The notes beneath the pieces are model-generated. The model did no database searches and had not been told where the DNA came from. It worked only from the letters and a program-made list of their open reading frames with translations. Source: Pelagibacteraceae bacterium AG-430-P08 (GTDB taxonomy: Bacteria > Pseudomonadota > Alphaproteobacteria > Pelagibacterales > Pelagibacteraceae). Taken from it: a stretch of 54,940 nucleotides of DNA. The stretch lies in contig QCOL01000006.1 of NCBI GenBank assembly GCA_003212925.1, positions 1 to 54,940 on the forward strand, written 5' to 3'. This document shows positions 1-54,940 of the stretch, piece after piece; position 1 is the first letter of the stretch; each line of letters starts with the position of its first letter. The translations under genes and the position numbers were made by a program.

Positions 1-21
1 AGAGAAGAGGATGATGATTAA
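1..21 (+). CDS. C-terminal end of an upstream gene (partial)
   Basis: Reading frame 1 from the first base gives an acidic tail, Arg-Glu-Glu-Asp-Asp-Asp, followed by TAA, and stops 3 bases before the next start codon. That spacing fits the end of a co-directional upstream gene whose body lies outside the window. Only six residues are visible, so the product cannot be named, and it could be chance. Confidence 0.35.
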   Translation, partial: REEDDD

Positions 22-24
22 GTA

Positions 25-291
25 ATGGAAAAATTAATTTTTTTTGGATTGGTAATTCCTATTTTATTCTTTGTTTTATATTTAGGGACGAGAGCTATCA
101 TGAGTGGTGTTAGTGCTAAACAAGCTAACCAAGCTAACAAAGATGAAAGTGAAACAAATGAAAATAATGAGGAGTTAAACACTGATAAATCTTTGAGTAA
201 TGAGTTAGAAAAATTGAATGCACTAAGAGAAAGCGGTGTATTAACTCAAGAAGAGTTTGAAAAAGCAAAGAATAAATTATTAAATAATTAA
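25..291 (+). CDS. Small membrane protein with C-terminal SHOCT domain
   Basis: An 88-residue protein with one N-terminal membrane helix (about residues 4-25), a polar Asn/Glu-rich linker, and a C-terminal helical hairpin at about 61-88 (LNALRESGVLTQEEFEKAK) typical of SHOCT domains, short oligomerisation modules often found at the ends of small membrane proteins. The SHOCT domain is expected to face the cytoplasm. It follows the upstream gene by 3 bases, so it is probably co-transcribed with it. Its stop codon shares a TTAA with the convergent EamA gene. The domain call is good; the cellular role is unknown. Confidence 0.75.
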   Translation: MEKLIFFGLVIPILFFVLYLGTRAIMSGVSAKQANQANKDESETNENNEELNTDKSLSNELEKLNALRESGVLTQEEFEKAKNKLLNN

Positions 292-1187
292 GTTGCTCTT
301 GTTAAAAGCAATAAAGTTGCACCAGCTATAAATATCAAAATACCTAAAATCTCAATAAAAGTTATTTTTTCTTTAAAAAGATATTTTGATGAGATGTAAC
401 TAAAAAATATTTCAATTTGACCAACAGCTCTAACAAATGATGCTTGTATCAAAGTGAAAGCAAAAAACCAAGATAGTGTTGCTAAAAAACCAGCTAGTCC
501 AGTCAAGCATATTTCAAATTTATTATCAAAAAATTTTTTGAATTCCGATTTTTCAAAAATTATCAGATATGCAGTAATGATTATAGTTTGAATTACTAAA
601 GCAAAAAAAACTGTAGTAAGTGCTTTATCAAAATTAGAGGAAAAATTTTCTAGTGCTAGTGCAGCTGCCCTAAAATATACAACACTGAGACCCAGTAAAA
701 GTCCTGCTCCCAATCCAATAAGTGTTACCTTTGAAAAAAAATTTTTAAAAAATAATTTATAATCTTTGATCGAAATAATAATAACCCCAAGTGTTGCAAT
801 TATTATTCCAAAAACACCAAGCAAATTTAATTTATCTTTTAATATGATATATTCAAAGATCGCAATTTGAATAACTTCCGTTTTGCTAAGTGAAGTACCG
901 ACAACAAAATTCGAAAATCTAAAAAGGTATAATAACGTTATTGTAAAAGTAACTTGTAAAATAGATCCTAAAAAAGTGAAAAAAATAAAGTTAGTTTGAT
1001 TAATAATATCTGAAACGATATTAAAGTCATGAAAAAGAAAAAATAATATAAATGCAAAGGGTAAAGCAAAAGCAAATCTTACATAAGTAGATGCTACCAA
1101 TGATAAATTTTTATTTAATTTTTTCTGTAAAGAAGTTCTTAGATTTTGAAAAAAAGCTGCTAAAATTGTAAAAACGACCCAATTCAT
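288..1187 (-). CDS. EamA/DMT-family transporter
   Basis: A 299-residue, very hydrophobic protein with about ten predicted membrane helices in two similar halves, the layout of EamA drug/metabolite transporters. The first half holds a GTSLSKTEVIQ stretch and the second a FVRAVGQIEIFFS stretch at the equivalent place, as expected of the internal duplication. These inner-membrane carriers usually export amino acids, metabolites or drugs, but the substrate cannot be read from sequence. It is a lone minus-strand gene, convergent with the SHOCT gene and downstream of the sugar dehydrogenase. A second EamA gene lies at 30792-31697. Confidence 0.85.
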   Translation of the reverse strand: MNWVVFTILAAFFQNLRTSLQKKLNKNLSLVASTYVRFAFALPFAFILFFLFHDFNIVSDIINQTNFIFFTFLGSILQVTFTITLLYLFRFSNFVVGTSLSKTEVIQIAIFEYIILKDKLNLLGVFGIIIATLGVIIISIKDYKLFFKNFFSKVTLIGLGAGLLLGLSVVYFRAAALALENFSSNFDKALTTVFFALVIQTIIITAYLIIFEKSEFKKFFDNKFEICLTGLAGFLATLSWFFAFTLIQASFVRAVGQIEIFFSYISSKYLFKEKITFIEILGILIFIAGATLLLLTRAT

Positions 1188-1244
1188 AAATTTATTTAGA
1201 TATAATCTTTTATTCGAATTAAGTGGTTACTTATATCTAAAAAA

Positions 1245-2309
1245 CTAGTTTTTCTCCATCAGCCAGAGAGCTTCTTCTCCTAAAAAGTAAATTTTTCCGT
1301 TATCTGGATGGACTTGTATATCTCTTATTCTTCCAATTTTATTTTTAAATATGATTTCCTCTTTTACATTAGATAAGTCGTCAAATATTAATTTTCTCAA
1401 GGATTTATCTTTAAGTGAAGTAATTAAAGCATGTCCATTCCATTCACTAAACTCTTTACCTTTGTAAATTGTTATCGCACTTGTTGCTATGGATGGAACC
1501 CAATATTGTATCGCTTTTGTAAAACCTGGCTTCCATTTAGGACCGATAGGAATACCTGAATAGTTTGTCCCTCCCCAACCTAAAATTTTCCATCCATAAT
1601 TTTCACCTTTCTTTGCTTCACCAAACCAATCTCCTCCTCTTGCTCCATGATTACTCATATAAATTTTTTCATCAAATGGTGATAAAGTTAGACCTTGAGG
1701 ATTTCTAATACCTATTTGATAAATTTCAGGCAACCAATCTGATTTACCCTGAAATTTTGGATTATCTTTTGGGATACTTCCATCAATATTTATTCTAATG
1801 ATACTACCAGGATGCTTTGTAGGATCTTGTGCAATCATACCTTGACCTCGTTCACCAGCAGACGCAAAAAGATACCCGTCTTTGATCGCCAACCTTGATC
1901 CAAAGTGATATCCTGAGTCTATAGGTGGATTAGCTTGAAAAATATTTTTAAATATTAAATCTTTTTCATTAAATTTCGATTTTGCTATTGAAGTACTAGT
2001 TTTCCAATTTCCTCTATTTTCGGTATAAGAAATATAGACAAAATCATCTTTATAAAGAATATCTAATAAACCACCCTGTCCATGTTCTATATAATTAAGA
2101 TTGTGATTTAATGAAGAAATTTTTTTAGAATTAAGGTCTATTAATTTAATTTCTCCACTTTTTTCGGTAATTAATAATTCTGTATCATTAATAAAAGTAG
2201 ATCCCCATGGACCTTTTAAATTTACAATCTTCTTAAATCTTAAATTATCAGCGAATGAATAATTTATAAAAAGTGTAAACAAAAAAATTGTAACAAGCGT
2301 TTTTTTCAC
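1245..2309 (-). CDS. PQQ-dependent sugar dehydrogenase, YliI/soluble GDH type
   Basis: Secreted beta-propeller of the glucose/sorbosone dehydrogenase family (aldose oxidation with PQQ, periplasm). With the GTG start chosen here it has 354 residues and a clean signal peptide (VKKTLVTIFLFTLFINYSFA, first residue Met in vivo). Family motifs follow: HGQGGLLD near 76, HFGSRLA near 125, RNPQGL near 192, NHGARGGDWFG near 210 and ENYGW near 226. The GTG lies just beyond the stop of the upstream SDR gene, so the two form a tight operon. A longer ORF exists, but its first 37 residues run antiparallel to no signal and overlap the SDR gene. Whether the cell makes or scavenges PQQ is not visible here. Confidence 0.82.
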   Translation of the reverse strand: MKKTLVTIFLFTLFINYSFADNLRFKKIVNLKGPWGSTFINDTELLITEKSGEIKLIDLNSKKISSLNHNLNYIEHGQGGLLDILYKDDFVYISYTENRGNWKTSTSIAKSKFNEKDLIFKNIFQANPPIDSGYHFGSRLAIKDGYLFASAGERGQGMIAQDPTKHPGSIIRINIDGSIPKDNPKFQGKSDWLPEIYQIGIRNPQGLTLSPFDEKIYMSNHGARGGDWFGEAKKGENYGWKILGWGGTNYSGIPIGPKWKPGFTKAIQYWVPSIATSAITIYKGKEFSEWNGHALITSLKDKSLRKLIFDDLSNVKEEIIFKNKIGRIRDIQVHPDNGKIYFLGEEALWLMEKN

Positions 2310-2310
2310 T

Positions 2311-3021
2311 TTAAGAAAGTTTTGATCTACCACCATCAACAGCAATGATTTGACCTGTAACCCAAGAACTGTCGTCAGTAATAAGAAATTTTGCAAGAGA
2401 GGCAGAGTCCTTACCTTCACCTAATCTTTTTAAAGGATGGGCTTTTGCTATACCATCTGCCAATGCTTTATTTTTTAACATTGGCTCAGCAATTTTTGAG
2501 TTAGTCAAACTAGGTGCAATACAGTTTACCCTAATATTAGGAGCAAATTCTGCTGCTAAAGAAACAGTTAAACCCTCTACAGCAGCTTTTGTAGAAGCAA
2601 TTATAGCGTGATTTGTAAAACCTCTTTGAGCTGCAACTGTAGAAAATAAAACTACTGAACCTTTATTTTTTTTTAAACTATCTTGGTATTCTTTTATAAC
2701 TTCTACCGCTGAATATAAATTTAATTTCATACACTTATTAAAATCTTGCTCATTGACCATTCTCAAAGGTTTTAAATCAATCGAACCTACACAGTAGGCA
2801 ATTCCTTTTACATCAGAAATATCATTTTTAACCTTTTCCACAAATCCATCCTGCAAAACATCAGCTATTGTAAAACTACAACTTAATTTCTCAGAAATAT
2901 TTTTTGTTTCATTTTCATTTCTGCCGACTAAATGAACTGAATTTCCCGAATTTACTAATTGTTCAGCTAAACTAGATCCGATTGAACCTGTCGCACCAAG
3001 AATAAGATATTTTTCTGACAT
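2311..3021 (-). CDS. Atypical SDR-family oxidoreductase lacking the catalytic Tyr
   Basis: A 236-residue short-chain dehydrogenase/reductase with the nucleotide-binding GATGSIG turn at 9-15, Asn101 in NLYSA, Ser127 in LFSTVAA and Lys145. The YxxxK position reads IASTK, so Ile141 replaces the usual catalytic Tyr. A short NHAIIASTKAAVEGL segment surrounds it, and I have the impression that related SDRs share such a segment. The C-terminal VTGQIIAVDGG motif is intact. It may bind NAD(P) with altered or no reductase chemistry. It is first in an operon with the PQQ dehydrogenase and divergent from the photolyase. Family call is firm; substrate unknown. Confidence 0.82.
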   Translation of the reverse strand: MSEKYLILGATGSIGSSLAEQLVNSGNSVHLVGRNENETKNISEKLSCSFTIADVLQDGFVEKVKNDISDVKGIAYCVGSIDLKPLRMVNEQDFNKCMKLNLYSAVEVIKEYQDSLKKNKGSVVLFSTVAAQRGFTNHAIIASTKAAVEGLTVSLAAEFAPNIRVNCIAPSLTNSKIAEPMLKNKALADGIAKAHPLKRLGEGKDSASLAKFLITDDSSWVTGQIIAVDGGRSKLS

Positions 3022-3048
3022 AAAAATTTTTATTAGTTATATTTAATT

Positions 3049-4539
3049 ATGAAGTTATTTTTTATACTGGGCAATCAATTATTTCCATCAAAATACTTGG
3101 ATCGCTTCAAAAAAGACCACCTAATTTTTATGGCAGAGGATTATCAATTATGTACTTATGAAAAACATCATAAAAATAAGATACTTCTCTTTTTGTCATC
3201 AATGCGTTCACATTCGGAAAACCTCAGAAAAGATAAGTTTAAATTAGAATATTTTAAAATTGAGGATAAAGAATTTAAAGATGATTATTTAAAAAAATTA
3301 AAAAAAGTAATTAATTCAAAAAAAATAAAAGAGATTTCTAGTTTTGAAGTCGAGGATAAATTTTTTGAGAAAAAAATTAATCATTTCGTTAAAAAAGAAA
3401 AGATCAAATGGAATATCGTTCAAACTCCGATGTTTTTGAACTCAAGAGACGAATTCAAGCAATATCTTTCAAAATCAAAAAAACCTTTCATGGCAACTTT
3501 TTATAAGGAAGTGAGAAAGAAATCTGGAATATTAATGGGTTCTGATGGAAATCCTATTGGAGGCAAATGGAGTTTTGATGAAGATAATAGAAATAAGTTA
3601 CCAAAAAATATTTCTATTCCAAAGTTTCCTAAAATTAATGAAACAAATCATACTAAAAAATTAAAACCCATTATTGAAAAACTATTTAAAGATCATCCAG
3701 GAACAACCGAAAATTTTTGGTTTGCCACAGAGTACAATGATGTGGTCAAATTATTGAATTTTTTTATTAAAGAAAAATCTAATTTATTTGGTGATTATGA
3801 AGACGCGGTAGATCAAAAAGATAATATCTTATTTCACAGCGCTTTAAGTCCTTATATCAACCTAGGTTTAATCACACCTGAATTTATTATCAAAAAAGTT
3901 TTAGATTTTCATAAGAGTAAAAAAATTAGATTAAATTCTCTAGAAGGTTATGTTCGTCAGGTTATAGGATGGAGAGAATTTATGAGAGGAATTTATCAAA
4001 GTTATTCAAATGAAATGGAAACTGGAAATTTTTTCAAACAAAATCGTAAAATGAAAAAGTCATGGTATGACGGAACGACTGGTTTACCTCCACTAGACTA
4101 CGCAATTAAAAATGCTTTAAATTATGGATGGTCTCATCATATTGAAAGATTAATGATTTTATCAAACATCATGAATCTTTGTGAGATCAAACCAGTGTTT
4201 GTTTATAAATGGTTTATGGAGATGTTTGTCGACTCCTCTGATTGGGTTATGGTTCCAAACGTGTATGGTATGGGATTATTTAGCGATGGGGGAATTTTCG
4301 CAACTAAACCATACATTTGTGGATCAAGTTATTTTATGAAAATGATGGATTTTAAAAAAGGTGATTGGTGCAATACTATGGACGGACTTTACTGGAGATT
4401 TATAGATCGTAATAGAAAATTTTTTTTAAAAAATCCAAGACTTTCAATGATGGTTAGAATTTTTGATAAAATGAAAGTAGATAGAAAAAAAATGATTTTA
4501 TCTGCAGCTGATAAATTTATTAAACAAAATACAATTTAG
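3049..4539 (+). CDS. Cryptochrome/photolyase-related protein (PhrB/FeS-BCP family)
   Basis: A 496-residue flavoprotein of the prokaryotic (6-4) photolyase or PhrB-like group (COG3046), which repairs UV photoproducts or senses blue light. The N-terminus has the family hallmark [10 protein letters not shown], and the C-terminal FAD domain has [19 protein letters not shown] and [11 protein letters not shown]. PhrB holds a 4Fe-4S cluster with four Cys. Here Cys378 and Cys441 ([11 protein letters not shown]) remain, but the two middle ligands appear replaced in the shortened MDFKKGDW stretch; Cys424 may or may not compensate. It leads a run with DUF2256 and DUF4174 genes. Family call is strong; cluster status is inferred. 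Confidence 0.88.
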
Positions 4540-4670
4540 TGAAAAAAGAAAATCTTCCCTCTAAAATCTGTATTGTTTGTAAAAGACCTTTTATTTGGCG
4601 TAAGAAATGGAAATTGAATTGGGAAAAAGTTAAATATTGCTCAAAAAGATGTTCTAGTAAAAAAGTATGA
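4539..4670 (+). CDS. DUF2256 zinc-ribbon-like small protein
   Basis: A 43-residue protein with a GTG start that shares the last base of the photolyase stop (TAGTG). It has the DUF2256 signature: [14 protein letters not shown] at 11-24, then VKYCSKRC at 31-38. Cys11/14 and Cys34/38 form an obvious zinc-binding quartet. From memory, DUF2256 genes are often beside photolyase-related genes, as here. Its stop overlaps the next gene (ATGA). The role is unknown; a nucleic-acid or accessory role linked to the photolyase is a guess from context. Confidence 0.85.
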
Positions 4671-5200
4671 ACCTAGGAAAGTACAAATGGAAAAGTAGAA
4701 TTTTACTTGTTTCTACAACGAGTTATAAGGATAGAATTTATCTAGAAGCCAAAAAAATATATCAAGATAAAATAAAAGATTTTCATAAAAGATTTGTAAA
4801 ATTAATTTGTAAAATTAATAAGCAGGAAAAAACATCAATTGATTTAATTGGTTTTGACGGCAAATCCAAAAAGAAGATGAATAAACTTAATTATAAAACA
4901 ATTTTTAAAATTATAGATAAAATGCCATTAAGTAAAAAAACCAAACCTATAAATTTATCGCTTTATTCGGATTACAATCCTAAAACCACTACTCAAGGTT
5001 TGGGGTTTAAAAACAAGGAAAAAGCTCTTTACACAATTAAAATTATTAAAAATCGTCCAATTAAGTATCAGGTGAATGTAATCGCAACAATGCTAGGTAG
5101 AGCAAAGAACCATCCTAATAAAACTGTGGATATGGAGGATGCTATAAAAATTTTTAGTAGTTGGATGAAAAAATATAAAAGTAAAAAAAATGAAAATTAA
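4667..5200 (+). CDS. DUF4174-like protein with C-terminal extension
   Basis: A 177-residue basic protein. The first 100 residues match the DUF4174 pattern: an N-terminal [10 protein letters not shown] strand, a central helix, then [13 protein letters not shown] and a FKIIDKMPL segment (equivalent to the IDAMPMR end of that family). The usual MPMR is weakened to MPLS. About 75 further residues ([15 protein letters not shown]..., then [14 protein letters not shown]) are an extension I do not recognise. There is no clear signal peptide. It overlaps DUF2256 by 4 bases and the FG-GAP gene by 11, so it belongs to the photolyase transcript. Function unknown. Confidence 0.6.
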
Positions 5201-6632
5201 AATAAATAAATATTTAAAAAAAATAGTAGTCTTATTTTTACTACTTACCCCAAACGGTCTATATGCTGATTTCTTTGAGGATATTACAAACCAAATTATT
5301 GATAATCCCAAAAGACTTAGTTATGGAGTTTCTGTAACGGACGTAAATCAAGATGGAAATTTTGATTTTGTAGTCACAGGGTTTGGTTATCTTAATTTAG
5401 CTTTATCCTACGAAGACGGAAAATTAATTAATATTGTAAAACAAAAAAAATTTACAGATGAGTTTAGAAGAACAATTGGTGTAGCTGCATGCGATATAGA
5501 TAAAGATGGATACGAAGAAATATATTTTCTTAACACTGATACTTATAGCGGTACAAAAAAATATTCAGATAGACTTATAGATTTAGAAAATAATAATTAT
5601 ATAGATTTATTTGAAATCGAAAAAAACCAGAGAGACCTTAATTTAACAGCAGGCAGATCAGTTGTTTGTGTCGACAGAAAGGGCGATGGAAATTATGGGG
5701 TTTATGTAGCAAATTACGGAGGTCCGACCAGATTTTATGAGATTGAAGATGAATTGATTAAAGATAAGGCTCAGAGTTTAAATCTTGATAATATCACTGG
5801 TGGTCGAGCAGTCGTAGCTGGACATATTATTTCAGATAAGATTGATGTGTTTGCTGCTAATGAGAGAGGAGCAAATTTTCTTTATGAGAATAACAATGGA
5901 ATTTTTCAAGATGTAGCATTTGATTACAGAGTAGATGATGAAATCCAAAACGGAAGAGGTACAGCTTTATCAGACATATATTATCGAGGTAGATTAGATA
6001 TTTTGAGTGGTAATTGGCTTGGGTATCATAGAGCTTGGGTTTTAGAAAATAATCAATTTAAGGACATAGGAAATAAAGATTTTGATAAACCTTCCAGAAT
6101 AAGAACAATTATTTCTGCAGATTTTGATAACGATGGTTTTGATGAAGTTTTTATGAACAATATAGCAGAACCAAATAAATTATTTCGTATCAAAGATGAT
6201 GGAAAATTTGAACAGATAAATTTTGAAGTTGGTCTCGAAGCTAATGGGTATGGAACTGGGGCAGCAGTCGCAGATATTGATAATGACGGAGTTTTAGAAT
6301 TGTTAGTTGCTCGTGGTGAAAGTAAAGAACAACCATTAACTTTGTATAAAGCCAAAGTTAACAAAGAAAATAAATACCTAAGAATTAAACCGTTAAATAA
6401 ATATGGTGCCCCAGCTAGAGGGGCTACAGTAACATTAATAACTAATAAAAGAAAGCATTCCAAAACTATTGATGCAGGATCTGGTTACTTATGTCAAATG
6501 GAGCCTGTGGCACATTATGGAATTAGAAAAAATGAAAAAAATTTTAAAGTAGAGATTAAATGGACCAATGGAACAAGAAAATTATTCAATGTAAGTGAGT
6601 TAAATCAAACAATTACCATAAAGCAAAAATGA
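5190..6632 (+). CDS. CRTAC1-family FG-GAP/ASPIC-UnbV secreted protein
   Basis: A 480-residue secreted beta-propeller with a signal peptide ending near residue 26 (LYADFFEDIT). Repeated FG-GAP/VCBS blades carry Ca-binding loops of DxDxDG type at about 51 (DVNQDG), 102 (DIDKDG), 311 (DFDNDG) and 362 (DIDNDG). The C-terminal 85 residues form an ASPIC/UnbV domain (GAPARGATVTL, DAGSGYLCQMEP, KWTNGTRKLF). Such proteins are extracytoplasmic and thought to mediate adhesion or binding; no enzyme activity is implied. It overlaps both neighbours (11 and 4 bases), so it is translationally linked with the Cys-rich protein downstream. Confidence 0.88.
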   Translation: MKIKINKYLKKIVVLFLLLTPNGLYADFFEDITNQIIDNPKRLSYGVSVTDVNQDGNFDFVVTGFGYLNLALSYEDGKLINIVKQKKFTDEFRRTIGVAACDIDKDGYEEIYFLNTDTYSGTKKYSDRLIDLENNNYIDLFEIEKNQRDLNLTAGRSVVCVDRKGDGNYGVYVANYGGPTRFYEIEDELIKDKAQSLNLDNITGGRAVVAGHIISDKIDVFAANERGANFLYENNNGIFQDVAFDYRVDDEIQNGRGTALSDIYYRGRLDILSGNWLGYHRAWVLENNQFKDIGNKDFDKPSRIRTIISADFDNDGFDEVFMNNIAEPNKLFRIKDDGKFEQINFEVGLEANGYGTGAAVADIDNDGVLELLVARGESKEQPLTLYKAKVNKENKYLRIKPLNKYGAPARGATVTLITNKRKHSKTIDAGSGYLCQMEPVAHYGIRKNEKNFKVEIKWTNGTRKLFNVSELNQTITIKQK

Positions 6633-7318
6633 AAAAATTTTTAAATCTTTCTTTGATTATATTTTTAATATTATTTCAGCTTAAATCGTTTGCTGAAGAA
6701 AAAAACTATCACAAGGAGCTTATTACTGATTGGTCAAGAATATTTCCTGATAAAAATAGAAATGCGGCAGGACCTAAGTTTTTTAAATATATTATAGATA
6801 AAAAAATCACTTATAAAGATTTTATCGAATTTAACAAATTATACTGTGCAGTTTCTGGATCTTTGATTGATCCAAATAGCGACTCAGAATTTTTATTTGT
6901 TGAAGAAACTAAAACCAAAAAAAAAATTTGTGGAAATTATTATAGATGTTGTGTTCCATGTTCATGTGATCTTATGAAGTACTCTGAAACTCAAAAAATG
7001 AAATATGAATTTAAAGATGGTTTGAAAGAATTTTATGTTTTAACAATCAAAAATCCTTGCGATAAACAAGATTTCCCAAACAGAGTAAATAAAGATTATT
7101 TTTGTGATGGTAAAAAAATTAATAAATCAGAAGTGTATAGTCTTGATGATCGAATAGTTATAGGTTTGCTACATAATGGAAAAAGTTGTGAAAAAGATGA
7201 AATAGATTTTGTTAAAAGCCACCAAGTTACTGGAAGGTATTGTGATTTAAGAAACAATACACCTTTAGAAAATTTAGATGCTGGAATGGGTGATATTTTT
7301 ATAAAATTGGCAAGATAA
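6629..7318 (+). CDS. Cys-rich secreted protein of unknown function
   Basis: A 229-residue protein that I do not recognise. It has a clear signal peptide (FLNLSLIIFLILFQLKSFA, cleavage near 22) and ten cysteines in the mature part: 73, 101, 107, 108, 111, 113, 144, 159, 187 and 205. The dense cluster CGNYYRCCVPCSCD at 101-114 looks like a metal or disulfide knot. The gene starts inside the stop of the CRTAC1 gene (ATGA overlap), so the two products are probably made together and may act together in the periplasm or outside. No catalytic motif is visible. Confidence 0.7.
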   Translation: MKKFLNLSLIIFLILFQLKSFAEEKNYHKELITDWSRIFPDKNRNAAGPKFFKYIIDKKITYKDFIEFNKLYCAVSGSLIDPNSDSEFLFVEETKTKKKICGNYYRCCVPCSCDLMKYSETQKMKYEFKDGLKEFYVLTIKNPCDKQDFPNRVNKDYFCDGKKINKSEVYSLDDRIVIGLLHNGKSCEKDEIDFVKSHQVTGRYCDLRNNTPLENLDAGMGDIFIKLAR

Positions 7319-7346
7319 ATTTTATATACTAATCTTAAAAACTTTT

Positions 7347-7484
7347 ATGAGCCAAAAAAGAAAAAAATTAAAAAAGAAAAATCCAATGGCTAAATTATTA
7401 AGTTTGCCAATGCTCAGAAATAAAATAGTAAAAAATAAAAAAAAAATTTATAGTAGAAAAAAATTCAAGTTGGAAAACGAGTAA
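7347..7484 (+). CDS. 45-residue highly basic protein, ArfA-like core
   Basis: An ATG-initiated 45-codon ORF filling most of the gap between the Cys-rich and the small membrane protein genes. It is nearly half Lys/Arg. The middle reads NPMAKLLSLPMLRNKIVKNK, then KKIYSRK, which resembles the core of the ribosome-rescue factor ArfA (LLxDPLxRxRVxKNKKGxGSYxRK) and small NPxAKALRxPxF-type basic proteins. It is six bases upstream of the next ATG. A real gene is likely from its position and patterned sequence; the ArfA link is an unaided eyeball match. Confidence 0.55.
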   Translation: MSQKRKKLKKKNPMAKLLSLPMLRNKIVKNKKKIYSRKKFKLENE

Positions 7485-7489
7485 AAAGT

Positions 7490-7711
7490 ATGAATAATAA
7501 AATTTTTGAATGGGCTGGAGTTATAACTGCAATACTATATTCATTATTTGTAGCTATGAACATTGGCATAGAATTTTTTGGTTTTTGCTTGTTACTTATT
7601 TCTGCAATTTTAATTGGAATTTGGGCTTATAGAGGCGGTCACAGAGGAATATTATTTTTACAATTTTTTTATGCTACAGCAGGTATCATCGGAATGTTTA
7701 GGTGGTTTTAA
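7490..7711 (+). CDS. Small membrane protein, two to three helices
   Basis: A 73-residue hydrophobic protein with segments at about 8-24 and 27-46, a short GGHRG loop, and a last segment at about 52-70 ending in FRWF. No family is recognised. Its ATG comes 6 bases after the stop of the small basic gene, so it is probably the end of the plus-strand transcript that starts at the photolyase. Its stop codon shares a TTAA with the convergent FAD-protein gene. Confidence 0.6.
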   Translation: MNNKIFEWAGVITAILYSLFVAMNIGIEFFGFCLLLISAILIGIWAYRGGHRGILFLQFFYATAGIIGMFRWF

Positions 7712-8847
7712 TTTAAAGATGATATTATTTTAGGAATATAATTTTTAAAATTAAAAAAACCTTTATTGCAATATTGCCACGAATATTGATCGAGTTTTCT
7801 ATATAAAAAATCTATTTTTAAATTATTTGAATTTAAATAATCCAGGTTTTCACCGACTGTTGGATATAACGCTATAACTTTTTCGTTTATATTTTTAACC
7901 TCACTTATATCTACTACTTCACAATTGATAGTATTATTTTCTAGTCTTTGTTTTTGATCATCTATTAAAAGAGTTTTAAATTTAATAACTTTTTCACTTA
8001 GTTTTATAGATCTATTTTCATTTTTATTTGAAATTATGTAAATTTTTTTAAATTTATTATTTTGAAAATCTGTAGTTTCAAATGATAAACTATTTTCAAA
8101 AATAAAAAGATTTTCATCATCTATATTTTTATTGCTAAAATCTTGTTTAATTATTGAGTAAGTTTTTTCAGAAATCTTTGGAGGAGCGTTCTCGTTTAAT
8201 TTGATATCATTAAATCTATTATTAGTGAATTTTTTGATATTCCACTCGCTTGCTAGATAGTGTTTTCCTTGTGTTTGAATTCCAGCTACCCATCTCCAAC
8301 CAAGAGTGTTAGATGCAGAGTCACCATCGTAAAGATGATGCATAAAAAATTCTGCTCCTAATTGCCAGGGTAATTCTAATGAAAATATCCAGATACTAGC
8401 AAACCACATCCTAGTATGATTATGTAAATAATTATTTTCTTTAAGTTCTGTTACCCAGTAATTAAAGCATTCAATATTAGTTTTGCCATTTATTGCATTT
8501 TTATAATTTTGGTTATCTTTATATTCTTCTCGAATTTTATTTAACTCTACCAAGTAATCTGTCCAAACGTTTGGTCGTAATTCTAACCAACCCTTCCAAT
8601 ATGTTCGCCATAAAACTTCTTGAATAAATTTTTCATTTTTTGAAAAAGAAAATTTGCTCAGTGATTTTTCAATAACTTCTTTCTCGTTGATAACTCCATG
8701 AGTAATATATGGAGATAAACCAGATATATTTGCCCTGTTTTCAGGACCAAAATCAAAATTTCTTAGTTTGGAATATTCAGAAAGATTTTTTTCTACAAAA
8801 TTATTTAATCTATTTAAGGCCGCAGCCTTTGAGGCTTCAAATTTCAT
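7708..8847 (-). CDS. Photolyase-like FAD-binding protein without N-terminal photolyase domain
   Basis: A 379-residue protein in which residues 1-213 match the C-terminal FAD-binding domain of DNA photolyase: RANISGLSPYITH at 38-50, EVLWRTYWKGWLELRP at 77-92, HNHTRMWFAS at 142-151 and YDGDSASNTLGWRWVAG at 163-179, which holds the FAD-contacting DxDxAxN pattern. Classical photolyases have about 200 residues of Rossmann-like antenna domain before this; here the protein starts directly at the FAD domain and instead has about 165 extra C-terminal residues. These include alternating strand/helix segments (FKKIYIISN, EKVIALYPT). Repair or light sensing is plausible, not shown. It converges on the small-gene end of the other photolyase block. 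Confidence 0.82.
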   Translation of the reverse strand: MKFEASKAAALNRLNNFVEKNLSEYSKLRNFDFGPENRANISGLSPYITHGVINEKEVIEKSLSKFSFSKNEKFIQEVLWRTYWKGWLELRPNVWTDYLVELNKIREEYKDNQNYKNAINGKTNIECFNYWVTELKENNYLHNHTRMWFASIWIFSLELPWQLGAEFFMHHLYDGDSASNTLGWRWVAGIQTQGKHYLASEWNIKKFTNNRFNDIKLNENAPPKISEKTYSIIKQDFSNKNIDDENLFIFENSLSFETTDFQNNKFKKIYIISNKNENRSIKLSEKVIKFKTLLIDDQKQRLENNTINCEVVDISEVKNINEKVIALYPTVGENLDYLNSNNLKIDFLYRKLDQYSWQYCNKGFFNFKNYIPKIISSLN

Positions 8848-8853
8848 TTTGAT

Positions 8854-9234
8854 TTATTTTGATTTTTTTTTCTTTAAACCAAGCTTGTCGCTATGTCTTA
8901 ATCTTAAAATAACAATTGCACCAGCAATTAGAACAATGGCAATAGCTTCATAAACTAATGCTGTTGGATCCATTTCTTTACCTTGAAGAATAATAAATCG
9001 TGCTAAGGCAGTAATTGCAATTAATAATGGAAGGGTAATACTAATTGATTGTTGGTTCCAAAAAACTCTTACCATTGCCAGCACTTCTAGGTAAAGAAAC
9101 ATTAATAATAAATCAGCTAAAGTTACCGATTTATTCTCAAACATTTTGTACATTTCTATACCGACTGCAATAACTGTGCTTATTAAAATGATAACCATTA
9201 AAATAAGCTGTAAATTTTTTGCTATTTTTTCCAT
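8854..9234 (-). CDS. PsiE-family membrane protein
   Basis: A 126-residue protein with four hydrophobic helices and the features of the phosphate-starvation-inducible PsiE family: VTLADLLLMFLYLEVLAMV near 36-54, an ITALARFIILQG segment near 73-84, and a basic Lys-rich end. PsiE proteins are inner-membrane proteins of unknown biochemical role. The start overlaps the stop of the upstream membrane protein by one base, so the pair is co-translated. The name reflects E. coli regulation; no Pho box was identified here. Confidence 0.82.
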   Translation of the reverse strand: MEKIAKNLQLILMVIILISTVIAVGIEMYKMFENKSVTLADLLLMFLYLEVLAMVRVFWNQQSISITLPLLIAITALARFIILQGKEMDPTALVYEAIAIVLIAGAIVILRLRHSDKLGLKKKKSK

Positions 9235-9692
9235 TATTTATCTTTACTAAAAGGCAACCATTTTTCAAACACTGATTTTGAAGAACCTTCATAAGGAATT
9301 GAATAAGAATATGGATTCGGACTTGTCAATACTTCAATACCTTTTGAAAAAACAAATATAAATACAATCACAAAAACAAGCACCATTATTTTAAAAGGGT
9401 CAAAATTTTTTGTTTTAAAAACACTAGCTGAATTTTCTTCTGCTCTGTGAAAATGTTTAAAAGTCATATAAACGGCAAAGATTAAACCAATGTGAGCTAA
9501 AAAAAGACCAGTCCAACCAAAAACAAAAGTTGTGTATGAAAAAACGTATAAACTAAAAACTGTGGTCCATATAAAGCTTAAAACTAATAAAATTTGCAAC
9601 CTTACAGTTTTAGGAAGAGAACGGAGATCATTTTTACTATCATCAAACAAAATATTTGCTGTATCTCTCATCCAATTTTTAAGTGATTCCAT
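9234..9692 (-). CDS. Small three-helix membrane protein
   Basis: A 152-residue protein with about three hydrophobic segments (roughly 33-52, 57-78 and 102-120), an amphipathic N-terminus starting MESLKNWMRDTANILF, and a soluble C-terminal tail with NPYSYSIPYEGSSKSVFEKW. The first two segments separated by a short loop resemble 2TM-type domains, but I cannot assign a family. It lies one base into the PsiE gene, suggesting a membrane pair. It begins 55 bases downstream of argG, on the same strand. Confidence 0.6.
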   Translation of the reverse strand: MESLKNWMRDTANILFDDSKNDLRSLPKTVRLQILLVLSFIWTTVFSLYVFSYTTFVFGWTGLFLAHIGLIFAVYMTFKHFHRAEENSASVFKTKNFDPFKIMVLVFVIVFIFVFSKGIEVLTSPNPYSYSIPYEGSSKSVFEKWLPFSKDK

Positions 9693-9746
9693 GATTGTAA
9701 GATATAGCTAAAAATAAATTTAACAAACTATAAATTGTCCTAAAAA

Positions 9747-10934
9747 TTATAAATATCTCAGTTTTTTCTTGTGATAGTTAATAAATCTTTCAACATTAGA
9801 TTTATTAAATGTTTTATTTTCTTCAAAAGAAACTTTTTTCATTGAGTATGCATTACTTTTTGTAATTCTAGATTCAATAGTAATATTTCCTTTGTAAAGT
9901 TTAAGTTTTATTGACCCATTCACTTTATTTCTTTTTTGATCAATAATTTTTTGTAATTTAAATCTTTCTTTTGAGTACCAATAACCATTGTAAATCAGTT
10001 CGGCATATCTTGGCATAATTGAGTCTTTTTTGTGCATTGTTTCTTTATCTAATGTCACTGACTCAATAGCTCTATGGGCATGAATCAAAAGTGTTCCACC
10101 TGGTGTTTCATAAACTCCTCTTGATTTAATCCCAAGAAATCTATTTTCAACTAGGTCAACTCTTCCTATGCCATTTTTTCCTGCAATAAAATTTAATTTG
10201 GTAAGAATGTTTTCAGGATTTAATTTTTTTCCATTTATTCCAACAGGGTCACCATTCTTAAAATTAATTGAAATAAAAGTTGGTCTGTTCGGTGCTTTTT
10301 CAGGAGAGGTTGTTCTTTGGAAAATAAATTCTGGAGCTGAATTTTTTGGGTTCTCTAAAATTTTGCCCTCAGTTGATGTATGAAATAAATTATCGTCAAC
10401 AGAAAAAGGGGGTGCGCCCTTTTTATCTTTTGGGATGGGTATCTTATGTTTTTTTGCATAATTTATTAAATCGCTTCTAGATTTTAATTTCCAAATTCTC
10501 CAAGGAGCAACAACTTTTATCTTTGGGCCAAAATAGTGATAGCCTAACTCAAATCTGACCTGATCATTACCTTTTCCGGTCGCTCCATGAGATACTGCGT
10601 ATGCTTTAAATTTTTTTGCTATTCTTATTTGGTCTTTTGCGATTAATGGTCTTGCTATGGAAGTTCCTAATAAATAAACTCCCTCATAAATCGCATTACC
10701 TCTTATCATAGGAAAAACATAATCTTTTACAAAAAGATTTTTTAAATCTTTAATTATTATCTTTTTAACACCAAATTTTTTAGCATTATTGATTATTTTT
10801 TTTCGATTAATCTCTTGGCCTATATCAGCAGTGTAACAAATGACTTCAGCATTATAATTTTCTTGAAGCCATTTTAGAATTATAGATGTATCTAAGCCAC
10901 CTGAATAAGCAAGCACAATTTTTTTTTTGGACAT
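9747..10934 (-). CDS. argG: Argininosuccinate synthase
   Basis: A 395-residue cytoplasmic enzyme that condenses citrulline and aspartate with ATP to argininosuccinate in arginine synthesis. The N-type PP-loop AYSGGLDTS is at 9-17, the citrulline/aspartate region SHGATGKGNDQVRFE at 115-129, and family motifs SVDDNLFHTSTEG and YETPGGTLL follow. Length is normal for the family. The gene starts one base after the stop of the oxygenase-like gene, so it may be read from a minus-strand transcript beginning near 13151. argH is not in the window. Confidence 0.97.
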   Translation of the reverse strand: MSKKKIVLAYSGGLDTSIILKWLQENYNAEVICYTADIGQEINRKKIINNAKKFGVKKIIIKDLKNLFVKDYVFPMIRGNAIYEGVYLLGTSIARPLIAKDQIRIAKKFKAYAVSHGATGKGNDQVRFELGYHYFGPKIKVVAPWRIWKLKSRSDLINYAKKHKIPIPKDKKGAPPFSVDDNLFHTSTEGKILENPKNSAPEFIFQRTTSPEKAPNRPTFISINFKNGDPVGINGKKLNPENILTKLNFIAGKNGIGRVDLVENRFLGIKSRGVYETPGGTLLIHAHRAIESVTLDKETMHKKDSIMPRYAELIYNGYWYSKERFKLQKIIDQKRNKVNGSIKLKLYKGNITIESRITKSNAYSMKKVSFEENKTFNKSNVERFINYHKKKLRYL

Positions 10935-10935
10935 T

Positions 10936-11601
10936 TTAATCTCTAAGATTAACAGTTAAGTTTGCAGAGATAATCACTCTCTCTTTATCACCAGAGTAGG
11001 GTTTAGATCCGTGATAAAGAAAACTAGGCCATACTAAAAGTCGACCTTCTTTTGCAGTGAATAAATGAGTATCTTCTCTAAGATACTTTGAACCAAAATC
11101 ATTTTTTGACGTAGCGTTATAGGGCCTTATAAAATAGGTAGAACCATTTTGGATTGAAGCATCTGCACCCACTTGAACATAATAAACACATGACCAACTA
11201 AATCCATCATGATGATGTGGATAAACAATGCCGCCTTTATTGTATCTTATAAACCAAGACTCGTTAATATTCACATTATATTTTTTTTCTTCCTCGTTTA
11301 GTTTATCTATAAATTTTTGATTTGTTATTTTACTCACATCCAGAACTGATTTTGCAATAAAGTGAAAAAGTTTTTTTAATATTTCACTTTTTTCATTATG
11401 TAAGTCATAATTACTTTGATAAAGATTATGATTTCCAACATGATCTTTATCTCTTAATTGACTATTTCCATCAGGTAATTTTTTTTCATATAGTTCGAAA
11501 AAATTTAATAATTCCTCTTTTATTTGTGGATGATTATCATTTTGAAAATCTCCGATATTTAAGGGCCATAAACTATGAATATTTTTTACATCATCGCTCA
11601 T
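10936..11601 (-). CDS. Putative 2OG-Fe(II) oxygenase, TIGR02466-like
   Basis: A 221-residue protein with a double-stranded beta-helix pattern of the small putative 2-oxoglutarate/Fe(II) oxygenases found in marine bacteria and phages. The likely iron site is YPHHHDGFSW (His129-Asp132) with the distal His197 in LYHGSKPY, and Arg208 in ERVIISANLTV is placed to hold the co-substrate. SCVYYVQ and RLLVWPSFLYHG are typical strands. The substrate is unknown. It sits 1 base before argG and 6 bases after the IalB-like gene, so the run is an operon by spacing. Confidence 0.72.
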   Translation of the reverse strand: MSDDVKNIHSLWPLNIGDFQNDNHPQIKEELLNFFELYEKKLPDGNSQLRDKDHVGNHNLYQSNYDLHNEKSEILKKLFHFIAKSVLDVSKITNQKFIDKLNEEEKKYNVNINESWFIRYNKGGIVYPHHHDGFSWSCVYYVQVGADASIQNGSTYFIRPYNATSKNDFGSKYLREDTHLFTAKEGRLLVWPSFLYHGSKPYSGDKERVIISANLTVNLRD

Positions 11602-11607
11602 TTAAAT

Positions 11608-12120
11608 TTATGCACAACTTTTTTTTGCTAAATTATAAGCTTTAGTAAATCCTAGAAGAGAATAATGATCAATGGTTTGAGATCCTTTTTCGTTATATCC
11701 GGTAACCATAATTCTAGATCCTTTTTTCATAACTTTAACCATAATATTTTCTTTTTTATTACTAGTCATCCAGGCGAAACCTTGTTGTTTAAGGTCAAAT
11801 TTGAATTTGTTATTTCCAGATGTTGCTAAAACGGTATTATTTTTATTAAATTCATATCCAGCAGTTGCACTAATTTCGTTAGTAATTTTTTCATTAGGTC
11901 TAAAGGTGACAAATAATCTTGCATCTCTTTTATCATTTTTAGGTGCTTGTAAAACTGGTGTCGATTGAGCAAAACATATTTTACCTGATGCTTCTGAGAT
12001 TACTAAAACTTCCCAATCTTTAAATTTTCCAACTTTTTTTAAGTTTTCTGCATAACTTTTCGATAGTGAGATAAATAAAATAATTAATGACAAATAAAAA
12101 ATTTTTTTAATTATGGACAT
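11608..12120 (-). CDS. IalB-like secreted protein
   Basis: A 170-residue protein with a signal peptide (FYLSLIILFISLSKSYA, cleavage near 24) and the layout of the invasion-associated locus B family: a KDWEVLV strand early on, KICFAQS with a conserved Cys, F(V)TFRP, then a GFTKAYNLAKKSC end carrying a second Cys, probably disulfide-bonded. In free-living alphaproteobacteria this family is common and the invasion name is historical. Its start overlaps the end of the aldo/keto reductase gene by 10 bases. Function is unknown. Confidence 0.75.
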   Translation of the reverse strand: MSIIKKIFYLSLIILFISLSKSYAENLKKVGKFKDWEVLVISEASGKICFAQSTPVLQAPKNDKRDARLFVTFRPNEKITNEISATAGYEFNKNNTVLATSGNNKFKFDLKQQGFAWMTSNKKENIMVKVMKKGSRIMVTGYNEKGSQTIDHYSLLGFTKAYNLAKKSCA

Positions 12121-13151
12121 GGATTTGGATAAATATTTTGAACTCCGTTAATTTCATTAATAACTTTTTCTGATAGATTTATATTTACACTTTCTATATT
12201 AGTTTTCAACTGATCCATTGTCGTAGCACCTATTATAACAGAAGTCACAAAGGGTTGAATTTCACAAAACTTTAATGACATTTGAGTAAAATCAATATTA
12301 TTTTTTTTTGCAATCTCAAAGTATGAGTCGACAGCCTTTGTAGTATTAGGTTTATCGTATCTGGTCCAAAAATCACCATCCCTCTCTAATCTTGAATTTT
12401 TAGGCTTTTGATTATTTCTGTATTTTCCGGTTAAATATCCACTTGCAAGAGGTGAGTATGCTAATAAACCAACTTCTTCTCTAATGGAGATTTCTGCTAA
12501 ACCTATCTCATATGTTCTATTTAATAAGTTATAAGGATTTTGAATTGACATCATTTTCGGTAAATTATTTTCCTTTGATACTTGAAGACATTTAGATACG
12601 CCCCATGGAGTTTCATTTGATAGACCAACTTCTCTAATTTTTCCCTCTTTTATGAACTTTTGTAGATTTTCAAGAACATCTTCAAATTTATTCCAACTTT
12701 TATTATCTTCTTTATGTTCGTAACCTAAACGTCCAAACATGTTAGTATTTCTTTCTGGCCAATGTAATTGATAAAGATCTATGTAATCAGTTTTTAATCT
12801 TTTAAGACTATCATTTAACGCACTAGTCATATTTTTAATGCCAAAACTATTTTCTCCTCCTCTAATGTAACTCCTAGAAGGTCCTGCAACTTTTGTTGCT
12901 AATATAATTTTGCTTCTCTTTTTTGTTTTTTGAAACCAGTTACCAATAATTTTTTCAGTCAGACCAAAAGTTTTTTCTTTTGGGGGTATTGAATATAATT
13001 CGGCAGTGTCCCAAAAATTAACCCCTTGATCGATCGCATAATCCATTTGTTGGAAACCTTCTTCTTCTGTATTTTGTTCTCCCCAAGTCATAGTTCCGAG
13101 ACAAATTGTACTAACATCAAGGTTGGTATTGCCTAATTTTTTATAATTCAT
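12111..13151 (-). CDS. Aldo/keto reductase (Tas-like)
   Basis: A 346-residue TIM-barrel NADPH-dependent oxidoreductase. The catalytic tetrad is visible: Asp48 and Tyr53 in WDTAELYS, Lys87 in ATKVAG, His130 in YQLHWPERN. The beginning KLGNTNLDVSTICLGTMTWG and the C-terminal VIIGATTMDQL are those of the Tas/YghZ-type group that reduces aldehydes or related carbonyls. It is the first gene of the minus-strand run AKR, IalB, oxygenase, argG, and is divergent from the Bax-inhibitor gene, with 78 bases between for promoters. Physiological substrate unknown. Confidence 0.9.
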   Translation of the reverse strand: MNYKKLGNTNLDVSTICLGTMTWGEQNTEEEGFQQMDYAIDQGVNFWDTAELYSIPPKEKTFGLTEKIIGNWFQKTKKRSKIILATKVAGPSRSYIRGGENSFGIKNMTSALNDSLKRLKTDYIDLYQLHWPERNTNMFGRLGYEHKEDNKSWNKFEDVLENLQKFIKEGKIREVGLSNETPWGVSKCLQVSKENNLPKMMSIQNPYNLLNRTYEIGLAEISIREEVGLLAYSPLASGYLTGKYRNNQKPKNSRLERDGDFWTRYDKPNTTKAVDSYFEIAKKNNIDFTQMSLKFCEIQPFVTSVIIGATTMDQLKTNIESVNINLSEKVINEINGVQNIYPNPCP

Positions 13152-13229
13152 GACGCTTTTATCGTATTTATTCTTTATTAAACTTCTAAGGTATCTTGAA
13201 TAATTAGTAAAAGATTATATATCTCTGTT

Positions 13230-13994
13230 ATGGAATTTAATAAAAAAGGTATTCTTGGAAGAGCTAAAGAAGCTGCTCAACAATCCAATGTAGCAATGGA
13301 TGAAGGCCTAAGAGCCTACATGCTAAAAGTATATAACTATATGGCAACGGGAATCCTAATGACAGGGATAATTGCCCTTATAACTTTCAAAATGTCTGTT
13401 GTGACTGATAGCTCAGGATCTATAGTAGGACTAACTCAAGTGGGTAACGCAATCTATATGTCTGGGTTGAAATGGCTGGTAATGTTAGCTCCGCTTGGAA
13501 TTGTGTTTTACATGAGCTTTGGTATAAATAAAATGAGTGCAGCTAAAGCACAAACAACTTTTTGGATTTTTGCTGCATTAATGGGTTTGTCTCTTTCTTC
13601 AATTTTATTAGTTTATACTGGTATGAGTATCACAAGAGTATTTTTCATTTGCTCTGCTACGTTCGGAGCAATGAGTATATATGGATATACAACAAAAAGA
13701 GACTTAACAAAACTAGGATCTTTTTTAATGATGGGTTTAATTGGTATTATTATCGCATCGATAGTTAATATTTTTATGAAGTCCTCAATGATGTATTTTG
13801 TAATTTCTATTTTAGGAGTTTTAATATTTGTAGGACTTACTGCTTACGACACACAAAAAATTAAAAACATGTATGCCGCAAGTGATACGGGTGAATTAAT
13901 GGGTAAAAAAGCTGTAATGGGTGCATTAACGCTTTATTTAGACTTTATTAATTTATTTATTATGTTGCTAAGACTTTTTGGTCAAAGAAGATAA
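13230..13994 (+). CDS. Bax inhibitor-1/YccA-family membrane protein
   Basis: A 254-residue inner-membrane protein with seven hydrophobic segments after a soluble N-terminus (about 1-35). The late GLTAYDTQKIKNMY motif and the C-terminal LYLDFINLFIMLLRLFGQRR are diagnostic of the BI-1/YccA/YbhL family, which includes pH-gated Ca leak channels and FtsH-interacting proteins. It is a single gene between a divergent reductase and a convergent DUF2794 gene, ending one base from the latter's stop. Confidence 0.92.
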   Translation: MEFNKKGILGRAKEAAQQSNVAMDEGLRAYMLKVYNYMATGILMTGIIALITFKMSVVTDSSGSIVGLTQVGNAIYMSGLKWLVMLAPLGIVFYMSFGINKMSAAKAQTTFWIFAALMGLSLSSILLVYTGMSITRVFFICSATFGAMSIYGYTTKRDLTKLGSFLMMGLIGIIIASIVNIFMKSSMMYFVISILGVLIFVGLTAYDTQKIKNMYAASDTGELMGKKAVMGALTLYLDFINLFIMLLRLFGQRR

Positions 13995-13995
13995 T

Positions 13996-14337
13996 TTAAA
14001 GTTTTTTCCAATTAATATTTTTTAACAAATTATTTAAATCAGACGAATTTCTAAATATTTTTCCATTAGCATCGGTAATTAAGTATTTAAGATTTTTATT
14101 TTTTGGCTTAAAATTTTTGCAAATCTTATATAAAGCATTTTCTGTAGTATTTTTAAAAACACTAAAACCAACTTGTTTACTTGAAATATTAAGTCCATAG
14201 TCTCTCCATGATCCTTCAGAGACCATTTTAGCGTATAAGTCTAAGATAACTTTTAATTCATCTTTTTCAAAAAAATGTTTTTCCTCAATATTCTTTTTAT
14301 TAACATTATCGATTATTAGACGTAAATTATTATTCAT
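13996..14337 (-). CDS. DUF2794 protein
   Basis: A 113-residue protein matching DUF2794, a family I know mainly from alphaproteobacteria: HFFEKDELKVILDLYAKMVSEGSWRDYGL at the family core, then QVGFSVFKNT and a LYKICK segment. It is cytoplasmic, without signal or membrane segments. Its start overlaps the end of the yciB-like gene by 8 bases, so the two are translated together. Biochemical role unknown. Confidence 0.8.
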   Translation of the reverse strand: MNNNLRLIIDNVNKKNIEEKHFFEKDELKVILDLYAKMVSEGSWRDYGLNISSKQVGFSVFKNTTENALYKICKNFKPKNKNLKYLITDANGKIFRNSSDLNNLLKNINWKKL

Positions 14338-14887
14338 TTGTCTTATACTTATTTATCAAACCTATTTGAAAAGCAGTGAATATAAATGTAATTGGTAATA
14401 GTCCCCATACTTTAAAATTTACCCAAAACTCTTCAGATTGAGTTCGCCAAACTATTTCATTTAGAATTGCAAGACCAAAAAAGAAATATATCCATCTTTT
14501 ATTTAATATTTCCCATCCCTCATCAGTGAGTGAGACAGAGTTACCCATTAATTTTTTTAAAACAGGTTCAGTTGTAAAGTACCTTCCAAATATTAGAGCA
14601 AATGCAAAGAGAATATTTATAATCGTTGGTTTGACATAAATAAAAACTGGATTATCAAAGTAGATTGTTAAGCCCCCAAATAAAGTGATCAAAACTCCAC
14701 TTAACAAAGGAATCTTTGGTATTTTTTTTTCAAAAAACCAAACAATAGCTAATGCAATTATTGTCGCAATTATAAATGGGGGAATTGCAATTTTTAAGTC
14801 TTTTCCACTATCGTAGTAGTAGTAAAAAAAAATTACTAGAGGTCCAAAATCTGTTAAAAACTTTAAAAAAGATTTGTTCACAGGCAA
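14330..14887 (-). CDS. yciB: Inner-membrane spanning protein YciB (septation protein A family)
   Basis: A 185-residue polytopic protein with five or six hydrophobic segments. The N-terminus FLKFLTDFGPLVIFFYYY and internal LFGGLTIYFDNPVFIYVKPT are characteristic of YciB/IspZ. The WRTQSEEFWVNFKVWGLLP segment near the C-terminus is also family-typical. YciB is linked to cell envelope and septation in enterobacteria. It begins an overlapping pair with DUF2794, divergent from hspQ. Confidence 0.9.
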   Translation of the reverse strand: MPVNKSFLKFLTDFGPLVIFFYYYYDSGKDLKIAIPPFIIATIIALAIVWFFEKKIPKIPLLSGVLITLFGGLTIYFDNPVFIYVKPTIINILFAFALIFGRYFTTEPVLKKLMGNSVSLTDEGWEILNKRWIYFFFGLAILNEIVWRTQSEEFWVNFKVWGLLPITFIFTAFQIGLINKYKTNE

Positions 14888-14966
14888 GATATTAACATAA
14901 ATAATATTTTCATAAAAACTTTTAATTTTTCTTATTGATTTTTGTTTTTAAATACCCATACTAAAT

Positions 14967-15290
14967 ATGATGGCAATTCAAAAAGCTAAATTTTCAATTG
15001 GAGATATAGTGAAACATAAACACTTCGACTTTAGAGGTGTAATTTATGATGTTGATTTTGAATTTAATAATTCCGAAGAATGGTATCAATCGATTCCAAA
15101 AAATGTAAGACCGAGAAAAGATCAGCCTTTTTATCATTTGTTAGCTGAAAATGATGAAATCACATACGAGGCTTACGTTTCTGAGCAAAATCTTCTGGTT
15201 GATGACTCAGATGAACCAATTAAACATCCTTTAATTGAGGAAATTTTTTCAGGAAAAAAGGGATCTAGCTATTTCAAGCTATCTAATTAA
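14967..15290 (+). CDS. hspQ: HspQ / hemimethylated-DNA-binding YccV-like protein
   Basis: A 107-residue cytoplasmic protein of the HspQ (YccV) family: KFSIGDIVKHKHFDFRGVIYDVDFEF at the N-terminus, then a P-R-K-D-QPFYHLLAEND segment and YEAYVSEQNL. In E. coli HspQ acts in the heat-shock response, as a specificity enhancer of Lon, and was first named for binding hemimethylated oriC DNA. Two adjacent ATG codons open the ORF; either could be used. It is followed by the structured segment ahead of ccmC. Confidence 0.9.
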   Translation: MMAIQKAKFSIGDIVKHKHFDFRGVIYDVDFEFNNSEEWYQSIPKNVRPRKDQPFYHLLAENDEITYEAYVSEQNLLVDDSDEPIKHPLIEEIFSGKKGSSYFKLSN

Positions 15291-15347
15291 ATAAACCACT
15301 TTTTTAACACATTTAGCTCAAACCTTTGACACAGCAATTTGCTTTTA

Positions 15348-15448
15348 TGAGGTTAATTCTGATCAAGGGTGCTACTTATTTACCCTTCGTTATTATCTCC
15401 CTCTGGCATTCTTGATCAGGCAGTTTTTTCATAATAAATATAACCTCA
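15348..15448 (+). promoter_or_regulatory. Structured leader or small RNA between hspQ and ccmC
   Basis: Two nested inverted repeats are seen. The outer pair TGAGGTTA (15348-15355) / TAACCTCA (15441-15448) ends 3 bases before the ccmC ATG, over its ribosome-binding region. The inner pair CTGATCAAG (15359-15367) / CTTGATCAG (15411-15419) extends inward to 16 consecutive pairs by GGTGCTA with TGGCATT, with three G-U pairs that hold only in plus-strand RNA. TTTTTT follows at 15424-15429. An alternative hairpin AAGGGT / ACCCTT (15365-15370 / 15382-15387) is mutually exclusive. This may be a ccm attenuator, a translation switch, or a separate sRNA; TTGACA at 15326-15331 could be a -35 box. Confidence 0.55.
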
Positions 15449-15451
15449 GAT

Positions 15452-16159
15452 ATGTTTAAATATTTTGGACCAAATAAAATTTTTTCGATAACATCAAAAG
15501 CTCCTAAGTATGTACTATTTTTATTTATTGTCATTCTTTCAATAGGATTAACAGAGGCATTAATTTTATCTCCTGAAGATTATAAGCAGAGTCACTCTGT
15601 CAGAATAATGTATGTTCATGTTCCAGCAGCTTGGATTTCGCTTGGAATTTTTTTAGCTATTACTTTTTTGTCTATAATTGGATACATTTTTAAAATAAGA
15701 AATTTTTTTTTAATCGCAAAAAGTTTGGCACCCTCTGGTTTGGTATTTAATATAATAGCTCTTGTTACTGGTTCCATATGGGGCAAACCCACATGGGGAA
15801 CATGGTGGGCTTGGGACGCAAGAATAACCTCAATGTTAATACTGGCACTGTTTTACATAATGTACCTTGTTGCATGGAGAATTTTTGAAGATAATGACAA
15901 AGTATTTAAAGTCACGTCAATCATTACAATTTTGGGAATTATTAATGTTCCGATAATTAAGTATTCAGTAGATTGGTGGAATACATTACATCAACCAGCT
16001 TCAATCAACATACTCTCGAAGTCTTCAATTCACATATCAATGCTGTTTCCATTAATGACAATGACTGCGGCATTTGCCCTATTTTCTCTACTGATTTTTT
16101 TAATGAAATATAATACAGAACTGATAAAAATTAAGAATAAAGGGTTAGATAGATTATGA
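15452..16159 (+). CDS. ccmC: Heme exporter/handling protein CcmC
   Basis: A 235-residue inner-membrane protein with six helices that presents heme to CcmE in cytochrome c maturation. The tryptophan-rich GTWWAWDAR motif is at 116-124, flanked by the axial histidines His56 (MYVHVPAAW) and His180 (LHQPASI). It is the first gene of ccmC-D-E-F-G-H; the ABC subunits ccmA and ccmB are not here. It overlaps ccmD by 4 bases. The preceding 100 bases are strongly structured and may regulate the cluster. Confidence 0.96.
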   Translation: MFKYFGPNKIFSITSKAPKYVLFLFIVILSIGLTEALILSPEDYKQSHSVRIMYVHVPAAWISLGIFLAITFLSIIGYIFKIRNFFLIAKSLAPSGLVFNIIALVTGSIWGKPTWGTWWAWDARITSMLILALFYIMYLVAWRIFEDNDKVFKVTSIITILGIINVPIIKYSVDWWNTLHQPASINILSKSSIHISMLFPLMTMTAAFALFSLLIFLMKYNTELIKIKNKGLDRL

Positions 16160-16383
16160 TTGAAAATTTATTTTTTATGAATGGATATGGACTGTATGTT
16201 TGGTCAGCATTTTCATTTACTTTAGTGAGTTTTTTGACACTTTTTTTGGTTATCAAAATTCAATACAAAAAAGAAAAAAATAAATTTTTAGCAAAATTTG
16301 GATCTTTAGATTCTGAGAGAGCAGCTTTTGCAAAATCTCAAAGTATAAATAAAGAAATTTTGTCAAATATTTCAAACATTTAA
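16156..16383 (+). CDS. ccmD: Heme exporter protein CcmD
   Basis: A 75-residue protein with a single membrane helix (about 15-33) preceded by MNGYGLYVWSAFSFT, the usual start of CcmD, and followed by a basic-then-polar cytoplasmic tail. CcmD helps release holo-CcmE from CcmABC. It starts inside the ccmC stop and is followed by ccmE after 10 bases. The tail is somewhat longer than in many CcmD proteins. Small size makes homology weak, but position settles it. Confidence 0.88.
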   Translation: MIENLFFMNGYGLYVWSAFSFTLVSFLTLFLVIKIQYKKEKNKFLAKFGSLDSERAAFAKSQSINKEILSNISNI

Positions 16384-16393
16384 CTTTTGAAAC

Positions 16394-16813
16394 ATGTATG
16401 GGCGAAAAGTTAAATTAAGATTTTTTTTTATATTATTAATAATAACAACCTTAACGTTATCAGTCTTTTTATTGGTTAAGTCTTTAGAAGAAAACGTTAT
16501 TTTTTTTAAGTCTCCAACAGAAATTAAAACTTTAAGTGAAATTGATAAAAAGAAAATTAGAATAGGTGGAATGGTTAAAAAGGACTCTATAATTATGATT
16601 TCGAAAGAAATTAAATTTATTGTTACAGATTTTAAAAACGAGATAAATGTTGTTTATTCTGGGGTCGTACCGAATCTTTTTGCTGAGGAGAAGGGCGTTG
16701 TTGCTGAGGGATATTTAAAAGATAAAAATTTTTTTTTAGCTACAAAAATTTTGGCTAAACATGATGAAAATTATATGCCGCCAGAAGTTAAGGCGGCATT
16801 AGAGGAGAAATAA
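16394..16813 (+). CDS. ccmE: Heme chaperone CcmE
   Basis: A 139-residue membrane-anchored periplasmic chaperone. One N-terminal helix (about 10-28) is followed by an OB-fold beta barrel ([31 protein letters not shown]), and the covalent heme site [13 protein letters not shown] near the C-terminus, where His123 is the conserved attachment residue and the following Tyr is also conserved. It carries heme from CcmC to CcmF. An in-frame gap of two bases leads to ccmF. Confidence 0.95.
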
Positions 16814-16815
16814 AT

Positions 16816-18693
16816 TTGGCGAGTTTAATAGGTTCTTATTCATTAAGTTTTGGACTTTTTTTTTCAATTTTAATTATTTTTTTTTCAGTTAAAAATTTAA
16901 AAGATGCTGAAATCTTAGATAAAAAGATAATAACTTTTACATTTATTCAATTTTTCTTTGTAGTCATAAGTTTTTTTGGATTAATTATCTCTTTTATTAA
17001 TTCAGATTTTAGCAACGAAACTGTTTTTAATCACTCTCATACAACTAAACCATTATTTTATAAAATCTCAGGAACTTGGGGTAATCATGAGGGAAGTTTA
17101 TTGTTATGGTTGCTAGTATTAACTTTGTTTATTTCAATTTTTTTAATTAAATCTAATCAACAGCCAAAAAAATACAGAATTTTTACCTTATTATTTCAAC
17201 AAATAATAATTGTAGGTTTTTTTGTTTTTCTAATTAAAACTTCAAGTCCATTTAATTATATTTTTCCAACACCAAATGAGGGTTTAGGTTTGAACCCAAT
17301 TTTACAAGATCCTGCTTTAGCAATACATCCACCAATTTTATATTTAGGTTATGTAGGTTCTTCGGTAATTTTCTCGTCAGCACTTGCTGCCATGGTTACG
17401 TCATATGTATCAAAAGAATGGGCGAAGCATATTAAACAATGGGTTTTAGCATCTTGGGTTTTTCTTACATTAGGAATTTTACTTGGATCTATTTGGGCTT
17501 ATTATGAATTAGGTTGGGGAGGTTTTTGGTTTTGGGATCCAGTTGAAAATGTATCTTTAATGCCATGGTTTGCACTAACAACTTTACTTCACTGTATATT
17601 AGTTTTGGAGAAGAAGAAAATATTAACTTCATGGGCCATGATACTGTCAATTGCAACTTTTGCTTTGAGTATGAGTGGTACTTTTTTAGTAAGATCTGGA
17701 ATTTTAAATTCAGTTCATACATTTGCTAATGATCCAGAGAGAGGTTTATTTATTTTGATTTTTCTTTTCACACTTATTTTTTTATCTATTTTTATTTTCA
17801 TTTTTTTTCATTCAGGGAAAGAAAAATTAGAAAATAATTTTTTTTGGCTTAGCAAGGAGACATCTATTTTAGTTAATAATTGGTTTATGATGTACTTTTT
17901 ATCAGTAGTTTTAATAGGAACAATTTATCCGATATTTTTAGAAGTTTTAACCGCAAATAAAATATCTGTTGGACCACCTTTTTATAACAAACTCATATTA
18001 CCTTTCTTAATTCCATTTTTAATAGCTATGGCAATTGGACCAAATCTTAATTGGGTTAAGTCAGATTTTAAAGACAAGTTTTATATAACCATATTTTTAA
18101 TAATATCTTTTTTGTTATCAGCATTAATAATTAGACAATTTGATATAAATTTTCTGATTAACACGATTTTGGTCACTTCTGCTTTCTTTTTATTTTTTTC
18201 TACTTCTAGAGAATTTTTTGTCAAAAAATTTAGAAATTTATCTCAGAACATTGCTCATTTTGGTTTTAGCTTATTAATTCTAAGTATTTTATTTAATAAT
18301 ATTTTTTCTAATGAGGTAATTACCAATCTAAAAATTGGTGAAACTTTTGAGACTGAAAAATTTACAATAAATTTTGAAAACGTTGAGCAAGAAGATGAAA
18401 AAAACTTCAAAGCAATTATAGGAAAATTTAATGTACAAAATTTGGATGGCTCATCAGATATCCTCAATCCTGAGCTAAGAATATACAATCAACCAAATAT
18501 AATTACGAGTGAGGCTGATATTAAAACTAACTTACTCACAGATAAATTTATGACAATGAATTATGTTCAGAATCAAGAATATTTTAATATTAGATATCAA
18601 GTTAAACCTTTCATGATTTGGATATGGGTTTCAGTAATATTAATAAGTTTTGGTGGTTTTTTAAGTTTTTTTAAAAAAAAATATGAAGTCTAA
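16816..18693 (+). CDS. ccmF: Cytochrome c heme lyase subunit CcmF
   Basis: A 625-residue polytopic protein that ligates heme to apocytochrome c. It has the family motifs GTWGNHEGSLLLW near 87-99, HPPILYLGY at 171-179 and the tryptophan-rich WGGFWFWDPVEN at 234-245. Later segments hold MSGTFLVRSG and a periplasmic loop before the last helix. The start is TTG, two bases after the ccmE stop; no ATG nearby would keep the first helix. The end overlaps ccmG by 11 bases. Confidence 0.96.
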   Translation: MASLIGSYSLSFGLFFSILIIFFSVKNLKDAEILDKKIITFTFIQFFFVVISFFGLIISFINSDFSNETVFNHSHTTKPLFYKISGTWGNHEGSLLLWLLVLTLFISIFLIKSNQQPKKYRIFTLLFQQIIIVGFFVFLIKTSSPFNYIFPTPNEGLGLNPILQDPALAIHPPILYLGYVGSSVIFSSALAAMVTSYVSKEWAKHIKQWVLASWVFLTLGILLGSIWAYYELGWGGFWFWDPVENVSLMPWFALTTLLHCILVLEKKKILTSWAMILSIATFALSMSGTFLVRSGILNSVHTFANDPERGLFILIFLFTLIFLSIFIFIFFHSGKEKLENNFFWLSKETSILVNNWFMMYFLSVVLIGTIYPIFLEVLTANKISVGPPFYNKLILPFLIPFLIAMAIGPNLNWVKSDFKDKFYITIFLIISFLLSALIIRQFDINFLINTILVTSAFFLFFSTSREFFVKKFRNLSQNIAHFGFSLLILSILFNNIFSNEVITNLKIGETFETEKFTINFENVEQEDEKNFKAIIGKFNVQNLDGSSDILNPELRIYNQPNIITSEADIKTNLLTDKFMTMNYVQNQEYFNIRYQVKPFMIWIWVSVILISFGGFLSFFKKKYEV

Positions 18694-19210
18694 ATTTGTT
18701 CCACTAATTTTAATTTTTATTTTTTCAATTACTTTTGTAATTTTTTTCAAAGGTTTAAAAAATTCAAATATCTATACTCCAAATACTAACCTAAAAAAAG
18801 AGGTTCCATCATTTGAGTTAAAATCTTTTGAGAATAATTCTATTATTATTTCAGAAAAAATTTTTACAGATAATAAGTATTATTTGATGAACATATGGGC
18901 ATCATGGTGTGTCCCCTGTAAGGAGGAACATAAATTTTTAATGAAACTAAAAAAAGATGAAAGAATAGAATTGATAGGATTTAATTATAAAGATAACTTT
19001 ACAAATGCCTCAAGTTTTTTAAAAGATTTGGGCAATCCTTATAATATAATTGTATCAGATAAGGATGGCACAGCATCAATTGAATGGGGTGCTTATGGGG
19101 TGCCAGAAAGTTTTTTGGTATATCAAAATAAAATTATAAAAAGATTTATTGGACCAATAAACAATGAGGATTTATTAGAAATTCAAAAAATAATTGATGA
19201 AATTTATTAA
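18683..19210 (+). CDS. ccmG: Thiol:disulfide interchange protein CcmG/DsbE
   Basis: A 175-residue membrane-anchored thioredoxin-fold protein facing the periplasm. One N-terminal helix (about 5-23) precedes the active site WASWCVPCKEE, with Cys76 and Cys79, and the cis-Pro loop YGVPESFLV. CcmG keeps the apocytochrome CXXCH thiols reduced for heme attachment. It overlaps ccmF (11 bases) and ccmH (14 bases), consistent with a single translationally coupled ccm operon. Confidence 0.95.
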   Translation: MKSKFVPLILIFIFSITFVIFFKGLKNSNIYTPNTNLKKEVPSFELKSFENNSIIISEKIFTDNKYYLMNIWASWCVPCKEEHKFLMKLKKDERIELIGFNYKDNFTNASSFLKDLGNPYNIIVSDKDGTASIEWGAYGVPESFLVYQNKIIKRFIGPINNEDLLEIQKIIDEIY

Positions 19211-19559
19211 TATATTTTTGATTGTAGCTATAATTTTAAATTTTAATTTCTTAAAGGCAGATGAAATTAAAACTGAAAATAAAATAGCAAAAAATTTAAG
19301 ATGCTTAATTTGTCAAGGCCAGTCAGTGTATGACTCAGATTCAGAATTCGCGATAAGTCTAAAGTTAGTTATTAAAAATAAAATCCAAGAAGGTCTAAGT
19401 GAGGATCAAATATATAATTTTTTAAAAATGAAATATGGAGAATGGATATTGTATGATCCAGTTTTCAATAGAAATACCTATTTTTTGTGGTTATTGCCTA
19501 TCTTGATATTCTTAGCGGGTGGTGCAATAATCATCAAAAGGTTTTATAATAAAAAATAA
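19197..19559 (+). CDS. ccmH: Cytochrome c maturation protein CcmH (CycL type)
   Basis: A 120-residue protein from the ATG at 19197 (a TTG one codon earlier is less likely). A signal sequence is followed by the redox motif NLRCLICQGQSV (Cys36, Cys39), a KMKYGEWILYDPVF segment and one C-terminal membrane helix (about 99-116), as in the short CcmH/CycL form. It reduces the apocytochrome with CcmG. No ccmI follows; the next gene is unrelated, so the heme-lyase partner is encoded elsewhere or missing. Confidence 0.94.
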   Translation: MKFINIFLIVAIILNFNFLKADEIKTENKIAKNLRCLICQGQSVYDSDSEFAISLKLVIKNKIQEGLSEDQIYNFLKMKYGEWILYDPVFNRNTYFLWLLPILIFLAGGAIIIKRFYNKK

Positions 19560-19574
19560 TCTTAGTTAGGTAAA

Positions 19575-20084
19575 ATGATTTTAAAGAGAATTTTTTTAGT
19601 TTTGTTAATTTTGACTTTGCCTTCAAAATTATTGGGAGATACTGATATTGATGATAACAATCATCAATTTAATTTATACCTTGGGAATTTTGATTTTAGT
19701 GATGATAACCAAAAATCGATGTTGTTAGGTTTTCAGCATCAAAATGAAAATTTAAAAAGAAATACATTTCTAGGAAATATTTCACCAGTTAGCGGAGGTT
19801 TCATAACTGCCAATTCCGCTGCGTATATTTATACAGGTGTTGAGTGGAATATGAACATGGGCTCATTTTTTTTAACTCCAAGCTTTACTCCCGGACTTTA
19901 CCATGAAGGGGATGGAAAGGACCTTGGGCATCTTCTTGAATTTAAGTCAGAATTACAGCTTTCTTATAAAACCACTGATACAACAAATTTTGCCGTATCA
20001 TATAATCATGTATCTAATGCAAGTTTAGGGGATAAAAATCCTGGGGCAAATAGTTATATGTTTAATTTCCTCAAAAAGTTTTAA
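19575..20084 (+). CDS. PagL-like lipid A deacylase/acyloxyacyl hydrolase homologue
   Basis: A 169-residue outer-membrane beta-barrel with signal peptide (to about 21), alternating beta strands and a C-terminal aromatic (KKF). The family motif is YNHVSNASLGDKNPGANS at 143-160, giving the catalytic His145 and Ser147. In Pseudomonas PagL the third triad member is a Glu 14 residues after the His; here that place is Asn159, so catalytic competence is uncertain. It lies 15 bases after ccmH and 8 before the hydroxy-acid dehydrogenase gene. Barrel and family call are good, activity is not proven. Confidence 0.75.
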   Translation: MILKRIFLVLLILTLPSKLLGDTDIDDNNHQFNLYLGNFDFSDDNQKSMLLGFQHQNENLKRNTFLGNISPVSGGFITANSAAYIYTGVEWNMNMGSFFLTPSFTPGLYHEGDGKDLGHLLEFKSELQLSYKTTDTTNFAVSYNHVSNASLGDKNPGANSYMFNFLKKF

Positions 20085-20092
20085 GAGAAACC

Positions 20093-21245
20093 ATGAATTT
20101 AAAAGATTGTCACAATTTTAGTGATTTTAGAAAATTAGCTCAAAAAAGGTTACCATCGCCAATCTTTCATTATATTGATGGTGCAGCAGATGATGAAGTT
20201 ACATATGCTAGGAATACTAGTGCATTCGACGATGTGGATTTAGTTCCTAATGTTTTGAGAGGAGTTGAAGAAGTCGACCTGTCTACTACGATATTTGGAA
20301 AAAAATTAGATTTACCTTTTTATTTATCACCAACAGCTTTACAGAGACTTTTTCATTACGATGGAGAAAGAGCGGTTGGAAAAGCTGCAAAAAAAATTTA
20401 ATACAATGTTTGGTGTTTCTGCTTTAGCTACAGTAAGCGTTGAGGAAATTTCTTCAATGATTGATACACCTAAAATGTTTCAATTTTATTTTCATAAAGA
20501 TAGAGGTCTAAACGACTCTTGTTTAGAAAGAGCTAAAGCAGCAAATTTTGATGTGATGGCATTAACAGTTGATACTATTACTGGAGGAAATAGAGAGAGA
20601 GACTTAAGAACAGGATTTACCTCTCCACCAAAGTTAACTTTAGCAAGTTTATATAGTTTTGCTACTAAACCGATGTGGGGAATTAATTATCTAACAAAAG
20701 GTAAGTTTGAATTACCTCATTTACAAGATTTTGTGAAAGAAGGTACCGATGTTAACTCATCAATTGGAAATTATTTTTCAACTATGCTGGATCAATCTAT
20801 GAATTGGAAAGATGCTGAAAATCTTTGTTCTAAATGGGGAGGTCATTTCGCTCTCAAAGGAATTATGAGTGTTGAAGATGCAAAAAGAGCAGTAGATATA
20901 GGATGTACAGGTATAATGGTATCAAATCATGGCGGAAGACAGTTAGATGGATCTAGAGCGCCTTTTGATCAACTTGCAGAAATTGTTGATGCAGTTGGTG
21001 ATAAATTAGATGTCATTTGTGAAGGTGGAATTCATAGAGGTACTCATATGCTTAAAGCATTATCATTAGGTGCTAAGGCTTGTTCAGGTGGAAGATTATA
21101 TCTTTATGCTTTAGCAGCTGGAGGTCAAGCAGGTGTCGAAAGAGCTTTAGAAAAATATAAAGCTGAACTAGTGCGTGATATGAAACTTATGGGGTGCACC
21201 AAGATTAGTGATCTAAATAGAAGTAATTTAAGATTCAGAAAATAG
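20093..21245 (+). pseudogene. FMN alpha-hydroxy-acid dehydrogenase, frameshifted copy 1
   Basis: Together two ORFs make a full-length (about 383 codons) homologue of the L-lactate dehydrogenase/glycolate oxidase family, close to the gene that follows. The first frame ends at TAA just after a run of eight A (20389-20396); removing one A joins AVGKAAK with KFNTMFGVSALATVSVEE, matching the paralogue's RAAEKFGTFYSMSTMANNTIEE. FMN and substrate motifs are otherwise intact (FHYIDGAADDE; SNHGGRQLDGSRAPFDQ with the catalytic His), with no further stops. It may be a recent pseudogene, a base-calling error or slippage at A8. The ATG at 20361 is not the true start. Confidence 0.85.
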
Positions 21246-22396
21246 TGGCTTTAAAAGATTGCTATAATTTTAATGATTTTAGAAATCTAGCAAAAAAAAA
21301 ACTTCCTGCACCGATTTTTCATTATATTGACGGCGGTGCCGATGATGAGATGACCTTAAAAAGAAACACTGAAGCTTTTAACCAATGTGATTTAGTTCCA
21401 AATATCCTGGCAAGTGTTGGCAAGCCAGATTTATCAACCACCATATTTGGCAAAAAAATTGATATGCCAATTTTTTTATCTCCTTGTGCAATGCAAAGAT
21501 TATACCACCATGACGGAGACAAAGCTTCAGCTAGAGCAGCTGAAAAATTTGGAACTTTTTATAGTATGTCAACAATGGCAAACAATACTATAGAAGAGAT
21601 TTCAAATATTTCTGGTGGGCCAAAATTGTTTCAATTGTATGTGCACAAGGATCAATCAATAACAGATGATTTAATAGATAGATGTAAAAGATCAGGATTT
21701 AATGGAATGTGTTTAACTGTTGATACATTGGTTGCAGGAAATAGAGAAAGAGATCATAGAACCGGATTTACAACACCACCTAAATTGACTTTGCAAAGTT
21801 TAATGAGTTTTGCATCACATCCTAGTTGGGTTTTTAATTATTTAACACATGGAAAATTTAAACTAGCTAATGTGGCATCAAAGACTGATAAAGGGACTAA
21901 CATCACTAAATCTGTTATAGAATATATTAATGAGCAATATGATCCTTCAATGAATTGGAAAGATGCAGAGTACTGCGTTAAAAAATGGAATGGTCCTTTT
22001 GCATTAAAAGGAGTCATGAGTGTTGATGACGCAAAAAGAGCAATTGATATTGGTTGCACTGCAATTATGATTTCAAATCATGGAGGTCGTCAGCTGGATG
22101 GATCTCGATCACCCTTTGATCAAATTAAAGCAATTTCAGATGCAGTTGGAGATAAGCTGGAAATAATCCTAGACGGTGGAGTAAGGAGAGGGACACACGT
22201 CCTAAAAGCCTTAGCAGCTGGAGCAAAAGCCTGTAGTTTTGGAAAAATATTCTTGTTCTCTTTAGCCGCAGGTGGACAGCAAGGAGTTGAGCATTTATTG
22301 AGAAACATGCACGATGAGATAAATAGAAATATGGTATTAATGGGTTGTAAAAATTTAAAAGAGTTGAATAGTTCAAAATTAATTTATAGAAATTAG
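21245..22396 (+). CDS. FMN-dependent alpha-hydroxy-acid dehydrogenase (LldD-like), intact copy 2
   Basis: A 383-residue FMN TIM-barrel enzyme that oxidises an (S)-2-hydroxy acid to the 2-oxo acid. It shows Tyr27 in FHYIDGG, Lys255 in FALKGVMS, and the catalytic His279 and Arg282 in SNHGGRQLDG. C-terminal DGGVRRGTHVLKAL binds the FMN phosphate. L-lactate, glycolate and mandelate dehydrogenases cannot be told apart by eye. GTG start overlaps the last base of copy 1. The pair is a tandem duplication in a cluster with other hydroxy/oxo-acid enzymes and a TRAP importer. Confidence 0.88.
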   Translation: MALKDCYNFNDFRNLAKKKLPAPIFHYIDGGADDEMTLKRNTEAFNQCDLVPNILASVGKPDLSTTIFGKKIDMPIFLSPCAMQRLYHHDGDKASARAAEKFGTFYSMSTMANNTIEEISNISGGPKLFQLYVHKDQSITDDLIDRCKRSGFNGMCLTVDTLVAGNRERDHRTGFTTPPKLTLQSLMSFASHPSWVFNYLTHGKFKLANVASKTDKGTNITKSVIEYINEQYDPSMNWKDAEYCVKKWNGPFALKGVMSVDDAKRAIDIGCTAIMISNHGGRQLDGSRSPFDQIKAISDAVGDKLEIILDGGVRRGTHVLKALAAGAKACSFGKIFLFSLAAGGQQGVEHLLRNMHDEINRNMVLMGCKNLKELNSSKLIYRN

Positions 22397-22412
22397 GCTT
22401 AAAAAAAAAATT

Positions 22413-23579
22413 ATGAAACTAGCTAAAAGTTTAGAAAGATTAGGAACAGAGTCTGCATTTACAGTCCTTGCAGAAGCGAAAAAATTGGAAGCTCAAGGTA
22501 AACCAATGATCCATTTAGGATTGGGGCAACCAGACTTTAAAACTCCAAAACATGTTGTTGAGGCAGCCAAGAAGGCACTTGATGATGGACATCATGGATA
22601 TGTAATGTCGAATGGAATTCCTGAATGTCGACAAGCTGTTACGAGGTGGATAAAAAAACGTTACAATGTTGACATCAATTTTGAAAGAATTTTAATCATG
22701 CCAGGTGGTAAGCCAACAATGAGTTATGCTATTCAATGCTTTGGTGAACCTGGAGCAGAGATTATACACCCAACACCTGCTTTTCCAATTTATGAATCAA
22801 TGATTAATTATACAGGCTCAACTTCAGTCCCATATGACTTAACAGAAAATAAAGATTTGAAATTCGATCCTGACAAAATATTATCTATGATAACAGATAA
22901 AACTCGTTTGTTAATTTTGATAAATCCTAACAATCCAACAGGGAGCTTTGTTGATAAAAAAGACGTAGATGTTTTAGCTGATGGTCTGAAAAAGCACCCT
23001 CATGTAACAATATTAAGCGATGAAATTTATAGCAGACAAATTTTTGATGGAAAAGAAATGCCAACATTTTTTAATTATCCTGAGTTGAGAGAAAGATTAA
23101 TTGTATTAGAGGGATGGAGCAAAGCTTACTCAATGACTGGGTGGAGACTTGGTTGGAGTTTTTGGCCAGAGCATTTAGTTGAACATGTTAATAAATTATT
23201 AATTAATAGTGTTTCATGTGTTAATGCTGCAGCTCAATTTGCTGGTATCGCAGCATTGGATGGACCAGATGATTCAATTGATGCGATGATGGAAAAATTT
23301 ACTCAAAGAAGAGACCTAATTTACAAAGGTTTAAATGATTTACCAGGTGTAGAATGTAGTCTACCTGGAGGAGCTTTTTATGCATTTCCTAAAGTAATCG
23401 GCACAGGTATGAATGGTGCAGAGTTTGCAAGAAAGGCTATGCATGAAGCAGGAGTAGCAATAGTTCCTGGATCAGCTTTTGGTGAAACTTGCCAAAATTA
23501 TGTTAGATTTAGTTTTGCTGCATCAAGAGATAATATTTCACAAGCATTGGAAAATATAAAGAAAATGCTATCTAAATAA
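22413..23579 (+). CDS. Class I/II aminotransferase (aspartate aminotransferase-like)
   Basis: A 388-residue PLP enzyme of fold type I. Visible are the substrate loop GLGQPDFKTP at 36-45, PGGKPTMSYA near 97, NPNNPTG at 171-177 (Asn174), LSDEIYS with Asp203 and Tyr206, and the PLP lysine Lys237 in EGWSKAYSMTGWRLGW. The C-terminal VRFSFAAS has the carboxylate-binding Arg. It would transfer amino groups between an amino acid and a 2-oxo acid, linking the products of the neighbouring dehydrogenases to amino acids. It is 16 bases after the hydroxy-acid dehydrogenase. The specific amino acid is not known. Confidence 0.9.
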   Translation: MKLAKSLERLGTESAFTVLAEAKKLEAQGKPMIHLGLGQPDFKTPKHVVEAAKKALDDGHHGYVMSNGIPECRQAVTRWIKKRYNVDINFERILIMPGGKPTMSYAIQCFGEPGAEIIHPTPAFPIYESMINYTGSTSVPYDLTENKDLKFDPDKILSMITDKTRLLILINPNNPTGSFVDKKDVDVLADGLKKHPHVTILSDEIYSRQIFDGKEMPTFFNYPELRERLIVLEGWSKAYSMTGWRLGWSFWPEHLVEHVNKLLINSVSCVNAAAQFAGIAALDGPDDSIDAMMEKFTQRRDLIYKGLNDLPGVECSLPGGAFYAFPKVIGTGMNGAEFARKAMHEAGVAIVPGSAFGETCQNYVRFSFAASRDNISQALENIKKMLSK

Positions 23580-23618
23580 GGTATATTTTTTTAGCATTAT
23601 TTATTAATATCACTTCTT

Positions 23619-24992
23619 ATGAACGATCAAGTACAAGCTGAGCTAAAAAAAATTTTTAATGGAAGATTTTCAACTTCTGTATCCACGAGAACAAATTATG
23701 CAAGAGGTGAAGACACTTATGATCCAATTTTATCAAAAGCTGTAGTATTCCCAGAAACTAATCAGGAGGTTTCACAAATATTAAGACTATGTAATAAACA
23801 TAAAATTCCTGTGGTGCCATTTGGTACAGGTACCTCTTTAGAGGGTAATGTGGTTGGTAATGAAAAAGGGATAACCATAAGCCTCGAAAAAATGAATAAA
23901 ATTTTAAGTGTTAATGCTGAGGACTTTGATTGTAGGGTTCAAGCCTGTGTTACAAAAGAGCAATTAAATGAATATCTTAGAGAGGACGGTGTCTTTTTTC
24001 CAATTGATCCAGGTGCTAATGCAGCGATCGGAGGCATGGCTTCCACATCGGCTTCGGGAACAATGGCGGTTAAATACGGCACTATGAAAACTGTAATTAC
24101 TGGTCTGACTGTTGTTTTGCCTAATGGAGATATTATTAACACAGGAGGAAGAACGAAAAAAACCTCAGCGGGTTATAATCTAACTAATTTATTTATTGGT
24201 TCTGAGGGAACTTTAGGAGTCATAACGGAAGTTCAATTAAGACTTTCTCCCATTCCAGAGAGTATAATGTCAGCTGTCTGTCACTTCCCGACTTTAGAAA
24301 AAGCAGTTCAAACCGCGCAACAAGTTATTCAATATGGGGTCCCAATTGCAAGAATTGAAATGTTAAATAAAGACCAAATGGGAATAAGTATAAATTATTC
24401 AAAATTAAAAGATATTGACGAAACACCAACATTATTTTTTGAATTTCATGGATCAGAATTATCTAATAATGAAAATATCAAAATAGTAGAGGAAATATCT
24501 AAAGATAATAATGGGAGCTCTTTTAAATGGGCAAAAGATTTAGAGGAAAGAAATAAACTCTGGCAAGCAAGATGGGACGTTTACTATTCTGTAAAAGCTT
24601 TGATAAATAATGGAAGAGTTTATTCAACTGATGTGTGCCTACCTATTTCAAATATAACAGAGTGTGTAAACTACGCAGAGGAACAAGCAAAAAAATTTGG
24701 ACTTAGAGCTCCAATGGTGGGCCATCTAGGAGATGGAAATTTTCACGTATTGTTACCTTTTGATCCTGAAAAAAAAGAAATGTATAAAAAGATAAGAGAA
24801 TTTAATGATTTATTAATTAAAAAGGCCCTAGAACTTAAAGGAACAATTACTGGAGAACATGGTGTAGGCCTTCATAAAAAAGAATATCTTTTAAAGGAGC
24901 ATGGAGACAATATTCCTGTTATGAAATTGATTAAAAGAAGTATTGATCAAAATAATATAATGAATCCAGGCAAGATATTTGATCTTAATTAA
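23619..24992 (+). CDS. FAD-linked D-2-hydroxy-acid oxidase/dehydrogenase (GlcD-like)
   Basis: A 457-residue flavoenzyme of the GlcD/D-lactate dehydrogenase group. The PCMH FAD-binding domain has VPFGTGTSLEGNVVG near 67-81, then DPGANAAIGGMASTSASGT near 130-148. The C-terminal FAD-oxidase domain has VGHLGDGNFHVLLPFD and GEHGVGLHKKEYL, with metal-binding histidines, and ends MNPGKIFD. It would oxidise a D-2-hydroxy acid (glycolate or D-lactate type) with the respiratory chain or another acceptor. No GlcE/GlcF subunits are adjacent, favouring a single-subunit enzyme. Confidence 0.88.
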   Translation: MNDQVQAELKKIFNGRFSTSVSTRTNYARGEDTYDPILSKAVVFPETNQEVSQILRLCNKHKIPVVPFGTGTSLEGNVVGNEKGITISLEKMNKILSVNAEDFDCRVQACVTKEQLNEYLREDGVFFPIDPGANAAIGGMASTSASGTMAVKYGTMKTVITGLTVVLPNGDIINTGGRTKKTSAGYNLTNLFIGSEGTLGVITEVQLRLSPIPESIMSAVCHFPTLEKAVQTAQQVIQYGVPIARIEMLNKDQMGISINYSKLKDIDETPTLFFEFHGSELSNNENIKIVEEISKDNNGSSFKWAKDLEERNKLWQARWDVYYSVKALINNGRVYSTDVCLPISNITECVNYAEEQAKKFGLRAPMVGHLGDGNFHVLLPFDPEKKEMYKKIREFNDLLIKKALELKGTITGEHGVGLHKKEYLLKEHGDNIPVMKLIKRSIDQNNIMNPGKIFDLN

Positions 24993-25004
24993 TAAAAATA
25001 TTTT

Positions 25005-25958
25005 ATGAAAAAAATTTTGGTTACAAGGAAATTAATCAAAGAAAGCGAAGATAAAGCTTCTAAAACATTTGAACCAATATTCAATTCTAATGACGAGTTA
25101 TACTCACAATCAAAAGTCATAGAGATGAGCCAAGGTTGTGATGGGATCCTATCCTCTTTAACTGATAAGATGGATAAAGAAACTATTAATAAGTTACCTG
25201 ATACAATAAAGATAATTTCAAATTTTGCAGTTGGATTTGGAAATATAGATTTGGAAGCAGCAAAAAAAAGAGGAATTGCAGTTACTAATACACCTGAAGT
25301 TTTATCAGATGCAACAGCAGAGATTGGTATTCTCTTAATATTAGGTGCTTGTAGAAGGGCTGCAGAAGGAATTGAGTCTGCCAGAGAGGGTGGATGGAAA
25401 TGGTCTGCAGATTATCTGATTGGTAAACAATTAACCGGAACAAGGCTTGGGGTTTTGGGAATGGGTAGAATTGGACAAAAAATTGCTAGGATTGCTAAAT
25501 CATTAGGAATGATTATTCACTATCATAACCGGTCAAAACTGAGTGAGGAAAAAGAGCAAGGTGCCATTTATCACGATAATTTAAAAAGTCTTTTTTCAGT
25601 GTCAGATGTTTTATCTATTTGTTGTCCAGCAACTAAAGAGACTGAAAATATGATAAATAAAGAGACAGTTGAGTATTTCCCTAAAGGAGCAGTAATCACT
25701 AATGTTGCAAGAGGTGATATAGTTGATGATGATGCGTTGATAGATGCACTTAACAGAAGAAAAATTTATGCTGCAGGACTTGATGTTTATAAGAATGAGC
25801 CAAATTTAAATCCAGGATACTCAAAGATCAAATCAGCTTTTATTTTACCTCACTTAGGTAGTGCAACTAAAGACACTAGAATAGCTATGGCAAACCTTGC
25901 GATAGATAATATTGACGAGTTCTTTAAGACAGGAAATTGTACAAATAAAGTAAATTAA
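25005..25958 (+). CDS. D-2-hydroxyacid dehydrogenase (glyoxylate/hydroxypyruvate reductase-like)
   Basis: A 317-residue NAD(P)-dependent enzyme. The Rossmann motif GVLGMGRIGQKIA begins near 149. The substrate and catalytic set is NFAVGFGNID near 74, Arg in NVARGDIVDDDAL, Glu in DVYKNEP and His in LPHLGSATKDTR. The closest known types reduce glyoxylate or hydroxypyruvate. It lies 12 bases after the GlcD-like gene, so a hydroxy acid could be both produced and consumed in this cluster. Exact substrate not determined. Confidence 0.88.
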   Translation: MKKILVTRKLIKESEDKASKTFEPIFNSNDELYSQSKVIEMSQGCDGILSSLTDKMDKETINKLPDTIKIISNFAVGFGNIDLEAAKKRGIAVTNTPEVLSDATAEIGILLILGACRRAAEGIESAREGGWKWSADYLIGKQLTGTRLGVLGMGRIGQKIARIAKSLGMIIHYHNRSKLSEEKEQGAIYHDNLKSLFSVSDVLSICCPATKETENMINKETVEYFPKGAVITNVARGDIVDDDALIDALNRRKIYAAGLDVYKNEPNLNPGYSKIKSAFILPHLGSATKDTRIAMANLAIDNIDEFFKTGNCTNKVN

Positions 25959-26009
25959 TTCTACTTCAGATTGAAATTAATTTAAATTCTGCGACATCTA
26001 CCCTATTTT

Positions 26010-26038
26010 TTGGAAAGACTCTAAATTGATTCTATGCT
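26010..26038 (+). promoter_or_regulatory. Candidate sigma-70 promoter for the TRAP operon
   Basis: TTGGAA at 26010-26015 and TATGCT at 26033-26038 are separated by exactly 17 bases and lie 38 bases before the dctP ATG, in the only long spacer (118 bases) of this cluster. Each hexamer matches the consensus at four of six places. In DNA this AT-rich such matches are common, so this is a suggestion only. Confidence 0.3.
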
Positions 26039-26066
26039 TAAATTGATCGAGTTAATTAACTTTAAT

Positions 26067-26071
26067 AGGAG
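26067..26071 (+). promoter_or_regulatory. Strong Shine-Dalgarno site of dctP
   Basis: AGGAG five bases before ATG is one of the best ribosome-binding sites seen in the window, where many genes have little or none. It fits abundant production of a periplasmic binding protein. Confidence 0.65.
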
Positions 26072-26076
26072 TAATA

Positions 26077-27234
26077 ATGACAAAAGAAAATAAATCATTG
26101 AAGGTGAAAACATCTTCAAGACGTAAGTTCTTTAAAACTGCTGCTAAAGCTTCTGCTGTAGCTGCAGCTGCGGTTGCAATGCCAAACATAGCAACTGCTG
26201 GCGGTCATAAAACTTTAAAGATGCAAGCTGCATGGCCAAGTGGAGCAAACATCTTTTTTGAAATGGCTGGAGACTACTGCAAAATGGTAGATGAGATGTC
26301 TGGAGGTACACTTAAGATTGATCTTCAACCAGTTGGAGCAGTCGTAAAGACTTCAGAAATCGGACAAGCAGTAAGTTCTGGTGTAGTAGATATGGGTCAC
26401 TGGGTGACTGCATATTGGTATGGTAAAAATCCAGCTGCATCATTATTTGGAACTGGTCCTTCATACGGTATGTCATCTCAAGAAGTTATGGGATGGATGG
26501 AGTATGGTGGAGGAAGAAAACTGTATGATGAAACTCTTGCAAAAGTAGGTTTCGATTACATTGGTTTTTTCCATATGCCTATGCCAGCACAGCCTTTTGG
26601 TTGGTTCAAAAAGAACGTAACAAAAGTATCTGATGTTAAAGGTATGAAGTATAGAACAGTTGGTCTAGCGACTAACGTTTTGACTGCGATGGGAATGGTA
26701 GTTAGACAATTACCAGGTGGTGAAATTCAGCCAGCTATGAAAACTGGTTTGATTGAAGCTGCTGAGTTTAACAACCCAACTTCAGACTCTCAATTTGGTA
26801 TGCAAGACGTTTCTAAGCACTATCACTTAGGAAGCTTCCACCAATCTCAAGAGATGTTTGAGATTCCAGTTAACAAAAAAACATACAATAGTTTATCACC
26901 TGCGCACCAAGCGATATTGAAAAATGCTGCTTATGCTGCAAATAGTGATAACTACTTTAAAGCTTTAGTAAGATACTCAGCTGACTTAGCTAAGTTGATG
27001 AATGAGCATAAAGTAAATGTTTACCAAACTTCAGATGAGATTTTGGCTCAACAATTAAAAGGTTGGGACAAAGTAATTGGTGACTTTAATAAGAAAGATC
27101 CTTTCTTTAAGAAAGTTGTTGATTCTCAAAAAGCTTATGCGAAGAGAGTAATGAAGTACTTGCTGATGAATCAGCCTAATTACAAACTTGCATATGAAAA
27201 TGAGTTTGGTCCAATTGGAAAAGTTAAGATATAA
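26077..27234 (+). CDS. dctP: TRAP transporter substrate-binding protein, DctP family (TakP-like)
   Basis: A 385-residue periplasmic binding protein. The N-terminus has a twin-arginine signal (SSRRKFFKTAAKASA), so it is probably exported folded by Tat. The body has motifs of the TakP/mannitol-chloroaromatic subgroup that binds 2-oxo acids and other monocarboxylates: MVDEMSGGTLKI, YWYGKNPAASLFG, KGMKYRTVGLA, LPGGEIQPAM and AAEFNNPTSD, in which the Arg and Asn/Asp belong to the ligand pocket. A hairpin terminator separates it from the membrane subunits. Substrate is inferred from subgroup and neighbours, not seen. Confidence 0.88.
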   Translation: MTKENKSLKVKTSSRRKFFKTAAKASAVAAAAVAMPNIATAGGHKTLKMQAAWPSGANIFFEMAGDYCKMVDEMSGGTLKIDLQPVGAVVKTSEIGQAVSSGVVDMGHWVTAYWYGKNPAASLFGTGPSYGMSSQEVMGWMEYGGGRKLYDETLAKVGFDYIGFFHMPMPAQPFGWFKKNVTKVSDVKGMKYRTVGLATNVLTAMGMVVRQLPGGEIQPAMKTGLIEAAEFNNPTSDSQFGMQDVSKHYHLGSFHQSQEMFEIPVNKKTYNSLSPAHQAILKNAAYAANSDNYFKALVRYSADLAKLMNEHKVNVYQTSDEILAQQLKGWDKVIGDFNKKDPFFKKVVDSQKAYAKRVMKYLLMNQPNYKLAYENEFGPIGKVKI

Positions 27235-27257
27235 TTAACTTTTATAAATTTTAATGA

Positions 27258-27279
27258 GGGGGCTTCGGCCCCCTTTTTT
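27258..27279 (+). terminator. Intrinsic terminator after dctP
   Basis: A perfect six-pair G+C stem, GGGGGC-TTCG-GCCCCC at 27258-27273, is followed directly by six T. It lies 24 bases after the dctP stop and 41 bases before dctQ. It should stop most transcripts, giving more binding protein than membrane subunits, with readthrough or a second promoter for dctQM. Confidence 0.88.
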
Positions 27280-27319
27280 ATTTGATTAATTCAAGACAAT
27301 TCAATAAGAGTCTATATCT

Positions 27320-27913
27320 ATGATGAGATCTTACATAAAATTTGCTGATCGTTTGAGTGTCTCGATGGGTAAAGCATTCTCGTGGTGTATAGTAATTTTG
27401 ATGGGCGGAACATGCTATGAAGTTTTTATGGCGTATGCTTTGAATGCCCCAACCTTGTGGAATTTCGATTTTAGTCTTCAGATGTATGGTGCAATTTTTA
27501 TGATGGCAGGAGCTTATACTTTATGTACCGAAGCGCATGTTAGAGGAGATGTTATATACAGATTATTTTCTCAGAGAACGCAAGCTTGGATAGATGTTGT
27601 TTTATATTTTATTTTCTTCTTCCCTGGCGTTATTGCTTTGGCTTTTTATGGTTATGAATATGCAGCATTAGCATGGAAAATTAAAGAAACAAGTTGGAAT
27701 AGTCCTGCACAAATTCAAATTTATATGGCAAAATCTTTAATACCATTATCTGGAGCACTTTTAACACTTCAAGGAATTGGTGAGGTATTTAGATGTATCA
27801 TTTGTATTCAAACAGGTAGTTGGCCTGAAAGAGGAACAGAGCGTGATGCTGAGGAAACTGAAAAAGTATTAATGAGAACTTCACAAGAAGGAAACAAAGA
27901 AGATGTTATTTAG
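27320..27913 (+). CDS. dctQ: TRAP transporter small membrane subunit, DctQ family
   Basis: A 197-residue inner-membrane protein with four helices, the DctQ layout, including the GAYTLCTEAHVRGDVIYRLFS segment (about 73-93) that family members share as AY-L-x-x-HVR-D. The soluble tail after residue 165 is polar. It forms the membrane complex with DctM, whose gene it overlaps by 11 bases. Size suits the larger DctQ subgroup that goes with TakP-like binding proteins. Two ATG codons open the ORF. Confidence 0.9.
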   Translation: MMRSYIKFADRLSVSMGKAFSWCIVILMGGTCYEVFMAYALNAPTLWNFDFSLQMYGAIFMMAGAYTLCTEAHVRGDVIYRLFSQRTQAWIDVVLYFIFFFPGVIALAFYGYEYAALAWKIKETSWNSPAQIQIYMAKSLIPLSGALLTLQGIGEVFRCIICIQTGSWPERGTERDAEETEKVLMRTSQEGNKEDVI

Positions 27914-29264
27914 TCTTACAAATCCAGAAGTAGCAATTATGATGATGGGAATATTTCTATTTGCCGTCTTATTAGGTTTTCCTATTGCTTTCACTTTAAT
28001 GGCAATGGGTTTAGGTTTTGGATACTACGCATATTTTGATCCGACTAAGATGGAGCATCTTTTTGATAACAGGATATTTCAACTTTTTGTCCAAAATACT
28101 TATACTGTAATGGATAACAATGTGTTAACCGCAGTCCCCCTCTTTTTATTTATGGGGTATTTAGTTGAGAGAGCTGGGATTGTTGCAAAGTTATTTTTTG
28201 CAATAAGATTAGCATCTCACAAACTTCCAGCTTCAATGGCAGTTGCTGCATTGATTACCTGTGCACTATTTTCAACCGCAACAGGTATCATAGGAGCAGT
28301 AGTAACGTTAATGGGTCTTCTCGCTTGGCCAGCAATGATTAAAGCTGGTTATGATAAAAAATTTGCATCTGGAATTATTTGTTCAGGAGGTTGTCTAGGA
28401 ATTTTAATTCCACCTAGCATTATGTTGATTGTTTATTCTGTAATTGCCCAATTGTCGCCTTTACGATTATTTGCAGCTGCAATTTTCCCAGGATTAATGT
28501 TAGCAGGACTTTATATCGGTTATGCGGTATTTAGGGCTTGGATGAATCCTTCGATAGCTCCAAAACCTGCAGCAGAAGAGATTCCTCCTACTGCAGTAAT
28601 TTTGAAAGAAGTTTTAGTTTCTTTCTTACCATTATTTTCTTTAATAATCCTAGTTTTAGGGACAATACTTGCAGGTATAGCAACCCCAGCAGAGGCAGCC
28701 GCTGTTGGTGCATTTGGTTCATTAGTGCTTTCATATTTTTATAAAACACTTAAATGGAAAAATTTTAAAGAGTCAGTTTTTCTTACAGCAAAAACAACAG
28801 CCATGATTATGTGGTTGTTCATTGGTTCTTGGACATTTGCCTCAGTATTTTCATACTTGGGTGGTCACGAAGTTTTTGAGCATTTTTTCAAATCTTTAAA
28901 TTTACAGCCTTGGCAGTTTTTAGTTATTACCCAATTAATTATATTTTTATTGGGATGGCCCCTAGAATGGACTGAGATATTAATCATATTTGTGCCGATA
29001 TTTTTACCATTAGTTGAATTTTTTGGAGTTAATCCATATTTTTTTGCAATGTTAATCGCATTAAATTTACAAACCTCATTTCTGACACCCCCCATGGCAA
29101 TGTCAGCTTATTATTTGAAAGGAGTTCAATCAAAGAATGTTGAACTTATGGAAATTTTTGGAGGGATAATGCCTTTCTTAGGAATTGTAATTTTAGCGAT
29201 GGTTCTGATGTATTTATTCCCAGGAATAGCACTTTGGTTACCAGAGACATTATTTGCAAATTAA
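27903..29264 (+). CDS. dctM: TRAP transporter large membrane subunit, DctM family
   Basis: A 453-residue protein with about twelve membrane helices, the ion-coupled permease of the TRAP system. Motifs include MDNNVLTAVPLFLFMGYLVE near 63-82, GIICSGGCLGILIPPSIMLI near 157-176 and ATPAEAAAVGAFGSL near 262-276, all typical of DctM. The system uses a Na or H gradient, not ATP. It is followed after 6 bases by the amidase gene, suggesting transport and hydrolysis genes share a transcript. Confidence 0.93.
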   Translation: MLFSLTNPEVAIMMMGIFLFAVLLGFPIAFTLMAMGLGFGYYAYFDPTKMEHLFDNRIFQLFVQNTYTVMDNNVLTAVPLFLFMGYLVERAGIVAKLFFAIRLASHKLPASMAVAALITCALFSTATGIIGAVVTLMGLLAWPAMIKAGYDKKFASGIICSGGCLGILIPPSIMLIVYSVIAQLSPLRLFAAAIFPGLMLAGLYIGYAVFRAWMNPSIAPKPAAEEIPPTAVILKEVLVSFLPLFSLIILVLGTILAGIATPAEAAAVGAFGSLVLSYFYKTLKWKNFKESVFLTAKTTAMIMWLFIGSWTFASVFSYLGGHEVFEHFFKSLNLQPWQFLVITQLIIFLLGWPLEWTEILIIFVPIFLPLVEFFGVNPYFFAMLIALNLQTSFLTPPMAMSAYYLKGVQSKNVELMEIFGGIMPFLGIVILAMVLMYLFPGIALWLPETLFAN

Positions 29265-29270
29265 TTTTAA

Positions 29271-30599
29271 ATGACAGATATATTTTCTTTAAGTCTTGAG
29301 GAACTAGCAAAAAAGATAAAAGATGCCCAACTTACATCAATCGAAGTTTGTGAAAAATATATTGAACGAATAGATAAGTTTGAAAAAGACGTAAAAGCCT
29401 GGGCACATTTTGATAAAAAAGTTTTATTAGAAAAAGCAAATGAGGCTGATGATCATAGAAGATCAGGAAAACCAGTAGGACCACTGCATGGTGTGCCGAT
29501 AGCAGTTAAAGATATTATTGGAACTGTTGACATGCCTACTGAGTGTGGAACTGTAATCAGGAAAGGAAAATCATATTCTCAAAATGCTGAAATAATTGAT
29601 TTGCTTCATGCATCAGGAGCAATTGTCATGGGCAAAACAGCAACCTCAGAACTTGCCTACCTAGGACCTCCAGCTACAACTAATCCTCACGACAAAGATA
29701 GAACACCGGGTGGTTCATCTAGTGGATCAGCAGCTTCAGTTGCTTCCTTTATGGCACCAGCTTCTATTGGTTCTCAAACAGGAGGATCTGTAATAAGACC
29801 AGCGTCTTATTGTGGTGTAGTTGGTTATAAACCAAGCTATGGACTAATTTCAAGAAACGGAGTTCTAAGAACCTCATACAGCTTAGATCAAATTGGAATG
29901 TTTGGTCGTAAAGTTGAAGATGTAGCTATGTTAGCAAAGGTATTGATAAAGAAAGATAAATATGATCCAGCTACGATTCATTACTCTACAGAAAATATTT
30001 TAACTGAAACTAAGAAAGGTCCAATTTTTGAGCCTAAGTTTATTTTTTATAAAACTGATCATTGGAAAATAATTGATAAAAAATCACGAGAGTCTTTTGA
30101 ATATTTTATTAAATCCTTTAAAAAAAATATTGAGATATTTGATACTCCCTCATATTTTAAGGATATACACAAATATCACCAAATTATTCATGAAACAGAC
30201 TTAGCAAACAATTTTTCTGTTTATTTTCAAAAATTTAAAAAGAAACTTTCAAAGTATATGCAGGATGCTATTTCAAATGGAAATAAATACACCGCAAAAG
30301 AATACGCCGAGGCAATTGATTTTATGAAAAGAAGTTATGAGTCTTATGAAGAAGTATTTGAGGACTATCATGGAGTATTATCGCCATCTAGTCCAGGTGT
30401 TGCACCTAAAGGATTAAAGAGTACTGGAACAGCAGAATTTAACAAAGTCTGGTCTTATTTAGGTACCCCCTGTATATCACTACCTTTACTTGAGGGCGAA
30501 AATAATCTACCATTAGGAGTTCAATTAATTGGCAGCAAATATGATGATCATAGATTTTTAGGTGTTGCCAATTGGCTTGAAAAGGAGTGTCAGGATTAA
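29271..30599 (+). CDS. Amidase signature family enzyme
   Basis: A 442-residue amidase with a complete Ser-cisSer-Lys triad: Lys80 in IAVKDIIG, Ser149 in PGGSSSGSAAS and Ser173 in SQTGGSVIRP. The spacings of 69 and 24 residues equal those of malonamidase E2. A GVVGYKPSYGLISRNGV segment follows. It hydrolyses an amide to acid and ammonia, but the substrate is unknown; it is not obviously GatA, since gatB and gatC are absent. It sits 6 bases after dctM, so an imported amide or its product is a natural guess. Confidence 0.9.
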   Translation: MTDIFSLSLEELAKKIKDAQLTSIEVCEKYIERIDKFEKDVKAWAHFDKKVLLEKANEADDHRRSGKPVGPLHGVPIAVKDIIGTVDMPTECGTVIRKGKSYSQNAEIIDLLHASGAIVMGKTATSELAYLGPPATTNPHDKDRTPGGSSSGSAASVASFMAPASIGSQTGGSVIRPASYCGVVGYKPSYGLISRNGVLRTSYSLDQIGMFGRKVEDVAMLAKVLIKKDKYDPATIHYSTENILTETKKGPIFEPKFIFYKTDHWKIIDKKSRESFEYFIKSFKKNIEIFDTPSYFKDIHKYHQIIHETDLANNFSVYFQKFKKKLSKYMQDAISNGNKYTAKEYAEAIDFMKRSYESYEEVFEDYHGVLSPSSPGVAPKGLKSTGTAEFNKVWSYLGTPCISLPLLEGENNLPLGVQLIGSKYDDHRFLGVANWLEKECQD

Positions 30600-30603
30600 C
30601 TGT

Positions 30604-30780
30604 ATGAATAAAATAACAACAATAATAGGTTTGTCATTTGCTGTTTTCTTTTTAATTGGTTTAGCGACTACTCTTACTAGATCAATGATGATCGGTTTTT
30701 TAGATGTAATTCCAGTTTATTTGTTGATGGGTGCTGCCATCATAATGATGATTTACGAAGCCTTCTTTGATAAAAGTTAA
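30604..30780 (+). CDS. 58-residue membrane protein
   Basis: From the ATG at 30604 it has two hydrophobic segments, about 5-21 (TIIGLSFAVFFLIGLA) and 29-51, separated by TLTRSMMIG, and ends in EAFFDKS. I do not recognise it. A longer in-frame start would overlap the amidase gene with charged residues, so the ATG four bases after the amidase stop is preferred. It is probably co-transcribed with the amidase and the EamA gene. Confidence 0.55.
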   Translation: MNKITTIIGLSFAVFFLIGLATTLTRSMMIGFLDVIPVYLLMGAAIIMMIYEAFFDKS

Positions 30781-30791
30781 TTTGTCGTAAA

Positions 30792-31697
30792 TTGAATAAT
30801 TCGAAAAAAAATTTTTTTTCATTTTCCTTATTATTTATTCAGCCAATTTTTATGGCTAGTAATCTTGTTGTAGCTAGAGGTGGTGTCGAGTTTGTACCTC
30901 CAATATCATTAGCTTTTTGGAGATGGACACTAGTTTTTTTGATATTATTACCTTTCACATACATAACATTAAAAAAAAATTTTAAGATTATTAAAAAAGA
31001 ATATAAAAAATTATTTTTTTTAGGCTCAATGGGATGTGGAGTATGCGGGGCCTTTCCATTTTTGGCAGGTGAAACTACAACTGTAACAAATATGGGAATT
31101 ATTTATACATCTTCACCTGTGTTCATAATTTTGATTTCATACTTTTTTTTTCATGAAAAAATAAATTTAACGAAAATAATTGGATTAATTGCATGTTTGA
31201 TAGGAGTCTTTACAATTATTATAAAAGGAGATTTAAATTTATTAATTAATTTACAATTTACTATCGGTGATTTATGGATGTTGGCTGCCGCTATTGGATG
31301 GGCATTATATTCAATTTATTTATTTTATTGGAATTCAGAACTAAAAATTTTTGAAAGATTTACCTTAATATCATTTTTTGGAGCTTTAAGTTTATTACCA
31401 TTCTATATAGGTGAGGAAATATTTTATAAACAGACGGTTTTTATGCCTGAATTTTATTTTTGGGTAATCTTTGCTGCTATTTCGCCAGGAATAATTGCTT
31501 TTACACTTTACACTGTTGCCCAAAAAAAATTAGGTGCGTCTTTAACAGGTTTCACTCTTTACGTTTTTACAGTCTACGGAGCAATTTATGGTTATTTTTT
31601 ATTTGATGAAAAATTTGAAAGTTATCATTTCATCGGAACAATTCTGGTATTTTTTGGCATATACTTAGCAAAGAAAAAAAATGTTAAAAAAGTTTAG
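30792..31697 (+). CDS. EamA/DMT-family transporter
   Basis: A 301-residue protein with ten predicted helices and two EamA repeats; the first has ISLAFWRWTLVFLILLPF and ETTTVTNMGIIYTSSPVFI, the second AISPGIIAFTLYTVAQKKLG. These inner-membrane carriers move amino acids or metabolites, usually outward. The start is TTG, as the first ATG would remove half of helix one. It overlaps the alpha/beta hydrolase gene by 17 bases. Substrate unknown. Confidence 0.86.
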   Translation: MNNSKKNFFSFSLLFIQPIFMASNLVVARGGVEFVPPISLAFWRWTLVFLILLPFTYITLKKNFKIIKKEYKKLFFLGSMGCGVCGAFPFLAGETTTVTNMGIIYTSSPVFIILISYFFFHEKINLTKIIGLIACLIGVFTIIIKGDLNLLINLQFTIGDLWMLAAAIGWALYSIYLFYWNSELKIFERFTLISFFGALSLLPFYIGEEIFYKQTVFMPEFYFWVIFAAISPGIIAFTLYTVAQKKLGASLTGFTLYVFTVYGAIYGYFLFDEKFESYHFIGTILVFFGIYLAKKKNVKKV

Positions 31698-32499
31698 GAA
31701 TATTTTGTTGTTATTTTTTCAAATAGTTATTTTTGTCTATTTTTTAATCTTAGTTTTTTTATATTTTTATCAGAGAAATTTATTATATCATCCTAATGAA
31801 AATAATTATTCTGGTGATCAAATATCAGTCCCTATTGAAAAAGTAAAAATTAAGACGGAGGATAACATTGATTTATTGGGCTGGTTTCATGAAAAAGACT
31901 TAGAAAAATATAAAACAGTTTTATTTTTTCATGGAAATGCCGGTTCCCTTGAAAATAGAATTCATAAATTAAACCATTTCCATAAAATGGATGTTAATTT
32001 TTTAATAATTGCCTGGAGAGGCTTTAGTGGCAATAAAGGTAAACCATCTGAGGAAGGCCTTTATAAAGATGGAAGAAGTGGAATAAACTGGCTAGTTAGA
32101 AAAGGTGTAAAGGAAGAAAATATCGTTATTTATGGTGAGTCATTAGGAACTGGTGTTGCAACTCATTTGTCACAAAATAAAAATTTTGCTGGCGTTGTAT
32201 TGGAAACTCCTTTTACTTCTATGATTGATGCAGCCAAAACATTTTATCCGTATGTACCTGTAAGTTTATTATTGAAAGATAAATTTGATAATAAAAGCAA
32301 AATTAAGAATATAAATGTTCCAATTTTAATAATGCATGGTGAGGCTGATCAAATTGTTCCATTTTTTATGGGAAAAAAAATGTATGAAAAGGCTAATGAA
32401 CCGAAATATTCTTATTTTACAAAACATGACAATCATATGATGGAGTATGATGAAAACCTTGTTAATGCCCTTAACTCATTTTTAAAAAGTTTAAATTAA
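31681..32499 (+). CDS. Membrane-anchored alpha/beta hydrolase (BEM46/YfhR-like)
   Basis: A 272-residue serine hydrolase with one N-terminal helix (about 8-29) that anchors it to the membrane. The oxyanion loop FFHGNAGS is at 82-89, the nucleophile elbow YGESLGTG with Ser154 at 151-158, and the acid/base residues are in HGEADQIVPF and the late HDNHMMEYD. This is the pattern of the BEM46 group, whose natural substrates are mostly unknown. It overlaps the EamA gene and has 49 bases before the next ORF. Confidence 0.87.
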   Translation: MLKKFRNILLLFFQIVIFVYFLILVFLYFYQRNLLYHPNENNYSGDQISVPIEKVKIKTEDNIDLLGWFHEKDLEKYKTVLFFHGNAGSLENRIHKLNHFHKMDVNFLIIAWRGFSGNKGKPSEEGLYKDGRSGINWLVRKGVKEENIVIYGESLGTGVATHLSQNKNFAGVVLETPFTSMIDAAKTFYPYVPVSLLLKDKFDNKSKIKNINVPILIMHGEADQIVPFFMGKKMYEKANEPKYSYFTKHDNHMMEYDENLVNALNSFLKSLN

Positions 32500-32548
32500 G
32501 CCACAATATCAACAAATATACTTCAGAATTTGATTTTATTAAAAGATA

Positions 32549-33112
32549 ATGAAAAGATTATCTGTTTTGTTTATTGCGTTCTTTGTTTTTACTACCAAAG
32601 TTTATTCACAAGATGAATTTTTTCAACCAGACGATTTATTTCACATAGATCACATGGATTCACATAACAAAGAATTTAGTTTATATTTTAAAGGTAGAGA
32701 AAAATCTATTTTAGCAAGAGGCGAAAATGAAAATTATATAAATGATTATCCAAAGGATCTTTATATTTATAATCATTTAACAAAGTCCTCTTCACCTCTA
32801 ATTTCTTATGAGTGGTTTCCTTCTCAAGCTAAATACCTTTTAAAAGAATATGATTTTCCAGTGTTTCCAGATGATTTTGCATATTATTTATTAAAAGACG
32901 ATAAAACATTAGTATTGATTAGCGCCGTGAAAAGTTTAAGGGCTAATCTTAAATATGACATTGCTAGTAAAAAACTAGAGCTTTATCCAACCACGGGTAA
33001 ATTCGATTTTATAATCTCCTCATTTTCTAGAGATTGTGGTCATTATAAATTTGATGATAATTATAAATGTAATATCTACAAGCCTTTGATTTCTAGCAAT
33101 TTAATCAATTAA
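32549..33112 (+). CDS. Secreted protein of unknown function
   Basis: A 187-residue protein that I do not recognise. A signal peptide is clear (LSVLFIAFFVFTTKVYSQ, cleavage near 20). The mature part starts with an acidic/aromatic stretch (DEFFQPDDLFHIDHMDSH), and has two late cysteines in RDCGHYKFDDNYKCNIY that could form a disulfide. No transmembrane segment or catalytic motif follows. Its end overlaps the convergent ftsY gene by 8 bases. Confidence 0.62.
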   Translation: MKRLSVLFIAFFVFTTKVYSQDEFFQPDDLFHIDHMDSHNKEFSLYFKGREKSILARGENENYINDYPKDLYIYNHLTKSSSPLISYEWFPSQAKYLLKEYDFPVFPDDFAYYLLKDDKTLVLISAVKSLRANLKYDIASKKLELYPTTGKFDFIISSFSRDCGHYKFDDNYKCNIYKPLISSNLIN

Positions 33113-34022
33113 TTTGAGTAAAAGCCTCAGCAAATTTTTCTGCTTCGAACAACTGTAAGTCGTCTTCTTTTTCACCCAAACCTAGCGCAATAATTGGAAT
33201 TTTATATTTTTTTGCTAGTGCTAACAAAATTCCTCCTTTGGCTGTGCCATCTAATTTTGTCATCACGATACCAGTTATTGGGATGATTTTGTTAAATTCT
33301 TCGACTTGATTTAATACATTTTGTCCTGAGGTTGCGTCTAAAATTAAGATAACATTATGAGGCGCGTTGGGATCTATTTTTTTTGTGACATTCGCTATCT
33401 TTTTATATTCTTCCATTAAATTTTTTTTATTTTGGAGTCGTCCCGCAGTATCTATTAAAACTTGATCAAAATTATTTTTAATAGCTTCATCTAATGCTTT
33501 AAAAGCAACTGAGGCGGGATCAGCTCCTTGAGATGATTTTACAATTTGAACATCTACTTTACTTGCCCAATTTTCTAGTTGTTCAATTGCAGCGGCACGA
33601 AATGTATCTGAAGCTGCAAATATGACTTTACTGCCGTTCTTCCTTAATATCTTTCCTATTTTACCGATAGTTGTTGTTTTCCCAACGCCGTTTACCCCAG
33701 AAATTAATGTTGCATTAAGCTTTTCTTTTTTTTCGAAAAAGGATTTATTTTCTAAAGGTTTCATCAAAGAAATTATGTATTCTTTTAAAATAGAGTTTAT
33801 CTCTTTAGATAGTTCTTTATTTGGATCAATTTTTTTTCTAGAAATTATTTCTTTTATTTCAGAGGCAGCTTCAACTCCCACATCTGATTGAATTAAAAAT
33901 TCCTCAATTTTATTTAAATTTTCGTCATTAATTTCTTTTTTGACAATTATTTCTTTAAGTCCTGATGTAAACGCTGATGCACTTTTTTTAAATCCGATTT
34001 TAAATTTATCAAAGATTCCCAT
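33105..34022 (-). CDS. ftsY: Signal recognition particle receptor FtsY
   Basis: A 305-residue SRP GTPase that docks ribosome-Ffh complexes at the membrane. The N domain is followed by the G domain: P-loop SGVNGVGKTTTIGKIG from 108, ASDTFRAAAIEQLE at 137-150, DTAGRLQNK, then TKLDGTAKGG and the C-terminal EAEKFAEAF. The acidic A domain of E. coli FtsY is missing; only a short amphipathic lead (FDKFKIGFKKSASAF) remains, common in alphaproteobacteria. It abuts dapF by sharing one base; ffh, its partner, is divergent beyond dapF. Confidence 0.96.
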   Translation of the reverse strand: MGIFDKFKIGFKKSASAFTSGLKEIIVKKEINDENLNKIEEFLIQSDVGVEAASEIKEIISRKKIDPNKELSKEINSILKEYIISLMKPLENKSFFEKKEKLNATLISGVNGVGKTTTIGKIGKILRKNGSKVIFAASDTFRAAAIEQLENWASKVDVQIVKSSQGADPASVAFKALDEAIKNNFDQVLIDTAGRLQNKKNLMEEYKKIANVTKKIDPNAPHNVILILDATSGQNVLNQVEEFNKIIPITGIVMTKLDGTAKGGILLALAKKYKIPIIALGLGEKEDDLQLFEAEKFAEAFTQIN

Positions 34023-34846
34023 TACAATTTTATATTTATTTCCTTAATATTTGAAACAGGTCCTTTCATGTGAATAGAATCATTTTCATCTATAGAAATT
34101 GATAATTTTCCAGTTGCAAACTCTATATCAGTTTTATTTTCTGTAAGATTATTTAATTTACCTGCATATGCTGTAGCACACGCTGCAGTTCCGCAAGCTT
34201 TAGTAAGACCAGCTCCTCTTTCCCAAACTTTTACTTTGATCAAATTTTTATTAATAATTTGCGCAATCGTTACGTTACATTTCTCAGGGAAGATTTCGTG
34301 ATTTTCTATCTCAGGGCCAATTTTCTCTATATTGAAATCCTCAATCTTTTTAACAAAAAAAACAATATGTGGGTTACCCACATTAATCGCAGTGCCACCT
34401 AAGTGCTCATTATTATTTGTATCAATAATTTTGATATTTAAGTTTTTTGTATCCATTTCTTTTGATAAAGGTATTTCATCCCATTTTAACTTTGCTTTCC
34501 CAATTTCTGTTGTAACAATTTTTTTTTCTAAAATTTCAGATTTTAGTTTTCCAGATAGCGTATTTAAAATTATTGACTTGTTATTTTTTTCATTTGAAAT
34601 CAAATCTGCAACACATCTAGTTCCATTTCCACATGCTCCAGACTCTCCTCCATCTGAATTAAAAAATTTTAAATTTGCATCTGCAGAACTATCTGTCTCA
34701 ATAAATATTAGTTGATCACAGCCAATAAAATTTCTGTCACAAATTTTTACTATCTGATCTTTCGTCAAATTGGTAATTTTTTCTCTATTATCGATTATCA
34801 CAAAATCATTACCCAATCCGTCCATTTTAAAAGCTTTGATGTCCAT
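34022..34846 (-). CDS. dapF: Diaminopimelate epimerase
   Basis: A 274-residue enzyme converting LL- to meso-diaminopimelate for lysine and peptidoglycan. The two catalytic cysteines sit in GACGNGTRC (Cys72) and KACGTAAC near 218-225, in the mirror-image halves typical of the fold; the start MDGLGNDFVIID is also diagnostic. In many alphaproteobacteria a MiaB-like gene lies between dapF and ftsY; here they touch directly. The gene is divergent from the structured leader of ffh. Confidence 0.97.
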   Translation of the reverse strand: MDIKAFKMDGLGNDFVIIDNREKITNLTKDQIVKICDRNFIGCDQLIFIETDSSADANLKFFNSDGGESGACGNGTRCVADLISNEKNNKSIILNTLSGKLKSEILEKKIVTTEIGKAKLKWDEIPLSKEMDTKNLNIKIIDTNNNEHLGGTAINVGNPHIVFFVKKIEDFNIEKIGPEIENHEIFPEKCNVTIAQIINKNLIKVKVWERGAGLTKACGTAACATAYAGKLNNLTENKTDIEFATGKLSISIDENDSIHMKGPVSNIKEINIKL

Positions 34847-34897
34847 ATATAGTTATTTAACTTATTTATTGACTTTTTGAACCTCTATTATAGTTTG

Positions 34898-34995
34898 TGG
34901 CAGTTTCCGCAAAAACATTAAATTTGCGGTGTCTTTGGAAACAAAGAGATCGACACTAGTCAGCGAGGGTTCGCCCACTAGTGCGATTACTGCTG
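34898..34995 (+). ncRNA. Structured RNA leader upstream of ffh
   Basis: Four helices can be drawn by eye. P1 TGGCAGT (34898-34904) pairs with ACTGCTG (34989-34995), using two G-U pairs that exist only in plus-strand RNA. P2 CCGCAAA / TTTGCGG spans 34907-34929. P3 is TGTC / GACA (34930-34933 / 34952-34955) around TTTG-GAAA-CAAA with a GNRA loop. P4 CTAGT / ACTAG (34956-34960 / 34977-34981) encloses GGG-TTCG-CCC. The result is a closed four-way junction ending 11 bases before the ffh ATG. It may be a cis-regulator or a separate RNA. I recall a report of an ffh-associated motif in Pelagibacter but cannot confirm it. It lacks the SRP RNA GGAAGGAAGCAGCC-type core. Confidence 0.65.
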
Positions 34996-35006
34996 TGTGT
35001 ATAAAT

Positions 35007-36365
35007 ATGTTTGAAAATTTAACAAATAAATTTGAGGAAGTTTTTTCCTCTCTAAAAAAAGCCCCATCACTTGATGAAAATCAGGTTGATGAGGGATTGA
35101 GAGGAATAAGACAAGCTTTATTAGAAGCTGATGTGTCTCTTGAAGTTGCTAAAGATTTTATTGAAAAGGTTAAACCAAAAGCATTAGGTCAAGAAATTAT
35201 TAGATCAACATCACCTGGCGATATGGTGGTAAAAATTGTTTATGATGAATTAGTTAACCTTTTAGGTGAAAAAAATAATGATGTAAATTTAAATGCAGTT
35301 CCACCAGTGCCAATGATGCTGGTCGGGCTACAAGGTTCTGGTAAAACAACAACAACTGCTAAACTTGCGAGATATTTAGAGAATACAAAAAAAAAGAAAG
35401 TAATGATGGTCAGTTTAGATATTTACAGACCAGCCGCTCAAGAGCAGTTAAAATCTTTAGGTGAACAAAATAATATATTAACTCTTCCAATAATTGAAGG
35501 TCAACAACCCAGTGATATTTGTCAAAGAGCAATTAGTGCAGCAAACTTGAATGGCGCAGATATTATCTTATTCGATACTGCTGGTAGAACACAAATAGAT
35601 TTGCAGATGATGAGTGAAATTAAACAAATTGAAAATACCATTAAACCTGCGGAGACGTTTTTAGTTGCTGACTCTCTCACTGGACAGGTAGCTGCATCAG
35701 TAGCAAAAGAATTTAATAATACAGTGAATTTATCTGGAATTATTTTAACAAGGGCAGATGGTGATGCGAGAGGTGGGGCTGCTGTAAGTATGAAATTTGT
35801 TTCACAGGTTCCAATTAAATTTTTAGGTATTGGGGAAAAGATCGAAAATCTTGAAGTTTTTCACCCAGATAGAATTGCAAATAGAATTCTTGGGATGGGA
35901 GATATTGTTTCTCTCGTTGAAAAAGCAGCCCAAGATCTTGGGGAAGAAAATATAAAAAAAACAGAGGAAAATTTAAAAAAAGGACAATTCTCAATGCAAG
36001 ATTATTTAACTCAACTGAGACAAATGAAAAAAATGGGAGGGATTGAAGGCATTATGTCTTTCATGCCAGGAGTTTCAAAGGTTAAATCTCAAATGGATGC
36101 TGCGGGTATTGATGAGAGTGTTATTACAAAAAATGAGGCTATAATTTTATCAATGACTAAAAAAGAAAGAGAGAACCCAAAAATAATTGATGGTTCTAGA
36201 AAAAAAAGAATTGCTAATGGCTCAGGAACTGATCCAGCCACTATCAATAAATTGTTGAAACAATTTAAAATGATGTCTGAAATGATGAAGAAGATGTCAA
36301 AAGGAAATCTGAAAGGTATGTCTGATAAAGGAATACCTCCAGAATTATTTAATCAATTAAAATAA
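35007..36365 (+). CDS. ffh: Signal recognition particle protein Ffh
   Basis: A 452-residue GTPase that binds 4.5S RNA and signal sequences. From MFENLTNKFEEVFSSL the N domain leads to the G domain (GLQGSGKTTTTAKLA, SLDIYRPAAQEQLK, DTAGRTQID, TRADGDARGGAA) and a Met-rich M domain with GMGDIVSLVEK, then SGTDPATINKLLKQF and MMSEMMKKMSKG. A longer ORF adds 26 residues but reads through the structured leader, so the ATG at 35007 is chosen. No good Shine-Dalgarno is seen. It starts the ffh-rpsP-trmD-rplS operon. Confidence 0.97.
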   Translation: MFENLTNKFEEVFSSLKKAPSLDENQVDEGLRGIRQALLEADVSLEVAKDFIEKVKPKALGQEIIRSTSPGDMVVKIVYDELVNLLGEKNNDVNLNAVPPVPMMLVGLQGSGKTTTTAKLARYLENTKKKKVMMVSLDIYRPAAQEQLKSLGEQNNILTLPIIEGQQPSDICQRAISAANLNGADIILFDTAGRTQIDLQMMSEIKQIENTIKPAETFLVADSLTGQVAASVAKEFNNTVNLSGIILTRADGDARGGAAVSMKFVSQVPIKFLGIGEKIENLEVFHPDRIANRILGMGDIVSLVEKAAQDLGEENIKKTEENLKKGQFSMQDYLTQLRQMKKMGGIEGIMSFMPGVSKVKSQMDAAGIDESVITKNEAIILSMTKKERENPKIIDGSRKKRIANGSGTDPATINKLLKQFKMMSEMMKKMSKGNLKGMSDKGIPPELFNQLK

Positions 36366-36377
36366 AAAGGATAGTAA

Positions 36378-36890
36378 ATGTTAAAATTAAGATTATCTAG
36401 AGGTGGCACAAAAAAGAGGCCTGTTTATAAGGTTGTTGTAGCCGACAGTCGATTTGCTAGAGATGGAAGATTTATAGAGAAAGTAGGTTTTTTTAATCCA
36501 TTGTTACCAAAAGAAAAAAAAGAAAGAATTGGATTAGAGGCTGAGAGAATAAAGTATTGGTTGGGTCAAGGTGCACAACCTACAACAAGAGTAGCTAGAA
36601 TTTTAGGTGAGAATGAATTGATGCCTATGCCTGCTAATGGAAATAACCCACAAAAAGCAATTCCAAAAAAAGATAGAAAAAAAGAAGGTTCGGAAGAAAC
36701 TAAAAAGGAAGAGTCTTCAAAGGCAGATGCTGCTCTAGCTGGAGAAGCTAAAAAAGAGGAAGCACCAAAAGCAGAAGCTAAAAAAGAGGAAGCATTAAAA
36801 GCAGAAGCTAAAAAAGAGGAAGCACCAAAAGCAGAAGCTAAAAAAGAGGAAGCACCAAAAGCAGAAGCTAAAAAAGAAGAGAAGAAATAA
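36378..36890 (+). CDS. rpsP: 30S ribosomal protein S16 with long repeat tail
   Basis: The first 80 or so residues are S16 ([54 protein letters not shown]). S16 is usually 80-100 residues, but this one has 170: the rest is a Lys/Glu/Ala/Pro low-complexity tail ending in four near-identical ten-residue repeats of [10 protein letters not shown]. The tail is probably disordered and surface exposed on the 30S subunit. L19, two genes downstream, has a similar tail. The usual rimM between rpsP and trmD is missing. Confidence 0.96.
36747..36881 (+). repeat. 30-bp in-frame tandem repeat in rpsP
   Basis: Four consecutive 30-base units begin at 36747, 36777, 36807 and 36837, each starting GCTAAAAAAGAGGAAGCA, plus a partial fifth at 36867. 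Units 1, 3 and 4 appear identical; unit 2 differs at one place (CTA to TTA region, Pro to Leu). High identity suggests recent expansion and easy length change by slippage; assemblies from short reads may miscount units. Confidence 0.9.
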
Positions 36891-36904
36891 AGTAAAGGAT
36901 ATTA

Positions 36905-37591
36905 ATGTTGCAAGCTCAAGTATTTACACTTTATCCAGATATTTTTCCTGGGCCTTTAGGAAAAGGTCTTTACGGAAAAGCAATGTCTAAAAAATTGTGG
37001 AGTTTGAATGTGATAAATATTAGAGATGCAGCTACAGACAAACATAAAACAGTTGATGATACTCCTTACGGTGGTGGAACAGGCATGTTATTAAAACCTG
37101 ATGTTTTAGCAAATTCTATCGATCAAAACATAAATAGAGGAGATAGGATTTTATATCTTTCACCGAAAGGCAAAGTATTTAATCAAAAACTTGCACAAGA
37201 TCTATCATCAGAAAAATCCTTTTCATTAATTTGCGGTCATTTCGAAGGTGTTGACGAGAGAGTATTATCTACAAGAAATATTGAAGAGATTAGTGTAGGA
37301 GACTATGTGTTGTCAGGTGGAGAGACTGCTGCGCTAGTTGTGCTTGATAGTGTATTGAGACTTTTACCTGGTGTCTTAGGGAATGATAAATCAGCTTCAG
37401 AAGAAACTTTTGAAAATGGCCTTTTGGAGTATCCACAATATACCAAACCCCAGATTTGGGAGCAAAAATCAGTTCCAGATGTGTTATTATCTGGTGATCA
37501 CGCTAAAATTAAAGACTGGCGTTTATCTCAATCTGAGGCTATAACACGCGACCGAAGACCAGATTTGTGGCATAAATATAAGAAGAATTAA
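36905..37591 (+). CDS. trmD: tRNA (guanine-N1)-methyltransferase TrmD
   Basis: A 228-residue SAM-dependent methyltransferase with the trefoil-knot fold that makes m1G37 in tRNAs. Motifs are [13 protein letters not shown] at the start, [25 protein letters not shown], the SAM site [11 protein letters not shown] and [11 protein letters not shown], and QYTKPQIWE near the end. Length is slightly short but complete. It follows rpsP by 14 bases without rimM, and precedes rplS. Confidence 0.97.
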
Positions 37592-37607
37592 TTTGTTAAA
37601 TATTAAA

Positions 37608-38183
37608 ATGAAAACAATAGAAGAAATAAACCAAAATAACGTTAAAAAAATTCTTTCAGAAAAAAAAATCCCTGATTTCTTTCCAGGTGATGTTGTTAAA
37701 GTTGGCGTCAGAATTACAGAGGGAAAAAAAGAGAGAATTCAATATTTCGAAGGTGTTTGTATAGCTAAAAAAAGTAGAGACATAAACTCCTCTTTTACTG
37801 TTAGAAAAATATCTTTTGGAGAAGGTGTTGAAAGAACTTTCCCTTTGTATGGAACTGTTATTGACTCAATCAAGGTAATTCGTTCAGGAAAAGTAAGAAG
37901 AGCTAAACTGTATTATTTAAGAGATAGAACTGGAAAATCTGCGAGGATTGCTGAAAAAATAAGAAAAAAAATTGGTATTGATATTGACGTCAAGCCTGAG
38001 ACTGTTACTGAAGAAAATCTAGCGCCAGCTGAAAAAGAAAGTGCACCAGAATCTGCAAAAGAGGCTACCCCAACTGTAGAGCCTAAAAAAGAAGAAGCCC
38101 TAAAAACAGAGATGAAGAAAGAGGCACCCAAAGCTGAAACTAAAACTGAAAAAAAACTTGAAAATTTACAGGAAAAAAAATAA
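37608..38183 (+). CDS. rplS: 50S ribosomal protein L19 with charged C-terminal tail
   Basis: From the ATG (a TTG five codons earlier is less likely) it has 191 residues. Residues 1-115 are L19: [52 protein letters not shown] and [19 protein letters not shown]. The usual L19 is about 115 residues; some 70 further ones form an Ala/Glu/Lys/Pro tail with [11 protein letters not shown] and [10 protein letters not shown], resembling the tail of S16 in the same operon. L19 lies at the 30S-50S interface, so the tails could be near each other on the 70S ribosome. Confidence 0.96.
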
Positions 38184-38194
38184 TTTTTTTCTCA

Positions 38195-39598
38195 ATGCCC
38201 AATACTCTTTACGATAAAATTTGGAACGAACATTTAGTTCATCAGCAAGAAGATGGAACAGCTTTATTGTTTGTTGACAGACATTTAGTTCATGAAGTCA
38301 CTAGTCCGCAAGCTTTTGAGGGATTAAGAAATTCTAAACGTAAAGTAAGACACCCAAAATTGACATTAGCTGTTGCAGATCATAATGTTCCAACAACGGA
38401 TAGGTCAAAAGGTATTTCAGACCATGAATCTAAAATTCAAGTTGAAACTTTAGAAGCTAATTGTAAAGAGTTTGGTATTAAACTTTTTGGAATGAGCGAT
38501 AAGAGACAAGGAATTGTTCATGTCACAGGGCCTGAACAGGGCTTTACTCAACCCGGTACAGTTATTGTTTGTGGTGATAGTCATACAGCAACACACGGAG
38601 CATTTGGTGCATTAGCTTTTGGTATTGGAACTTCAGAAGTAGAACATGTTTTAGCAACTCAAACATTAGTTCAAAAAAAAGCAAAGAATTTTAGAATAAA
38701 TGTCAACGGCACACTTCCATTAGGTGTTACATCAAAAGATGTAATTCTCCAGATAATTGGAAAAATTGGAACTGCTGGAGGAACAGGATGTGTAATAGAA
38801 TATGCAGGTGATCTAATTAAATCGCTTAGTGTTGAGAATAGAATGACAATTTGTAATATGACAATTGAAGGTGGCGCAAGGGCAGGATTAATCGCTCCTG
38901 ATGAAAAAATATTTAAATACTTAGAAGATAGACCAATGTCTCCTAAAGGAGATGATTGGGATAAAGCACTAGATAATTGGAAAAATTTAAATACTGATGA
39001 AGGCGCCAAGTTTGATAAAGAGGTAAACCTAACTGCCAATGAAATTTCGCCAATGATAACTTGGGGAACTTCACCTCAGGATGTTATTACGATAGATGAA
39101 AGAGTACCAAATCCAAAAAATGAGAAAGATGAGGATAGAAAAAATTCTTTGGAACGAGCCTTAAATTATATGGGCTTGAAACCAGATATGGCAGCTAAAG
39201 ATATTAAAATTGATAAAGTTTTCATTGGGAGCTGTACTAATGGGAGAATTGAAGATTTAAGAGAGGCTGCAAAAATTTTAAAAGATAAAAAAATTGCCTC
39301 TCATGTTCATGCAATGGTTGTTCCTGGATCAGGGCTAGTTAAAGAACAAGCAGAACAAGAAGGATTAGATAAAATTTTTGTAAAATCAGGATTTGAATGG
39401 AGAGAGCCAGGTTGTTCAATGTGTTTAGCTATGAATGCAGATAAATTAAAACCAGAAGAAAGATGTGCCTCTACATCAAACAGAAATTTTGAAGGTAGGC
39501 AAGGTAGAGGTGGAAGAACCCATTTAGTAAGCCCAGGTATGGCAGCAGCAGCGGCAATATCTGGAAACCTTGATGACGTAAGGAAATATCAAAATTAA
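38195..39598 (+). CDS. leuC: 3-isopropylmalate dehydratase large subunit
   Basis: A 467-residue aconitase-family enzyme for leucine synthesis, converting 2- to 3-isopropylmalate with LeuD. The three Fe-S ligands are visible: one Cys in [12 protein letters not shown] and two in [10 protein letters not shown]. Other family stretches are [38 protein letters not shown] and [17 protein letters not shown]. It opens the leuC-leuD-leuB run, 11 bases after rplS and one base before leuD. Confidence 0.97.
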
Positions 39599-39599
39599 C

Positions 39600-40205
39600 A
39601 TGCAAAAATTTAACACTTTGAAGAGTATACCAGCGTATTTGCCAATAGTTAATATTGATACAGATATGATTATTCCAAAACAATTTTTAAAAACAATTAA
39701 AAGAACTGGACTGGGCAAAAATTTATTTTTTGAGATGAGATATGATGATCAAGGTAAGGAAATAAATGATTTTGTTTTAAACAAAGATCCTTACAATAAT
39801 TCAAAAATTTTAATTGCTGGAAAAAATTTTGGTTGTGGTTCTTCAAGAGAACACGCTCCATGGGCATTATTAGATTTCGGTATCACGTGTGTGATAAGTT
39901 CAAGTTTTGCAGATATTTTTTATAACAACTGTTTTAAAAATGGAATTTTACCAATAATTTTAGATGATGATAAAATTAAAGAACTATCAGAATATGCAAA
40001 AAGAAAAGAGGAAATTTTTATAGATCTTAAGGAAGAAAAAGTTATTTTTGGAAATAATGAATTAAAATTTAAAGTAGATTCGTTTAAAAAGAAGTGTTTG
40101 CTAGAAGGATTGGACGATATAGCTCTTTCATTAAAAAAATCTGATAAAATAGAAATTTTTGAAAAAGATTTAAAAGTCAAAAAGCCCTGGGTGTTTAATG
40201 ATTAA
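39600..40205 (+). CDS. leuD: 3-isopropylmalate dehydratase small subunit
   Basis: A 201-residue swivel-domain subunit that completes the active site of LeuC. Diagnostic motifs are [20 protein letters not shown] at 18-37, [17 protein letters not shown] near 75 and [17 protein letters not shown] near 103. Length is usual. It overlaps leuB by 8 bases, supporting co-translation. Confidence 0.97.
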
Positions 40206-41304
40206 AGTAAAAAAAAGAAGAGTGTTATTGCTACCAGGTGATGGAATTGGTCCTGAAGTTATTGCAGAGGTTAAAAAAGTAATAAATTGGTTTAATGATA
40301 AAAAATCTTTAGATTTTGAAATCGATGAGGATTTAGTTGGAGGAATTTCATTTGATAAGCATGGAACACCTCTTACTGATGAAGTTTTTTATAAAGCATT
40401 AGAGAGCGCTGTAATAATGTTAGGTGCAGTTGGTGGACCAAAGTGGGATGGTGTAGAATTTTCAAAAAAACCTGAGAGAGCCCTTTTAAAACTTAGAAAA
40501 GAACTAAAACTTTTTGCTAATTTAAGGCCAGCAATATGCTTTGAACAATTAGTAAATGCTTCAACTTTAAAACCAGAAATTGTATCAGGTTTAGATATTT
40601 TAATAGTTAGAGAATTAACTGGTGGAGTATATTTTGGTGAACCAAGAGGAATTAAACCAATAGAAAATGGAGAAAGAAAAGGAGTAAACACTCATACTTA
40701 TACTAGTAGTGAAATTATTAGAGTAGCTAGAGTTGCTTTTGACTTAGCTAAAAAAAGATCAAATAGAGTCATATCTTGTGAAAAATCTAATGTAATGGAA
40801 GCAGGCCAACTTTGGAAAGAAGAAGTGCAATCATTACATGATAAAGATTATAAGGATGTTGAGTTAAGTCATATGTTAGCTGATAATTGTGCGATGCAAT
40901 TAGTAAGAAACCCAAAACAATTTGATGTAATCTTAACTGATAATTTATTTGGTGACATGTTATCTGATGAGGCTTCTATGTTAACAGGTTCTCTTGGATT
41001 ACTACCTTCTGCATCATTAGGTGCAAAAAATAAGGATGGCGAAATGAGAGCTATGTATGAACCTATTCATGGTTCAGCTCCAGACATTGCTGGAAAAGGA
41101 GTCGCAAATCCTATTGCCTCAATTTTGAGTTTTGCTATGGCACTAAGATATTCTTTAGATTTAGATAAAGAGGCAGAGGCCTTAGAAAAGGCTGTACAAG
41201 AGGCTCTTAATGATGGATTGAGAACAAAAGATATAATGTCTGATAAAATGAAAGAGGTTTCTACTTCTCAAATGGGTGATGCGATCATTTCAAAATTGCA
41301 ATAA
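40198..41304 (+). CDS. leuB: 3-isopropylmalate dehydrogenase
   Basis: A 368-residue NAD-dependent decarboxylating dehydrogenase. It shows [15 protein letters not shown] at the start, substrate arginines in [20 protein letters not shown], the [14 protein letters not shown] loop, Lys in [16 protein letters not shown], the metal ligands in [15 protein letters not shown], and the NAD region [20 protein letters not shown]. In many alphaproteobacteria asd follows directly; here the dmd cluster intervenes. Confidence 0.97.
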
Positions 41305-41330
41305 TTAATTAATTATCTTAAAATCATACT

Positions 41331-43094
41331 ATGCCAAGCTATACCGCTCCTGTTGATGATATGATGTTTCTATTCGAAAAACTTAGAAATAATCAAAAAT
41401 ATAATGAGTTAGAAAAATATAAAGAGGTAACAACTGATTTAGTAAAAGATATTTTACAGGAGGCAGCGAAGATTAATCAAAATTTAATTTTACCATTAGC
41501 TAAAGCTGGTGACGAAAATCCTGCAGTTTTAGAAAATGGAGTAGTAAGAACTCCCCCAGGTTATAAAGAAGCTTACAAAAAATATATCGAGGATGGATGG
41601 ACTTCATTATCTTGTGATCCAAAATATGGGGGTCAAGGTATGCCAAAAACTGTAAGTGCATTTTTTGATGAAATGCTTTCCTCAGCAAGTTTGTCTTTTA
41701 AATTATACAGCGAACTAAGTATAGGTGCATATAATTGTATTAATCATCATGCTACAGACGATATAAAAAATAAATATTTACCTAAAATAGTTGAGGGAAA
41801 ATGGAGCGGCACTATGTGTTTAACTGAGCCAGTATGTGGTACCGATTTGGGTTTATTAAGGACAAAAGCTAAGAAACAAACTGACGGAACTTATAAAATA
41901 AGTGGTCAAAAAATATTTATTACATCTGGTGATCATGATTTAACTGAGAATATTATTCATCTAGTTTTGGCAAGAGCTGATGACTCTCCAGCAGGCACAA
42001 AAGGAATAAGTTTATTTTTAGTTCCGAAATTTGTGGTTAAAGACGATGGAACAATCGGACCAAGAAATGGGATATCTACAGGATCTATAGAGACTAAGAT
42101 GGGAATAAAGGGATCAGCAACTTGTGTATTAAATTTTGATGATGCTACTGGATACATGATAGGTGCTAAAGAAAAAGGATTAAGTGCAATGTTCACTATG
42201 ATGAACCTTGAAAGAATAGTTGTTGGTATACAAGGTTTAGGTATTTCAGAAATTGCCTATCAAAATTCACTTACTTATGCAAAAGAGAGAAAACAAGGAA
42301 AATCAAATAATTCTAGTTCAAAAAATGGTGCAGATTTTATAATTGAACACGCTGACATAAGAAGAACCCTTCTTAATATGAAATCAATTATTGAAGGTGA
42401 AAGAGCCTTATGTTTTTGGCTATCACAGCAAACTGAAGTAAGTTTAAATCATCCAGATGAAAAAACACGTCAGGAAGCCTCAGATTATGTTTCCCTTATG
42501 ACTCCTGTGGTAAAATCATTATTCACAGATTTAGCAATGGAAATAACAAGTGATGCTATGCAAATTCATGGTGGATATGGATACACTAAAGATCAAGGAA
42601 TAGAACAATTATATAGAGATAATAGAATTACACCTATCTACGAAGGTACAAATTCGGTCCAAGCTTCGGATCTAGTTTTCAGAAAATTATCAAATAAAAA
42701 TGGTAATATAATAAATAAATTTTTAGATCAGGTTAAGTCAGAGTGTAAAACTGACAATGAAAAAATTAAACCATTCTTATTAGTATTTAATAAGAATTTA
42801 GACACTCTTAAAAAATTTAGTGATTGGATGACAGATAAAGCAAAGACAGAAAAAGATGATGTTAGCGCAGCGGCTAATGACTATCTTAAAACTTTAGGTT
42901 ATGTATCTATTGCATATGCATGGATTAAGGTTCTAGAGGTGAGTTTTAAAGATTATGAGGAAAATAAAAATTTTTATAATGATAAAATAGACACTGCTAG
43001 ATTTTATTTTGACAAAGTATTACCTAGAGCTGAACATCACTATAAGTCTGCAATTTCTGGAAGTTCAAATATTATGAATTTCAAGTTCAATTAA
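41331..43094 (+). CDS. dmdC: Acyl-CoA dehydrogenase, probable methylmercaptopropionyl-CoA dehydrogenase DmdC
   Basis: A 587-residue acyl-CoA dehydrogenase of the long form to which DmdC belongs. N-terminal, middle (MCLTEPVCGTDLGLL, KISGQKIFITSGDHD) and FAD-binding C-terminal parts (QIHGGYGYTKDQGIEQLYRD, then the catalytic Glu in IYEGTNSVQA) are followed by an extra C-terminal domain of about 110 residues. DmdC oxidises methylmercaptopropionyl-CoA to methylthioacryloyl-CoA. The specific role is inferred from its place beside dmdB- and dmdA-like genes; alone it could be any acyl-CoA dehydrogenase. Confidence 0.78.
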   Translation: MPSYTAPVDDMMFLFEKLRNNQKYNELEKYKEVTTDLVKDILQEAAKINQNLILPLAKAGDENPAVLENGVVRTPPGYKEAYKKYIEDGWTSLSCDPKYGGQGMPKTVSAFFDEMLSSASLSFKLYSELSIGAYNCINHHATDDIKNKYLPKIVEGKWSGTMCLTEPVCGTDLGLLRTKAKKQTDGTYKISGQKIFITSGDHDLTENIIHLVLARADDSPAGTKGISLFLVPKFVVKDDGTIGPRNGISTGSIETKMGIKGSATCVLNFDDATGYMIGAKEKGLSAMFTMMNLERIVVGIQGLGISEIAYQNSLTYAKERKQGKSNNSSSKNGADFIIEHADIRRTLLNMKSIIEGERALCFWLSQQTEVSLNHPDEKTRQEASDYVSLMTPVVKSLFTDLAMEITSDAMQIHGGYGYTKDQGIEQLYRDNRITPIYEGTNSVQASDLVFRKLSNKNGNIINKFLDQVKSECKTDNEKIKPFLLVFNKNLDTLKKFSDWMTDKAKTEKDDVSAAANDYLKTLGYVSIAYAWIKVLEVSFKDYEENKNFYNDKIDTARFYFDKVLPRAEHHYKSAISGSSNIMNFKFN

Positions 43095-44711
43095 ATGAGC
43101 CATTACGAAACTAATCTTGATAAAAATGATGCAAATTATGTTCCATTAACACCTTTGACTTTTTTAAAAAGAGCCTATGAAATTTATCCCAATTATGAAG
43201 CAGTTATTTATGAAGATAGGAAATATACTTGGAGTCAAGTTTATAAACGAACTGTAAAATTTGCTAGCGCACTTAATAAAATTGGAGTTAGCAAGGGTGA
43301 TACTGTCTCGTTTCTAGCTTTTAATACCCCTGAAATTTTTGAAGGACATTATTCAGTTCCAATGACAGGTGCAGTTCTTAACACTATTAATATTAGATTA
43401 GATGCTAAGACAATTGCGTATATTTTAGAACATAGTGAGGCAAAAGTTTTAGTTGTTGATAGGCAACTTCATGTTGAGGTAAAAAAGGCCCTAAATACTT
43501 TAAAAAGAAAAATAATAATAATTGATATCAACGATAAATTTGCAGACCAATCTAAGTGTGAGAAAATTGGAGAATTAGAATATGAAAGTTTTTTAAATAC
43601 TGGTGATGAAAATTATAATTGGGAAATGCCGGAAGATGAATGGCAAGCATTATCACTTAGTTATACTTCAGGAACTACTGGAAACCCTAAGGGAGTGGTT
43701 TATCACCACAGAGGATCATATTTGATGTCAACTGGAAGTGCAGTTGCATGGAATATGCCAAACAGATTAAATTTTTTGACTATTGTGCCCATGTTTCATT
43801 GTAATGGTTGGGGTTATCCGTGGACTGTTCCCATGTTAAATGGAAGAACTATTTGCTTAAGAAATATTGATGTTAAGAAAATTTTTGAATTAATTGATAA
43901 ATATGATGTCACTCATTTTGGAGGGGCGCCAATAGTGCTTAATATGATTACAGGAGCTCCTGCGTCTGACAGAAAAAAGCTAAAACAAAAAGTTTATGTA
44001 TTGACTGCTGGAGCACCGCCACCAAGCATCATATTTAAAAAAATGAAAGAACTTGGATTTGAAGTAATGCATGTCTATGGATTAACAGAAACCTATGGTC
44101 ATGTTACTCAATGTGCTTGGAACGACTCTTGGAATGAATTTGATGAAGAAAAGCAGAATGAGATAAAGGCAAGGCAAGGAGTAAGATACCCTAATACAGA
44201 GGGAATTACAGTTATGGACCCTGAGTCAATGAAAGAAGTGCCAAAAGACGGAAAAACGATTGGTGAAATTATGATTAAAGGAAATGTTGTTATGAAGGGC
44301 TATTTCAAAGATAAAGATGCTACAGATAAAGCTATGGGTGGTGGATGGTTTCATTCTGGAGATTTGGCGGTCATGCATCCAGATGGATATGTTAAAATTC
44401 AAGACAGATCCAAAGATATCATTATTTCTGGAGGTGAAAATATTTCTTCAATCGAAATAGAAAACACTTTAGCAAAGCATCCATCAGTTTCTATTGCAGC
44501 GGTAGTAGCAAAACCAGATGAAAAATGGGGCGAAGTTCCATGTGCATTTATTGAAATGGTCCAAGATAAACCGGTTACAGAAAAAGAATTAATAAGTTTT
44601 TGTAAAGAAACCCTTGCTGGTTTTAAAGTGCCGAAACAAGTTGTTTTTTGTGAATTACCAAAGACTTCAACAGGTAAAATTCAAAAATTTGAATTAAGAA
44701 AAAAATTTTAG
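43095..44711 (+). CDS. dmdB: Acyl-CoA ligase, probable methylmercaptopropionate-CoA ligase DmdB
   Basis: A 538-residue ANL-superfamily enzyme that adenylates a carboxylic acid and joins it to CoA. The P-loop is LSYTSGTTGNPKGVVYHHR near 190-208, with A5 YGLTETYGH, A7/A8 GGGWFHSGDLAVMHPDGYV and RSKDIIISGGENISS, and the catalytic Lys in KTSTGKIQKFELR. Medium-chain or methylmercaptopropionate ligases share this length. It begins on the base after the dmdC stop. The DMSP role is by context. Confidence 0.8.
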   Translation: MSHYETNLDKNDANYVPLTPLTFLKRAYEIYPNYEAVIYEDRKYTWSQVYKRTVKFASALNKIGVSKGDTVSFLAFNTPEIFEGHYSVPMTGAVLNTINIRLDAKTIAYILEHSEAKVLVVDRQLHVEVKKALNTLKRKIIIIDINDKFADQSKCEKIGELEYESFLNTGDENYNWEMPEDEWQALSLSYTSGTTGNPKGVVYHHRGSYLMSTGSAVAWNMPNRLNFLTIVPMFHCNGWGYPWTVPMLNGRTICLRNIDVKKIFELIDKYDVTHFGGAPIVLNMITGAPASDRKKLKQKVYVLTAGAPPPSIIFKKMKELGFEVMHVYGLTETYGHVTQCAWNDSWNEFDEEKQNEIKARQGVRYPNTEGITVMDPESMKEVPKDGKTIGEIMIKGNVVMKGYFKDKDATDKAMGGGWFHSGDLAVMHPDGYVKIQDRSKDIIISGGENISSIEIENTLAKHPSVSIAAVVAKPDEKWGEVPCAFIEMVQDKPVTEKELISFCKETLAGFKVPKQVVFCELPKTSTGKIQKFELRKKF

Positions 44712-44719
44712 GAAAATAA

Positions 44720-45496
44720 TTGATATTCCAATTAGAAAACAAAAACATTCATGCATCCGACTCTGGTCAGGGTATAGATATAAATAAAGATACGATAGTA
44801 TTTTTACATGGAAGTGGTCTCTCACACATTGTTTGGTCGCTAGCTGAACAATTTTTTTCATCAAAAAATTATAATGTATTATCTATAGATTTACCTGGAC
44901 ATGGAAATTCAGATGGTCCTTGTTTAGATAGTATTGAAAAAATTGCTGATTGGATGGAAAAAGTATTTGATAAATTAAAATTAAAAAACTTAATTTTAGT
45001 TGGTCATTCTCAAGGATGTTTAGAAATACTCGAATATTCTTCAAGATATAAAGAGAGACTCAAAAAATTAGTTTTTGTTGGGGGTTCAAATAAAATGCCG
45101 GTACATCCGGATCTAATTGAATTAGCTCAAAGCGGACACTCAGACGCTGTTAAATTAATGATGAAATGGGGATATGAGGGTTCAAAAAAGTTTATTGGTG
45201 GTAACCCAGTAGAAAAAATCATTCAATCGCCGAGAGATATAAGTGAAATTTTGGCTGTTGATTTAAATGCATGTAACAATTATTCAAATGGCTCTGAGGC
45301 TGCAAAAGTAATTGATCTACCATCGATGCTTATATTTGGAGAATTAGATAAAATGGTTAATTTAGAAGCAGGAAAAAAATTCTCTAATTTGATTAAAAAT
45401 TCAATTACTCACGTGATCAAAGGATGTGGCCATATGATAATGATTGAAAAAGCATTCGAAATGAGAGAAAAGATTTTAGAATTCTTAAACAAATGA
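44720..45496 (+). CDS. Alpha/beta hydrolase inside the dmd cluster
   Basis: A 258-residue cytoplasmic alpha/beta hydrolase with TTG start (TAGGAAAATAA upstream gives a weak Shine-Dalgarno). The oxyanion loop is FLHGSGLSH near 28-36, the nucleophile elbow VGHSQGCLE near 94-102, the acid in FGELDKMV and the base His in [10 protein letters not shown]: a complete triad. It is 8 bases after dmdB and overlaps dmdA by 4 bases, so is firmly in the operon. It could be a thioesterase or C-C/ester hydrolase acting on a DMSP intermediate, or serve an unrelated acid; the canonical DmdD is a crotonase, not this fold. Confidence 0.8.
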
Positions 45497-46602
45497 AAAG
45501 TTATCCAATAGCTAAATCAAGAAGAGTGAGAAGTACTCCGTATACTTCAAGAATTGAAAATCAAGGTGTGACTGCCTACACAGTATATAATCATATGCTG
45601 TTACCAGCAGCATTTGGATCTTTAGAAGAATCCTGTGATCATTTAAAAAAAAATGTTCAAGTATGGGATGTATCAGCAGAAAGACAGGTTGAAATTTCAG
45701 GCGATGATGCAGCCAAACTTGTTCAACTTATGACCTGTAGAGATTTATCCAATTCCAAAATTGGCAGATGTTATTATTGCCCAATAATTGATGAAAGCGG
45801 AAATTTAGTAAATGATCCAGTTATTTTAAAGCTAGCTGACGATAGATGGTGGATCTCAATTGCTGACTCTGATGTTATTTTTTTTGCAAAAGGATTAGCA
45901 TCAGGCAATAAATTCAATGTAAATATTTTTGAACCTAATGTTGACATCCTAGCAATTCAAGGACCCAAATCTTTTGATTTGATGGAAAAAATTTTTGGTA
46001 AGGAGATAAAAGAGTTAAAATTTTTTGGATTTAATTATTATGATTATAAGGGTGTAAAACATTTAATTGCTAGATCTGGTTGGTCAAAACAAGGAGGTTT
46101 TGAGATCTATGTTGAAAATACTAAATCCGGATTAGATTTATATGATCAACTCTTTGTATTAGGAAAAGAATTCAATGTAAAAGCCGGATGTCCAAATTTA
46201 ATTGAAAGAATAGAAAGTGGTTTACTTTCTTATGGAAACGATTTTGACAATAATGATAATCCATTTGAATGTGGTTTTGAAAAGTATGTAAATCTAGATA
46301 CAGATATAGATTTCTTAGGTAAGGAAAAATTGAAAAAGATTCAAAAAGACGGGATCAAAAGAAAATTAATGGGTGTTCAGATTGATATTAGTAAAATTAA
46401 TTTAACTAAATCTCTTAATATTAAAGATGAAAAAGGAAATTTAATTGGGGATTTAAGATCTGCCTGTTATTCACCTCATTTTAAAAAGTCTATAGGTATT
46501 GCGATGATAAATGAGCCACATTGTAAAGCATCCGCTTCAGGATTATTGGAAATTGATGGAAATTTAATAGCTGTAAAAGTTTGCGATTTACCTTTCATCT
46601 AG
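45493..46602 (+). CDS. dmdA: Dimethylsulfoniopropionate demethylase DmdA
   Basis: A 369-residue GcvT-family protein, the same length as I recall for Pelagibacter DmdA. Strong DmdA-like stretches are [15 protein letters not shown] near 29-43, [16 protein letters not shown] near 55-70, [19 protein letters not shown] near 80-98 and [20 protein letters not shown]. DmdA moves a methyl from DMSP to tetrahydrofolate, giving methylmercaptopropionate. Neighbouring dmdC- and dmdB-like genes support the call. Other GcvT-like demethylases are the main alternative. Confidence 0.85.
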
Positions 46603-46617
46603 TATAAAACCTACATC

Positions 46618-47625
46618 ATGAATATAGCAATAGTAGGAGCAACAGGTAATGTTGGAAGAAAAACTCTGGAAGTTCTCGAAAAAAAAGGACTTACTTTAGG
46701 AAATCTTTACTTAGTTGCTTCGTCTAAAAGTGCTGGAAAAAAAATTCATTTTAAAGGTAAAGAAATTATAGTGAGTGAATTAGAAAATTTTGATTTTTCC
46801 AAAGTTAAAATCGCTTTTTTTGCAGCAGGTGGTAAAATTTCTGAAAAATTTGCTGAAAAAGCAGCCAAGCATTGTTTAGTAATTGATAATTCTAGTTTTT
46901 TCAGAATGGATCCAGATGTTCCTTTAATAGTCCCGCAGGTAAATTCAGATGCTTTAAACAATATTAAAAAAAATATTATTGCAAATCCTAATTGTTCAAC
47001 AGCACAATTAGTAATCGCATTAAAACCATTACATGATTTATTTGTAATTAAAAGAATAGTTGTTTCAACATACCAATCCGTTTCTGGTGCTGGCAAAGCA
47101 TCAATGGATGAATTGATTAAACAAACTAAATTAGCTTTAGATGGTAAAGATATTAAATCTGAAAATTTTACAAAACCAATTGCTTTTAATGCAATCCCAC
47201 ATATCGATGTTTTTTCAGAAGATGGCTACACGAAAGAAGAATTAAAAATGAGAAACGAGACTAAAAAAATCTTAGATGACAAAATCGATCTAACAGCAAC
47301 ATGTGTTAGGTTACCAATATCTGTTTCTCACTCAGAATCGGTAAATATTCAATTTGAGAAAACTTTTTCTTTAGAGCAAATAAATAAAGCACTGAATAGT
47401 TTTGATGGTTGCAAAGTAATTGATGAAAGAATTGATGGAGGTTACTCGACACCATTAGAGGCAGAAGGAAAAGATGAAACTTTTATTTCAAGGATTAGAG
47501 AAGATAAAACAATAAAAAATGGATTAAATTTGTGGATTGTATCTGATAATCTTCTAAGAGGCGCTGCATTGAATGCAGTTGAAATAGCTGAAACATTAAT
47601 TAAAAATAATTTTTATGGAAAATAA
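46618..47625 (+). CDS. asd: Aspartate-semialdehyde dehydrogenase
   Basis: A 335-residue NADPH enzyme for lysine, threonine and methionine synthesis. The Rossmann turn is VGATGNVG at 6-13, the nucleophile Cys126 is in ANPNCSTAQL, STYQSVSGAGKASMDEL follows, and the substrate/phosphate region has RLPISVSHSESV. It starts 15 bases after dmdA and overlaps sdhC by 11 bases. Position before sdhCDAB agrees with alphaproteobacterial order. Confidence 0.96.
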   Translation: MNIAIVGATGNVGRKTLEVLEKKGLTLGNLYLVASSKSAGKKIHFKGKEIIVSELENFDFSKVKIAFFAAGGKISEKFAEKAAKHCLVIDNSSFFRMDPDVPLIVPQVNSDALNNIKKNIIANPNCSTAQLVIALKPLHDLFVIKRIVVSTYQSVSGAGKASMDELIKQTKLALDGKDIKSENFTKPIAFNAIPHIDVFSEDGYTKEELKMRNETKKILDDKIDLTATCVRLPISVSHSESVNIQFEKTFSLEQINKALNSFDGCKVIDERIDGGYSTPLEAEGKDETFISRIREDKTIKNGLNLWIVSDNLLRGAALNAVEIAETLIKNNFYGK

Positions 47626-47998
47626 ACCTCCTCTATCACCACATATTCAAATTTATAGATGGCATATTTCCTCTTTGGTTTCCATTACTCATAGAATTAC
47701 AGGAGTGATAAATATTATTGGAATTACTTTTATTTGCATTTGGTCTTGTTTACTTCTTCTTGGTGAAAATAATTATGAAGTAATTAATTTATTTTTAAAA
47801 TCATTATTTGGGAAATTTATCATTTTGGGAATCACATGGTCTTTTTCATTTCAAATATTAAGTGAAATTCGACACTTGATAATGGATCTAGGTTATGGTT
47901 TTGAACTGAAGATAACTAGGATTACGGGTTTAATAGTAATATTTGGATCAATAATTTTAACGATTATTTTTTTTACATTAGGAAAAAATTTTATTTAG
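47615..47998 (+). CDS. sdhC: Succinate dehydrogenase cytochrome b556 subunit
   Basis: A 127-residue membrane anchor with three helices. The N-terminal RPLSPHIQIYRWH-type start is here PPLSPHIQIYRWHISSLVSITHRITG (residues 4-29), which contains quinone- and heme-site residues; a later FSFQILSEIRHLIMDLGYG provides the axial His. It overlaps asd and is one base before sdhD. It anchors SdhAB and helps bind heme b and ubiquinone. Confidence 0.95.
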   Translation: MENKPPLSPHIQIYRWHISSLVSITHRITGVINIIGITFICIWSCLLLLGENNYEVINLFLKSLFGKFIILGITWSFSFQILSEIRHLIMDLGYGFELKITRITGLIVIFGSIILTIIFFTLGKNFI

Positions 47999-47999
47999 T

Positions 48000-48323
48000 A
48001 TGATTAGTGCGACTAAAAAATGGATTTTTTTAAAGATCAGTGGAGTTTTGCTAGTGCCATTGATGACATGGTTTATTTTAAATTTCACAATGATTTATGA
48101 TAAAGAATACTTAAATTTAATAGAATTTTTTACAATGCCTTTATCTAAATTTTTATTTAGTATTTTTATAATAAATGCTTATTTTTTTTCAGCTTTAAGT
48201 ATAAGTGAGGTTTTTGAGGATTATATTAAAAATGATAAAATCAAAAGTGTCGCAAATAAGCTTTTATATGCATCAGCGGTAGTAATTCCTCTAATTACAA
48301 TTATATTAATCTCTAGCTTATGA
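48000..48323 (+). CDS. sdhD: Succinate dehydrogenase membrane anchor subunit
   Basis: A 107-residue protein with three hydrophobic helices (about 11-30, 45-67 and 84-105). The sequence is divergent, as is usual for SdhD, and the expected heme-ligand HxxxGxxxxxxDY signature is changed: the second helix has [18 protein letters not shown], with the Asp-Tyr pair but no His at the usual place. Identity rests mostly on position between sdhC and sdhA; the two flank with 1-base gap and 4-base overlap. Confidence 0.88.
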
Positions 48324-50095
48324 GTTTATATAAAATAGTCGATCATGAATATGACGTAGTAGTCCTAGGTGCTGGTGGTTCTGGCTTAAGAGCAGCTGTT
48401 GGTTTAAGTGAAGCAGGATTAAAAACTGCATGTATTTCAAAAGTATTTCCAACAAGAAGTCATACTTCTGCTGCGCAAGGTGGAATTTCAGCTGCCCTTG
48501 GAAACATGGGCGAAGACGATTGGCGTTGGCATATGTATGATACTGTAAAAGGAGCAGATTGGTTAGGAGACCAAGATAGTATCGAGTACCTTTGCAAAGA
48601 AGCCCCTAAGGCAGTTATAGAATTGGAAAAATATGGTGTCCCATTTAGCAGAACAGAGGATGGCAAAATTTATCAAAGACCTTTTGGTGGTATGACCAAA
48701 AATTATGGAAATGGAATAGTTCAAAGAACATGTGCTGCAGCTGATCGAACAGGACACGCAATTTTGCACACTCTATATGGTCAAGCTTTAAAACATAAGA
48801 CAGAGTTTTTTATTGAGTATTTTGCTCTCGATCTTTTAATGAAAGATGGGGAATGTAAAGGATTGATAGCATGGAATTTAAATGATGGAACCATTCATCG
48901 ATTTAGATCTCATATTGTTATTATAGCTACAGGTGGCTATGGAAAAGTTTACTATTCTGCAACATCTGCTCATACATGTACTGGTGATGGAAATGCAATG
49001 GTGCTAAGAGCAGGTCTACCGTTACAAGACATGGAGTTTGTACAATTTCATCCAACCGGAATTTATGGACACGGCACCTTAATAACAGAAGGTGCGAGAG
49101 GTGAAGGAGGTTATCTTACAAATTCTAAAGGTGAAAGATTTATGGAAAGATACGCGCCTAAAGCTAAGGATTTAGCATCACGTGATGTTGTAAGTAGGTC
49201 AATGTCAATTGAAATTAATGAAGGAAGAGGAGTTGGAAAAGATCAAGATCATGTTCATTTGAACTTAAGTCATCTAGATAAAGAAATTATAGAAAGTAGA
49301 TTGCCAGGTATTACAGATGCAGCAAGATTATTTGCCAATGTAGATGTTACTAAGGAGCCAATTCCAGTTGTACCTACAGTTCATTATAACATGGGTGGTA
49401 TACCAACAAATTATAAAGCAGAAGTTTTGACTGTAAATGGTTCTGAAAAAACTGTCCCAGGACTTATGGCTATAGGGGAAGCAGCTTGTGTTTCAGTTCA
49501 TGGAGCAAATAGATTAGGGTCTAACTCTTTAATTGATCTAGTTGTTTTTGGAAGAGCAGCTGCAAAAAGAGCTGCTGAACTAATTAAACCTGGTACACCA
49601 CATGAAGAGATTAGTGAGTCAGAAACTCAAAAATGTTTAGATCGTTTTGATAAGATTAGAAACTCTGATGGAGATATTGGTACTGCTGAACTAAGACTGT
49701 CCATGCAAAAAACAATGCAATCAAAATGTGCAGTTTTTAGAACAGAGAAAACACTTAAAGAGGGTGTTGATGAAATACGACAAACATTTGATGGATTGGA
49801 CTCTTTATCGGTTAAAGATAAATCATTAATATTTAATACCGACCTAGTAGAAACTTTAGAATTCGATAATTTGATTAGACAAGCTGTTGTGACAGTTGAC
49901 TCAGCTTATAATAGGAAAGAAAGCAGAGGAGCTCATGCTAGAGAAGATTATCCAAAAAGAGATGACGAGAAGTTTATGCAACATACATTAGCTTGGTGTG
50001 ATGGAAAAAAATCAAAAATAAGTTATAGAGATGTTCATAAGTCTACGTTAACCAATGAAGTACAGTATTTTCCACCTCAGGAAAGAGTATATTAA
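48320..50095 (+). CDS. sdhA: Succinate dehydrogenase flavoprotein subunit
   Basis: A 591-residue flavoprotein oxidising succinate to fumarate. The FAD Rossmann motif is [13 protein letters not shown] at 14-26, His48 in [11 protein letters not shown] is the covalent FAD site, and active-site residues lie in [22 protein letters not shown] and [10 protein letters not shown]. The C-terminal [19 protein letters not shown] is typical. It starts within the sdhD stop and its own stop touches the sdhB start. Confidence 0.98.
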
Positions 50096-50874
50096 TGGTG
50101 CAAATCAGTTTACCTGAGAATTCCAAAACAAAAAAAGGTAAATATTTTAAGGACAAAACTGGCTCAAAAAATTTAAGAAAAGTTAATGTATATAGATGGG
50201 ATCCATCATCAGGAGAAGGTCCGAGAATAGACACATATGAGGTCGATATGGATGACTGCCCATCTAAAGTATTAGATATTTTAAATAAAATTAAAAATGA
50301 GATAGACCCCACTCTTGCTTACAGACGATCATGTGCTCACGGTGTATGTGGATCCTGTGCAATGAACATGGGTGGCAAAAATGGTCTTGCTTGCACAACT
50401 CCTCATGAAAATATTGATGGAGATATTGATATTTATCCGTTGCCACACTTAAAAGTTAAAAAAGACCTAATCGGAGATTTAGATGGATTATACAAGCAAT
50501 ATAAATCCATTGAGCCATGGTTAAAATCGAGTTCAAAATCTGAGTCAGCTGAATTAATTCAGTCAAAAGAAGATAGAGCTAAGCTTGATGGTGCTTATGA
50601 ATGTATTATGTGTGCTTGTTGTTCTACTTCTTGCCCAAGTTATTGGTGGAATGGAGATAAGTATTTAGGACCAGCAGTTTTATTACAAGCTTATAGATGG
50701 ATTATCGATAGTAGAGATGAGGAAAGACAAGCTAGATTAAAAAAAGTAGCTGATGAACTTAAATTGTATCGTTGTCATACTATTTTGAACTGTACTAGTG
50801 CATGCCCTAAAGGCTTAAACCCTGCAAAGGCAATTGCTGAAATAAAGAAAATGTTAGCAACAGCCAATATTTAA
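50095..50874 (+). CDS. sdhB: Succinate dehydrogenase iron-sulfur subunit
   Basis: A 259-residue protein carrying three clusters: 2Fe-2S ligands in [17 protein letters not shown] plus a later Cys in LACTT, 4Fe-4S in [16 protein letters not shown], and 3Fe-4S in [17 protein letters not shown]. It passes electrons from SdhA to ubiquinone. Its start shares a base with the sdhA stop, and 42 bases separate it from the mmsA/ampG chimera. Confidence 0.98.
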
Positions 50875-50916
50875 ACAATAGACTAATAAGAATTTTTACT
50901 CTAAAAGATCCTATTC

Positions 50917-52896
50917 ATGAAATTAATTGAACATTTTGTAGGTGGAAAGATAATTCCCGGAAGTTCAGATAAAAAAGGAAAAGTTTTTAACCCCGCTACT
51001 GGTGAACAGGAAAAGCAAGTAAGACTTGCCTCCTCTAGTGATTTAGATCAAGCAGTAGAGATTGCAAAAAAAGCTTTTGAGACATGGTCATTAAAACCTT
51101 CACTCCAAAGAGCAAGGATAATGTTTAAATTTAAAGAGTTGATTGAAAAAAATTCTGATGAATTGACACAATTAATTGTTTCTGAACACGGAAAAGTTTA
51201 TGAGGATGCAAAAGGTTCATTAACACGAGGATTAGAAGTTGTAGAATTTGCTTGTGGAATTCCACATTTACTTAAAGGAGAATTTTCAGAAAATGTAGGG
51301 ACAGATGTTGACAGCTGGTCAATGCGTCAACCACTAGGTGTTGTTGCCGGTATAACACCATTTAATTTTCCAGCTATGGTTCCGATGTGGATGTTTCCAA
51401 TTGCTATTGCATGTGGAAATACATTTATATTAAAGCCATCAGAAAAAGATCCCTCTTGTGCAATAAGATTAGCAGAATTATTGAAAGAAGCCGGTCTTCC
51501 AGACGGTGTATTTAATGTGGTAAATGGAGACAAAGAAGCAGTAGATGCAATTTTAAATAACAAAGATATTAAAGCAGTTAGTTTTGTTGGTTCGACTCCT
51601 ATAGCTAAATATATTTATGAAAATTCAGCAAAAAATGAAAAAAGAGTTCAGGCATTAGGAGGAGCTAAAAATCATTTAGTAGTGATGCCAGACTGCGATT
51701 TAGATGGTGCAGTTTATGCTTTTAATTATTTGTGGGCACCTTTAATAGATAGAATACAAATACCATATTTAACAAAAAAAATAGGTCACAGAAGAGGATG
51801 GATTGTTTTGATGCAAATTATCATCTTACTCTCACTCGCTCTTTGGAGTTTACTCAATCCATCTGAAAATTTAGCTTTAGTTGTTTCAGTAGGCTTAATA
51901 ATTGCTATAGCATCATCAACACAAGATATAACTGTTGATGCTTTAAGAATTGAACAGATTGGTGAGAATGAGGGAAAATCCATGGCTGCTGGAGCCGCAA
52001 TGGCGGTTGTCGGTTGGTGGACAGGATACAAGTTAGGTGGAGTACTATCATTATTTGCAGCAGATATTCTACAAAACATTGGTTTTGAAAATTATTGGCA
52101 ATTAACTTTCTTAATTTTGGGGATTTTAGTAATTTTAATGAACATTGGCTTAATGTTCATTGACGAGTCTGGAAATTTAGAGAGACAAAATCAACAAAAA
52201 GAAAATGATAAATTGATATCATCTCAATTTAAAAAAGAAAATATATTTACAAAATTGATAACCTGGGTTGCTGGAACAATTAGTGGTCCAATCATTAGTT
52301 TTTTTAAAAAAAATAGCTTTTCGATTGCTCTAGGAATTTTAGGATTTGTTTTTTTATTTAAAGTGGGGGAGGCATTTCTTGGAAGGATGTCTATAATTTT
52401 TTATAAAGAAATAGGTTTTAGTAAGTCGGATATCGCTATTTACTCTAAAACGTTAGGTTGGATCACTACTGTGACGTTTACTCTTTTAGGTGGACTTTTT
52501 GTAATAAGATCCGGGGTTTTAAAAGCAATGTTTTTTGCTGGAGTAATGATGGCAAGCACAAACCTTTTATTTAGTGTGTTGGCCTGGAGCGATAAATCAG
52601 AATTTTTATTTGCTATTGCAGTTATTTTTGACGATATAGCTGCTGCATTTGCAACAGTAGCTTTTGTAGCTTTTATATCTATGCTCGTAGACAGGGCCTA
52701 TACAGCAACTCAATATGCGCTCTTAGCGTCGATAGGCACTGCTGGTAGAACAACTTTAGCCTCCTCCTCTGGCGCCCTTGTTGATTGGTTAAATGGTGAT
52801 TGGGGAATATTTTTTATTTTGACTGCACTAATGGTCATTCCTTCATTAATAATCCTATGGATTATGAAAAACAAACTACAACTAAGTGAAAAATAA
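50917..52896 (+). CDS. Chimeric ORF: truncated methylmalonate-semialdehyde dehydrogenase fused to truncated AmpG permease
   Basis: One 659-codon frame joins two unrelated proteins. Residues 1 to about 265 are MmsA (VGGKIIPGSSDKKGKVFNPATG, GVVAGITPFNFPAMVPMWM, FILKPSEKDPSC, VSFVGSTPIAKYIY, GGAKNHLVVMPDCDLDGAV). They stop before the catalytic-Cys loop, so this half should be inactive. From about 267 it is AmpG-type MFS muropeptide permease (YAFNYLWAPLIDR, IGHRRGWIVLMQ, SSTQDITVDALRIE) lacking the first helix or so, then about ten helices. The junction is near 51708-51722. It may be a true deletion fusion or an assembly/amplification chimera. Confidence 0.85.
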   Translation: MKLIEHFVGGKIIPGSSDKKGKVFNPATGEQEKQVRLASSSDLDQAVEIAKKAFETWSLKPSLQRARIMFKFKELIEKNSDELTQLIVSEHGKVYEDAKGSLTRGLEVVEFACGIPHLLKGEFSENVGTDVDSWSMRQPLGVVAGITPFNFPAMVPMWMFPIAIACGNTFILKPSEKDPSCAIRLAELLKEAGLPDGVFNVVNGDKEAVDAILNNKDIKAVSFVGSTPIAKYIYENSAKNEKRVQALGGAKNHLVVMPDCDLDGAVYAFNYLWAPLIDRIQIPYLTKKIGHRRGWIVLMQIIILLSLALWSLLNPSENLALVVSVGLIIAIASSTQDITVDALRIEQIGENEGKSMAAGAAMAVVGWWTGYKLGGVLSLFAADILQNIGFENYWQLTFLILGILVILMNIGLMFIDESGNLERQNQQKENDKLISSQFKKENIFTKLITWVAGTISGPIISFFKKNSFSIALGILGFVFLFKVGEAFLGRMSIIFYKEIGFSKSDIAIYSKTLGWITTVTFTLLGGLFVIRSGVLKAMFFAGVMMASTNLLFSVLAWSDKSEFLFAIAVIFDDIAAAFATVAFVAFISMLVDRAYTATQYALLASIGTAGRTTLASSSGALVDWLNGDWGIFFILTALMVIPSLIILWIMKNKLQLSEK

Positions 52897-53638
52897 TTTT
52901 TTAAATAAATCTGTAGCTAACATTTACTTTAAACCATCTTCTAATTCTGAGGTAGTTTCACAAATTTTATATGGAGAGAAATTTAAGATTCTATTGAAAA
53001 GAAAAAAATATATAAAAATAAAAACTCATTATGATAATTATATTGGATATATAAAAAAAGATAAGTTTTTAGAAAATTTTAAACCCTCACATAAAATTTC
53101 AAAAATTAAATCTAGAATTTTCCTTAAAAGAGGTAAAAAATTTTTGTCTTCAAACCATTATCTATATTATGGCTCTGGTGTTTGTAAACGAAATGAAAAT
53201 AAAAGATATATAGAATTTGAAAAAAATAAATGGATCAAAAAAACTGATGTCAAAAATATTGATCATCATGAAAAAAATTATATCAAAATATTCAAATTTT
53301 TTTTAAACACAAAATACTTATGGGGCGGAAAAACTTGTGATGGAATTGATTGTTCAGCATTAATTCAAATCTATTTTTATTACAATAGAATATTTTTTCC
53401 AAGAGATACAAAAGATCAAATAAGATTTTGTAAAAGAAAAAGAGGTAGAAATCAGCTTAAAGGGGACATCGTATTTTGGAAAGGACATGTTGGTATATGT
53501 CTAAATAAGTCTAGATTTATTCATGCTTATGGACCAAAAAAGAAGGTTTTAATGATGCCAACAGTACAAACAATTAAATTAATTGATAAAACCGCAAATC
53601 TGAAAGTTAAAAAAGTAAGTAATATTATTAATATTTAA
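52886..53638 (+). CDS. NlpC/P60-family cell-wall endopeptidase with SH3-like N-terminus
   Basis: A 250-residue very basic protein. Residues 1-125 look like two bacterial SH3 repeats (VANIYFKPSSNSEVVSQILYGE, YIGYIKKDKFL). The C-terminal half is NlpC/P60 with the catalytic Cys156 in CDGIDCSALIQ, His201 in FWKGHVGICL and His213 in FIHAYGPKKKV. Such enzymes cut gamma-D-Glu-diaminopimelate links. No signal peptide is evident, so it may act on cytoplasmic muropeptides, which suits its overlap (11 bases) with the AmpG part upstream. Confidence 0.85.
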   Translation: MKNNFLNKSVANIYFKPSSNSEVVSQILYGEKFKILLKRKKYIKIKTHYDNYIGYIKKDKFLENFKPSHKISKIKSRIFLKRGKKFLSSNHYLYYGSGVCKRNENKRYIEFEKNKWIKKTDVKNIDHHEKNYIKIFKFFLNTKYLWGGKTCDGIDCSALIQIYFYYNRIFFPRDTKDQIRFCKRKRGRNQLKGDIVFWKGHVGICLNKSRFIHAYGPKKKVLMMPTVQTIKLIDKTANLKVKKVSNIINI

Positions 53639-54531
53639 TCTCTACCAAAGTCAGGTTTGTTTACATCCTGTTTTAATTTAATAATTTTAGACCTAACTTT
53701 TTTAGTCTGAGATAGTTTTTTTAAAATTGATCTATTATTTTTAGAATTTATATCTTTTTTGAAAGATTTTAAGTTTTTGATAAATAAGTCTATAGCTTTT
53801 GTAACATTAACCCTGTTATCAAAAAAAATATCTCTCCACATAATTTCATTTGAAGCGGCTATTCTTGAAAAATCTCTCAACCCCCCAGCACTGTATTTGA
53901 TAAGCCCAAATTTGAGTATTTTTTCAAAATCTTGAGCCGATTTAACCAAATTATAGGCAATTAAATGTGGTAAATGACTTGTGATAGAAAAAACTTTGTC
54001 ATGTTTTTCAGAGTTCATAATAACAGTTTTTGAGCCCATCTTTTTCCAAAAAGAAATTAAAAATTTTAAATTCTTAGAACTTGTTTTTTTATCCTTAATT
54101 AATACACACCATTTATCCTCAAACATATCAGCTTTTCCAAATTCTGGTCCACTCACCTCTGATCCAGCAATAGGATGACTCCTAATCCAATTAATACCTC
54201 GCTTCAAAAATTTTTTAATTATTTTTGATGACTCTATTTTTGAAGATCCCACATCAGTAATCAGTGTCTTTGGTGAAATAGTTTTATTAATTTTAAGAAT
54301 AATTTTTTTATATTCACTCGTTGATGTACAAACAATCACTAAGTTTGAATTTACCAAACCATCTTTAAGAGACTTTACAATTGTCCCAGGTAATCTAAGA
54401 CTTTTTATTTTAGCGATATTAGATTTTGATTTTTCATAAATAAATATTTTTTTTGCTATTTTTTTTTTTGAAATCCTCCTTACTAAAGAGGAGCCTAATA
54501 ACCCACAGCCTATAATTAATATATTTCTCAT
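53635..54531 (-). CDS. tyrA: Prephenate/arogenate dehydrogenase (TyrA-like)
   Basis: A 298-residue NAD(P)-dependent enzyme of tyrosine synthesis. The Rossmann turn is IIGCGLLGSSLVRRI at 6-20, TDVGSSK at about 92-98, RSHPIAGSEVSGPEF follows with the catalytic-site His, and SITSHLPHLIAYNLV and KYSAGGLRDFSRIAASN complete the dehydrogenase domain. The product may be arogenate- or prephenate-specific. Its start overlaps the hisC-like gene by 4 bases, an aromatic-amino-acid pairing typical of alphaproteobacteria. Confidence 0.92.
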   Translation of the reverse strand: MRNILIIGCGLLGSSLVRRISKKKIAKKIFIYEKSKSNIAKIKSLRLPGTIVKSLKDGLVNSNLVIVCTSTSEYKKIILKINKTISPKTLITDVGSSKIESSKIIKKFLKRGINWIRSHPIAGSEVSGPEFGKADMFEDKWCVLIKDKKTSSKNLKFLISFWKKMGSKTVIMNSEKHDKVFSITSHLPHLIAYNLVKSAQDFEKILKFGLIKYSAGGLRDFSRIAASNEIMWRDIFFDNRVNVTKAIDLFIKNLKSFKKDINSKNNRSILKKLSQTKKVRSKIIKLKQDVNKPDFGRD

Positions 54532-54940
54532 TTTCTAAATATATTTTGTGTTGCTTTGATAAATTTCATATTTTCCTCTTTTGACCCTATCGTTAATCGT
54601 AGCATATTTTTTATTTTATAACCTTCTTCAGTAGACCTTAAAATAATTCCCTTTTTTTTTAATTTTTCATAGAAATTATTAGCTCTTAGTTTGCATTTAT
54701 TAAAATTCAATAATAGAAAATTAGCAGAAACTTTATTTGAGCTAATATCATAATTGCTCAAAAAATTTTTCAGTTTTGTTGCATAAATATGATTATGTTT
54801 TACTGAACGTGAAATAAATTTTTTATCCTTAAGTGACTCAATAGCTGCTTTTTGGGCTACTTCATTAACATTGAATGGAGGTTTAATAACATTCAAAGCA
54901 TCAATAATTTTTTTTGAACCATATCCCCAACCAATTCTTA
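54528..54940 (-). CDS. hisC: Histidinol-phosphate/aromatic aminotransferase, C-terminal part
   Basis: The frame is open to the window edge, so the start lies beyond 54940. The visible 137 residues begin RIGWGYGSKKIIDAL, the segment after the PLP lysine in HisC-type enzymes, then NVIKPPFNVNEVAQKAA, FLLLNF, and the C-terminal NMLRLTIGSKEENMKFI holding the substrate-carboxylate Arg. A TTG at 54896 is not the true start. Next to tyrA it could serve both imidazole and aromatic amino acids. Confidence 0.88.
   Translation of the reverse strand, partial: RIGWGYGSKKIIDALNVIKPPFNVNEVAQKAAIESLKDKKFISRSVKHNHIYATKLKNFLSNYDISSNKVSANFLLLNFNKCKLRANNFYEKLKKKGIILRSTEEGYKIKNMLRLTIGSKEENMKFIKATQNIFRK

Follow-up and report, generated by a model that had tools for sequence, protein, structure and literature searches.

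The 659-codon open reading frame on the plus strand at positions 50917-52896 of the window, by which we mean the whole 54,940-nucleotide stretch of Pelagibacteraceae bacterium AG-430-P08 analysed here, is very probably a chimera formed during phi29 multiple displacement amplification (MDA) and not a gene fusion. It joins the start of mmsA, encoding methylmalonate-semialdehyde dehydrogenase, to the end of the muropeptide permease gene ampG. In the living cell the two most likely remain separate genes, each complete and pointing towards the other; a claim of a new protein is not warranted. Five observations taken together point to this reading: 1) the join is inverted; 2) the bases shared at the break form a short word; 3) the join was seen once, among the matches listed; 4) the native continuations of both pieces are missing from the assembly; and 5) a gap of exactly 200 bases separates the end of the window from its neighboring contig.

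Two truncated genes in one open frame

In profile searches the methylmalonate-semialdehyde dehydrogenase model TIGR01722 aligns to residues 4-266 of the predicted 659-residue product (profile positions 1-263 of 477), and the AmpG model TIGR00901 to residues 265-649 (profile positions 49-416 of 417, with positions 1-48 absent). The Pfam matches, Aldedh at 16-268 and MFS_1 with its best stretch at 272-471, agree with this division. The scores of 387.3 bits for TIGR01722 and 317.7 bits for TIGR00901 lie under the respective curated cut-offs of 448.5 and 350, as expected of truncated copies. As reference for most alignments we used the genome AG-447-P22 (G067), which has intact frames for both genes, an MmsA of 497 residues and an AmpG open frame of 477. 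Against these, the MmsA half ends 15 residues ahead of the GERC-motif cysteine (residue C281 of G067), the catalytic residue in this family, and the AmpG half begins at residue 83 of the open frame, or residue 53 counted from the first methionine (the predicted start), without the first hydrophobic peak. Thus neither the full length and catalytic cysteine required of a methylmalonate-semialdehyde dehydrogenase nor the complete membrane segments required of AmpG are present in the fused frame. A first-pass annotation, made from the letters of the window, had placed a switch from MmsA to AmpG near residue 266, with a dehydrogenase half stopping short of its cysteine loop and a permease half lacking its first helix; the comparisons bear out all three points. 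A functional bifunctional protein, in effect a membrane-tethered dehydrogenase selected as such, would account for a frame open over 659 codons, but it would have to work without the GERC cysteine, the rest of the MmsA C-terminal part and the first AmpG hydrophobic peak, and it was not seen in the relatives examined, among the matches listed; we regard it as scarcely conceivable.

Features around the junction, in window coordinates
Feature	Position	Strand	Remarks
Native upstream neighbors of mmsA, sdhD-/sdhA-/sdhB-like	48000..50874	+	Collinear with relatives up to 51713; gene names presumed from the translations
mmsA 5' part (methylmalonate-semialdehyde dehydrogenase)	50917..51713	+	Covers residues 1-266 (full length about 497 in G067); lacks the C-terminal part with the GERC cysteine
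Junction, TGCAGT	51708..51713		Bases aligning to both sides
ampG 3' part (MFS muropeptide permease)	51708..52896	+	Open-frame residue 83 to the natural stop; TIGR00901
Native downstream neighbors of ampG: NlpC/P60 protein, prephenate dehydrogenase	52886..54940 (contig end)		Pfam

Orientation of the parent genes in relatives

The two sides of the break align to contig 4 of G067 on different strands: window positions 17039-51713 match its minus strand with 96.2% identity, ending at 74895, and positions 51708-54940 match its plus strand with 97.9% identity, starting at 45555. The nearest known counterparts are the separate SAR11 mmsA (TIGR01722) and ampG (TIGR00901) genes, from which each half differs in being truncated at the junction. 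The same contrast of strands across the break recurs in nine other genomes (G065, G063, G064, G061, G072, G068, G075, G074 and G012), and the inverted join spans 29.3 kb in G067, G063, G064 and G061 and 33.7 kb in G065. The stretch from 51708 to 54940 is a single collinear block in these last five genomes; as the neighbors of ampG also follow it in relatives, the window has one breakpoint here.

The arrangement of the parent genes was surveyed in two sets of genomes. The first comprised 60 relatives and AG-430-P08 itself; 57 of the 60 gave a match at an E-value of 1e-40, and the fused pair was found in AG-430-P08 only and in none of the 60 relatives. One contig carries both genes in 15 same-genus genomes, and in all 15 they are separate and convergent on opposite strands, 29-36 kb apart; the mmsA frame is 501-513 codons long and the ampG frame 459-488. 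The second set comprised 17 genomes, 16 of them reached through the 80 loci described below and titled Pelagibacteraceae or Pelagibacterales, and the junction was found in none of the 17. All nine further relatives with both genes on one contig again have them separate and convergent, 28-34 kb apart; four others have the genes on different contigs, G062, G070 and G071 gave AmpG only and G014 MmsA only. Intact MmsA is present in 13 of the 16 relatives of this set, plus G014. The short MmsA match of G013 ends at a contig end, and a short AmpG frame in G402 likewise has a contig end nearby. Taken together, 24 of 24 relatives with one-contig pairs have the two genes separate and convergent, 28-36 kb apart, so that the separate, full-length genes which the first-pass annotation had proposed looking for in related SAR11 genomes are indeed there. 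Genomes from the order's other family did not show the pair close together: G037 has both genes on one strand with about 283 kb between them, and elsewhere they fall on different contigs or one of them has no match.

We also searched 397 genomes of the family, including AG-430-P08, with a 100-residue stretch as junction query, and 385 of them gave a match (the 60-, 17- and 397-genome surveys partly overlap, G172 and G067 for example standing for the same place). The query retrieved its own genome at 1.4e-65 and the best of the other 396 at 2.0e-32. Among the matches listed, which extend down to 1.5e-26, every one after its own covers just query residues 43-45 to 99-100, with no sign of the join in the 396 other genomes, and the best 80 of 509 confirmed loci, 80 of 80, cover only residues from 45-46 on. 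The genomes covered by these junction surveys were relatives from other strains. Two loci recovered in the family, L230 in G384 and L231 in G105, have long AmpG open frames of 575 and 599 residues with extra internal hydrophobic stretches. We considered them as possible further fusions and rejected this, as by eye they carry internal insertions without a foreign partner; they look like natural length variants.

Since the native genes lie on opposite strands in the relatives, the window joins opposite strands, which a deletion cannot do. The first-pass annotation had left two readings side by side, a chimera from assembly or single-cell amplification and a real deletion leaving the mmsA start fused to the ampG end; the former is supported, and a simple deletion is ruled out by a join inverted relative to 24 of 24 relatives. 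The in-frame ORF would suit a deletion, but besides the convergent orientation of the parents most of the intervening DNA is retained on three contigs of the same assembly (C22, C31 and C24). A deletion fusion is therefore refuted unless the lineage had first inverted the region, and we give it almost no credence. Further, an inverted join places convergent parents on one strand, and one third of such joins fall in frame; hence the open frame is no evidence of function and, with one inverted join in three in frame, it would need no special explanation. The strand and distance of both parents in relatives can thus tell inverted joins from deletion fusions without recourse to reads.

The break and the missing native sequence

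The assembly of AG-430-P08 comprises 39 contigs, 1.017 Mb in all, and is 83.8% complete. Most of the mmsA-ampG interval is found on C24, C31 and C22, each of which falls inside the breakpoints when mapped to G067 and likewise to G065. Two stretches are absent from the assembly, one of 2.84 kb including the 3' part of mmsA and one of 17.8 kb including the 5' part of ampG, and these are the native continuations of the two joined pieces. With both of them absent an assembler would have no alternative path and could run through a chimera without a fork. Second copies of mmsA or ampG were not found in the assembly, which holds only three aldehyde dehydrogenase paralogs of 28-33% identity. The gap between the right end of the window and C24 is exactly 200 bases in G067 and also in G065. 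The workflow of the Single Cell Genomics Center (SCGC) removes 100 bases from each contig end (PMC5519541), and such trimming of two contigs that once met end to end would leave a gap of 200 bases. The remaining two gaps between neighboring contigs of the interval measure 399 and 3403 bases and are uninformative.

Six bases at the break, TGCAGT, align to both the mmsA side and the ampG side. Of 14 mmsA sequences compared at this position, nine read GCTGTGAATGG and five read GCAGT[G/A]AATGG; put differently, nine read GGTGCTGTG or similar and share TGC with ampG, and five carry GCAGT, two of these as TGCAGT. The ampG parents mostly read TTTGCAGTTTA. The word shared with the closest mmsA parents is thus 3 nt (TGC); a lost mmsA codon GCA, the one found in the five sequences, would lengthen it to 5-6 nt. 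The 14-base microhomology proposed in the first-pass annotation did not hold up: the stretch in question, GTTTATGCTTTTAA, is AmpG sequence, and the mmsA sequences examined do not have it. In 200,000 random inverted joins drawn in G067, a shared word of at least 3 nt arose in 7.9% and one of at least 6 nt in 0.4%.

The k-mers of de Bruijn assemblers are far longer than 6 nt, the most that is shared at this break, and no run of N marks the join. Both points speak against the assembler alone having joined unrelated pieces with no chimeric molecule behind them. Misassemblies are known in single-cell assemblies (PMC6122165, PMC11247762), but we hold an origin of this kind to be very improbable.

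More weight, although it too is unlikely, belongs to a real inversion that spans about 29 kb in the cell or its lineage, with breakpoints in mmsA and ampG and the fused ORF as a by-product. It fits the geometry of the join; with 96.2% and 97.9% nucleotide identity to G067, the two sides are compatible with one organism, and a span of 29 kb is unusual for MDA. The reciprocal junction of such an inversion, joining the 3' part of mmsA to the 5' part of ampG, would fall in sequence missing from the assembly; neither half was found in the 83.8% present, and its absence neither contradicts an inversion nor discriminates between the readings. On the other hand, the 396 other family genomes gave no hint of the join among the matches listed, all 24 relatives with a one-contig pair agree in gene order and orientation, and an inversion would cost the cell both genes at once. 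Homologous recombination needs more than 3-6 nt, and the word shared here is too short for it. That a wild SAR11 cell carried a true inversion of about 29 kb, formed via 3-6 bases of homology and breaking mmsA and ampG together, is likewise improbable; it would be a case of ongoing illegitimate rearrangement in a streamlined genome with an otherwise conserved local gene order.

Amplification as the probable source of the join

Among the best 80 of the 509 loci from relatives, 78 belong to records with names of the single-cell type, the exceptions being L086 and L099; the word MAG appears in 29 of the 80 titles, 27 of which also have names of that type. We infer that the assembly of AG-430-P08, too, comes from a single cell amplified by MDA and that amplification, not the cell, gave rise to the event. 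In the MDA of one SAR11 cell by phi29 polymerase, a 3' end displaced within mmsA probably paired over 3-6 bases with an ampG-bearing strand, about 29 kb off and in the opposite orientation. Its extension would have yielded an inverted join of the mmsA start with the ampG end, and, with the genuine continuation of either gene probably underamplified, the assembler would have met no competing path and run through the chimera.

The join resembles the chimeras described from the MDA of one E. coli cell by Lasken and Stockwell (2007; PMC1855051) in three respects: 1) the second segment is inverted relative to the native genome, as were 406 of the 475 chimeras reported there, phi29 mispriming yielding mainly inverted joins made through a few bases. 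2) It has a short shared word at the junction, complementarity of at least 2 bases having been present in 76.8% of the chimeras; the known range is often 2-21 nt with a peak at about 6, and a re-analysis of MDA data likewise gives a peak at 6 nt, with most words of 5-8 (PMC4595205). 3) It is seen in one assembly only, among the matches listed. It differs in the distance between the segments, about 29 kb here against the usual <10 kb, which is a common and not an obligatory trait: Table 1 of the same study places 337 of the 406 inverted chimeras under 10 kb and 69 over 10 kb, with complementarity in just 34.8% of the latter (PMC1855051). Against an MDA origin we count the long span of about 29 kb, the fact that a 3-nt word is reached at random in 7.9% of draws, the length of 200 bases in only one of the three gaps between interval contigs, the word MAG in 29 of the 80 titles, and the outcome of the following control.

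In about 0.71 Mb aligned to G067 (12 stretches from 10 other assemblies, 0.77 Mb fetched) we found no inverted blocks of >600 bp and >72% identity, on contigs chosen for carrying these genes, a choice that leans towards unbroken ones. The SCGC benchmark gives 1.5 misassemblies per 100 kb (PMC6122165, PMC11247762), a rate that would put about 0.8 in a window as long as this one and about 15 in a genome, and the small P. marinus genome is reported to have done better (PMC5519541). In light of the control, the true rate here is probably lower than that of the benchmark; one misassembly in a 1-Mb genome would nonetheless be unremarkable. SAR11 single-cell genomes can hold in-frame chimeric ORFs that resemble gene fusions and enter protein databases, and caution is in order.

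Several other features of the window were observed in passing. An FMN-dependent dehydrogenase gene (PF01070) at 20093-21245 is split into overlapping frames at 20093-20401 and 20361-21245 by a single one-base gap relative to all five aligned relatives, lying in a run of A in the alignment with G061; either an indel of sequencing or amplification or a real frameshift could be responsible. It belongs to a pair of adjoining FMN-dependent dehydrogenase paralogs (PF01070) at 20093-22396, which give off-diagonal matches to relatives of 65.6-67.4% identity. Two short stretches, 4545-5167 and 10932-11619, have no match at that place in G065 and carry a DUF4174 protein and a putative 2OG-Fe(II) oxygenase. 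At 34939-34992 the window matches the Rfam family RF01793 (ffh sRNA), scoring 54.4 bits where the gathering score is 35.
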